This document shows, in pieces, positions 1-35,289 of a DNA stretch of 35,289 nt. Position numbers and translations under genes: made by a program. Location of the stretch: positions 1-35,289 of the forward strand of contig JAJFTE010000058.1 of NCBI GenBank assembly GCA_021373175.1, given 5' to 3'. Positions within the stretch are counted from its first letter, which is position 1. Each line of letters begins with the position of its first letter. A model generated the notes under the pieces. The model did no database searches, had not been told where the DNA came from, and was given only the letters and a program-made list of their open reading frames with translations. Source of the DNA: Actinomycetes bacterium (GTDB lineage: Bacteria; Actinomycetota; Coriobacteriia; Anaerosomatales; Anaerosomataceae).

Positions 1-2
1 GA

Positions 3-3000
3 CTGCGCGAGCTGGGTGGGCGTGTGGAGGCGACCGTTCCGCACCGCTTCCGTGAGGGATACGGGCTCACGTCGGCGTCCATCCAACGGGTGCTCGCCAT
101 GGAGCCGAACCTCGTCGTGACCGTCGACACAGGCGTTTCAGCCAGCGCGGAGGTCGAGCTGCTGCGTGAGCGTGGCGTCGATGTCGTGGTTACCGACCAC
201 CACGAGCCCGGCGGGCTCGTCCCCGTGGGCGTCCCGGTCGCGAATCCGAAGCTTGCGGGGGCAGGCGCGCTCGAGCTGGCGGGCGCGGGGGTGGCGCTCG
301 CGCTCGTGCGCGGGGTCGGCGAAGCGCTCGGCAGCAATGAGGCGTGGAGGTCCCTCACCGATCTGGCCACCCTGGGCACCGTCGCGGACATCGTGCCGCT
401 CACCGGCGCGAATCGGGCGCTTGTCACCGACGGGCTGTCGCGCATGCGGCGCTCGGCCCGAACCGGCATCGCGGCGCTCGCGCGCGTCGCGGGGATCGAG
501 CTTTCGCAGCTCACCGCCGAGAAGATCGCCTTCGGCATGGCGCCGCGCCTCAACGCGGCGGGCAGGATGGCCGATCCAGCGCTTGCCCTCGACCTGCTCG
601 TGGAAACCGATCCGGGCCGCGCGGACGAGTTCGCCCATGCGCTTGACGAGCACAATCGGCTGCGTCAGGCGGCTGAAGGCGACCTCATGGAACTCGCGCT
701 CGCCGAGGCCGAACGCGTGCACCGCGAAGGCGCCCGCGTGCTCGTTCTGGCCGGCGAGGGCTGGCATGAAGGCGTCCGCGGCATCGTCGCTTCGCGGATC
801 GTCTCCCGCTTCGGGATCCCCGCGCTGCTCTTCTGCGTCGAAGACGGCGAGGCGCAGGGCTCCGGGCGCTCGATACCAGGCGTGGACCTGTTCGCGGCGG
901 TCTCCTCGGCGTCCGAGATGCTCACGCGATTCGGCGGCCATGCCGCCGCGGTGGGCGTCACGCTACCGGCGCGCGACCTGGACGCGTTCGCCTCGGCGAT
1001 CGGAACCTGGATGGCGGGCGTGCCCGACGACGCGTTCGTGCGCAGCGTCCGGATCGACGCCGAGGTGCCGCTCGACGGCCTGAACAGCGAACTCGCGGCC
1101 GAGATCTCGCATTTGGAGCCCTTCGGCTTTGGCAATCGGCGTCCGCTGCTCGCCACTCGCGGCGTCTTCCTGAACGGACGGCGCGCGGTTGGGAAGCACA
1201 ACGAGCATCTGAGGTTCACCGCATTCGACGGCGTCGCTTCGGTGCCCGGGATCATGTTCCGCTGTCCCGATGTGGCGGCTCTGGTCTCGACCGAGACGGC
1301 GGTCGATATCGCGTACGAGCTCGACGTCGACACGTGGCAGGGCAGGGAGCGTATCCAGCTTCTTACGCGCGACATCAGGGTGCAGCCAACGCCCGCAGAC
1401 GCACCCGCCGCCGCGCTTGTCGAGGACCTCTTCGCGCGCGCGGACGAGATTCTCGCCCGTGGGGAATACGGCGGCATCGGCGAAGCGGACGCGTTTCACA
1501 CGAAGCTCGTGGGCGTCACCTTCGAGGGACGGCAAGAGGTCGTGGTCAGGCTCGTTCCGGAGACGCCCCTGCGAATCGAGCGACAGCCCGAGAACCCGTT
1601 CGATCCGAATGCGTGCGCGCTCTACGACCCGCTCGGCGCGCAGGTCGGATTCTTCAACCGGCGTCTGGCAGCAGCGCTCGCGCCGTACCTGGATGCCGGT
1701 GTCGGATACGATGTGGCCGTCTCGGACGTGACCGGCGGCGCGGAGGGTGAGAGCCTCGGCGTGAACGTGCTCGTGTCCCGGCACGATGCGATCTCCGACG
1801 ACGGTATCGCGGACAGCGTGGCGCGGTCGTACCGCGCACAGCTCGCCGCTCTGAGCGCGACGCAGCTCGACGCCGCGCTGGTGCGGCATCTGATCGGAGA
1901 CCGGGCGCTTCACGCAGCGCAGCGCGAGGCGCTCGCACATCTCGCCGCGGGCGAGAGCACGCTCGTGGTCATGGCCACCGGACGCGGCAAGTCGCTCATC
2001 TTCCACGTGCATGCGGCACGGATCGCCATCGCACGTGCCGAGGCAAGCGTCTTCGTCTACCCGCTTCGCGCGCTCGTCGCCGATCAGGCGTTCCACCTTC
2101 AGGACGCCTTTGCGGCACTCGGGCTTACGGTTCGCGTCGTCACTGGAGACACCGCGCCCGGCGCACGCGATGACGTCTTCGCCGCGCTTGCGGACGGACG
2201 CGTCGACGTCGTGCTGACGACGCCGGAATTCCTTGAGCATCACGTTGGCAGGTTCGCTGCTTCCGGTCGCGTGCGGTTCGTTGTCGTCGATGAGGCGCAC
2301 CACGTGGGGCTCGCACGAGCGGGTCATCGGCCAGCGTACGCCCGGCTCGATCGCGTGCTCGACGCGCTCGGCGACCCAGTGGTTTGTGCCGTGACCGCGA
2401 CGGCGGACAGCGCCACCGCCCAGACGATTCACGGGGTGCTCGGCACGCGGCGCCTCGTTGTCGACCCGACCATTCGACGGAACCTGGCCCTCGACGACAG
2501 GCGCGCAGCGGGGGACAAGCAGGGGTTCGTCTCGGCACTGGCAGCATCAGGCGACAAGATGATCGTCTACGTGAACTCGAGGGACACGACGGTAGAGCTC
2601 GCACGGCAGCTGAGATCGCGTGTACCCCGTCTGTTACATGCGGTCGCCTTCTACAACGGCGGGATGACGCGCGAATCGAGGCATGCCGTGGAGGGCGCGT
2701 TTCGCGACGGTTCGGTGCGGGTCGTCGTCGCCACGAGCGCTTTTGGTGAAGGCGTGAACATCCCGGACGTGCGCCACGTGGTGCTCTATCATCTCCCGTT
2801 CAGTGCCGTCGAGTTCAACCAGATGTGCGGTCGCGGCGGTCGGGACGGCAGACCGGCCCTCATACATCTGCTCTTCGGCGAGAAGGACGCCCGGATCAAC
2901 ACCCTGGTGCTCGAATCGCTCGCACCTGGCCGAGACGATCTCGCAGCGCTCTACATCGTCCTTCGGGAGAGCGTGCGAGGTCAGGATGCGCCAGCCGAGG

Positions 3001-3338
3001 TAACCAACGCCGAGCTTGCCGAGCAGGTGAAGCGCCGTCGTCCGGAGACCGCTCTCACGGAGAGGGGCGTCTCGACAGGGCTGGGGGTGTTCCGGGAACT
3101 CGGCCTGGTCGTGAGCGAGGGCACCGGGGCGTACCGGCGGTTGAAGCTCATGCCCGCTCCTGAGACCAAGCTCGATCTCACATCATCGGTCAGATACGTG
3201 GAAGGGCTTGAGGAAGTGGCCGAGTTTACCGACTTTAAGATGTGGGCGCTCGAGTCGCTGCCCGAAACGCTGCTTATGCACGTGAACCGTCCGATACTGC
3301 CGCTGGTCGAGGGCGCGCCGGGCGGCGACGTCTCGTAG
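3..3338 (+). CDS. recJ: RecJ exonuclease fused to HIRAN domain and RecQ-like helicase (5' partial)
   Basis: RecJ is the 5'-3' single-strand DNA exonuclease of recombination and mismatch repair. The gene enters from the left edge: the frame is open from base 3 and the first in-frame GTG (24) lies inside the DHH domain, so the true start is outside the window. Counting from that GTG, the DHH motif is at residues 58-60, a motif IV-like GTVADIVPL follows near 118, and the DHHA1 GGH is at 304-306, followed by the RecJ OB region. Then comes a HIRAN-like domain (about 490-575, with PENPFDPNA), and a superfamily 2 helicase: Walker A ATGRGKS (about 651-657), DEAH from 756, TATAD near 790, and CGRGGRDGR near 935. 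The helicase resembles RecQ but shows no RecQ zinc-binding cysteine cluster; the tail looks like a winged helix. Both enzymatic halves keep their key motifs, so each is probably active. Confidence 0.9.
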   Translation: MRELGGRVEATVPHRFREGYGLTSASIQRVLAMEPNLVVTVDTGVSASAEVELLRERGVDVVVTDHHEPGGLVPVGVPVANPKLAGAGALELAGAGVALALVRGVGEALGSNEAWRSLTDLATLGTVADIVPLTGANRALVTDGLSRMRRSARTGIAALARVAGIELSQLTAEKIAFGMAPRLNAAGRMADPALALDLLVETDPGRADEFAHALDEHNRLRQAAEGDLMELALAEAERVHREGARVLVLAGEGWHEGVRGIVASRIVSRFGIPALLFCVEDGEAQGSGRSIPGVDLFAAVSSASEMLTRFGGHAAAVGVTLPARDLDAFASAIGTWMAGVPDDAFVRSVRIDAEVPLDGLNSELAAEISHLEPFGFGNRRPLLATRGVFLNGRRAVGKHNEHLRFTAFDGVASVPGIMFRCPDVAALVSTETAVDIAYELDVDTWQGRERIQLLTRDIRVQPTPADAPAAALVEDLFARADEILARGEYGGIGEADAFHTKLVGVTFEGRQEVVVRLVPETPLRIERQPENPFDPNACALYDPLGAQVGFFNRRLAAALAPYLDAGVGYDVAVSDVTGGAEGESLGVNVLVSRHDAISDDGIADSVARSYRAQLAALSATQLDAALVRHLIGDRALHAAQREALAHLAAGESTLVVMATGRGKSLIFHVHAARIAIARAEASVFVYPLRALVADQAFHLQDAFAALGLTVRVVTGDTAPGARDDVFAALADGRVDVVLTTPEFLEHHVGRFAASGRVRFVVVDEAHHVGLARAGHRPAYARLDRVLDALGDPVVCAVTATADSATAQTIHGVLGTRRLVVDPTIRRNLALDDRRAAGDKQGFVSALAASGDKMIVYVNSRDTTVELARQLRSRVPRLLHAVAFYNGGMTRESRHAVEGAFRDGSVRVVVATSAFGEGVNIPDVRHVVLYHLPFSAVEFNQMCGRGGRDGRPALIHLLFGEKDARINTLVLESLAPGRDDLAALYIVLRESVRGQDAPAEVTNAELAEQVKRRRPETALTERGVSTGLGVFRELGLVVSEGTGAYRRLKLMPAPETKLDLTSSVRYVEGLEEVAEFTDFKMWALESLPETLLMHVNRPILPLVEGAPGGDVS

Positions 3339-3354
3339 CCGGCGGCGTTCGGTG

Positions 3355-3383
3355 TTGTGGCTTCAGACGGCGAAATGTATTCT
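3355..3383 (+). promoter_or_regulatory. Candidate housekeeping promoter for the secreted nidogen-domain protein
   Basis: The -35 element TTGTGG (3355-3360) is followed after exactly 17 bases by the -10 element TATTCT (3378-3383) in the gap after recJ. Just downstream, CCGCT-CAGT-AGCGG (3392-3405) is a perfect 5-bp hairpin that would lie in the 5' leader, ahead of the GGAGAGG ribosome site at 3420-3426. The hexamers match the consensus only moderately. Confidence 0.4.
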
Positions 3384-3430
3384 CGGCTGTACCGCTCAGT
3401 AGCGGACGAGGCACCGGACGGAGAGGCAGT

Positions 3431-6247
3431 GTGAGGCGTACAAGCAGAGCTCGCGCAGGCACTGGCGACGTTCTTGGTGCTACGGCGGTCCATCTGACCC
3501 CGCGCCTGGCGTTCGCGGTCTTGGCGTGCCTCGTCGCGGTCGTGGTTGCGCCAGCCCGCGCACATGCTGCCGGCCCGAACGCGATCCTCACCCCCACCGG
3601 CTACGACACCAATGCGGTGGCACGCGCTGATGACACCGCCAATCAGGTCGTCGGGCTGCCGTTCAGCATGAACTGGAATGGGACGTCGTACGATCAGATC
3701 TACATCAACATGAACGGCAACTGCACATTCGGTTCAGGGTACACGGGCTACAATCCTTCGACCGGTCTCAGCGCGCTTGGACGCGACATCATGGCGCCGT
3801 TGTGGGCAGACGTCGACACACGCAACACATCCATGGGGCAGGTGACATACAGCAACATCACGTCGGGTAACGTGCCCCGTGTGGACGGTCATCTTGCGTT
3901 CTTCGTGAACTGGATCAATGTCGGACGGTACAACTCCTCCACTGCGGGCAACACGCAAACGAACTCCTTCCAGCTTGTGATCGTGGACCGTTCCGACACG
4001 GGCGCCGGCAACTTCGACTTCATCTTCAACTACGACGCGATCACCTGGGACATCGCGACGGCGGCCTCGAGCACGCGTGCGCGGGTCGGGTGGGGTCGCT
4101 CGGACGGCAGCGCGTACGAGCTTCCGGGATCGGGGAGCGCACAGGGCAGCGCGAGCACCCTGCTGGACTCGTCGCCGTCGGCCACCTCCCTGATCCAGAA
4201 TCTCATCAACGACGAGGATCAGCTTGGCCGCTACGTGTGGGAAGTGCGGCAAGGTGTCGCCCCGAACATCCCCCCTTCGATCACGGTCGTCAACCGCGTG
4301 CTCGAGGGGAACATGCCGAATGCTTACGTCGGCTATACCGGCGCGGGTGACGTGACCGCTGCTGATGTGGATGGCAGCATCCTGAGCCTCACGAGCGACC
4401 TCCCAGGCGTCCTTCCGGTGGGCGTCACTATGGCAACGTGGATCGCAACAGACGATGGGGGCGGCGTCAGCACGAAGACGCAGCCGGTGACGGTCACCGA
4501 CTCGGTGGCGCCGAGTCTTCCAACGCTCTCGAGCCCCACGCACACGACGGGCGTTTGGTCGAGCATCGGTATGGTGACCGTCAACTCGACGACTTCGACC
4601 GACACGTGCACGGGCGTTGCGGGTGCATCGTACGTCTGGAGCCGAAACGCCCCTGGCGCTCCGGACGCCGTGCTCGACCCTTCAACGATCGCGACGGTGA
4701 CGACGAGCGTCACCACGACGGCGAACGCGATGCTGGAAGACCAGGCGTTCGCGGACAACGTGTGGCCCTCCGACTGGACGCGGGTCCTGATCGCCAATGG
4801 CGGTGACCCGCTCACGTTCGTGCGCAGCCAGAGCGCGCATGCGAGCGCCGACTACGCAGCCGAGCTGTGGACCGACGCGCGCAACGCGCGCCGAACGATG
4901 GGATTCTACAAGGACTTCGACATCGCCGGACTCAGCTCGCTTGTGCTCTCGTACGCGGACTACACCACCGGCCTTGACGCAGGCAGTGACTACATGCGGC
5001 TTGAATACTCGCTCACCGGCGGCGCCACGTGGGTCTCGCTTCGCAACGTCTCGACGAATGCAGGGTGGACGGCGCGCTCGTTCGCCTTGCCCACGGGCAC
5101 GACGCTGCGGGTGCGTTTCAGCGGCTCGGTGGACCGGACGAACGAGTTCTGCGACTGGGACAACATATCGATCACGGGCATCAGAACGACCACGACCACG
5201 CTTTCGAACACCACGTGCGCCGTCGGATCCACGACGGCGCTCGCGGATGGCACGTGGTACTTCAGCCTGCGTACGCTGGACCGGGCCGGGAATGGGACGG
5301 CATCGAGGAACTTCGGTCCGGTACTCATCGACCAGGTTCCGCCGGTCACCACCAGTGATGCGCCGACTACCTGGCAGAATGCGAACGTTCTCGTCTCTGT
5401 GACGGCGACCGACGCCGGTCAGGTCGTCGCCACTACGTACAAACTCAACGGCGGCGCCAACACCCCATATAGCGCACCGATCCTTCTAAGTGCCGAGGGG
5501 ACGTCGACGCTCCTCTTCTGGTCGGTAGACGCCGCCGGGCATGTCGAGACGACGAAGACCGCTACGGTCCGCATTGACAAGAGCACTCCGACGGTTCCTG
5601 CCACCGTCACGGCGAGCGCGCTCAGCACGACGAGCGCGGAAGTGACGTGGGCAGCTTCGAGCGATGCTATCTCGGGCGTTGCCCGGTACGACATCTATCG
5701 TGACGGTGTGATCGTCGGCACGTCCGTGTCCACGGTGTTCATGGAGACCGGGCTGAACGCGGGCCAGACATACGTCTACACGGTGCGAGCGGTCGACGGT
5801 GCAGGCAACGCTTCAGCGCAGGCGCCCCCCGTCTCGCTGTTGATGCCGCTTTCGCAGCTGTGGATGTCCGTGAGCCAGGACGTGGTGGCGATGAGCGGCA
5901 TCACGCCGGGCGTGGCATCGACCGTCACAAGCGCGACGACGGTCTCGATCGGAGGAATCGGCGCACGTGGCTACGACTTGACGTGTTCGGCTCCGGACTT
6001 CGCGAACACAGACGCGCTTTCACCGACGCCAACGTTCCCGATAGGTGCCATGTCGTTCGTGACCCACGGCAAGGTCGAGGCGTCGAGCCGGGCGTTCTCG
6101 GTCTCGCCGGTCCTTGTCGACTCGGCAATGGGGACAGCGACGCAGTGGAAGTACGACTACACGCTCGATTTCACGGTGGTGGTTCCTCTCGCGAACGAGC
6201 CGGGCACGTATACTACGACTATCACGTATACGTTCGTGCCGAAGTAG
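3431..6247 (+). CDS. Secreted multidomain surface protein with nidogen-like (NIDO) domain
   Basis: This is a probable exported adhesion or matrix-type protein of 938 residues; its ligand is unknown. I chose the GTG at 3431 because GGAGAGG (3420-3426) precedes it and it gives an Arg-rich N-terminus plus a hydrophobic signal segment ending in AHA. Longer in-frame starts would overlap recJ. Residues about 50-275 match the NIDO pattern (NMNGNCTFG, IMAPLWADVDTR, FIFNYDAITWD). Next is a HYR/Ig-like segment, then an Ig-like domain that seems to be interrupted by a jelly-roll segment similar to MAM domains (about 434-585). A further Ig-like repeat, a fibronectin III-like domain (about 720-805) and a beta-rich tail ending TYTTTITYTFVPK follow, the last recalling WxL-type domains. 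I see no LPXTG or C-terminal membrane anchor, so it may be released or bound non-covalently. Confidence 0.8.
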   Translation: MRRTSRARAGTGDVLGATAVHLTPRLAFAVLACLVAVVVAPARAHAAGPNAILTPTGYDTNAVARADDTANQVVGLPFSMNWNGTSYDQIYINMNGNCTFGSGYTGYNPSTGLSALGRDIMAPLWADVDTRNTSMGQVTYSNITSGNVPRVDGHLAFFVNWINVGRYNSSTAGNTQTNSFQLVIVDRSDTGAGNFDFIFNYDAITWDIATAASSTRARVGWGRSDGSAYELPGSGSAQGSASTLLDSSPSATSLIQNLINDEDQLGRYVWEVRQGVAPNIPPSITVVNRVLEGNMPNAYVGYTGAGDVTAADVDGSILSLTSDLPGVLPVGVTMATWIATDDGGGVSTKTQPVTVTDSVAPSLPTLSSPTHTTGVWSSIGMVTVNSTTSTDTCTGVAGASYVWSRNAPGAPDAVLDPSTIATVTTSVTTTANAMLEDQAFADNVWPSDWTRVLIANGGDPLTFVRSQSAHASADYAAELWTDARNARRTMGFYKDFDIAGLSSLVLSYADYTTGLDAGSDYMRLEYSLTGGATWVSLRNVSTNAGWTARSFALPTGTTLRVRFSGSVDRTNEFCDWDNISITGIRTTTTTLSNTTCAVGSTTALADGTWYFSLRTLDRAGNGTASRNFGPVLIDQVPPVTTSDAPTTWQNANVLVSVTATDAGQVVATTYKLNGGANTPYSAPILLSAEGTSTLLFWSVDAAGHVETTKTATVRIDKSTPTVPATVTASALSTTSAEVTWAASSDAISGVARYDIYRDGVIVGTSVSTVFMETGLNAGQTYVYTVRAVDGAGNASAQAPPVSLLMPLSQLWMSVSQDVVAMSGITPGVASTVTSATTVSIGGIGARGYDLTCSAPDFANTDALSPTPTFPIGAMSFVTHGKVEASSRAFSVSPVLVDSAMGTATQWKYDYTLDFTVVVPLANEPGTYTTTITYTFVPK

Positions 6248-6301
6248 GGTCCGGTCACGCCGGTCAATCCACTGAGGCGGCCCGACGCTCAAAGGACCGC
6301 G

Positions 6302-8518
6302 ATGTCCGCAACGCTCGAAGGTATCGAAGCACAGCTCAAGACGTACAACCCCCTGGCTGACACGAGCGGCCTTGAGGAAGCGTACGCGTTTGCGCTAGAG
6401 AAGCACGCAGGCGTGATGCGAAAGTCCGGAGAGCCGTACATCAGCCATCCGCTCGAGGTCGCGATGATCCTCGCCGAGCTCAACCTCGATACCGTGACGC
6501 TGCAGGCGGCGCTGTTGCACGATGTCGTCGAGGACAGTGGCGTTTCTCTCAAAGAGATCAAGGATCGCTTCGGCCCCGAGGTCGCGGCGCTCGTCGACGG
6601 CGTCACAAAGCTCGGCCGCATCAAGTTCGACTCGCTGGCCGAGGCGCAAAGCCAGAATCTGCGCAAGATGCTGATAGCGATGGCCAAAGACATCCGCGTC
6701 ATCCTCATCAAGCTTGCGGATCGGCTGCACAATATGCGCACGCTGGCCGCGCTTGATTCCGAGAAGCGTCGCCAAAAAGCCATCGAAACCATGGAGATCT
6801 ACGCGCCGCTCGCGAATCGCCTCGGCATCTCGCAGATGAAGTGGGAGCTCGAAGATCTTGCGTTCTTCTATCTGGAGCCGAAGAAGTTCAACCAGATGCA
6901 GCGGATGGTCGCGGAGAGCCGTGCGGCGCGCGAGGCGTATCTGGAGCAGGTCATCGAGCAGCTGACGACGGAACTCGAAGCGGTGGGGATCCATTCCGAG
7001 ATCTCCGGCCGCCCGAAGCACCTCTACAGCATCTATCAGAAGATGACGCAGCGCGGCAAGGACTTCTCGGAGATCTACGACCTGATCGCCCTGCGTGTGA
7101 TCGTGGAGTCGGTGAAGGACGTCTACGGTGCTCTGGGAACCGTCCACAGCATCTGGAAGCCGATGCCCGGTCGATTCAAAGACTACGTGGCGATGCCCAA
7201 GTTCAACATGTACCAGTCGCTGCACACGACCGTCATCGGTCCTGCGGGCCGGCCGCTTGAGATCCAGATACGCACCGAGGAGATGCATCGAACGGCCGAG
7301 TACGGCATCGCCGCGCACTGGCGGTACAAAGAGGGCGGGCGTACGGACGAGGCGTTTGACGAACGTCTGGCATGGCTTCGTCAGATGCTCGAGTGGCAGA
7401 CGGAGCTCAAGGACCCGCGCGAGTTCATGGAAGCGCTCAAGATCGACCTGTTCGAGGACGAGGTGTTCGTCTTCACGCCGAAAGGCGACGTGGTCTCCCT
7501 GCGTCGTGGTTCGACGCCTATAGACTTCGCATATGCGATCCACACCGAGGTCGGCCATCACTGCGTGGGAGCGAAGGTCAACGGGTCGATCGTGCCGCTC
7601 AGCTACGAGCTGCGGATGGGCGACCGCGTGGAGATCCTCACCTCGAAGACGGGTACGCCGTCACGCGATTGGCTGAACATCGTCAAGACGTCCTCGGCAC
7701 GCAGCAAGATCCGGTCATTCTTCTCCAAGATCAACCGGGAGGACGATCTGCAGTCCGGCCGGGATGAACTGCTGAAGGCCCTGCGCAAGAACGGGCTCGG
7801 TCTGGGCAGCCAGGGTGTGCCTAAGGCGCTTGACGCGGTCGCGAAAGAGATGAACCTTCAGGCTGCCGACGACCTGCTTGCCGCTATCGGCGGCGGGAAA
7901 GCAAGCGCGAAGCAGGTCGTCACGAAGCTGATCAAGCACCTCTCGGCGGCTACAGGCACACGCGTGAAGGCCGAGGAAGAGGCCAAGGCGTTCTTGCCGA
8001 CGACCCCGATGATCGCGCCCCGGTCGAAGCGCCGCAAGAGCGGTGGCGGTGTGCGCGTGGTCGGCTTGGATGAGGTGCTCGTGAGACTGAGCCGCTGCTG
8101 CAACCCGGTTCCCGGCGATGAGATCGTGGGCTTCGTGACTCGCGGGCGCGGCGTGTCTGTCCACCGCCGCGACTGCCCGAACGCAAAGGAGCTGTTGTCG
8201 CAACCGGAGCGCATCATCGATGTCGAATGGGACACCGGCAGCGCATCCACGTACCAGGTCGAGATCGTTCTGGAGGCGCTCGATCGCACGCGACTGCTGC
8301 AAGATGTTTCCATCGTGCTTGCTGACGCCGGGGCCAATGTGCTCTCCGCGTCAGTCTCGACCGATCGGCAGGGGATCGCGACGATGCGTTTCCTGCTGGA
8401 ACTCGGCAGCATGGACCAGCTCACGAAGGTGCTGCACGCCGTCAAGGGCATCAGCGGGGTATTCGAGGCGCGGCGGTCGATGCCCGATGCCGGTCCTCGC
8501 GAGGAGGGTAGGACGTGA
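6302..8518 (+). CDS. relA: Bifunctional (p)ppGpp synthetase/hydrolase Rel
   Basis: Makes and degrades the stringent-response alarmone (p)ppGpp in the cytoplasm in response to uncharged tRNA on ribosomes. The 738-residue length is normal for a long RSH enzyme. The hydrolase HD motif is intact (LLHDVVEDSG, H73-D74). The synthetase domain carries RPKHLYSIYQKM (about 237-248), the RFKDY segment typical of bifunctional enzymes, and YQSLH (about 304-308). A TGS domain, a conserved Cys-Cys zinc-finger region (C599-C600 in SRCCNPVPGD) and a C-terminal ACT domain follow. The ATG start is preceded by AAAGGA. Its GTGA overlap with the next gene shows cotranscription. The recJ, relA, hisS, aspS order is the one seen in Bacillus. 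Confidence 0.96.
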   Translation: MSATLEGIEAQLKTYNPLADTSGLEEAYAFALEKHAGVMRKSGEPYISHPLEVAMILAELNLDTVTLQAALLHDVVEDSGVSLKEIKDRFGPEVAALVDGVTKLGRIKFDSLAEAQSQNLRKMLIAMAKDIRVILIKLADRLHNMRTLAALDSEKRRQKAIETMEIYAPLANRLGISQMKWELEDLAFFYLEPKKFNQMQRMVAESRAAREAYLEQVIEQLTTELEAVGIHSEISGRPKHLYSIYQKMTQRGKDFSEIYDLIALRVIVESVKDVYGALGTVHSIWKPMPGRFKDYVAMPKFNMYQSLHTTVIGPAGRPLEIQIRTEEMHRTAEYGIAAHWRYKEGGRTDEAFDERLAWLRQMLEWQTELKDPREFMEALKIDLFEDEVFVFTPKGDVVSLRRGSTPIDFAYAIHTEVGHHCVGAKVNGSIVPLSYELRMGDRVEILTSKTGTPSRDWLNIVKTSSARSKIRSFFSKINREDDLQSGRDELLKALRKNGLGLGSQGVPKALDAVAKEMNLQAADDLLAAIGGGKASAKQVVTKLIKHLSAATGTRVKAEEEAKAFLPTTPMIAPRSKRRKSGGGVRVVGLDEVLVRLSRCCNPVPGDEIVGFVTRGRGVSVHRRDCPNAKELLSQPERIIDVEWDTGSASTYQVEIVLEALDRTRLLQDVSIVLADAGANVLSASVSTDRQGIATMRFLLELGSMDQLTKVLHAVKGISGVFEARRSMPDAGPREEGRT

Positions 8519-9132
8519 ACATAGAGCGTCTTGTTCTGGGCGCGCTCGATACGAACTGCTTCCTTGTGGCCGACGACGCCGATGGTCCGCTGGTCGTCGT
8601 GGATCCCGCGGCCGAGGCGGACCAGCTGCTTGCTGCCATCGATTCGCGTTCGGTCGAGGCGGTCGTGCTCACGCACGGGCACTTCGACCATCTCGGTGCC
8701 GCGCGCGAGGTGCTTATGGCCACCGGCGCCCCGCTCCTCGTCCACGAGGCAGATGCTGCCGCGATCACGACCGCCGAGGGTTCCGGCGGTGCGGTCTTCG
8801 GGTTCGACTATGCCTCGCCGGGTGCGGACCGGCTGCTTCATGACGGCGACGAGATCGTGGCGGGTGAGCTCCGGCTGACCGTGCTCCACACACCAGGTCA
8901 CACGCCGGGCAGCGTCTGTCTGCTTGGCGGAGGTCACCTGTTCGCTGGCGACACGCTGTTCGCCGGGAGCGTCGGGCGCACCGATTTCCCGGGTGGCGAT
9001 TCTGAGGCTATGCGACGTTCTGTCGTGCGCCTGTCGCAGCTGCCGGACGAGACGCGCGTTCATTGCGGCCACGGACCGGACACGTCGATCGGCCGCGAGC
9101 GACGTGTGAACCCGTTCTTCCCACGGGCCTGA
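8515..9132 (+). CDS. Metallo-beta-lactamase-fold hydrolase (glyoxalase II-like)
   Basis: A 205-residue soluble metallohydrolase of the glyoxalase II/YcbL group; the physiological substrate cannot be read from the sequence. All metal ligands are visible: the HxHxDH motif at H54, H56, D58, H59, the GH of HTPGHTPG (H129), the aspartate of FAGDTLF (D146) and a late histidine in HCGHG (H183 or H186). The GTG start overlaps the rel stop codon by four bases, so the two are translationally coupled. The same neighbour between relA and hisS is common in Firmicutes and Actinobacteria. Confidence 0.9.
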   Translation: MNIERLVLGALDTNCFLVADDADGPLVVVDPAAEADQLLAAIDSRSVEAVVLTHGHFDHLGAAREVLMATGAPLLVHEADAAAITTAEGSGGAVFGFDYASPGADRLLHDGDEIVAGELRLTVLHTPGHTPGSVCLLGGGHLFAGDTLFAGSVGRTDFPGGDSEAMRRSVVRLSQLPDETRVHCGHGPDTSIGRERRVNPFFPRA

Positions 9133-9147
9133 TCCCGGCGCGCAGGG

Positions 9148-9176
9148 TTGGTCGTGCTGTACGCTTGGCGTATAGT
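9148..9176 (+). promoter_or_regulatory. Candidate housekeeping promoter for hisS-aspS
   Basis: TTGGTC (9148-9153) and TATAGT (9171-9176) are separated by 17 bases and lie 37 bases before the hisS start. The gap is too short for a T-box leader. The match to a sigma-70-type promoter is good for such GC-rich DNA. Confidence 0.5.
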
Positions 9177-9212
9177 TCTTTCGCCGCACGAAACCATTCT
9201 GGAAGGTCCCTG

Positions 9213-10484
9213 ATGAACGCTCGCGCGCCCAAAGGCACCGCCGACATGCTTCCCGACGAGGCCGGGGCGTGGGAGCACATGCAGCGCACCGCGCAGCGGC
9301 TGTTCGCGCGATACGGCTACGAGCCGGTGTACACGCCGATCTTCGAGCACACCGAGGTGTTCACTCGCGGTATCGGCGAGGCCACGGATATCGTGAGCAA
9401 GGAGATGTACACTTTTCAGGACAAGGGCGGCCGGTCGATCACCTTACGGCCGGAGGGCACGGCAAGCGTCGTGCGCGCCACGCTCGAGCACAATCTGGGC
9501 GCGAACGGCCAGGCGGTGAAGCTCTACTATGCAGGCCCGATGTTTCGCTACGAGCGCCCGCAGAAGGGCCGCATGCGGCAGTTCTGGCAGATCGGCGTCG
9601 AGGCGATCGGCATGGCCGAGCCAAGCATCGACGCCGAGGTCATCGTCATGCTCATGCGCTACTTCGAGGAACTCGGCATCCCGCGGTCGAGCATGCGGCT
9701 CCTGATCAACTCGATGGGCGACGAGGCATGTCGCCCGGCATACCGTGACAAGATCGCGGCGTACATCCGCGCGAATTCCGCTGCGCTCTGCGAAGAATGC
9801 AACCGTCGCGCCGGCACGAACCCGCTACGCGCGTTCGACTGCAAGAATCCAACGTGCAAGGACGTCATGTCCTCTGCACCGCTCCTGCGAGACGAACTGT
9901 GCGATGACTGTGCTGCGCATTACTCGGCGGTAAAGCGTCTGCTCGGCGATCGTGCGATCGCGTATGCCGAGGATCCCTCGCTCGTGCGCGGGCTGGACTA
10001 CTACACGCGCACCGTCTTCGAGGTGCAGGTGGACGCCGGCCTTGGCTCGCAGAACGCCATCGGCGGTGGGGGCCGATACGACCGCCTCATGGAGCAGTAC
10101 GGTGGCCCCCCCACGCCCGGCCTGGGCTTCGCACTCGGATTCGAACGCACGCTCATGGCGCTTCAGGCGGCCGGCATCGCGATTCTCGGGCTTCCTGTGG
10201 CCGAGGTGTACGTGGCGCGCGTGGACAGCTCGCTCGGTGCAGCCGTCTTCGCGCTCGTGCAGGAGCTGCGCGACGCGGGTATAGCCACTGAGACGGACCA
10301 TCAGGCCCGGAGCCTGAAGTCGCAGTTCAAGCAGGCTGACCGTCTTGGCGCGCGTGCGGTGGTGGTCGTCGGTCCCGACGAGCTCGCCGCAGGCGAGGTG
10401 ACGGTCCGCGACATGACGACCAAAGATGAATCGCGGGTTCCGCTCGGCGAGCTTTCGGAGCGGTTGAAACGGTTGCTCGGCTAG
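9213..10484 (+). CDS. hisS: Histidyl-tRNA synthetase
   Basis: Charges tRNA-His with histidine. The start at ATG 9213 is set by GGAAGG (9201-9206), six bases upstream, and by the typical N-terminus MNARAPKGTADMLP; the open frame extends further upstream but that extension has no family character. Class II features are clear: RPEGT at 79-83, motif 2 around MFRYERPQKGRMRQFWQIG, the histidine-specific loop RGLDYYTR starting at R259, motif 3 in GLGFALGFERT and a C-terminal anticodon-binding domain. The 423 residues are normal for bacterial HisRS. It is followed by aspS after 30 bases, the usual pairing. Confidence 0.96.
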   Translation: MNARAPKGTADMLPDEAGAWEHMQRTAQRLFARYGYEPVYTPIFEHTEVFTRGIGEATDIVSKEMYTFQDKGGRSITLRPEGTASVVRATLEHNLGANGQAVKLYYAGPMFRYERPQKGRMRQFWQIGVEAIGMAEPSIDAEVIVMLMRYFEELGIPRSSMRLLINSMGDEACRPAYRDKIAAYIRANSAALCEECNRRAGTNPLRAFDCKNPTCKDVMSSAPLLRDELCDDCAAHYSAVKRLLGDRAIAYAEDPSLVRGLDYYTRTVFEVQVDAGLGSQNAIGGGGRYDRLMEQYGGPPTPGLGFALGFERTLMALQAAGIAILGLPVAEVYVARVDSSLGAAVFALVQELRDAGIATETDHQARSLKSQFKQADRLGARAVVVVGPDELAAGEVTVRDMTTKDESRVPLGELSERLKRLLG

Positions 10485-10514
10485 GCCGGACGAAGGAAGG
10501 AAGGAAGGACACGC

Positions 10515-12284
<1,770 letters not shown>

Positions 12285-12295
12285 GGGGAGTCACG

Positions 12296-12595
12296 GTGTC
12301 ACCAACACTCATCGCCGCGGTCGTGGTCGTGATCATCGCTTCCGCGGCGACCGTCGCGGTGGGCGCGGCGTACCAGTGGCAGGTGACCAGCCGGGGATAC
12401 GGTGTCTGGACGAGGGGCATCGGCGTTGGGTCGATCGTCGCCCTCACGGCGCTCACCGCGTGGAGCCGCCGTGGCGATGGCGTGACCGCTGTGCTGATCG
12501 GCCTTGGTGGTGTCGCACTCGCCGCCGGTTACCTGTGGGTGCACGTGCGACTCACCAAGACAGTCCGCGACGCAGGCGTTGACGCATCGCGGTAG
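12296..12595 (+). CDS. Small hypothetical membrane protein
   Basis: A 99-residue protein with about three hydrophobic segments (residues about 3-25, 43-57, 64-82) and few charged residues except a short basic tail. I do not recognise a family. The GTG start follows GAGGGGAG (12283-12290), which overlaps the aspS stop codon, so it is probably the last gene of the hisS-aspS transcript. Alternative reading frames here are weaker. No function is proposed. Confidence 0.65.
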   Translation: MSPTLIAAVVVVIIASAATVAVGAAYQWQVTSRGYGVWTRGIGVGSIVALTALTAWSRRGDGVTAVLIGLGGVALAAGYLWVHVRLTKTVRDAGVDASR

Positions 12596-12612
12596 CCGTA
12601 GAGCGCACCTGA

Positions 12613-12621
12613 TGCTAGGAT
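12613..12621 (+). promoter_or_regulatory. Candidate extended -10 promoter for the 6S RNA
   Basis: TGC followed by TAGGAT forms an extended -10 element ending seven bases before the base at which the long closing stem of the RNA candidate begins (12628). No good -35 is visible at 17 bases; TTGACG at 12579-12584 is too far away. Confidence 0.4.
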
Positions 12622-12627
12622 GATTCT

Positions 12628-12797
12628 GGCTTCGCCTTGCGCCGCTTCGATCAAAACGGTCGAACCAACACTTCTTTACCGGGAGCTCTATCATTGGTCG
12701 ACGGAATGGTATCCCGTAGACGGGAAGCAAGAAGTCGACTTGCGGGCACCCACCTGCTGAGGCAGGTTCACCGCGTCGAAGCGCGCGAGGCGGGGTT
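12628..12797 (+). ncRNA. ssrS: Probable 6S RNA
   Basis: 6S RNA binds the housekeeping RNA polymerase holoenzyme by mimicking an open promoter. Bases 12628-12650 pair almost continuously with 12776-12797 (one bulged C at 12642, several G-U pairs), giving a closing stem of about 22 bp. Inside is a large bubble: an unpaired 5' strand (about 12651-12680) and a 3' strand holding a small hairpin, ACCTGC-TGAG-GCAGGT (12752-12767). Beyond it is an interrupted terminal stem (12681-12751) containing GTCGAC paired with GTCGAC (12697-12702/12734-12739) and the apical TCCCG-TAGA-CGGGA. The roughly 170-nt size and this architecture fit 6S RNA, and in Bacillus subtilis 6S-1 RNA also lies between aspS and rarA. 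Exact ends are inferred. Confidence 0.72.
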
Positions 12798-12828
12798 CAT
12801 TCGTCGTCACTGAGCGGAGGATGGGGAG

Positions 12829-13377
12829 ATGCGCAAGATCGTCGCAGTCATCGTCGTAGCACTTCTGTCGTTCGTCCTCGTGGGTTGTGGCGGCGGGGGA
12901 GACACCGCTGCCACCACTACCGGAGCGGCCGCTCCAAGCGCTCCTGCGGCGGCCAAGCCGCCCGTGGAGAGCAGCGATCGGTCGCCTATCGAATCCGGGA
13001 CGCCGGAGCCGTTCCCCGCCATCGAATCGACAACGCTGCCTTCGGCGATCAAGAGCAAGCTTGATGCGAAGCGCCCGCTGATGATCTACTTCTACGACAG
13101 CACGCTGCCGGAGTCCAAGATCGTCCGAGCCGAGATCGACGCGGTACTTCAAGAGAATCGCGGTCTCATCGACCTTGTGACCTTCGACCTCGGCGCCACC
13201 AAGAAGGGTGTGGCGACCGATGGCGCCCGTCTCGGCGCTGCTCTCGCTGGCGACCTCCGTGTGCCGCGTCCACCGTACATCGTCATCGTGGACGGCAACG
13301 GGTTCATCACATGGCGTTTCATGGGATACGTCGACCGCGGGATCATCAGCCGAGAGGTCCTTCGCGCGACCGAGTAG
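12829..13377 (+). CDS. Lipoprotein with thioredoxin-fold-like domain lacking CxxC
   Basis: A 182-residue protein with a lipoprotein signal: hydrophobic stretch then LVGC with the lipidated cysteine at C20, so it is anchored outside the membrane. A flexible Ala/Thr/Pro-rich linker (about 25-55) leads to a domain resembling thioredoxin: beta strand LMIYFYD, a helix starting where CxxC would be but reading STLPESK, then DLVTFDL, a possible cis-proline turn RVPRPPYIVIVDGNG and a terminal helix. The redox cysteines are absent, so it is unlikely to be an oxidoreductase; binding or chaperone roles are possible. GGAGG (12816-12820) precedes the ATG by eight bases. Its stop codon is followed by rarA after two bases. 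Confidence 0.75.
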   Translation: MRKIVAVIVVALLSFVLVGCGGGGDTAATTTGAAAPSAPAAAKPPVESSDRSPIESGTPEPFPAIESTTLPSAIKSKLDAKRPLMIYFYDSTLPESKIVRAEIDAVLQENRGLIDLVTFDLGATKKGVATDGARLGAALAGDLRVPRPPYIVIVDGNGFITWRFMGYVDRGIISREVLRATE

Positions 13378-13379
13378 CC

Positions 13380-14639
13380 ATGGACGACCTTTTTTCCGAG
13401 GCCGCCGAGCGGTCGATCGCCCGAACCGCGCCCCTGGCCGCGCGCATGCGTCCACGCACGCTCGACGAGTTCGTCGGACAGCAGGACATCGTGGGCCCGG
13501 GAACCTTCCTCAGAAGCGCGATCGAACTCGATGCGCTCACGTCAATCATCCTGTTCGGACCGGCCGGCTGCGGCAAGACCAGCCTCGCGCGCATCATCGC
13601 CGGTGTGACGAGTTCGCACTTCACGGAACTCTCGGCGGTGGACTCCGGCGTGAAGGATGTCCGTTCGGCGATCGACGCCGCACGTGACCGGTTGGGCCAG
13701 TCCGGCAGGCGCACGATCGTGTTCATCGATGAGATCCACCGTTTCAACAAGTCGCAGCAGGACGCCTTGCTTCATGCCGTCGAGGACCGCCTCATCACGC
13801 TTATTGGCGCCACCACCGAAAACCCGTTCTTCGAAGTGAATGCGCCGCTCATCAGCAGGTCGCGCGTCTTGGTCATGCAACCGCTGAGTGACGACGACAT
13901 CCGCACTATCGTGCGCAGTGCGCTCACAGCCGAGCGAGGGCTGGACGGCTCGGTCGCGCTCTCTTCGGAGGCCGAGGATCGAATCGTGCTGAGCGCCGGT
14001 GGCGACGCCCGCGCTGCGCTCACGTCGCTCGAGCTTGCGGCGAGCGTGGCGGCCCCGGGACCCGACGGCATCCTTCGCGTCGGTGTCGACGAGGTTGCCG
14101 AGGTCACACAGACGCGGCAGCTCACGTACGACAAAGCCGGTGACACGCACTACGATGTCATCTCCGCATTCATCAAGTCGATGCGCGGGAGCGACCCGGA
14201 CGCCGCCGTGTACTGGCTCGCCAGGATGATCGACGGCGGCGAAGATCCCAAATTCATCGCGCGCAGAATGTTCATCTTCGCATCGGAGGATGTGGGGATG
14301 GCCGATCCGCAGGCGCTGCTTGTAGCGGAAGCGGCGGTCAAGGCCGCGGAGTTCATTGGTTGGCCCGAGTGTCGCATCAACCTGGCGCACGCGGCGATCT
14401 ACCTCGCGAGCGCGCCGAAGTCGAACGCGGCGTACGTTGCTGTGAGCGAGGCGCTGGCTGAGGTGCGGGAGGGCCCGGCCCGTGCGGTTCCGGACCATCT
14501 GCGAGACCGGCGGCGTCCGGGTGCCGACGAGTATCCACCGTACAAGTATCCCCACGCCTATCCGGGGGCGGCGTTCGAGCAGCAGTACATGCCCTCCAGA
14601 CTCGAGGGTCGCCGGTTTTATCGCCCGGGCGGCGAGTGA
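13380..14639 (+). CDS. rarA: Replication-associated recombination AAA+ ATPase RarA (MgsA)
   Basis: RarA acts at stalled replication forks and junctions and interacts with single-strand-binding protein and the clamp loader. The ATG at 13380 gives the family N-terminus MDDLF, followed by the conserved RMRPRTLDEFVGQ segment; a longer open frame starts inside the preceding gene and is rejected. Walker A GPAGCGKT is at 60-67, Walker B FIDEIHRF near 115-122, sensor GATTENP follows, and the tetramerisation domain ends with the typical QQYMP...GRRFYRP. The 419 residues are slightly short because the linker before the last motif is trimmed. Its position after aspS and the 6S RNA is as in Bacillus. Confidence 0.95.
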   Translation: MDDLFSEAAERSIARTAPLAARMRPRTLDEFVGQQDIVGPGTFLRSAIELDALTSIILFGPAGCGKTSLARIIAGVTSSHFTELSAVDSGVKDVRSAIDAARDRLGQSGRRTIVFIDEIHRFNKSQQDALLHAVEDRLITLIGATTENPFFEVNAPLISRSRVLVMQPLSDDDIRTIVRSALTAERGLDGSVALSSEAEDRIVLSAGGDARAALTSLELAASVAAPGPDGILRVGVDEVAEVTQTRQLTYDKAGDTHYDVISAFIKSMRGSDPDAAVYWLARMIDGGEDPKFIARRMFIFASEDVGMADPQALLVAEAAVKAAEFIGWPECRINLAHAAIYLASAPKSNAAYVAVSEALAEVREGPARAVPDHLRDRRRPGADEYPPYKYPHAYPGAAFEQQYMPSRLEGRRFYRPGGE

Positions 14640-14654
14640 TCGAAGCGCGGGCGC

Positions 14655-14679
14655 GGTTTCTCGCGCCGCAGAGGGGTAC
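14655..14679 (+). promoter_or_regulatory. Candidate sigma-B/F-type promoter of the DUF948-rsbW-sigma operon
   Basis: GGTTTC (14655-14660) and GGGTAC (14674-14679) are separated by 13 bases (14 from GTTT to GGGTA), which fits the actinobacterial sigma-B/sigma-F form GNNT-N14-16-GGGTAC/T. It lies about 50 bases before an operon that encodes a sigma factor of this very family, suggesting autoregulation. The GTTT falls in the loop of an inverted repeat, GGCGCG/CGCGCC (14650-14655/14662-14667), which has no following T-run and so is not a normal terminator. Confidence 0.5.
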
Positions 14680-14685
14680 GCGCTT

Positions 14686-14694
14686 TGCTACACT
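14686..14694 (+). promoter_or_regulatory. Second candidate promoter (extended -10) of the sigma operon
   Basis: TGC plus TACACT forms an extended -10 box 36 bases ahead of the DUF948 start codon. No -35 is visible. It could provide basal transcription beside the stress-type promoter just upstream. Confidence 0.3.
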
Positions 14695-14730
14695 TGACCG
14701 GTACGTCACCGCGTGCTCGGAGGACACCTT

Positions 14731-15072
14731 ATGGCGTTACGTTCTGTTCTCGAGATCGTGCTCATCGTGCTCGGCATCGTGCTGGCGGGTGCCGGCATCT
14801 GTGTGGCGGTGGTCTTCGTCCGCACGCTCAGGGATGCCAGGGCGACGCTCGCGCAGGTGCGCGAACGCGTCGTGCCGATGCTGGGAAAGGCCGACATCAG
14901 CCTTGACGCACTCAATGCCGAGCTCTTGCGCGTTGACGGCATCGTGACGGACATCGAAGAGGTGTCCGGCGCGGTGAGTTCGGCCACGGACGCTATCCGC
15001 ACACCTGTCGATGCGATCGCCGGACTGGGCGGTCGCCTCGCACGATTCGTCTCACGCGCTCGCCGGTCGTGA
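14731..15072 (+). CDS. DUF948 family membrane protein
   Basis: A 113-residue protein with one N-terminal transmembrane helix (about residues 6-28) and a long amphipathic helical region that fits DUF948, the family of the Bacillus general-stress protein YtxG. The molecular role is not known. I chose ATG 14731 because GGAGG (14719-14723) sits seven bases upstream; an earlier in-frame TTG-type start has no such site. It is the first gene of the anti-sigma/sigma operon, and its YtxG-like family and the upstream sigma-B-type promoter point to a link with the general stress response. Confidence 0.8.
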   Translation: MALRSVLEIVLIVLGIVLAGAGICVAVVFVRTLRDARATLAQVRERVVPMLGKADISLDALNAELLRVDGIVTDIEEVSGAVSSATDAIRTPVDAIAGLGGRLARFVSRARRS

Positions 15073-15106
15073 GCGCCGCTTCGGCCACGCATTCGGAGGA
15101 CTACTC

Positions 15107-15499
15107 ATGGCATCGGATCGCATCGCACTGACGGTTCCCGCTCGAAGCGAATACGCAAAGACCGCCCGCATGACGGCGGCCGAGCTGGCCAGCCGGGTCG
15201 GGATGTCCTACGACGAGGTCGACGACGTGCGTATCGCCGCCGACGAGGCGTTCGTGTACGCATGCACGCACGTTGGAGCTGAAGGCGAGGTCACCTTCTC
15301 CTTCGAGGTGGATGCGGCCGCGCTTGGCATCGTCGTGGGGCCGTTCCCGGACTCAGTCGCCGAGATTGGCGCCGAGCCCGAGGATCGCTACGCCGCCTTC
15401 ATTCTCGAGTCCGTGTGTGACGACTTCACCATCAGACAGGAAGGCGGATCCTGCGTTCTCAGCATCGTTAAGCGCTCCAGCACCCCGGTGGAGGGGTAG
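15107..15499 (+). CDS. RsbW/SpoIIAB-like anti-sigma factor with degenerate ATP site
   Basis: A 130-residue GHKL-fold protein of the RsbW/SpoIIAB type, which hold sigma factors inactive and phosphorylate anti-anti-sigma proteins. The fold is recognisable from its N-terminal strand ALTVPARSEYAKTAR and the helix with ADEAFVYACTH. However the N-box asparagine that binds magnesium-ATP is a tyrosine (Y51, five residues in from E47), and the DxGxG box is replaced by GIVVGPFPDS (about 74-83). ATP binding and kinase activity are therefore doubtful. The ATG at 15107 follows GGAGGA (15095-15100); earlier in-frame starts lie within the previous gene. The sigma factor starts two bases after its stop, so they are very likely partners. 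No anti-anti-sigma gene is in the window. Confidence 0.8.
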   Translation: MASDRIALTVPARSEYAKTARMTAAELASRVGMSYDEVDDVRIAADEAFVYACTHVGAEGEVTFSFEVDAAALGIVVGPFPDSVAEIGAEPEDRYAAFILESVCDDFTIRQEGGSCVLSIVKRSSTPVEG

Positions 15500-15501
15500 A
15501 C

Positions 15502-16287
15502 GTGCCACGAGTCTCCAAGAAGCCGGGACGTCGTCTCGTCTGGGACAAACAGCTCACGCGCGACCTGTTCGCGCACTACCGCGAATACGGCGACGAGGAA
15601 TCTCGCGACGAGCTGATCACGATGTACCTCAATCTGGTGAAGTATCTCGCCAGCCGTTTCCGGAACCGGGGCGAACCGATCGATGACCTGATCCAGGTTG
15701 GGACCATCGGGCTCATCAAGGCGATCGACCGATTCGATACCGACCGGGACGTTGAGTTCACGACGTATGCCACGCCGACGATCGTCGGCGAGCTCAAGCG
15801 TTACTTCCGGGACAAAGGTTGGGCGATCAAGGTCCCCAGGCGTCTGCAGGAGTTGTCGTTCCGGGTGAACCAGGCCGTCGACCAACTGACGCAGCAGATA
15901 CAGCGGTCGCCCACGATTCTCGAGATCGCCGAGTATCTGGGTGTCACGTCCGAAGAAGTCCTCGAAGCGATGGAGACGTCCGAGGCATACAACTTCGTGT
16001 CGCTCGAGGGTGACCGCAACAACGACGGAAGCGACTCGTTCAGCATCCTGGAATACATCGGCAAGGACGACCAGCTCATGGCGGTCGTCGATGACCGTAC
16101 CACGCTTGCCGAGGCGTTGAAGCACCTGACGCCCATGGAACAGCGCGTGCTCTACCTGCGCTTCTTCCAGGGGCTCACCCAGACCGAGATCGCATCGCAG
16201 CTGGAGATCTCGCAGATGCAGGTATCGCGCCTGCTTCGCAAGACCCTTCGTGTGTTGCGAGAACACCTCGTCTCCGAGGAGGTCTGA
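15502..16287 (+). CDS. RNA polymerase sigma factor, SigB/SigF/SigG family
   Basis: An alternative sigma-70-family factor of 261 residues. Region 2 is seen in LVKYLASRFRNRG and DDLIQVGTIGLIKAIDRFD, with the -10-binding helix in TYATPTIVGELKRYFRDKGW; region 3 in VPRRLQELSFRVNQ; region 4 is a helix-turn-helix (LTQTEIASQLEISQMQVSRL) that reads the -35. The spacing and sequence match the SigB/F/G group used for general stress or sporulation control; nothing here shows sporulation. The GTG start follows a GGAGGGG site that overlaps the end of the anti-sigma gene, so the two are coupled. A promoter of the type this factor would recognise lies ahead of the operon. Confidence 0.92.
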   Translation: MPRVSKKPGRRLVWDKQLTRDLFAHYREYGDEESRDELITMYLNLVKYLASRFRNRGEPIDDLIQVGTIGLIKAIDRFDTDRDVEFTTYATPTIVGELKRYFRDKGWAIKVPRRLQELSFRVNQAVDQLTQQIQRSPTILEIAEYLGVTSEEVLEAMETSEAYNFVSLEGDRNNDGSDSFSILEYIGKDDQLMAVVDDRTTLAEALKHLTPMEQRVLYLRFFQGLTQTEIASQLEISQMQVSRLLRKTLRVLREHLVSEEV

Positions 16288-16289
16288 GC

Positions 16290-17477
16290 ATGCCGGACGC
16301 ACGTGCGAGAGAAGATCGGTGGCGTCGTCTGGGAATCAGCGCATGGGCGCTCATTGGCGTCCTCATCCTCGTTGCCGCCGCGTTCTTCGCCCTGGTCAAG
16401 GTCTCGCGCGCGCTTGTGCCGTTCCTGCTGGCGCTCGTGATCGTCTATGTGTTCCGGGCTCCGGTGGCAGCCTTGGAGCGCAAGGGTCTCAAGCGGGGGC
16501 TCGCCGTCGGGCTGTGCTATCTCGTCGCGATAGCGGCCCTTGTGGTCGCCGGCCTGTTCATCGTTCCGCCGATCGTTGATCAGGTTCGTCAATTCCTGAT
16601 GGCATTCCCTGGGTATTACGACAAGGCGTTCGCGCTCTGGCAGCAACTGCAGGCGCAGTTCAACGCCATCACACTGCCCTCGTGGATCAACGACGCGCTG
16701 CTCAACCTGCGCAACGGCGTGGCGAGCCGGGTGATGGCGTGGTCGAGCGCCCTCGCAAGCACGGTCTTCTCGGTGGGCAGCGGCGCCGTTTCGCTGCTCT
16801 TCAACTCGTTTCTCGCTCTCGTGGCTGGCTTCTGGATTCTCAAGGACCTCGACGCCATCAAGAAAGAGGCCCTACTGCTCGCTGGTCCACGGCGCAGGGA
16901 CGAGGCAACCGTGGTGGTGGACAAGGTGTCGAACGTTCTCGGCGGCTACTTAAGAGGCCAGCTGGTCGTTTCCCTGTCCACCGGCGTCATCGTGACCATC
17001 GGTTTGAGCGTCCTGGGTGTCCCTTACGCGCTGGTGCTCGGATTGTTCGCCGGTATCCTGAACGTCATCCCGTGGTTTGGCCCGCTGATCTCCGAGATCA
17101 TCGCAGCCATCGCCGCGGCCTTCGTCAGCCCGTGGCTCGCGCTTGGAGCCGTGGCGGTCATCATGGGCACACAGCAGATCACCGACCTGTTCATCACGCC
17201 GCGCGTGATGTCCGAGCAGGTCGACCTGCATCCGCTCCTCGTGATATTCTCGCTGCTCGTCGGCAGCACGCTCGCCGGGTTCACCGGCCTGATCCTGGCC
17301 ATCCCTGTCGCGGCGATAGGCAAGGGCTTGTTCGTGTACTACTTCGAGAAGTGGACAGACTCGAAGCTGACGACTGAGAAGGGCGCCTTCTTCCGAGACA
17401 AGAAGCCACAGGACGATCCCGACGAGATGAACGCGTCCAACAACGCGGAACAGACCGAAGACCCGGAGGAGACGTAA
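16290..17477 (+). CDS. AI-2E family transporter-like membrane protein
   Basis: A 395-residue polytopic membrane protein of the AI-2E/PerM family (about eight hydrophobic segments, e.g. residues about 18-50, 65-90, 150-180, 220-260, 275-300, 310-345). Family members export varied small molecules or sodium, and the name does not prove autoinducer transport. The conserved late segment with FAGILNVIPWFGPLI is present. The C-terminal 50 residues are charged and probably cytoplasmic. It starts two bases after the sigma gene and ends directly at the alaS start codon, so it is in one transcript with both. In Firmicutes a member of this family also precedes alaS. Confidence 0.88.
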   Translation: MPDARAREDRWRRLGISAWALIGVLILVAAAFFALVKVSRALVPFLLALVIVYVFRAPVAALERKGLKRGLAVGLCYLVAIAALVVAGLFIVPPIVDQVRQFLMAFPGYYDKAFALWQQLQAQFNAITLPSWINDALLNLRNGVASRVMAWSSALASTVFSVGSGAVSLLFNSFLALVAGFWILKDLDAIKKEALLLAGPRRRDEATVVVDKVSNVLGGYLRGQLVVSLSTGVIVTIGLSVLGVPYALVLGLFAGILNVIPWFGPLISEIIAAIAAAFVSPWLALGAVAVIMGTQQITDLFITPRVMSEQVDLHPLLVIFSLLVGSTLAGFTGLILAIPVAAIGKGLFVYYFEKWTDSKLTTEKGAFFRDKKPQDDPDEMNASNNAEQTEDPEET

Positions 17478-20105
17478 GTGAAGGCCGCCGAGATCCGTGA
17501 GAGCTACCTGTCATTCTTCGAGAGCAAGGGCTGCCATCGGCTGCCCTCCTCCTCGCTCGTCCCGGACGACCCGTCGTTGTTGCTGACGTCCGCCGGCATG
17601 GTGCAATTCAAGCCGGTCTTCCTTGGCCTGCGCGACCTCGGGTTCACGCGGGCCACCACCTGCCAGAAGTGCGCTCGCACGACCGACATCGACATCATCG
17701 GCACCACCGGTCGCCACCACAGCTTCTTTGAGATGCTGGGCAACTTCAGCTTCGGCGACTACTTCAAGAGCGAGGCGTGCGCGTGGGCGTACGAGTTCTC
17801 CACGAGCGTGCTCAAGCTCGATCCGTCTCGCCTCTGGTTCTCGATCTACGAGGATGACGACGAGGCCGAGGCGATCTGGCGCGACGAGGTCGGCGTGCCG
17901 GTCGATCGCATCGTCCGCATGGGCGCAAAGGACAACTTCTGGTCGGCCGGTCCCACCGGCCCGTGCGGGCCGTGCTCCGAGCTCTATTACGACCAGGGTC
18001 CCGAGGTCGGTTGTGGCTCGGCGGATTGCGCGCCCGGCTGCGACTGCGACCGCTTTCTCGAGTACTGGAACCTCGTCTTCATGCAGTACGACCGCGCCGA
18101 GGACGGCACGCTCACCCCGCTGCCCAAGCGCAACATCGACACCGGCATGGGCCTCGAGCGCGTGGCCGCGATCATGCAGGGGGTCCACTCCAACTTCGAG
18201 ACCGACATCATCCGCGGCATCATGGAAATCGCCGAGGACATCTCGGGCGCGAAGTACGGTGTGGCCGAGAAGACCGACGTCTCACTTCGCATCATCGCCG
18301 ACCACGCACGCGCGGTGACATTCCTCATCTCCGATGGCGTGCTGCCCTCCAACGAGGGCCGCGGCTACGTGTTGCGTCGGCTCCTGCGTCGTGCGGTGCG
18401 TCACGGCCGGCTTCTCGGCGTTCAGAAGCCGTTCCTTGGCAGGCTCGTCGACGAAGTCGTCGTTCGCATGGGCGACGCGTATCCCGAGATCGTGGAGCAC
18501 CACGACCTCGTAAACCGCATCGTCGCGAGCGAGGAAGAGCGCTTCGGCGCGACACTTCGGCAGGGGCTGACGTTTCTCGCCGAGGCGATCGAACGCACGA
18601 AGGCAGCGGGCGAGCCGGTGCTCGACGGCAAGCTGGCCTTCGCGCTGCACGACACCTACGGTTTCCCGTACGAACTCACCGCCGAGATCGCCGGCGAAGC
18701 CGGCCTTGAGGTCGATCAGGCGGCGTTTGATATCGAGATGAACGAGCAGAAACGGCGCGCGCGAGCGGCCGTGAAAGACGACTCATGGACGGCGTTCGGT
18801 AATGCGTTCGCCGAGGTGGGGAAGCAGCTGGGCGGCAGCGGCGTCGAGTTCGTTGGCTACACCGCCGACGAGGCCGATTCGAGGGTCGTCGGCATCATCC
18901 GCGACGGCGCGCCGGTGGAGTCGATCCCGGCAGGCACGCAAGCCGAAGTGGTTCTGGACGTGACGCCGTTCTACGGCGAGCAAGGCGGTCAGGTCGGCGA
19001 CACCGGGGTCATCTCCGTGGGCAACGCGCGTTTCGAGGTGCGTGACACTCGCGTCCCGATGCCGGGCCTTGTCTCGCATGTGGGGACCCTGGAGAGCGGC
19101 TCGCTCGCCGTCAATGACGCCGTTCACGCCGCCATCGACGTGCCGCGCCGCGAGCGCATCCGGCGCAACCACACCGCGACGCACATCCTGCACTGGGCGC
19201 TGCGCAAGGTGCTCGGCGAGCACGTGCACCAGTCCGGCTCGCTCGTCACGCCAGACCGCCTGCGCTTCGACTTCACGCACTTCGAATCGCCGGGTGCCGG
19301 GCAACTCGAGAAGATCGAGCGGCTCGTCAACGCGAAGATCATGGAGAACCACCCCGTCCGCAACTATGAGACGTCGCTTGCCAGCGCGCGTGAGATGGGT
19401 GTGACGGCTCTGTTCGGTGAGAAGTACGGCACCATCGTTCGCGTGCTCGAGATCGGGAACTTCAGCAAAGAACTATGCGGCGGAACGCATGTCGGCCGCT
19501 CAAGCGAGATCGGCTTCTTCAAGATCGTCTCCGAGGGTAGCGTCGCCGCTAACCTGCGCCGCATCGAGGCAGTCACGTCCTATGGCGCGCTCGATTATGT
19601 GCACGGCGAGGAGGCCACGCTCAGTGCGCTCGGGAGCGCGCTCAAGTGCCGCCCCGCGGAGCTTCCCCGCAACGTCGAGGCGCTGCAGCGGCGGCTCAAA
19701 GAGGCCGAGAGCGCGCTTGCCGAGGCGAGAAAGCGCACCTTCGACAGCGCGGAGGGCAACGCGCTGTTCACAGATGCGCCGGGCGGCTACGCGGTCATCG
19801 TCACGCGGCACGACGGTCTTAGCTCGGACGACCTGCGCGCGGCGGCCGACGCGCTACGTGAGAAGCAGCCGAAGGGCGCGGTCGTGATCGCGAGCGTCAT
19901 GGACGGCAGGGTGCTGCTTTTGGCGGCAGGTTCTCCCGCAGCCGTTTCCGCCGGGTTCGACGCAGCCGCGCTTATCCGCGTCATGGCGCCGCTCGTGGGC
20001 GGCGGCGGTGGCGGCAATCCCGCCATGGCGCAGGCCGGTGGCAAGGACCCGTCGGGCGTCGAGGTGGCGCTCGACGCGGCGCGCGGGCTGCTCGGCGTCA
20101 GGTAG
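17478..20105 (+). CDS. alaS: Alanyl-tRNA synthetase
   Basis: Charges tRNA-Ala and edits mischarged Ser/Gly. The 875 residues contain the class II catalytic core (MLGNFSFGDYFK, motif 3 GMGLERVA), a tRNA-recognition region, the editing domain with its zinc ligands HTATH (H565, H569) and CGGTH (C667, H671), and the C-Ala/DHHA1 domain with the Gly-rich VGGGGGGNPAMAQAGGKDPS. A short cysteine-rich insertion near residues 176-190 (GCGSADCAPGCDC) in the catalytic domain is common in several bacterial AlaRS. The GTG start directly follows the stop of the previous gene and is preceded by GGAGGAG-like bases. It is read with ruvX and mltG, as in Bacillus. Confidence 0.97.
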   Translation: MKAAEIRESYLSFFESKGCHRLPSSSLVPDDPSLLLTSAGMVQFKPVFLGLRDLGFTRATTCQKCARTTDIDIIGTTGRHHSFFEMLGNFSFGDYFKSEACAWAYEFSTSVLKLDPSRLWFSIYEDDDEAEAIWRDEVGVPVDRIVRMGAKDNFWSAGPTGPCGPCSELYYDQGPEVGCGSADCAPGCDCDRFLEYWNLVFMQYDRAEDGTLTPLPKRNIDTGMGLERVAAIMQGVHSNFETDIIRGIMEIAEDISGAKYGVAEKTDVSLRIIADHARAVTFLISDGVLPSNEGRGYVLRRLLRRAVRHGRLLGVQKPFLGRLVDEVVVRMGDAYPEIVEHHDLVNRIVASEEERFGATLRQGLTFLAEAIERTKAAGEPVLDGKLAFALHDTYGFPYELTAEIAGEAGLEVDQAAFDIEMNEQKRRARAAVKDDSWTAFGNAFAEVGKQLGGSGVEFVGYTADEADSRVVGIIRDGAPVESIPAGTQAEVVLDVTPFYGEQGGQVGDTGVISVGNARFEVRDTRVPMPGLVSHVGTLESGSLAVNDAVHAAIDVPRRERIRRNHTATHILHWALRKVLGEHVHQSGSLVTPDRLRFDFTHFESPGAGQLEKIERLVNAKIMENHPVRNYETSLASAREMGVTALFGEKYGTIVRVLEIGNFSKELCGGTHVGRSSEIGFFKIVSEGSVAANLRRIEAVTSYGALDYVHGEEATLSALGSALKCRPAELPRNVEALQRRLKEAESALAEARKRTFDSAEGNALFTDAPGGYAVIVTRHDGLSSDDLRAAADALREKQPKGAVVIASVMDGRVLLLAAGSPAAVSAGFDAAALIRVMAPLVGGGGGGNPAMAQAGGKDPSGVEVALDAARGLLGVR

Positions 20106-20108
20106 CGC

Positions 20109-20534
20109 ATGAGGCTCCTCGGCCTCGATATCGGCGAGGCGCGTGTAGGGGTGGCGGTCTCGGATCCTTCGGGCGCCATCGCATCGCCGCTCGCCGTTTT
20201 GGATGCACGGTCGCTCGCCCGAGACATCCGCCCGCTGCAAGAGATCGTCAAGACGTATGAGGCCGCGGGTCTTGTCGTGGGTCTCCCGCTCGGCATGAAC
20301 GGTGCCGAGGGTCGGCAAGCGGCCGCCGTGCGCGCCGTGGGCGATCGCCTCGGTAGGGCGCTCGGCCTTCCGGTCACGTATGCCGACGAGCGATTGTCCT
20401 CGGCACAAGCGTCTCGAGCCATGGGTGCCGGCGGCGTTGAGGCGAAGAAGCAGCGGGGACGCCTCGACATGGTCGCGGCCGCGATCATCCTGCAGGCCCA
20501 CCTCGACGCCACGCGAAGGGCCGACGAGCGATGA
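20109..20534 (+). CDS. ruvX: Putative pre-16S rRNA nuclease / Holliday junction resolvase-like RuvX (YqgF)
   Basis: A 141-residue RNase H-fold nuclease involved in 16S rRNA 5'-end maturation; a Holliday junction resolvase role has also been suggested. The family motifs are clear: GLDIGEARVGVAVSD with the first catalytic aspartate D7, VVGLPLGMNG, the TYADERLSS segment, and a C-terminal D in RLDMVAAAIILQ. It starts three bases after alaS and overlaps mltG by four bases (ATGA). The alaS-ruvX-mltG order is widespread in Gram-positive bacteria. Confidence 0.93.
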   Translation: MRLLGLDIGEARVGVAVSDPSGAIASPLAVLDARSLARDIRPLQEIVKTYEAAGLVVGLPLGMNGAEGRQAAAVRAVGDRLGRALGLPVTYADERLSSAQASRAMGAGGVEAKKQRGRLDMVAAAIILQAHLDATRRADER

Positions 20535-21703
20535 GGCGCCGGCGGAGCAAAGACGCCGAGCGTGGCCGCCCGACGCCGTCGCAGCGCGATCGCGAGGTCC
20601 CGCTCGGCGCCCCGGATGCGCCGGTGCCCCCGCGCCTGACGCACGAGAGCGTCGAGGAGGCGCGCGTTCGCACACGCACGCTCCGGCTCGTCGTCGTCAT
20701 CATCGGCGTCATCATCGCACTCGGTATCCCGGCGTATGGCGCGTGGAGCGTGCTGCTGAAGCCGCAGACGCACGTGCCCGCAGGCCGACCTGTCCAGGTC
20801 GAGATCCCGGACGGTGCTACCACGAAGGCCATCGCGGACACGCTCGTCTCGGCCGGTGTTGTGAGCAACCCGTCCATGTTCCGTCTGCGATGCCGCTTGA
20901 GCGGTGTCGACGGCATGCTGCGCCCAGGCGTGTATGACCTGAGGACAGGGATGGCGTTTCGCGTCGTGGTCGACCAGCTCAAAGCGGGCCCGCCGATCGA
21001 GTACGTGAAGGTGATCGTTCCTGAGGGATTCACCGCCGAGCAGATCGGCGCCCGTCTGGAGAAGGAACTCGGCATCCCGGAAGCCGAGTTCAAGCGGTTG
21101 GCGCTCACGCAGGCGTCCTCGTTCGCCACCGGCTTTCCCTTCTTGGAAGGCGTGCGAACCGGATCGCTCGAGGGATACCTGTTTCCGAAGACGTACAACA
21201 TCCCAAGAGACGCGAAGGCGCGCGCGGCGATCGAGATGATGCTCGCACAGTTCGGACGGGAGATCGGTGCGGTCGATCTCACCGAAGCGGGGAGCCGGGG
21301 TCTTGATCTGCACGAGGTCGTGACCATAGCATCGATGATCGAGAGGGAGGCGCGTCTTGCGCGGGACCGTCCGCTCGTCTCGTCGGTGATCTATAACCGG
21401 ATGTCACTGAACATGCGTCTTGAGATCGACGCGACGATCGAGTACCTACTTCCGGGTACGCGGCCCAGACTGCTGAACAAACACCTCACGATCGAAAGCC
21501 CATACAATACCTACCGGTACCGGGGACTGCCGCCCGGGCCGATCGCAAGCCCCGGGCTTGCGTCGCTTCAGGCGGCCGCGCACCCTGCCGATACGAAGTA
21601 CCTGTACTATGTGCTCACTGGCAAAGACGGCTCGCACACGTTCACGACCAACGAAGCAGACTTCCTGAAAGCGAAGGAAAAGTCCCGAGAGGTGGTGCCG
21701 TAA
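20531..21703 (+). CDS. mltG: Endolytic murein transglycosylase MltG
   Basis: Membrane-anchored enzyme that cleaves nascent glycan strands during peptidoglycan synthesis. The 390 residues comprise a basic cytoplasmic N-terminus, one transmembrane helix (about 50-72), a LysM-like segment and the YceG catalytic domain with LEGYLFPKTYNIP, the catalytic glutamate E271 in IASMIEREA, NRM...LEIDATIEYL and YRGLPPGPIASPG. The length is typical. It is translationally coupled to ruvX and is the likely end of the operon that began with the DUF948 protein, since only five bases separate it from the ABC transporter genes, which could nevertheless be read through. Confidence 0.95.
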   Translation: MRRRRSKDAERGRPTPSQRDREVPLGAPDAPVPPRLTHESVEEARVRTRTLRLVVVIIGVIIALGIPAYGAWSVLLKPQTHVPAGRPVQVEIPDGATTKAIADTLVSAGVVSNPSMFRLRCRLSGVDGMLRPGVYDLRTGMAFRVVVDQLKAGPPIEYVKVIVPEGFTAEQIGARLEKELGIPEAEFKRLALTQASSFATGFPFLEGVRTGSLEGYLFPKTYNIPRDAKARAAIEMMLAQFGREIGAVDLTEAGSRGLDLHEVVTIASMIEREARLARDRPLVSSVIYNRMSLNMRLEIDATIEYLLPGTRPRLLNKHLTIESPYNTYRYRGLPPGPIASPGLASLQAAAHPADTKYLYYVLTGKDGSHTFTTNEADFLKAKEKSREVVP

Positions 21704-21708
21704 GCTCC

Positions 21709-22644
21709 ATGGCCGATGCCGCCATTCGCGTGCAGGGCGCACGCAAGGTCTACTCGATGTTGGGAAAGCCGAAGCGCGAGGCGGTGTCAGACGTCTCGAT
21801 CACGGTCGAGCCCGGAACCATTCACGGGTTGCTCGGCCCGAACGGCGCGGGAAAGACGACCACCCTCAAGATGCTGCTCGGGCTGGTTCGCCCGAGCGCC
21901 GGGACGTTTGAGGTACTCGGCGCGGATTCGACGCATCCATCCGGACGGCGGTCCCTCGGCTTTCTGCCGGAACAGCCGTATTTCCCGGTACACCTCACCG
22001 CGCGCCAGGCGATGCGTTTCTACGGCTCGCTTGCCGGTGTGGATGCTCAAGGCGTGCGCGAACAGACGCCGAAGCTTCTTGCGCGAGTCGGCCTCGCGGA
22101 TGCGGAGCGCACGGAACTCTCAAAGTTCTCGCGCGGCATGCTCCAGCGCCTCGGCATCGCGCAGGCGCTGCTCGGCGACCCCGTGGTCGTCATCCTGGAC
22201 GAGCCGGCGTCGGGCCTCGACCCGGTGGGGCAGCGAGATGTTCGCAGCCTGATGCTCGACTTGCGGGCGGCGGGTGTCACCGTCCTGCTCTCCTCGCACC
22301 AGCTCTCCGAGGTCGAGGCGGTGTGCGATCGCGTCACCATCCTCAACCGCGGTGTCGTTGCTGCTGAGGGAGACATCAACGTGCTGCTCAACGTGGACGG
22401 TCAGTCCTCTGTGCGGGCGTCAGGTATGATGTCGCTGCCGCCGAGGATCGCGGAGCTCGCCGAGAACGTCGCGGTGCCGGGCGGTGTCTGGGTGTTCTCG
22501 ATCCCCACGCAAGCCACACGTCGCGTCGTCGATACGATCGATGAAGCCGGAGGCACGATCATCGCGGTCGCGCCCAAGCGCGAGTCGCTCGAGGACTACT
22601 TCGCCGCCCTCCTCGCGTCCAGCGATGGGGAGGCCCCCTCATGA
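21709..22644 (+). CDS. ABC transporter ATP-binding protein
   Basis: A 311-residue ATPase subunit of an ABC-2-type exporter. Walker A GPNGAGKTT starts at G43, the Q-loop is in LPEQPYF, the signature region reads LSKFSRGMLQRLG, Walker B is VVILDEP with a D-loop ASGLDP, and the switch histidine is in LSSHQLSEVE. The unusual signature FSRGM instead of SGG is also seen in other ABC-2 ATPases. About 90 C-terminal residues after the nucleotide-binding domain are of unknown role. It overlaps the permease gene by four bases. The substrate cannot be inferred. Confidence 0.92.
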   Translation: MADAAIRVQGARKVYSMLGKPKREAVSDVSITVEPGTIHGLLGPNGAGKTTTLKMLLGLVRPSAGTFEVLGADSTHPSGRRSLGFLPEQPYFPVHLTARQAMRFYGSLAGVDAQGVREQTPKLLARVGLADAERTELSKFSRGMLQRLGIAQALLGDPVVVILDEPASGLDPVGQRDVRSLMLDLRAAGVTVLLSSHQLSEVEAVCDRVTILNRGVVAAEGDINVLLNVDGQSSVRASGMMSLPPRIAELAENVAVPGGVWVFSIPTQATRRVVDTIDEAGGTIIAVAPKRESLEDYFAALLASSDGEAPS

Positions 22645-23378
22645 TCAAGCGCATCTGGCCGATCGCGGCGGCCGTCATGACCGACAGCCTGCGCCGCAAG
22701 GTGGTCTATGTGGTGCTCGTGTTCGCGGCGCTTCTCGTGTTGGCGATCCCGTCGCTGCCCGATTATGGACTGGGCGTGGAGGGTGCGGTCTTTCGCGAGG
22801 TCGCGCTCGCGCTCTCGTACGTGACGGGTCTCGTCATCGCTTTGTCGCTCGCGGCGAACCGCGTGCCGTCGGAGTTGGAGAAGCGGACTGTCTATAACGT
22901 GCTCTCGAAGGGCGTCAGCCGTTGGGAGTACCTGGTGGGCACGTGGCTGGGCGTCCTCGGCGTCATGGCAGGAACGATCATCGCGTTCACCGTTATCGAG
23001 ATGGTGGTGGGATACCTCACGTATGGCGAGTTGATGTGGCGGCTGTGGGAGGGCGCGTTTGCCACGTGGCTTGAGATGGGCGTCATTTCCGCGTTCGCGG
23101 TGGCGGTCTCATCGGTGACCGGTCCGGTGGTCGTCGTGACCGCCACGCTCGCCGCGCTGTTCGTCGGACATTCCCGTAGCACGCTCCTTGGCGGGGAAGG
23201 CGCTCTCGCCCTCCAACCGTTCGTCCCGTCGCTCGATGCGTTCAATGTCGTCAATCCCGTCGCCCACGGTAGCGGCGTGCCGGGGATTTACATGGTGAGC
23301 ATGCTTGTGGTGTTTTTTGGCCTGGTGGGCGTATGTCTGAGTCTCGGCGTTCTGGCGTTCGGCAGGAGGGACCTGTAG
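22641..23378 (+). CDS. ABC-2-type transporter permease
   Basis: A 245-residue membrane protein with about six hydrophobic segments (residues about 18-38, 50-72, 98-125, 140-160, 165-180, 215-238), fitting an ABC-2 or NosY-like permease. Conserved short loops such as ANRVPSELEKRTVYNVLSKG, with the coupling-type motif after TM2, are typical of this group. It is coupled to the ATPase gene by an ATGA overlap and is followed after one base by the TPR-like protein. It exports an unknown substrate. Confidence 0.85.
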   Translation: MIKRIWPIAAAVMTDSLRRKVVYVVLVFAALLVLAIPSLPDYGLGVEGAVFREVALALSYVTGLVIALSLAANRVPSELEKRTVYNVLSKGVSRWEYLVGTWLGVLGVMAGTIIAFTVIEMVVGYLTYGELMWRLWEGAFATWLEMGVISAFAVAVSSVTGPVVVVTATLAALFVGHSRSTLLGGEGALALQPFVPSLDAFNVVNPVAHGSGVPGIYMVSMLVVFFGLVGVCLSLGVLAFGRRDL

Positions 23379-23379
23379 C

Positions 23380-24063
23380 GTGAGCGTGCGTCGCGAGACC
23401 TGGCTGCCGCTGGCCGTTGCCGCCACGTTCCTGGTGCTTGCGCTCGGCGGGCAGGCGCTCGGTGATCGCATCATGTCGGCGCCAAGCGACACGACCGCCG
23501 CCGCGGTAGGCCGCGCATCGCTTTCGTATCTCACCGGTCTGCGTCGTTACACGGGCGCGGTCCTGTGGAACCGGATCGACCCGGTTCTGCATGGCTACTA
23601 CGAAGGCGTGCCGCTCGAGCAGCAGCGGTACATGCTGAGCACGATCGCCGCCGTCGAGTGGCTCGATCCGAGCTTCGATCAGCCGTACTACGTGGGTTCG
23701 TGGATCCTCGCCAGGAACGGCAAGATGGCCGAGGGGCTCACCATGGCGCGCGTCGGGGCCGAGCGGATCCCGGATTCAGGGACGCTGCACATGTCGTACG
23801 CGCAAATGCTGTTCGTTCTGTCCAAGGACACGACCGGTGCTCTCACCCAGGCGCGGCTTGCAGTCCAGCCCGGCATGCGCTGGACCGACGATATGGAGAA
23901 GATCAATGGCCTCGCTGCTCTGGAGCAGCTCCTCCGTCAGGCGGGGGATACCGCGCTGGCGAACACCGTAGCGGCCGAGATCGATCGCCTTGACGCCAGC
24001 ATCGGCAATACAGCCCCAACCGACGTGCATGACCACGATGGAGACGGCACGTCCGACCACTAG
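23380..24063 (+). CDS. Membrane-anchored TPR-like protein of the ABC gene cluster
   Basis: A 227-residue protein with an N-terminal membrane helix (about residues 7-27) and a helical body that looks like degenerate tetratricopeptide repeats, e.g. LDPSFDQPYYVGSWILARNG and the following AEGLTMARVGAERIPDSG. The tail is His/Asp-rich (VHDHDGDGTSDH), a possible metal-binding or flexible end. AGGAGGG (23364-23370) precedes its GTG start by nine bases. I do not recognise a named family. Its position directly after the permease suggests a partner or assembly role for the transporter. Confidence 0.7.
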   Translation: MSVRRETWLPLAVAATFLVLALGGQALGDRIMSAPSDTTAAAVGRASLSYLTGLRRYTGAVLWNRIDPVLHGYYEGVPLEQQRYMLSTIAAVEWLDPSFDQPYYVGSWILARNGKMAEGLTMARVGAERIPDSGTLHMSYAQMLFVLSKDTTGALTQARLAVQPGMRWTDDMEKINGLAALEQLLRQAGDTALANTVAAEIDRLDASIGNTAPTDVHDHDGDGTSDH

Positions 24064-24075
24064 ACCGGGAGTCAT

Positions 24076-24603
24076 ATGCGGCTGCTCGTCCCCGATCGGT
24101 ACCTCACCGATGTGCGCGCCATCGACCTGGACGATCTCCAGGCACGTGGTATCGATGCGCTGCTGCTCGACCTGGACAACACGATTCTGCGCAGAGACAC
24201 CAACGAGGTCCCCTCGGCTCTTGAGGATTGGGTGGCCTCGCTTTCCGATTGCGGCTTCAAGGTCTGTCTGATCTCGAACAACTGGCACGAGCCTGTCAGG
24301 CGGGTAGCCGCCGAGCTGGGTCTCGAGCTTGTCTCGAAAGCCATCAAACCGCTGCCGTTCGCCTTCTGGGTGGCGCTGCGCAGGATCGGTGCGCGCGCAC
24401 ACCGCAGCGCGGTGGTCGGTGACCAGCTCTTCACCGATGTGCTTGGCGGCAAGCTCATCGGGGCCACGACGATCATGGTGCTGCCGCTGTCCTCGACGGA
24501 CCTCCCGCATACTCTTTTGCTGCGAAGGCTCGAGGCGAGGATAATGAAGGGTGCCCAGCCGGAGCAGGCGACAGGCGCGACCCGAGGAGTTGACCGGACA
24601 TGA
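24076..24603 (+). CDS. YqeG-family HAD phosphatase
   Basis: A 175-residue phosphatase of the HAD IIIA subfamily (YqeG group), substrate not established. Motif I is DLDNTI with nucleophile D32 and acid/base D34; motif II is the S of LISNN; the motif III lysine is in SKAIKPLP; motif IV is GDQLFTDVLGG. The length is normal. The ATG overlaps the next gene, aroE, by four bases; yqeG and aroE are also neighbours in Bacillus. Confidence 0.9.
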   Translation: MRLLVPDRYLTDVRAIDLDDLQARGIDALLLDLDNTILRRDTNEVPSALEDWVASLSDCGFKVCLISNNWHEPVRRVAAELGLELVSKAIKPLPFAFWVALRRIGARAHRSAVVGDQLFTDVLGGKLIGATTIMVLPLSSTDLPHTLLLRRLEARIMKGAQPEQATGATRGVDRT

Positions 24604-25496
24604 TCATCGACGGACGTACACGCCCCGCCGGTGTCGTCGGTTGGCCCATCGAACACACGCTGTCTCCGGCGATGCACAACGCGGCGTATGAGGAACTCGG
24701 GCTCAACTGGGTCTATCTGCCGTTCGCCGTGCCGGACCAGGGTGCACTCGTGCGTTTCGCCGATGCGGCCCGCGCGGTCTCGTTCGTCGGCTTCAACGTG
24801 ACCATGCCGTACAAGCGGGCGATCCTTGAGCTCTGCGACGAAGTCGCGATGCTCGCGCAGATGGCAGGTGCGGTGAACACCGTACATTGCTCGGAGGGTC
24901 GTCTCATCGGCTACAACACCGACAGCCGCGGACTGTTGGAGTCGCTCTCTGACGAAGCGGGTTTCTCGCTTGAGGGTAGGCGAATCGTGCTGCTTGGCGC
25001 CGGGGGCGCGGCCGGCGCGGCCGTTGCGGCATTCGTCTTGGGCAAGGCCGCTCACCTCACGATCGTGAATCGCGACGTGGAGCGTGCCGAGGGCCTGAAG
25101 GAGCGAGTCTCGCGGTATCTTCGCGGGATGGAGGTCGACACGACGTCCCCTGGCGATGGTGCCGAGGACGCCATCCACTCGGCGGATCTGGTCGTGAATG
25201 CGACGCCGCTCGGGATGAAGCCGGACGACGAGAGCCCGGTGCCCGTCGAGTGGCTGCGCGCCGGGCTCACGGTGTACGACATGGTGTACTCGGCGCGGCC
25301 GACCGCGCTGCTCAGAGGCGCCGAAGCTGCCGGTGCACACGCGCTCGGCGGTCTGGGGATGCTGGTCGCGCAGGGCGCGCTCGCAATCGACATCTGGTCC
25401 GAAAACGCGCAGTCCCGGGCGCCGCGTACGACGATGCGCGCGGCGGCCGAAGCGGCGATGCGCCGCAGCGAGGCCGAAGGAGGCGGCACCGTATGA
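24600..25496 (+). CDS. aroE: Shikimate dehydrogenase
   Basis: NADP-dependent reduction of 3-dehydroshikimate to shikimate in aromatic amino acid synthesis. The 298 residues carry HTLSPAMHN (19-27; the first Ser of the usual SLSP is Thr), NVTMPYK with the catalytic K72, NTDSRG with D108, and the Rossmann-type nucleotide site GAGGAAGAA. C-terminal AHALGGLGMLVAQGA is conserved. It overlaps pilB1 by the ATGA junction, so it may be cotranscribed with the pilus genes, which is common in this group and in some Firmicutes. Confidence 0.94.
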   Translation: MIIDGRTRPAGVVGWPIEHTLSPAMHNAAYEELGLNWVYLPFAVPDQGALVRFADAARAVSFVGFNVTMPYKRAILELCDEVAMLAQMAGAVNTVHCSEGRLIGYNTDSRGLLESLSDEAGFSLEGRRIVLLGAGGAAGAAVAAFVLGKAAHLTIVNRDVERAEGLKERVSRYLRGMEVDTTSPGDGAEDAIHSADLVVNATPLGMKPDDESPVPVEWLRAGLTVYDMVYSARPTALLRGAEAAGAHALGGLGMLVAQGALAIDIWSENAQSRAPRTTMRAAAEAAMRRSEAEGGGTV

Positions 25497-27169
25497 GCGC
25501 TGCTTCCGGGAAGCGCCTTGGCAGGGTCCTCGTCCAGTCAGGGCTCATAACGCAGGAGCAGATGGAGACGGCGGTCACCGAAGCGGGCGAGACCCGTTCG
25601 CTCACGACTGTCTTGATCGAGCAGGGCATCGCGAGCGACACCAAGATCGCTCAGGCTGTCGCCGAGAGCATGGGTCTCGCCTTTGTCGATCTGGCGGGCT
25701 ACGAGATCGACCCGAACGCTGCGATGCTCATCTCGGCCGAATTGGCGAAACGGCACAGCGTGCTTCCCATCAAGATCCAGGATGACGAACTTGTGGTGGC
25801 GATGGCGGACCCTGCCAACATCTTCGCCATCGACGACCTTCGCATCGTCACCGGGTATGAGATACGACCCATTGTCGCGACCGAGAGTGACGTCGAGGCC
25901 GCGATCGAGAAGTTCGCCACCATGAACCAGAACGTCGACCAGATGGTGGGCGACCTCGATGATACGTCGGCCGAGACGGAACGCGAGGCGGAGGAAGCGG
26001 CCGCCGATGAAGAAGCACCCGTCGTCAAGCTTATGAACCTCATCGTGAGCGAAGCTATCCGGCAGGGCGCCGGAGACATCTATGTGGAGCCCCAGGAAAC
26101 AGAGCTCAGGGTGCGATACCGCATCGACGGCGTGTGTCAGGAAGTCATGAGGAGTCCGATCAAACTCCACAGGCAGCTGCTGAGCCGCATCAAGATCGCC
26201 TCAGGCATGGATATCGCTGAGAAACGGGTTCCCCAGGACGGCCGTTTCGGCGTTGTGCTCGACGGCAAGACGGTCGACTTTCGCGTCGCTGTGCTGCCAG
26301 CCGTGAACGGCGAGATGTGTGTTATGCGTCTGCTCAGAAAAGACTCGATCATGCTTTCGCTTGAGGACCTTGGCTTTCTCGAAGAGCCGATCGGACGGTT
26401 GCTCGATGCGCTTGGCAGACCATACGGCTGCATTCTCGTCACCGGCCCGACCGGATCAGGCAAGTCGACCACGCTGTACGCGGCGATCAACAAGACGACG
26501 AGTCCAACGGTCAACCTGATCACGGTCGAGGACCCGGTCGAGTATCGGCTTGAGGGCCTATCACAGGTCCAGGTGAATGAAAGGGCGGGCCTCACCTTCG
26601 CTTCGGCGCTGCGCTCCATTCTGCGTCAAGACCCCGACGTTGTCATGATCGGTGAGATTCGCGATAAGGAGACTGCCAGCATCGCGATCGAAGCGGCGCT
26701 CACGGGGCACCTTGTGCTTTCGACGCTGCACACCAACGACGCCCCTTCCGCGCTCACCAGGCTGACCGAGATGGGCGTCGAGCCGTTTCTCTCGGCCTCG
26801 GCCATAAACTGTGTGCTTGCGCAGCGTCTCGGCCGCCGCCTGTGTCCCGAGTGCAAGGAGGCGTACACGCCCACGCCCGAAGCCCTCGACCGCGTCAGAT
26901 TCCCCTACGATCCGGAGCATCTCCCGACATTGTATCGGGCGGTCGGCTGCAAGCGATGCGGGGGTATCGGTTACAAGGGCCGAATGGGTTTTCACGAGGT
27001 CATGACTGTCAGCGAGGACATCGAGCGCGCGTGTGTGAACCACGCCTCCAGCGACGAGATCAAGCGCATGGCCCTAGCGGCTGGCATGCGCACGTTGCGT
27101 GATGACGGGTTCGCGAAAGCGCTCCTGGGCGTGACGTCGATCGAGGAGGTCCTGCGCGTCGTCGTGTGA
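25493..27169 (+). CDS. pilB: Type IV pilus assembly (extension) ATPase PilB, first copy
   Basis: A 558-residue secretion ATPase of the PilB/GspE family that powers pilin polymerisation. The start at ATG 25493 overlaps aroE; a longer open frame inside aroE is rejected. The N-terminal MshEN-like repeats (8-31 and 36-59) keep the Gly and hydrophobic positions but the motif-ending Gln is Ala31 and Ser59. The normally conserved DIHIEP is DIYVEP (195-200). Walker A GPTGSGKST is at 318-326, Walker B in DPDVVMIGEIRD, His box STLHTND, and the four zinc cysteines (CPECK, CKRCG) are present. It is therefore probably catalytically active but diverged from its paralogue at 30786. Confidence 0.94.
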   Translation: MSAASGKRLGRVLVQSGLITQEQMETAVTEAGETRSLTTVLIEQGIASDTKIAQAVAESMGLAFVDLAGYEIDPNAAMLISAELAKRHSVLPIKIQDDELVVAMADPANIFAIDDLRIVTGYEIRPIVATESDVEAAIEKFATMNQNVDQMVGDLDDTSAETEREAEEAAADEEAPVVKLMNLIVSEAIRQGAGDIYVEPQETELRVRYRIDGVCQEVMRSPIKLHRQLLSRIKIASGMDIAEKRVPQDGRFGVVLDGKTVDFRVAVLPAVNGEMCVMRLLRKDSIMLSLEDLGFLEEPIGRLLDALGRPYGCILVTGPTGSGKSTTLYAAINKTTSPTVNLITVEDPVEYRLEGLSQVQVNERAGLTFASALRSILRQDPDVVMIGEIRDKETASIAIEAALTGHLVLSTLHTNDAPSALTRLTEMGVEPFLSASAINCVLAQRLGRRLCPECKEAYTPTPEALDRVRFPYDPEHLPTLYRAVGCKRCGGIGYKGRMGFHEVMTVSEDIERACVNHASSDEIKRMALAAGMRTLRDDGFAKALLGVTSIEEVLRVVV

Positions 27170-27171
27170 AC

Positions 27172-27282
27172 GGCCGGCGGAAGGCGTCTTTGTGATGTTG
27201 TGCCGGCCTGTCTGACGTGCGAAACTGAGGGGGCCGGGCCCATGGGGCCGTGCTGTCGCATGTCATCGGGTCGCGTCAGACA
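27172..27282 (+). promoter_or_regulatory. Structured leader with two mutually exclusive stems ahead of the roadblock gene
   Basis: In the gap between pilB1 and the roadblock gene: GGCCGGC (27172-27178) pairs with GCCGGCC (27202-27208). Immediately after it, 27209-27219 can pair with 27272-27282 (perfect 9-bp TGTCTGACG/CGTCAGACA plus two more pairs). Alternatively 27213-27222 can pair with 27256-27265 (10 bp, one G-U). Both stems use 27213-27219 and so exclude each other. An inner hairpin GGCCC-ATG-GGGCC lies at 27237-27249. It is switch-like, but I do not recognise a riboswitch class. Confidence 0.5.
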
Positions 27283-27308
27283 TCCGAAGCCACGGGAGTT
27301 GAACATCA

Positions 27309-27905
27309 ATGGTGGACAGGGGTATTGGGGATTACTTCATCTCAGACACTGACGATGACGTGCTCGACGATGAGCTGTTGACCGCTCCGGTGGTCGTCCC
27401 GCCCATAGTCTCGGCCCCGAGTGCGCCGTCCGTGCCGGCTGCTCCTGTGCACGCCCCGCAGCCGGTGCCCGCGCCGGTCGTTGCGCCCGGACCGGTAGCG
27501 TCGATTCCCGTGCGCCCCGAAGCGGCGCCACGGTCGCCTACCCGTGAGGAACGCCTGGCGGCGGCTCTCAACCTGCTGATGCGGGAGGATCCGGACATTG
27601 AGGCTGCCGCCCTGGTAAGTCTCGACGGCTTCACGATGGCCTCCGCGTTGCCGCCCGGCATGCAGGCTGATCGTGTCGGCGCTATGTCGGCAGCGATTCT
27701 CGGCCTCGGCGAGCGTGCGGCCGCCGAACTTGGCCGGGGGCATCTGTCGCAGGTCTTTATCGAGGGAGACACTGGTTACGTACTTCTTATGGCGGCCGGA
27801 GGTCGGGCGGTGCTGACCGTCATGGCCGACGCGAACGCGAAGCTCGGCCTCGTCATTTACGACATGCGCTCCGCTGCGAGCAGCATCGCCGAGATTCTCG
27901 GCTAG
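27309..27905 (+). CDS. Roadblock/LC7 domain protein (MglB-like)
   Basis: A 198-residue protein. The first 75 residues are acidic and then Pro/Ala/Val-rich and likely disordered. Residues about 78-198 form a roadblock/LC7 domain (LAAALNLLMREDPDIEAAALVSLDGFTMASALPP and GDTGYVLLMAAGGRAVLTVMA, each recognisable by pattern). Roadblock proteins such as MglB act as partners or GTPase-activating factors of MglA-type GTPases; one is encoded two genes downstream. The gene's GGGAG ribosome site (27294-27298) is ten bases before the ATG. It follows a structured leader that may control it. Confidence 0.85.
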   Translation: MVDRGIGDYFISDTDDDVLDDELLTAPVVVPPIVSAPSAPSVPAAPVHAPQPVPAPVVAPGPVASIPVRPEAAPRSPTREERLAAALNLLMREDPDIEAAALVSLDGFTMASALPPGMQADRVGAMSAAILGLGERAAAELGRGHLSQVFIEGDTGYVLLMAAGGRAVLTVMADANAKLGLVIYDMRSAASSIAEILG

Positions 27906-27943
27906 AACGCCCGGTCTTCCGGGAGAAGGGCAAGAACCGGCCG

Positions 27944-29647
27944 ATGGCATTACGCGGCAATCTCAAGGACTTCTCGCTACCCGATGTCTTCCAGCTCGTG
28001 CAGCTGAGCAAGAAGACGGGGGTTCTGCGCATCAGGAGTTCTGATGCTGAGGGCAGCATCTGGTTCCGCGAGGGCGATGTCTTCTTCGCCCAGTCGAACT
28101 GGCACCGCGATCCTCTCGGCCAGCGGCTTGTCACGACCGGGCGGATCACCCCGAGCGCGCTTGTCAAGGCGCTTGACATCCAGAGAAGCGAGCCCGTAGG
28201 GGGACGGCGCCTCGGGCAGATCCTGGTCGACGAGGGTTACCTGACCGGCAAGGTGCTCGAGACGTTCGTACAGGAGCAGATTCAGGACACTATCTTCGAC
28301 CTCATGCGCTGGGACGAGGGTGAGTTCGATTTCGAAGTGCTGCCCGAGGTCGCTGACGAGGACATCGGCCTGTCGGTGTCCGTCGAGAACATCGTCATGG
28401 AAGGGAGTCGTCGGCTGGACGAATGGAATCGCATCAAGAAGAAGGTTCCATCCATGGACATGGTCTTCAAGATGGCGACAGCTCCGGGTGAGGGTACGTT
28501 CGAGATATCGCTTAAGCCGAGCGAGTGGGCCGTACTACTTCTGATCGACGGAACGCGAACCGTCTTGCAGCTTGCCACCGAGATGAACAAGACCGATTTC
28601 GAAGTCGCCCGAATCATCTATGGCCTCTTCTCGGCAGGGCTGCTCGAGGTGCCATCGGATGATGAGGTCGAGCGGCTTCGCTCGGAGCGGTTGCGGCGTG
28701 AAGAGCGCCGCGCACGTCTTGAGGCCGAGCGACGTGCGCGCGACGAGGCTGCCGCGCTCGACGAGATCGCCCTTGCGACGCAGACCGCCGTGCAGGTCGA
28801 GGAACTCCAACGTGCCCAGGCGCCGACCTTCGAAGTCGAGGCGCACGCTGCGCCTGCGCAGGAGTCGTCAACTGAGAGTGAACCGCACGAGGAGCCGGAG
28901 TTCTTGTCGGTCAGCAAGACCAAGGCATCAGCGGAGGACATGGCCGTCTTCGCGGCGATGATGGAGGCTGTTCTTGACCACCCCGTGGAGACGCTCAAGG
29001 AACCCGAACCCGAACCCGAACCCGAACCCGAACCCGAACCCGAACCCGAGCCCGAGCCCGAGTCGGAGGCGTTCTTCGGTCCTCTGACTGCGGTTGAGGC
29101 GATCGAGATTCCCGCCCCGCCGATTGTCGAAGAGTTCGTCGAAGGCGATGCTATCGTCTCGGAGGGCTTCTCGGGCACGCTGATCACGGGCGACCTCGAG
29201 ACCGATCTGCGTGCGCTTGGACTGGGCGAGGTTCCCGTCGAGCTCGCTATAGAACCCGGCGTGCCCGCTTTCGATGAGGCTGTACGGCCTTCGGATCTTG
29301 AAGCGGCTGCCGAACCCGAGCTCATCACCGCGTCGTCAAACGACCTCGATGACCTGCTGCGCTCGCTCTCGCAAGACGATGAAGTCGAGTCATCGGAGAC
29401 GATCGAGTCCACGGGCGGGATCATCTCAACGGATGCGTATCTCGCAGAATTCGAGGGGGACTCGACGCTGAGGTATGGTCTCGGCGATGAGATCACGGCG
29501 CTGACGGGGGGTGGCGCTTCTCGCGCCCGCCCAGTTGCGACGGTCGGGCGGATTCCGGATTCTGACGAAAGCGTCGTACTGCGTCGGGACCAGCTCGTCG
29601 ATCGCGACCTGCTCATACAGATCATCGAAGGCATCGAGAAGCTCTAA
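27944..29647 (+). CDS. DUF4388 (PatA-like) protein with tandem MshEN-type motifs and EP repeat
   Basis: A 567-residue cytoplasmic protein. The N-terminal DUF4388 domain (about 1-115) contains two 24-residue motifs like those that bind c-di-GMP in MshEN domains: 57-80 (P57 L58 G59, G66, L73, L77, Q80) and 89-112 (R89 L90 G91, G98, L105, Q112). A second helical/winged-helix-like domain (about 165-240) follows, then a charged coiled coil (about 240-285), an acidic linker with about ten Glu-Pro repeats (353-373) and an acidic C-terminal region. DUF4388 proteins are linked to gliding, polarity and pilus control. No enzyme motif is seen; binding of c-di-GMP is inferred. It lies between a roadblock protein and a GTPase. 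Confidence 0.8.
   Translation: MALRGNLKDFSLPDVFQLVQLSKKTGVLRIRSSDAEGSIWFREGDVFFAQSNWHRDPLGQRLVTTGRITPSALVKALDIQRSEPVGGRRLGQILVDEGYLTGKVLETFVQEQIQDTIFDLMRWDEGEFDFEVLPEVADEDIGLSVSVENIVMEGSRRLDEWNRIKKKVPSMDMVFKMATAPGEGTFEISLKPSEWAVLLLIDGTRTVLQLATEMNKTDFEVARIIYGLFSAGLLEVPSDDEVERLRSERLRREERRARLEAERRARDEAAALDEIALATQTAVQVEELQRAQAPTFEVEAHAAPAQESSTESEPHEEPEFLSVSKTKASAEDMAVFAAMMEAVLDHPVETLKEPEPEPEPEPEPEPEPEPEPESEAFFGPLTAVEAIEIPAPPIVEEFVEGDAIVSEGFSGTLITGDLETDLRALGLGEVPVELAIEPGVPAFDEAVRPSDLEAAAEPELITASSNDLDDLLRSLSQDDEVESSETIESTGGIISTDAYLAEFEGDSTLRYGLGDEITALTGGGASRARPVATVGRIPDSDESVVLRRDQLVDRDLLIQIIEGIEKL
29000..29062 (+). repeat. In-frame hexanucleotide repeat (Glu-Pro tract)
   Basis: About eight uninterrupted copies of AACCCG followed by two AGCCCG variants encode a Glu-Pro run inside the DUF4388 gene. 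Loss or gain of whole hexamers would keep the frame and change linker length only. Confidence 0.9.
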
Positions 29648-29663
29648 GAACGGAGTCCGAGGC

Positions 29664-30191
29664 ATGCAGTCAGTGAAAGTCGTCATCACAGGGCCGTTCA
29701 ACGCGGGAAAGACGACCTTCATAAAGTCGGTGAGCGAGATCACCGTTCTGTCCACCGAGCGCCAAGTAAGCGACGCGTCGGGTGAGGGTGGCGCAGAGAC
29801 CACGGTTGCGATGGACTTCGGGCGGATAACGATCTCCGACGACGTCGTGCTGTATCTTTTCGGCACGCCTGGGCAGGAGCGGTTCTCGTTCATGTGGGAG
29901 ACGCTTTCGGAAGGGATGCTCGGATTCGTCTTGCTTGTCGACGCGCGAAGCCAGGAATCCATCCGCGATGCTGCCTCCATGATCGAGTTCTTCACAGGCA
30001 TGTCCGATGTGCCGTTCGTGGTCGCCGCTAACAAGGTCGATCCGAACGACTCGCAGACGCTTTCCGCCGTGCGCAGCAGCCTTGCGCTCGCCGACGATGT
30101 GCCGCTGCTCGCGTGCAACGCACAAGAGAAGGACAGCGTGAAGTCCGTCCTCCTCGGTCTGCTGTATAGCATTCTCGACAGCATGAGATGA
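29664..30191 (+). CDS. MglA-like / COG2229-type small GTPase
   Basis: A 175-residue Ras-like GTPase. The P-loop is GPFNAGKTT (10-18), the G3 region is FGTPGQERF (66-74) with the MglA/COG2229-type TPGQ in place of DxxG, and G4 is NKVD (123-126). COG2229 GTPases are found in actinobacterial conservons beside roadblock proteins, and MglA sets polarity for type IV pili in Myxococcus. The ATG at 29664 is chosen because GGAG (29652-29655) precedes it and the family N-terminus starts there; the longer frame lies in the previous gene. It overlaps the next gene by four bases. Confidence 0.88.
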   Translation: MQSVKVVITGPFNAGKTTFIKSVSEITVLSTERQVSDASGEGGAETTVAMDFGRITISDDVVLYLFGTPGQERFSFMWETLSEGMLGFVLLVDARSQESIRDAASMIEFFTGMSDVPFVVAANKVDPNDSQTLSAVRSSLALADDVPLLACNAQEKDSVKSVLLGLLYSILDSMR

Positions 30192-30682
30192 CGCTCGTGG
30201 ATCCCCGGCTGTACATTCTTGGAAGTCTGCTGCTTCTGTTCATCATCGTGCTCGTGTACCTCTTCTTGGCGCTGCGACGTTACCGACACGCCGTCCGAAC
30301 GGCAGGCATGGCGACGCCGACAGTTGCCGAGGACCCCCGGTTCGCTTCCGAGTCGGCTACCAGGCAAGATCGTGCCGGTGATGGTCTTGGCCTAGGGAAG
30401 CTCCAACCGGAGCAGGTCCTAAGCTCCCCATTGCGGACCGGGGACTGGATGCCCCAGCCCGAGGTCGCGCCCGCGCCTATGCCCGCTCCCGAGCTCGAGC
30501 AGCCCGTCATTGTTGCCGATACTCCCGAGTACCGCCTGGTCTCTCCGGTCGAGCTGCAGTTCACGATGGGCGAGGGACGGGTCGGCGTCAGGCGGGGTAC
30601 CACGGCGTTCGGCGAGTTCCAGCGACTTGCCGGCCTGTTGCTCGCGGACGTGGCCGATTCCAGGTACGAGCCCCGTTCTTGA
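30188..30682 (+). CDS. Small single-pass membrane protein in the GTPase module
   Basis: A 164-residue protein with one N-terminal transmembrane helix (about residues 8-29), a basic juxtamembrane stretch (LRRYRHAVR), a Pro/Ala/Glu-rich linker (about 90-112) and a small C-terminal segment (about 117-155). I recognise no family. The ATGA overlap with the GTPase gene implies that it is made with it; it could serve as a membrane anchor for the module, an inference from context only. Confidence 0.7.
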   Translation: MTLVDPRLYILGSLLLLFIIVLVYLFLALRRYRHAVRTAGMATPTVAEDPRFASESATRQDRAGDGLGLGKLQPEQVLSSPLRTGDWMPQPEVAPAPMPAPELEQPVIVADTPEYRLVSPVELQFTMGEGRVGVRRGTTAFGEFQRLAGLLLADVADSRYEPRS

Positions 30683-30689
30683 TGCACAT

Positions 30690-30746
30690 CGCCCACGGCA
30701 GGCCGAATGTCGTACGATGAACCCATGCGGTTAACGACCGTGGGCG
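30690..30746 (+). promoter_or_regulatory. Inverted repeat with enclosed palindrome upstream of pilB2
   Basis: CGCCCACGG (30690-30698) is perfectly complementary to CCGTGGGCG (30738-30746). The interval holds the 8-bp palindrome TCGTACGA (30710-30717), which overlaps a possible -10 box TACGAT (30713-30718) with no clear -35. It could be a DNA operator or a stem in the leader RNA. No T-run follows, so it is not a normal terminator. Confidence 0.4.
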
Positions 30747-30785
30747 TAGGGCCGTCTGTGTGTCAGCCCAGAGGGAGTCGAGCTC

Positions 30786-32456
30786 GTGGCGGAGGCAGGT
30801 GAGCGCTTAGGACAGCTGCTGCAGCGCGCCGGTGTCATCACCGAGCGGCAGCTGAACGACGCCCTGGAAGTGCACAAAGCGACGGCAAGTCCAATCGGCC
30901 GCGTTCTGGTCGATTTTGGCTACGCCACACAGGGAGCCATCCTGGCCGTCATGGCGCGCCAGATCGGCATACCATACGTCGATTTCGCCGAGAAGAAACC
31001 AGACCCCAGCGCGATAGCCATCGTCCCTCGGGACCTCGCATCCCGCTACGCGCTGATGCCCGTCGAGTTCGATGAAGAGAACCATCTCATCGTGGCCATG
31101 GCAGACCCGCAGAACGTCCTCGCGCTCGACGATCTTCGCATCATCACGGGGTATGAGATCAGACCCGCGATCTCGACCAAGGACGACATCCTTGCCGCTA
31201 TCGAGGACTACTACCGAGTGGCCGCGCACGTGGACACCGGCTTCCTCGACGGCACCGAGGTTGGAAACCTCGATCTCGAATCCCTCACCGAGGTCTCCGA
31301 CGAGGCGCCGATCGTCAAGCTCGTCAACTACATCATTAATAAGGCGGTCAGCGATCGTGCCTCCGACATTCACATCGAACCGCAAGAGAAGGACCTTCGC
31401 GTGCGGTACCGCGTTGACGGCGTGCTCCATGAGGTGATGCGGAGTCCGAAAGCCACCCAGCAGGCGATCATCAGCCGCTTCAAGATCATGGCCGACATGG
31501 ACATCGCCGAGAACCGAAAGCCTCAGGACGGCCACACCTCGATCACCGTGGCGGGCCACAAGATGGACTTGCGCGTGTCGACACTGCCCACTGTTTACGG
31601 CGAGCGCGTCGTCCTTCGTATCTTGCGCAAAGACAACATCATGCTGCGCCTGGAGGATCTCGGCTTCCTGCCCTTTGCCCTCGAGCGATTCGAGTCAGCG
31701 TTCCGCAAGCCGTACGGGACCATCCTGGTAACGGGTCCCACCGGTTCCGGGAAGTCCACAACCCTGTACGGTGCGGTAAACGTGCTCAACGATCCTGCCA
31801 AGCACATCCTCACCGCCGAGGACCCGGTGGAGTATCACCTGCCCGGCGTCAATCAGATTCAGACGAACGTCAGAGCCGGGCTCACGTTCGCACGCGCGCT
31901 TCGGTCGTTCCTCCGCTGCTCGCCGGATATCATCCTCGTCGGCGAGATCCGCGACGAGGAGACCGCGAAGATCGCCATCGAATCCGCGCTAACCGGTCAC
32001 CTGGTGCTTTCGACCCTGCACACCAATGATGCCGCGGGGGCGGTCACGCGACTCACTGAGATGGGTGTGGAACCGTTCCTTGTCGCCTCGGCGGTGGACT
32101 GCGTGCTGGCCCAGCGCCTGGCGCGACGGTTGTGCCCCGAGTGCAAGGAAGAATACCTGCCGCAGAAGCAGGCTCTCCTGGATGCAGGCTATCCTGCCGA
32201 CAATCTACCGGAGAAGCTCTTCCGGCCCGTCGGATGCAAGAAGTGTGGAGGAACCGGCTATCGGGGCCGGATGGGACTGCACGAGGTCATGCTCTTAAGT
32301 GAGGAGATCGGCGTTCTTACCGTGAAAGAGGCAACCTCCGAGGAGATCAAACAGGTCGCTATCGCGCAGGGCATGCTTACCCTCAAACAGGATGGGCTGG
32401 AGAAGGTTCGCATGGGCACTACCTCGATCGAGGAGATCATGAGGGTTGTCGCGTAA
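30786..32456 (+). CDS. pilB: Type IV pilus assembly ATPase PilB, second copy
   Basis: A 556-residue PilB/GspE-type ATPase and paralogue of the one at 25493. The N-terminal MshEN-like repeats are well kept: R7 L8 G9 to H30 and P36 I37 G38 to Q59, so c-di-GMP binding is plausible for this copy, though the first motif ends in His rather than Gln. The normal SDIHIEP is present (H196), Walker A GPTGSGKST is at 317-325, Walker B in SPDIILVGEIRD, STLHTND follows, and the zinc cysteines CPECK and CKKCG are intact. GTG start with GAGGGAG (30771-30777) eight bases upstream. It begins the conserved pilB-pilT-pilC run. Confidence 0.96.
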   Translation: MAEAGERLGQLLQRAGVITERQLNDALEVHKATASPIGRVLVDFGYATQGAILAVMARQIGIPYVDFAEKKPDPSAIAIVPRDLASRYALMPVEFDEENHLIVAMADPQNVLALDDLRIITGYEIRPAISTKDDILAAIEDYYRVAAHVDTGFLDGTEVGNLDLESLTEVSDEAPIVKLVNYIINKAVSDRASDIHIEPQEKDLRVRYRVDGVLHEVMRSPKATQQAIISRFKIMADMDIAENRKPQDGHTSITVAGHKMDLRVSTLPTVYGERVVLRILRKDNIMLRLEDLGFLPFALERFESAFRKPYGTILVTGPTGSGKSTTLYGAVNVLNDPAKHILTAEDPVEYHLPGVNQIQTNVRAGLTFARALRSFLRCSPDIILVGEIRDEETAKIAIESALTGHLVLSTLHTNDAAGAVTRLTEMGVEPFLVASAVDCVLAQRLARRLCPECKEEYLPQKQALLDAGYPADNLPEKLFRPVGCKKCGGTGYRGRMGLHEVMLLSEEIGVLTVKEATSEEIKQVAIAQGMLTLKQDGLEKVRMGTTSIEEIMRVVA

Positions 32457-32497
32457 AGGCTCAGGCAAGAAGCGTTGTCAGGGGGGAGGTGCGGCCC

Positions 32498-33562
32498 GTG
32501 TTGGACTTGAACGAGTTGCTCGCACGCATGGTCGAACTCGATGGCTCCGACCTGCACATCACGGTTGGGATGCCGCCGGTGTTCCGGGTCAACGGCAAGC
32601 TCATTCCCACTGACAACCCGCGCCTCACGCCGCGAGACACCAAGGAGATGGTGTACTCCATCCTCCGTCAGGACCAACGAGAGAGGTTGGAACGAGAGTG
32701 GGAGTACGACTTCGCGTACGGGCTGCCGGGCGTCGCTCGGTTCCGTGTGAACGCCTACTTCCAACGCGATAGCCTTGGTGCGGCGTTTCGCCACATTCCC
32801 GCGGACATCAAGTCCTTCGAGGAGCTTGGGCTTCCCACGTTGATGCCGGAGTTCTGTGAGAAGCCGAGGGGCTTCGTGCTGGTGACCGGCCCCACGGGCT
32901 CAGGGAAGTCGACAACGCTCGCGTCGATGGTGGACTTCATAAACTCAACGCAAGAGGTCCACGTCATCACGATCGAAGACCCAATCGAGTACCTCCACCA
33001 GCACAGGAAGTCTGTCGTCAACCAGCGTGAGGTCGGAGCAGACACCCACAGCTTCGCGAACGCGCTCAAGTACATTCTGCGCCAGGATCCTGATGTGATC
33101 ATGATCGGTGAGATGCGTGACCTTGAGACCATCGCAGCCGCGCTGACAGCAGCGGAGACCGGGCATCTGGTGTTTGCTACCCTTCACACCCAAGACGCCG
33201 CGCAGACGATCGACCGGGTCATCGATGTCTTCCCGCCGTATCAGCAGCAGCAGGTGCGCATCCAGCTGGCAGGAACGCTGCAGGGCATCGTCAGCCAGCA
33301 ATTGCTCCCCACGCCGGACGGCAACAGCCGGGTTGTCGCGTGCGAGGTCTTGGTCCCAACGCCGGGAATCCGCAACATGATCCGCGAAGGCAAAACGCAC
33401 CAGCTCATGAGTGCCATGCAGGCGGGACAGCAGTATGGTATGGTCACGATGGATCAGAGCTTGGCTGACCTCCATAGGCGCGGGCGTGTGACGTTCGACC
33501 ATGCTCTGCAAAGAGCGGTCGATGCGAACGTCCTGCGAACACTGATCGGCCGCACTCCGTAA
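32498..33562 (+). CDS. pilT: Type IV pilus retraction ATPase PilT
   Basis: Drives pilus retraction and twitching-type movement or DNA uptake. I chose GTG 32498 (354 residues) because GGAGG (32485-32489) sits eight bases before it; an in-frame GTG at 32489 would overlap that site. The N-terminus SDLHITVGMPPVFRVNG, Walker A GPTGSGKST (131-139), Walker B DPDVIMIGEMRD, the histidine box ATLHTQDA and the PilT-specific GIRNMIREGK (equivalent of AIRNLIRE) are all seen. It lacks the zinc cysteines of PilB, as expected. Confidence 0.95.
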   Translation: MLDLNELLARMVELDGSDLHITVGMPPVFRVNGKLIPTDNPRLTPRDTKEMVYSILRQDQRERLEREWEYDFAYGLPGVARFRVNAYFQRDSLGAAFRHIPADIKSFEELGLPTLMPEFCEKPRGFVLVTGPTGSGKSTTLASMVDFINSTQEVHVITIEDPIEYLHQHRKSVVNQREVGADTHSFANALKYILRQDPDVIMIGEMRDLETIAAALTAAETGHLVFATLHTQDAAQTIDRVIDVFPPYQQQQVRIQLAGTLQGIVSQQLLPTPDGNSRVVACEVLVPTPGIRNMIREGKTHQLMSAMQAGQQYGMVTMDQSLADLHRRGRVTFDHALQRAVDANVLRTLIGRTP

Positions 33563-33586
33563 CCAGGGCAGGAAGAGGCAGATACG

Positions 33587-34801
33587 ATGGCCACTGTCAC
33601 GTTCAAGTACAGCGTTCGAGACAAAGCGGGCAAAGTCGTCGGCGGGAAGCTCGAAGGCGAGAGTCGCGATGCCGTCGCGGCAAAGCTGCGCCAGATGGGC
33701 TACATCATCCTCGAGTTGAACGAGGACAGGCTGGCTAAGCTCACCAAGATCCAGTTCGGAACGACCATCAAGCCCAAAGAGATCACGATCTTCGCGCGCC
33801 AGTTCGCCACGATGATCAACGCTGGCCTGTCGCTGACGAAGTGCTTGAGCATTCTGGCGGGGCAGGCCGAGAGCAAAGAAATGCGCGAGGTGATCATGCA
33901 GGTGGGCCGTGACGTCGAAGCCGGGCAGTCTCTGTCCGAAGCGATGGCGAAACACCCGAAACCGTTCCCGCCGATCTTCATCAACATGGTTCGCGCCGGC
34001 GAGACCGGTGGCGTGCTCGATGAGGTGCTCCTACGCGTCGCGGACCAGTTCGAAGCGGACGCATCACTTAAGGCAACGATCAAGTCGGCGATGACCTACC
34101 CGATCGCGATGGGCTCACTGGTTCTGATCGTCCTGGTCGCGATGATGATTTTCGTCGTGCCCACGTTTCAGAAGATGTTCAGCGACATGGGCGGAGAGCT
34201 GCCACTGCCCACACAGATTCTTGTGGCTGTCTCAGAGGCCGTGAGTGGTTGGCCGGGGCTCATCGCTCTCGTGGTTGCCATCGGCGCCTATGCCGGCTTC
34301 AAGCTCTGGGTTGGCACCGAGTCCGGACGCTTCATCTGGGACGGCATGAAGCTGCGCATGCCGATCATCGGTGGGATGGTCCAGAAGATGGCTCTGGCGC
34401 GGTTCACGCGCACGTTCGGCACGTTGGTCTCAGCCGGTGTGCCCATTCTTTCGGCGCTCGAGATCGTTGCCGAGACCGCAGGCAACGAAGTGGTCGCGCG
34501 CGCCGTGAAGAAGGTGCGCTCGGCTATCAAGGAAGGCGAGACCATCGCCAAGCCGCTCTCCGAGTCGCCGGTGTTTCCATCCATGCTTGTCCAGATGATC
34601 GCCGTGGGGGAAGAGACCGGCGCTTTGGATGCCATGCTCTCGAAGGTTGCCGACTTCTACGACGAGGAAGTCTCGAACGCCGTCGACGGCCTGACGTCGC
34701 TGATCGAGCCGCTCATGATGGCCACACTGGGTGTCGTTGTCGGCGGCATCGTCATTGCGCTTTACATGCCGATGTTCCAGGTGATCACGCTCGTGAAGTG
34801 A
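33587..34801 (+). CDS. pilC: Type IV pilus inner-membrane platform protein PilC
   Basis: The membrane platform that couples PilB/PilT motion to pilin insertion. It has 404 residues with two repeated T2SSF domains (about 65-190 and 265-395), each with the pattern FARQFATMINAGLSL / FTRTFGTLVSAGVPI at the start and MVRAGETGGVLDEVL / MIAVGEETGALDAML later. Three main membrane segments lie at about 166-195, 215-240 and 370-400. It is read with pilT after 24 bases. Length is typical of the family. Confidence 0.95.
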   Translation: MATVTFKYSVRDKAGKVVGGKLEGESRDAVAAKLRQMGYIILELNEDRLAKLTKIQFGTTIKPKEITIFARQFATMINAGLSLTKCLSILAGQAESKEMREVIMQVGRDVEAGQSLSEAMAKHPKPFPPIFINMVRAGETGGVLDEVLLRVADQFEADASLKATIKSAMTYPIAMGSLVLIVLVAMMIFVVPTFQKMFSDMGGELPLPTQILVAVSEAVSGWPGLIALVVAIGAYAGFKLWVGTESGRFIWDGMKLRMPIIGGMVQKMALARFTRTFGTLVSAGVPILSALEIVAETAGNEVVARAVKKVRSAIKEGETIAKPLSESPVFPSMLVQMIAVGEETGALDAMLSKVADFYDEEVSNAVDGLTSLIEPLMMATLGVVVGGIVIALYMPMFQVITLVK

Positions 34802-34874
34802 GCCAGCAGACGATTAAACGAATCTTTCGCTAAAGGTAGGAAAGCGCGCGCCGATAAACGGTTTGTAGGTCAGT

Positions 34875-34889
34875 GGGGGCGCTGCCCCC
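34875..34889 (+). promoter_or_regulatory. GC hairpin in the prepilin leader
   Basis: GGGGGC-GCT-GCCCCC is a perfect 6-bp hairpin ending eight bases before the strong AAGGAGG ribosome site (34897-34902) of the prepilin gene. There is no T-run, so it is more likely an mRNA-stabilising or processing element between pilC and pilA than a terminator. The 110-base gap also contains smaller alternative stems such as CTTT-CGCT-AAAG (34824-34835). Confidence 0.4.
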
Positions 34890-34911
34890 GAGGAGAAGGA
34901 GGCGAACATCT

Positions 34912-35289
34912 ATGCGGATGTTCAGAAAGGACGAGGGCTTCACCCTTGTCGAGCTCATGGTCGTCGTTCTCATTATCGGTATTCTTGTTGCAATCGCGAT
35001 CCCAGTCTTCAACTCTGCAAGCTCTGCTGCGCGTATCCGCACCTGTCAGTCGAACCAGCGGACCATCGAGGGCGCTGTCCAACAGTACCTGGCCAGCAAT
35101 CCCACACTCAGCTGGGCGGCGGACACCATCGATGGTACCGACGTACTCACGACGGGAGCGAGCCAGTACATCAAGGTGGCGCCAAAGTGCCCGGCGTCGT
35201 GGGGCGACTACTACGGAGTGGATGCAAGCGGTACGGTTAACAACGACGGTGCGGTCCTGATCACCACCGGGCCGAATAACAGCACGAAC
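34912..35289 (+). CDS. pilA: Type IV prepilin (PilA-like), 3' partial
   Basis: Major or minor pilin precursor; at least 126 residues are read before the window ends without a stop codon. The short basic leader MRMFRKDEG is followed by the prepilin peptidase site G9|F10 with TLVE after it, so Glu at +5 is present, and by the hydrophobic assembly helix (10-33). The mature part has two cysteines (C44 and C82), which could form a disulfide, and Thr/Gly-rich beta segments typical of a pilin head. AAGGAGG (34897-34902) precedes the ATG by nine bases. It directly follows pilC. Confidence 0.93.
   Translation, partial: MRMFRKDEGFTLVELMVVVLIIGILVAIAIPVFNSASSAARIRTCQSNQRTIEGAVQQYLASNPTLSWAADTIDGTDVLTTGASQYIKVAPKCPASWGDYYGVDASGTVNNDGAVLITTGPNNSTN

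Follow-up and report, generated by a model that had tools for sequence, protein, structure and literature searches.

A conserved extended -10 element and a candidate autoregulatory SigB/F-type promoter, limited to three species, upstream of a sigma factor operon of the Anaerosomatales

Introduction

Is the sigma factor operon of an Actinomycetes bacterium from the Anaerosomataceae transcribed with the help of the sigma factor that it encodes? The question is raised by a short intergenic region on contig JAJFTE010000058.1, within the stretch of 35,289 nt that was analysed as a whole (the window). A sequence-only reading of this region had proposed an autoregulatory sigma-B/F-type promoter, GGTTTC-N13-GGGTAC, followed by a second, housekeeping-like element. 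The combination of a vegetative and a self-dependent promoter on the operon of a stress sigma factor is already known in Bacillus, Streptomyces, and Mycobacterium. In the open-licence literature on sigma factors, SigB, promoters, and stress in Coriobacteriia and Anaerosomatales we found no study of this operon, and passages of PMC4255298 that bear on Coriobacteria, SigB, or related subjects contained nothing on it.

The operon and its products

A gap of 91 nt separates the end of the rarA ORF from gene 1, the first of four genes on the same strand (Table 1). The coordinates of the rarA/mgsA-like gene are those of the longest ORF, and its actual start possibly lies further downstream.

Table 1. 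Features of the upstream region and of the operon (positions in the window).
Feature	Position	Strand	Basis or remark
rarA/mgsA-like AAA+ ATPase gene	13311..14639	+	Pfam MgsA_C, E 1.8e-61; ORF list
6-bp inverted repeat GGCGCG-GTTTCT-CGCGCC	14650..14667	.	arms 14650-14655 and 14662-14667; not conserved, probably incidental
SigB-type -35-like box GGTTTC (GTTT core 14656-14659)	14655..14660	+	in 3/5 species of one genus
SigB-type -10-like box GGGTAC	14674..14679	+	in 3/5 species of the genus; family consensus at this place GGGCNC
Extended -10 promoter, CTTTGCTACACT (TG-N-TACACT at 14686-14694)	14683..14694	+	order-wide; probably read by the vegetative sigma factor
Ribosome-binding site GGAGG of gene 1	14719..14723	+	sequence
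Gene 1, small DUF948-like protein (weak match) with N-terminal hydrophobic stretch	14731..15072	+	PF06103; sequence
Gene 2, RsbW-like (HATPase_c_2) putative anti-sigma factor	15107..15499	+	PF13581, E 3e-9; alignments
Gene 3, SigB/SigF/SigG-family sigma factor	15502..16287	+	TIGR02980; PDB 8x6g_H, E 2e-49
Gene 4, AI-2E family membrane protein	16290..17477	+	PF01594, E 2e-62

The third gene had been read as encoding a SigB/F/G factor, and the profile search confirmed this. Its product scored 291 bits against TIGR02980 (cut-off 234) and is the one SigBFG match above the cut-off in the genome. A good alignment was also obtained to PDB 8x6g_H, a sigma factor chain that we take to be staphylococcal SigB, and the aligned stretches presumably include regions 2.4 and 4.2. 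Since the SigB-type segments are kept in this alignment, recognition of GTTT/GGGTA by the gene 3 sigma factor appears plausible. The assignment of the first gene to the YtxG family fared less well. The match to PF06103 (DUF948) reached 22.9 bits (E 1e-4) and stayed below the Pfam cut-off of 37.2, so that this label can be used only tentatively.

Two residues of an RsbW-type kinase, the N-box Asn and the G1-box Asp, are absent from the RsbW-like protein; we assume that both serve ATP/Mg binding. The protein has EAFVYAC where 6m36 has EACTNAV, and VGPFPDS where 6m36 has VADEGDS; by eye, Asn was present at the N-box position in no aligned relative. With both residues missing, the putative anti-sigma factor probably cannot act as a kinase. 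The motifs N, G1, and G2 are named as kinase motifs in PMC7693655 (in extract), which also describes an RsbW homologue without kinase activity beside the sigma gene, RsbW1 of M. smegmatis, encoded next to sigF. For a little-studied group, a putative anti-sigma factor of this kind is a useful result as well. Loss of the kinase-box residues was common to relatives across the order and was also seen in Coriobacteriales.

An RsbV-type gene was not found within the operon. Three STAS-domain matches are located elsewhere in the genome (G000 C13:31203-31966, C3:32648-32908), and they are candidate antagonists of the RsbW-like protein, as the operon itself has none.

Form and position of the SigB-type site

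The pair GGTTTC-N13-GGGTAC is indeed present in front of the operon, at a distance of about 50 nt. The form GTTT-N14-GGGTA (14656-14678) was the sole match with 0 or 1 mismatch on both strands of the whole window. By chance, about 1.5 matches with up to one mismatch are expected per whole window, and the bare string is therefore unremarkable. The strict form GTTT-N13-15-GGGTA appeared at a mean of 0.02 per 51 regions when the orthologous upstream sequences were dinucleotide-shuffled, so that a chance occurrence of the string at this very position is unlikely.

The site had been described as fitting the actinobacterial sigma-B/F form, and this holds for one of the two published spacings. Read as GTTTCT-N12-GGGTAC (14656-14679), it shows the SigB spacing GTTTNN-N12-14-GGGNNN and fits the Bacillus/Streptomyces consensus GTTTAA-N12-14-GGGNNN given for B. 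subtilis and S. coelicolor (PMC8346170, in extract). The S. coelicolor promoter SCO1089p, GTTTCC-N13-GGGTAT, is very close to the site described here (same source, in extract). In contrast, the spacing is 2-3 nt shorter than in the mycobacterial SigF consensus, which is GGWWT-N16-17-GGGTAY in M. smegmatis (PMC7693655, in extract).

GTTT does lie, as had been noted, within the loop of a 6-bp inverted repeat. In the five species of the genus, 6, 3, 1, 2, and 2 of the 6 pairs can form, and the 91-nt leader folded no better than its shuffles (z -0.60). A hairpin around GTTT was rejected as a functional element, being neither conserved nor unusually stable.

The SigB-type pair is limited to three species of one genus

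Each of the 61 genomes searched contained sigma-factor matches. The upstream comparison comprised 55 orthologous loci from 54 genomes (two loci in G037); in the other seven genomes (G022, G024, G043, G050, G051, G055, and G058) the orthologue was interrupted, absent, or situated at the end of a contig. Counts of base conservation and of the pair refer to the 51 loci that carry the extended -10 element, and the four loci without it (L028, L060, L061, and L062) were read by eye only.

The strict pair GTTT-N13-15-GGGTA, whose conservation at orthologous promoters would mark a SigB-type promoter, was found in 3 of the 51 regions (L001, L002, and L003). All three belong to the genus of the window, and the pair was missing from the two other of its five species and from 46 further regions. 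Among the three carriers all 10 bases of the boxes (GTTT and GGGTAC) were invariant. The invariant share was lower among neighbouring positions (11/17; Fisher p 0.04) and among fourfold sites of the sigma gene (45/123; p 9e-5). The spacer was also more conserved than the fourfold sites (11/17 versus 45/123, p 0.026). This comparison is gapless and small, covering three species, and the sequence further upstream is not alignable without gaps. The invariance of the boxes next to diverged fourfold sites points to selection on the block in the three carriers and, modestly, to selection on the boxes as such. Lack of conserved boxes in relatives had been named as an observation that would refute the proposal, and beyond the three species of the genus this is largely what was seen. 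Family-wide, the bases corresponding to GGGTAC read GGGCNC and have no GTTT partner in the -35 position, so part of the conservation of GGGTAC may be unrelated to SigB.

A scan for further sites gave no excess over the reversed-pattern control, neither in the window's own genome (7 versus 8 matches to GTTT-N13-15-GGGTA) nor in a set of 27 genomes from its family (136 versus 184). The positive controls behaved likewise, with motif/reversed counts of 27/18, 11/19, and 9/5 in three Streptomyces genomes and 17/13 in one Kribbella genome. Streptomyces is known to possess SigB-type promoters (PMC8346170, in extract), and since a clear excess was missing there too, the count has little power and was not used as a refutation. 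Gene calls from a GC-position heuristic, not from a gene finder, placed five of the seven sites of the own genome inside predicted genes and left the window site as the only one in promoter position. The four further genomes of the genus have 31 sites, two of which are the orthologous ones; among the other 29, none was intergenic with a predicted start on the same strand 20-120 nt downstream.

Based on these data it is quite possible that only the extended -10 element works, and that GTTT/GGGTAC is an accident of a GC-rich leader inherited by three related species, with no autoregulation at this operon. The absence of the pair from 48 of 51 regions is in line with an accident, as are the GGG of the -10-like box that the family keeps without GTTT and a genome without motif excess, in which most copies of the strict string fall inside predicted genes. 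An accident does not easily account for boxes that are invariant in three species whose fourfold sites have largely diverged, for the low chance rate at this place, or for a promoter-like distance to the start codon. Another explanation is that the block from GTTTCTC to GGGGTACG is not a promoter but a binding site for some other regulator of the extended -10 promoter. The conserved spacer and the position of the block, roughly -45 to -21 relative to the predicted vegetative start, would fit such a site. The inverted repeat of the block is not conserved, however, and the invariant bases are those of the published SigB boxes, at the published spacing (PMC8346170, in extract), which makes a different regulator improbable.

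Two actinobacteria that are distantly related, SURF_21 and Candidatus Solincola, have the form GTTT-N15-GGGAA roughly 50-105 nt before their rsbW-sigma genes (L162 at about 2447-2470, L163 at about 2381-2404). Both sites have a clean SigB-type promoter form and are candidates for an autoregulatory arrangement elsewhere in the wider group.

The extended -10 element is conserved across the order

The extended -10 element TGCTACACT at 14686-14694 begins 6 nt past GGGTAC and matches TG-N-TANNNT; a simple sigma-70 scan of 13800-17500 gave no match. Of the 55 orthologous loci of the order, 51 have exactly one TGNTANANT ahead of the sigma gene. By eye, TACACT was found in 46 of the 51 loci carrying TGNTANANT, mostly as CTTTGCTACACT or CTCTGCTACACT. 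Outside the family of the window (26 loci from 23 genera), strong conservation was confined to the extended -10 and the preceding CTY, and no conserved -35 was found among these 26 loci. A sigma-70 -35 partner was considered and rejected, as the relatives share no conserved hexamer at the usual upstream distance. The housekeeping-like element that had been noticed behind the SigB-type pair is real, and it turned out to be the conserved part of the region.

We also looked at the occurrence of the element at other genes. TGNTACACT has 11 sites in the own genome, compared to 45 for the reversed-pattern control. For seven of these, a gene on the same strand follows within about 80 nt, and rpsF, a LysC-like gene, and tRNA-Ser are among the genes preceded in this way; two more lie at about 280 and 380 nt upstream, and two within genes. 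Over 99 genomes of the class, CTNTGNTACACT occurred 189 times versus 84 times for its control. Because TGNTACACT precedes rpsF, the LysC-like gene, and tRNA-Ser, the element is most likely a vegetative, sigma-A-type promoter of the operon, and we take it to be ancestral in the order. That the extended -10 is instead read by the operon's own sigma factor, which would make the order-wide element the autoregulatory promoter, is very improbable. No other element is conserved along with the operon throughout the order, and TTTGCTACACT occurs once in the genome, but TGNTACACT also stands before the three genes just named and the extended -10 has the shape of a vegetative and not of a SigB -10.

In the family of the window, GGTA at 14700-14703 is conserved, 6-9 nt past TACACT (G.89, G.92, T.89, A.87). 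It coincides with the predicted vegetative start.

A model for the regulation of the operon

Starting from what was observed, namely the sequence, the conservation pattern, and the gene families, we propose that the operon has a vegetative extended -10 promoter and, in three species, in addition an autoregulatory SigB/F-type promoter that would allow self-amplification under stress. We assign a probability of about 0.48 to this model. Basal transcription would start from the -35-less extended -10 element TGCTACACT, read by the vegetative sigma factor, with a predicted start near 14701 (about 14698-14703). In the three species the SigB/F-type promoter (GTTT-N14-GGGTAC) would lie directly upstream and overlap with it, with a predicted start near 14686. 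Stress would free the operon's sigma factor from the RsbW-like protein, and the freed sigma factor would use the upstream promoter and thereby amplify the operon. The predicted upstream start falls inside the vegetative -10, which would take up about +1 to +9 of the transcript from the SigB/F-type promoter, so that both predicted promoters could not be occupied at the same time. Such mutual exclusion may switch the operon to self-amplification. The assignment of the sigma factors to their sites is inferred, and so are both start points, stress as the trigger, and competition between the promoters.

The two parts of the model differ in strength. The main promoter of the operon is probably the conserved extended -10 element. 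For the autoregulatory promoter of the sequence-only reading, form, operon context, and invariance in three species are in favour, while its presence in no more than 3 of 51 regions and the unconserved hairpin are against; it is kept as a lineage-restricted candidate with about even odds. The claim of autoregulation is thereby limited to three species. Tentatively, and with more doubt, self-amplification may have been gained (or lost) within one genus through a SigB-type promoter that interlocks with the order-wide extended -10 promoter, with a positive feedback loop in three species and none in two close relatives. If this is true, the genus represents a natural on/off comparison of sigma autoregulation. 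For this little-studied group, a conserved operon promoter, an extended -10 without -35, has now been located.

Comparison to known systems

The B. subtilis sigB operon shares with the operon described here RsbW-type and SigB-type genes as well as a vegetative and a GTTT/GGGTA-type promoter (PMC8346170 and PMC9847131, both in extract). Unlike in B. subtilis, the two candidates share a single location ahead of gene 1, where they overlap, the operon contains no RsbV-type gene, and the predicted SigB-type promoter is limited to three species. The rsbW-sigF locus of M. smegmatis is likewise transcribed from one SigF-independent and one SigF-dependent promoter, but the SigF-dependent promoter is located upstream of another gene, chaB (PMC7693655, in extract). 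In S. coelicolor, the sigB and sigH operons have constitutive promoters together with stress-induced, partly self-dependent ones (PMC8346170, in extract). Those promoters were mapped experimentally, in contrast to the predicted ones described here, and the gene content differs (same source, in extract).

Some further sites with similar motifs were observed. Besides the window site, the own genome has one other intergenic GTTT-N14-GGGTAT, on the minus strand of L036 (1501-1523). It has no clear ORF before the convergent gene and perhaps gives rise to a short transcript. Rfam searches with L036 and L001 resulted in one sub-threshold match to a Salmonella sRNA, on the other strand of L036, which was disregarded. 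In the named Coriobacteriales genomes (L153 and L156-L158), GGGTAGAAT or GGGTAAAAT takes the place of the extended -10 element before the same gene of the operon and by eye resembles a vegetative-type -10. Upstream of the DUF948-like gene these loci (L153, L156, L157, and L158) carry TTGGGTAGAATG or TTGGGTAAAATG, in which GGGTA overlaps with a vegetative-type -10 (TAGAAT/TAAAAT).

Follow-up and report, generated by a model that had tools for sequence, protein, structure and literature searches.

An MshEN_N-like helical module in the DUF4388 domain of a putative type IV pilus regulator

The window analysed here, which is the whole stretch of 35,289 nucleotides, contains a type IV pilus locus in which a DUF4388 protein is encoded between two pilB genes. 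This raises the question whether the DUF4388 protein carries a c-di-GMP-binding module of the type known from the ATPase MshE, and whether such a module might act on a pilus motor. All features described below are on the forward strand.

The protein (27944..29647, 567 aa) consists of a DUF4388 domain with a helical insertion, a winged-helix-like domain, a long acidic low-complexity linker and a conserved C-terminal tail. The DUF4388 domain, which we take to be identical with PATAN, covers residues 4-162 (27953..28429). It was also found in the genome search, and its match to PF14332 (E=6.4e-36) reaches 123.5 bits against a Pfam gathering cut-off of 25, which establishes membership in this family. 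When domains were searched in the complete protein, a receiver domain as in the PATAN-REC response regulators was not matched. The winged-helix-like domain (residues 163-238, 28430..28657) was assigned from predicted helices and from VIA, which matches it with winged-helix chains at Z-scores of up to 9.4. Subunits of the KICSTOR/SEA complex and RRE/PqqD-type domains are among these matches.

Tandem motifs within the DUF4388 domain

According to the original prediction, residues 57-80 and 89-112 represent two consecutive copies of the 24-residue MshEN pattern, and all positions that had been named are indeed found in the sequence, including the RLG start and the terminal Q112 of the second copy. 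Motif I (PLGQRLVTTGRITPSALVKALDIQ, 28112..28183) and motif II (RLGQILVDEGYLTGKVLETFVQEQ, 28208..28279) are separated by the 8-residue spacer RSEPVGGR (28184..28207), which was delimited from the sequence and by comparison with relatives; the corresponding spacer of MshEN has 5 residues. Position 24 is Gln in both copies. The tandem pattern RLGxxhhxxGhhxxxxLxxxLxxQ is present with two deviations, both in motif I: position 1 is Pro57 where the consensus has Arg, and position 11, which had not been commented on before, is occupied by Arg67 instead of the hydrophobic residue of MshEN. Motif II but not motif I fits the relaxed motif of Wang 2016, which has a hydrophobic residue at position 11 of both copies. 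This discrepancy concerns the strict definition of the c-di-GMP motif and leaves homology untouched. The tandem-motif score is 20 of 22 and was not reached by any of 1000 shuffles of the protein, the best of which scored 18.

The NCBIfam model NF053729 ('c-di-GMP_motif, MshE-related') aligns with all of its positions 1-53 to residues 57-112 and scores 44.7 bits (E=8e-12), the curated cut-off being 38 bits. In a genome-wide search with this model, the place found in the DUF4388 protein is exactly 28112-28279. The Pfam model for MshEN, PF05157, matched neither the DUF4388 protein nor isolated pieces of 53-56 residues from it. In PilB1 and PilB2, matches to PF05157 begin near residue 61, past the motifs, and thus the model describes the C-terminal subdomain and is no test for the motif. 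Such an alpha/beta subdomain (MshEN_C) does not follow the bundle in the DUF4388 protein, where helix 4 is predicted to continue into the DUF4388 fold. In many family genomes (e.g. G008:C1:754272-754751), the second DUF4388 gene could be matched to the Pfam DUF4388 profile solely in two pieces (1-72, 49-121). This suggests that a single motif copy is built into that profile and that the two-motif insertion is not represented in it.

Homology and predicted fold of the insertion

NF053729 matches all 55 aligned relatives of the protein at E<=0.01. A PDB search with a profile of 21 relatives retrieved PilF (1.4e-8), MshE (1.7e-7) and PilB (6e-7), each aligned at the motif stretch, and a profile-profile comparison of the DUF4388 insertion with the N-terminus of PilB2 gave a probability of 98.6% (E=5e-16). 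In an AlphaFold2 model made from 55 relatives (mean pLDDT 90.5), the helices 58-64 and 70-82 of motif I and 90-96 and 102-121 of motif II sit between strands 45-50 and 127-132.

Overlay of a predicted structure with the MshE N-domain had been suggested as a check, and a fold in which the two motifs do not share a site would have spoken against the idea. At the level of prediction, such a fold was not obtained: the model unites both motifs in one site of a four-helix bundle, and both are covered by a single VIA superposition, in which 58 residues from the range 55-115 fit MshE with bound c-di-GMP (5HTL) to 1.4 A, with 36% identity. The model also superimposes on several GSPII-B/c-di-GMP structures of PilF at 1.5-1.9 A. 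Given the small size of the domain, the Z-scores are modest (5.6-6.5), and they were weighed jointly with the sequence evidence. In a Foldseek search with the whole 238-residue model, MshE is not among the first 50 matches, as these are filled by the winged-helix part and by long spurious alignments. Folding the insertion alone remedied this: MshE is then PDB rank 1 with a TM-score of 0.71 (query length), and ranks 1-15 of 18 are MshEN, GSPII or PilB-N chains. The VIA comparison of the lone insertion with 5HTL has a Z-score of 9.6 but 5.4 A, since the alignment extends into the C-subdomain of MshE.

Based on the profile comparisons and the predicted fold, residues 57-112 are almost certainly a true four-helix module of the MshEN_N type (GSPII N-subdomain) that forms an insertion in the DUF4388/PATAN fold. 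A chance or convergent pair of helical hairpins, which might be considered because the pattern is short and hydrophobic and is also weakly matched by C-terminal hairpins of fumarase, is highly improbable and was rejected, as it is contradicted by the shuffles, by the E-values (1e-12 to 1e-7 for profiles, 5e-16 for profile-profile) and by a predicted fold that fits over the 58 superimposed residues.

Among the DUF4388 relatives compared across the phylum, those closest to the window protein have both motifs in good form, and the spacer between them is mostly 5-10 residues long (exactly 5 in L162-L165 and L205). Both motifs are perfect in relative L184. Other relatives have degenerate motifs, and in three short ones no insertion was discerned. 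As the module may be intact, degenerate or absent, the DUF4388 core can stand without it, and decay of the module at its site is possible, just as in the ATPases.

Gene neighbourhood and c-di-GMP context

The DUF4388 gene is preceded by the genes for PilB1 (25490..27169; PF00437, 454 bits) and for a roadblock/LC7 protein, an MglB-like candidate GTPase regulator (27309..27905; PF03259, E=2e-16). It is followed by the genes for an MglA-like, Ras-like small GTPase (29664..30191; PF00071, E=7e-10; TIGR00231 above cut-off) and for the extension ATPase PilB2 (30786..32456; PF00437, 461 bits). Synteny agrees with the assignment of the roadblock protein and of the GTPase. The longest ORF for the small GTPase (29511-30191) begins within the DUF4388 gene, and the ATG at 29664 is the likely start. 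Gene order is conserved among the family's pilus-type loci that lie on a long enough stretch: PilB1 comes first, then roadblock, DUF4388, the Ras-like GTPase, a small membrane protein, PilB2 and PilT/PilC. In a few of these loci the small membrane protein was undetected. L143 and L144, two distant loci, still have the DUF4388 and GTPase genes together.

PilB1 and PilB2, the extension ATPases of the operon, differ in their motifs. PilB1 has MshEN motifs at 25514-25666 (NF053729, 41.4 bits), but the second copy is degenerate and has lost its LG, which holds family-wide. That the same type of motif begins PilB2, as had been noticed, is borne out by the NF053729 match at 30804-30962 (53.3 bits), where a conserved RLG...H24 is followed by PLG...Q24. 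LG is thus present in both copies; the first one ends with His rather than Gln, and this His is near-invariant in the family. The further suggestion that a common c-di-GMP signal might reach regulator and motor fits PilB2 with LG in its two motifs, but it does not fit PilB1 with its second motif devoid of LG.

The source genome encodes a second DUF4388 protein (L002, G000:C43:25337-25816), at a distance of about 3 kb from the gene for a diverged secretion ATPase. This paralogue is present in most family genomes, and its pairing with the diverged ATPase is seen in most paralogue loci. The spacer between its MshEN motifs is the basic 10-residue sequence KIQKKEKADR. NF053729 scores above cut-off at five places of the source genome, in three ATPases and in the two DUF4388 proteins, and a sixth, sub-threshold place is in the diverged ATPase. 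GGDEF enzymes are encoded in all 27 family genomes, while a PilZ match was found in none of the 27. The presence of GGDEF, the absence of PilZ and the conserved synteny agree with a c-di-GMP reading.

In a sample of 296 genomes from the phylum, DUF4388 occurs in 87, and a GGDEF match is found in each of these 87, while 25 genomes lack GGDEF (hypergeometric 1e-4). Five of these 25 are not given by name; the 87 genomes with DUF4388 are all listed as GGDEF-positive. The co-occurrence is confounded by common ancestry and gives weak support. Among plasmid records there is one distant match, from Thermomicrobium, which is annotated as DUF4388.

Ligand binding and alternative functions

In MshE, c-di-GMP is contacted by Arg1, Leu2, Gly3, Leu17, Leu21 and Gln24 of each motif (PMC5013675). 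Conservation of these positions was evaluated for the 55 relatives, which comprise a pilus-locus-type set of 35 sequences (two distant relatives included) and a paralogue group of 20 sequences. In motif II, Gly3, Leu17 and Gln24 are present in 55 of 55 relatives and Arg1 in 53; for the pilus-locus-type set alone the numbers are 35 of 35 and 33 of 35. Motif I of the latter set retains Gly3 (35 of 35), Leu2 (32), Leu17 (33) and Leu21 (34). Pro or Leu predominates at its position 1, 34 of the 35 sequences have Arg or Lys at position 11, and position 24 varies between Arg (17), Gln (14), His (3) and Ser (1). In the paralogue group, motif I has Ser1 and Gln24 in all 20 sequences, Val11 in 18 and Gly10 in 16. 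DUF4388 proteins typically have a basic residue at motif I position 5 (R61, with Arg in 53 of the 55 relatives), which is missing from nearly all ATPases examined.

Several of these deviations have counterparts in proteins that have been characterized. The GSPII-B domain of PilF binds c-di-GMP at 6 nM with Lys and Leu at motif position 1, so that Arg1 is dispensable, while a Gln-to-Glu exchange at position 24 reduces affinity about 80-fold, to about 500 nM (PMC11731258). MshEN_N alone is enough for binding in V. cholerae (PMC5013675). A broken helix 1 characterizes MshE (PMC5013675) as well as GSPII-B with bound ligand (PMC11731258), whereas the helix is extended in the non-binding GSPII-A domain of PilF (PMC12002112). 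In our AlphaFold2 model, Pro57 precedes helix 1, which does not begin before residue 58 and would thus resemble the broken, ligand-type helix and not the extended one of GSPII-A. A match to NF053729 does not by itself prove binding, since PilB1 passes the cut-off with a broken second motif. The relaxed motif I, with Pro1, Arg11 and an unconserved Gln24, the spacer longer by 3 residues and the lack of MshEN_C count against binding. On balance, the conserved contacts and the modelled bundle make c-di-GMP binding by the window protein plausible, and slightly more so than its absence.

We therefore regard an MshEN_N module in a cytoplasmic DUF4388 regulator, most likely acting as a c-di-GMP receptor, as the best explanation, to which we give a cautious preference. 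It builds on homology, conservation and gene order together with the predicted fold, and from these we infer ligand binding, the target, the direction of control and the effect on pilus extension. The two motifs would pack into one bundle, each holding one half of c-di-GMP. Binding of the messenger may alter the docking of the DUF4388 protein on the pilus machinery, probably on the neighbouring extension motor PilB2, while the roadblock protein and the Ras-like GTPase could provide a second input in the form of a nucleotide switch. The DUF4388 protein would then be a docking regulator of pilus extension that acts on PilB2, which has MshEN motifs of its own. Coupling to PilB2, suggested by the gene neighbourhood, is a tentative assignment.

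The main alternative, a serious possibility that we nevertheless hold to be rather doubtful, is that the module, although it shares its ancestry with the N-domain of the ATPases, is today a ligand-free surface of MshEN fold for protein-protein docking and that c-di-GMP is not involved. It might, for example, mimic the N-domain of PilB and compete with it for a common partner, or bind PilB itself. Relaxed motif I contacts in the pilus-locus orthologues, with the fold residues kept, would suit such a function, but motif II has an invariant Gly3 and Gln24 and a nearly invariant Arg1, and these are ligand contacts in MshE that are lost in the non-binding XpsE. Degenerate motifs are found at the same place in other DUF4388 relatives and in PilB1 of the same operon; against this stand the two perfect motifs of L184, the family paralogue, which retains a hydrophobic position 11, Gln24 and mostly Gly10 in motif I, and the 27 family genomes devoid of a PilZ-domain receptor. 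Precedents for docking exist. PilF GSPII-A has a near-consensus motif I, yet does not bind c-di-GMP and has been proposed to be a landing pad (PMC12002112). XpsE, for which a list of several changes includes Arg at position 11, is another non-binder (PMC5013675). PATAN proteins of Synechocystis act by binding PilB1, and PixG also binds PilC (PMC12288463).

As a special case of the docking alternative, only the paralogous DUF4388 protein and PilB2 might bind c-di-GMP, and the window protein, its binding lost, would serve the Ras-like GTPase as an effector or connect it with PilB2 as a scaffold. We consider this unlikely. The paralogue (L002 type) has the cleaner motif I, but the window protein keeps Gln24 in both motifs and scores higher in the NF053729 genome search (49.2 versus 41.8 bits). 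A role next to the GTPase would be in line with the conserved triad of roadblock, DUF4388 and GTPase genes, the last two of which stay adjacent even in the distant loci, and with the documented association of MglA/MglB homologues, among them MglA-like genes, with nearby PATAN genes (PMC4316618).

Returning to the receptor reading, comparison with known systems shows which features are shared. The module resembles MshEN_N of Vibrio cholerae MshE (5HTL) in its two 24-residue motifs and predicted four-helix bundle, but is located inside a DUF4388 domain instead of at the N-terminus of an ATPase and differs in its spacer (8 versus 5), in Pro1 and Arg11 of motif I and in the lack of MshEN_C. With GSPII-B of Thermus thermophilus PilF (8PDK and others) it shares the predicted fold (1.5-1.7 A over 57 residues) and the lack of Arg at motif position 1 (position 1 of motif I here), whereas GSPII-B has Lys/Leu there, an ATPase context and its own C-terminal subdomain. 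The DUF4388 domain and the link to type IV pili/PilB are common with PATAN regulators (PatA, PixG, PixE, LsiR); the window protein differs from these in having, in place of a receiver domain, a winged-helix-like domain, an acidic linker and a conserved tail. As for MglA-MglB of Myxococcus xanthus type IV pili, roadblock and Ras-like GTPase genes are found beside a PATAN-type gene, but the set described here, known from its genes, is flanked by two pilB genes within the pil operon.

What may be new is the identification of the insertion of DUF4388 proteins as an MshEN_N module, while the NCBI model already detects the motif. The 2006 PATAN paper reportedly regards the insertion as a helical motif in its own right, which is found elsewhere, too. 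An alpha-helical insertion of PATAN is named in the title of that paper (Makarova 2006, as cited in PMC11580455). MshEN domains fused to regulators are generally known (PMC5013675), and the function of the PATAN domain has been called undetermined (PMC7380572). In the accessible parts of the literature on PATAN and MshEN we found no equating of the two domains; earlier recognition in the 2006 PATAN paper or in the MshEN supplement is possible. The MshEN_N identity provides a direct ligand hypothesis for the PATAN/DUF4388 regulators of pilus motors. Should it be correct, lineages that make the messenger without PilZ proteins would have c-di-GMP receptors, and c-di-GMP and a small GTPase would converge on one regulator of type IV pili. 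It is conceivable, though we would not yet call it probable, that DUF4388/PATAN proteins, as regulators that bind pilus motors, form a widespread class of c-di-GMP receptors by virtue of the MshEN_N insertion, and that in the PilZ-less lineage of the window they join c-di-GMP to a Ras-like GTPase switch in order to gate PilB2, which may itself read c-di-GMP.

The remainder of the protein shows two further features. The linker contains a run of EP dipeptide repeats (28998-29060), and protein length differs among relatives. Beyond this long, variable acidic linker, the conserved end of the protein has the sequence VDRDLLxxIIEGIEKL (29597-29644), which is possibly a docking helix for the GTPase or for the motor.
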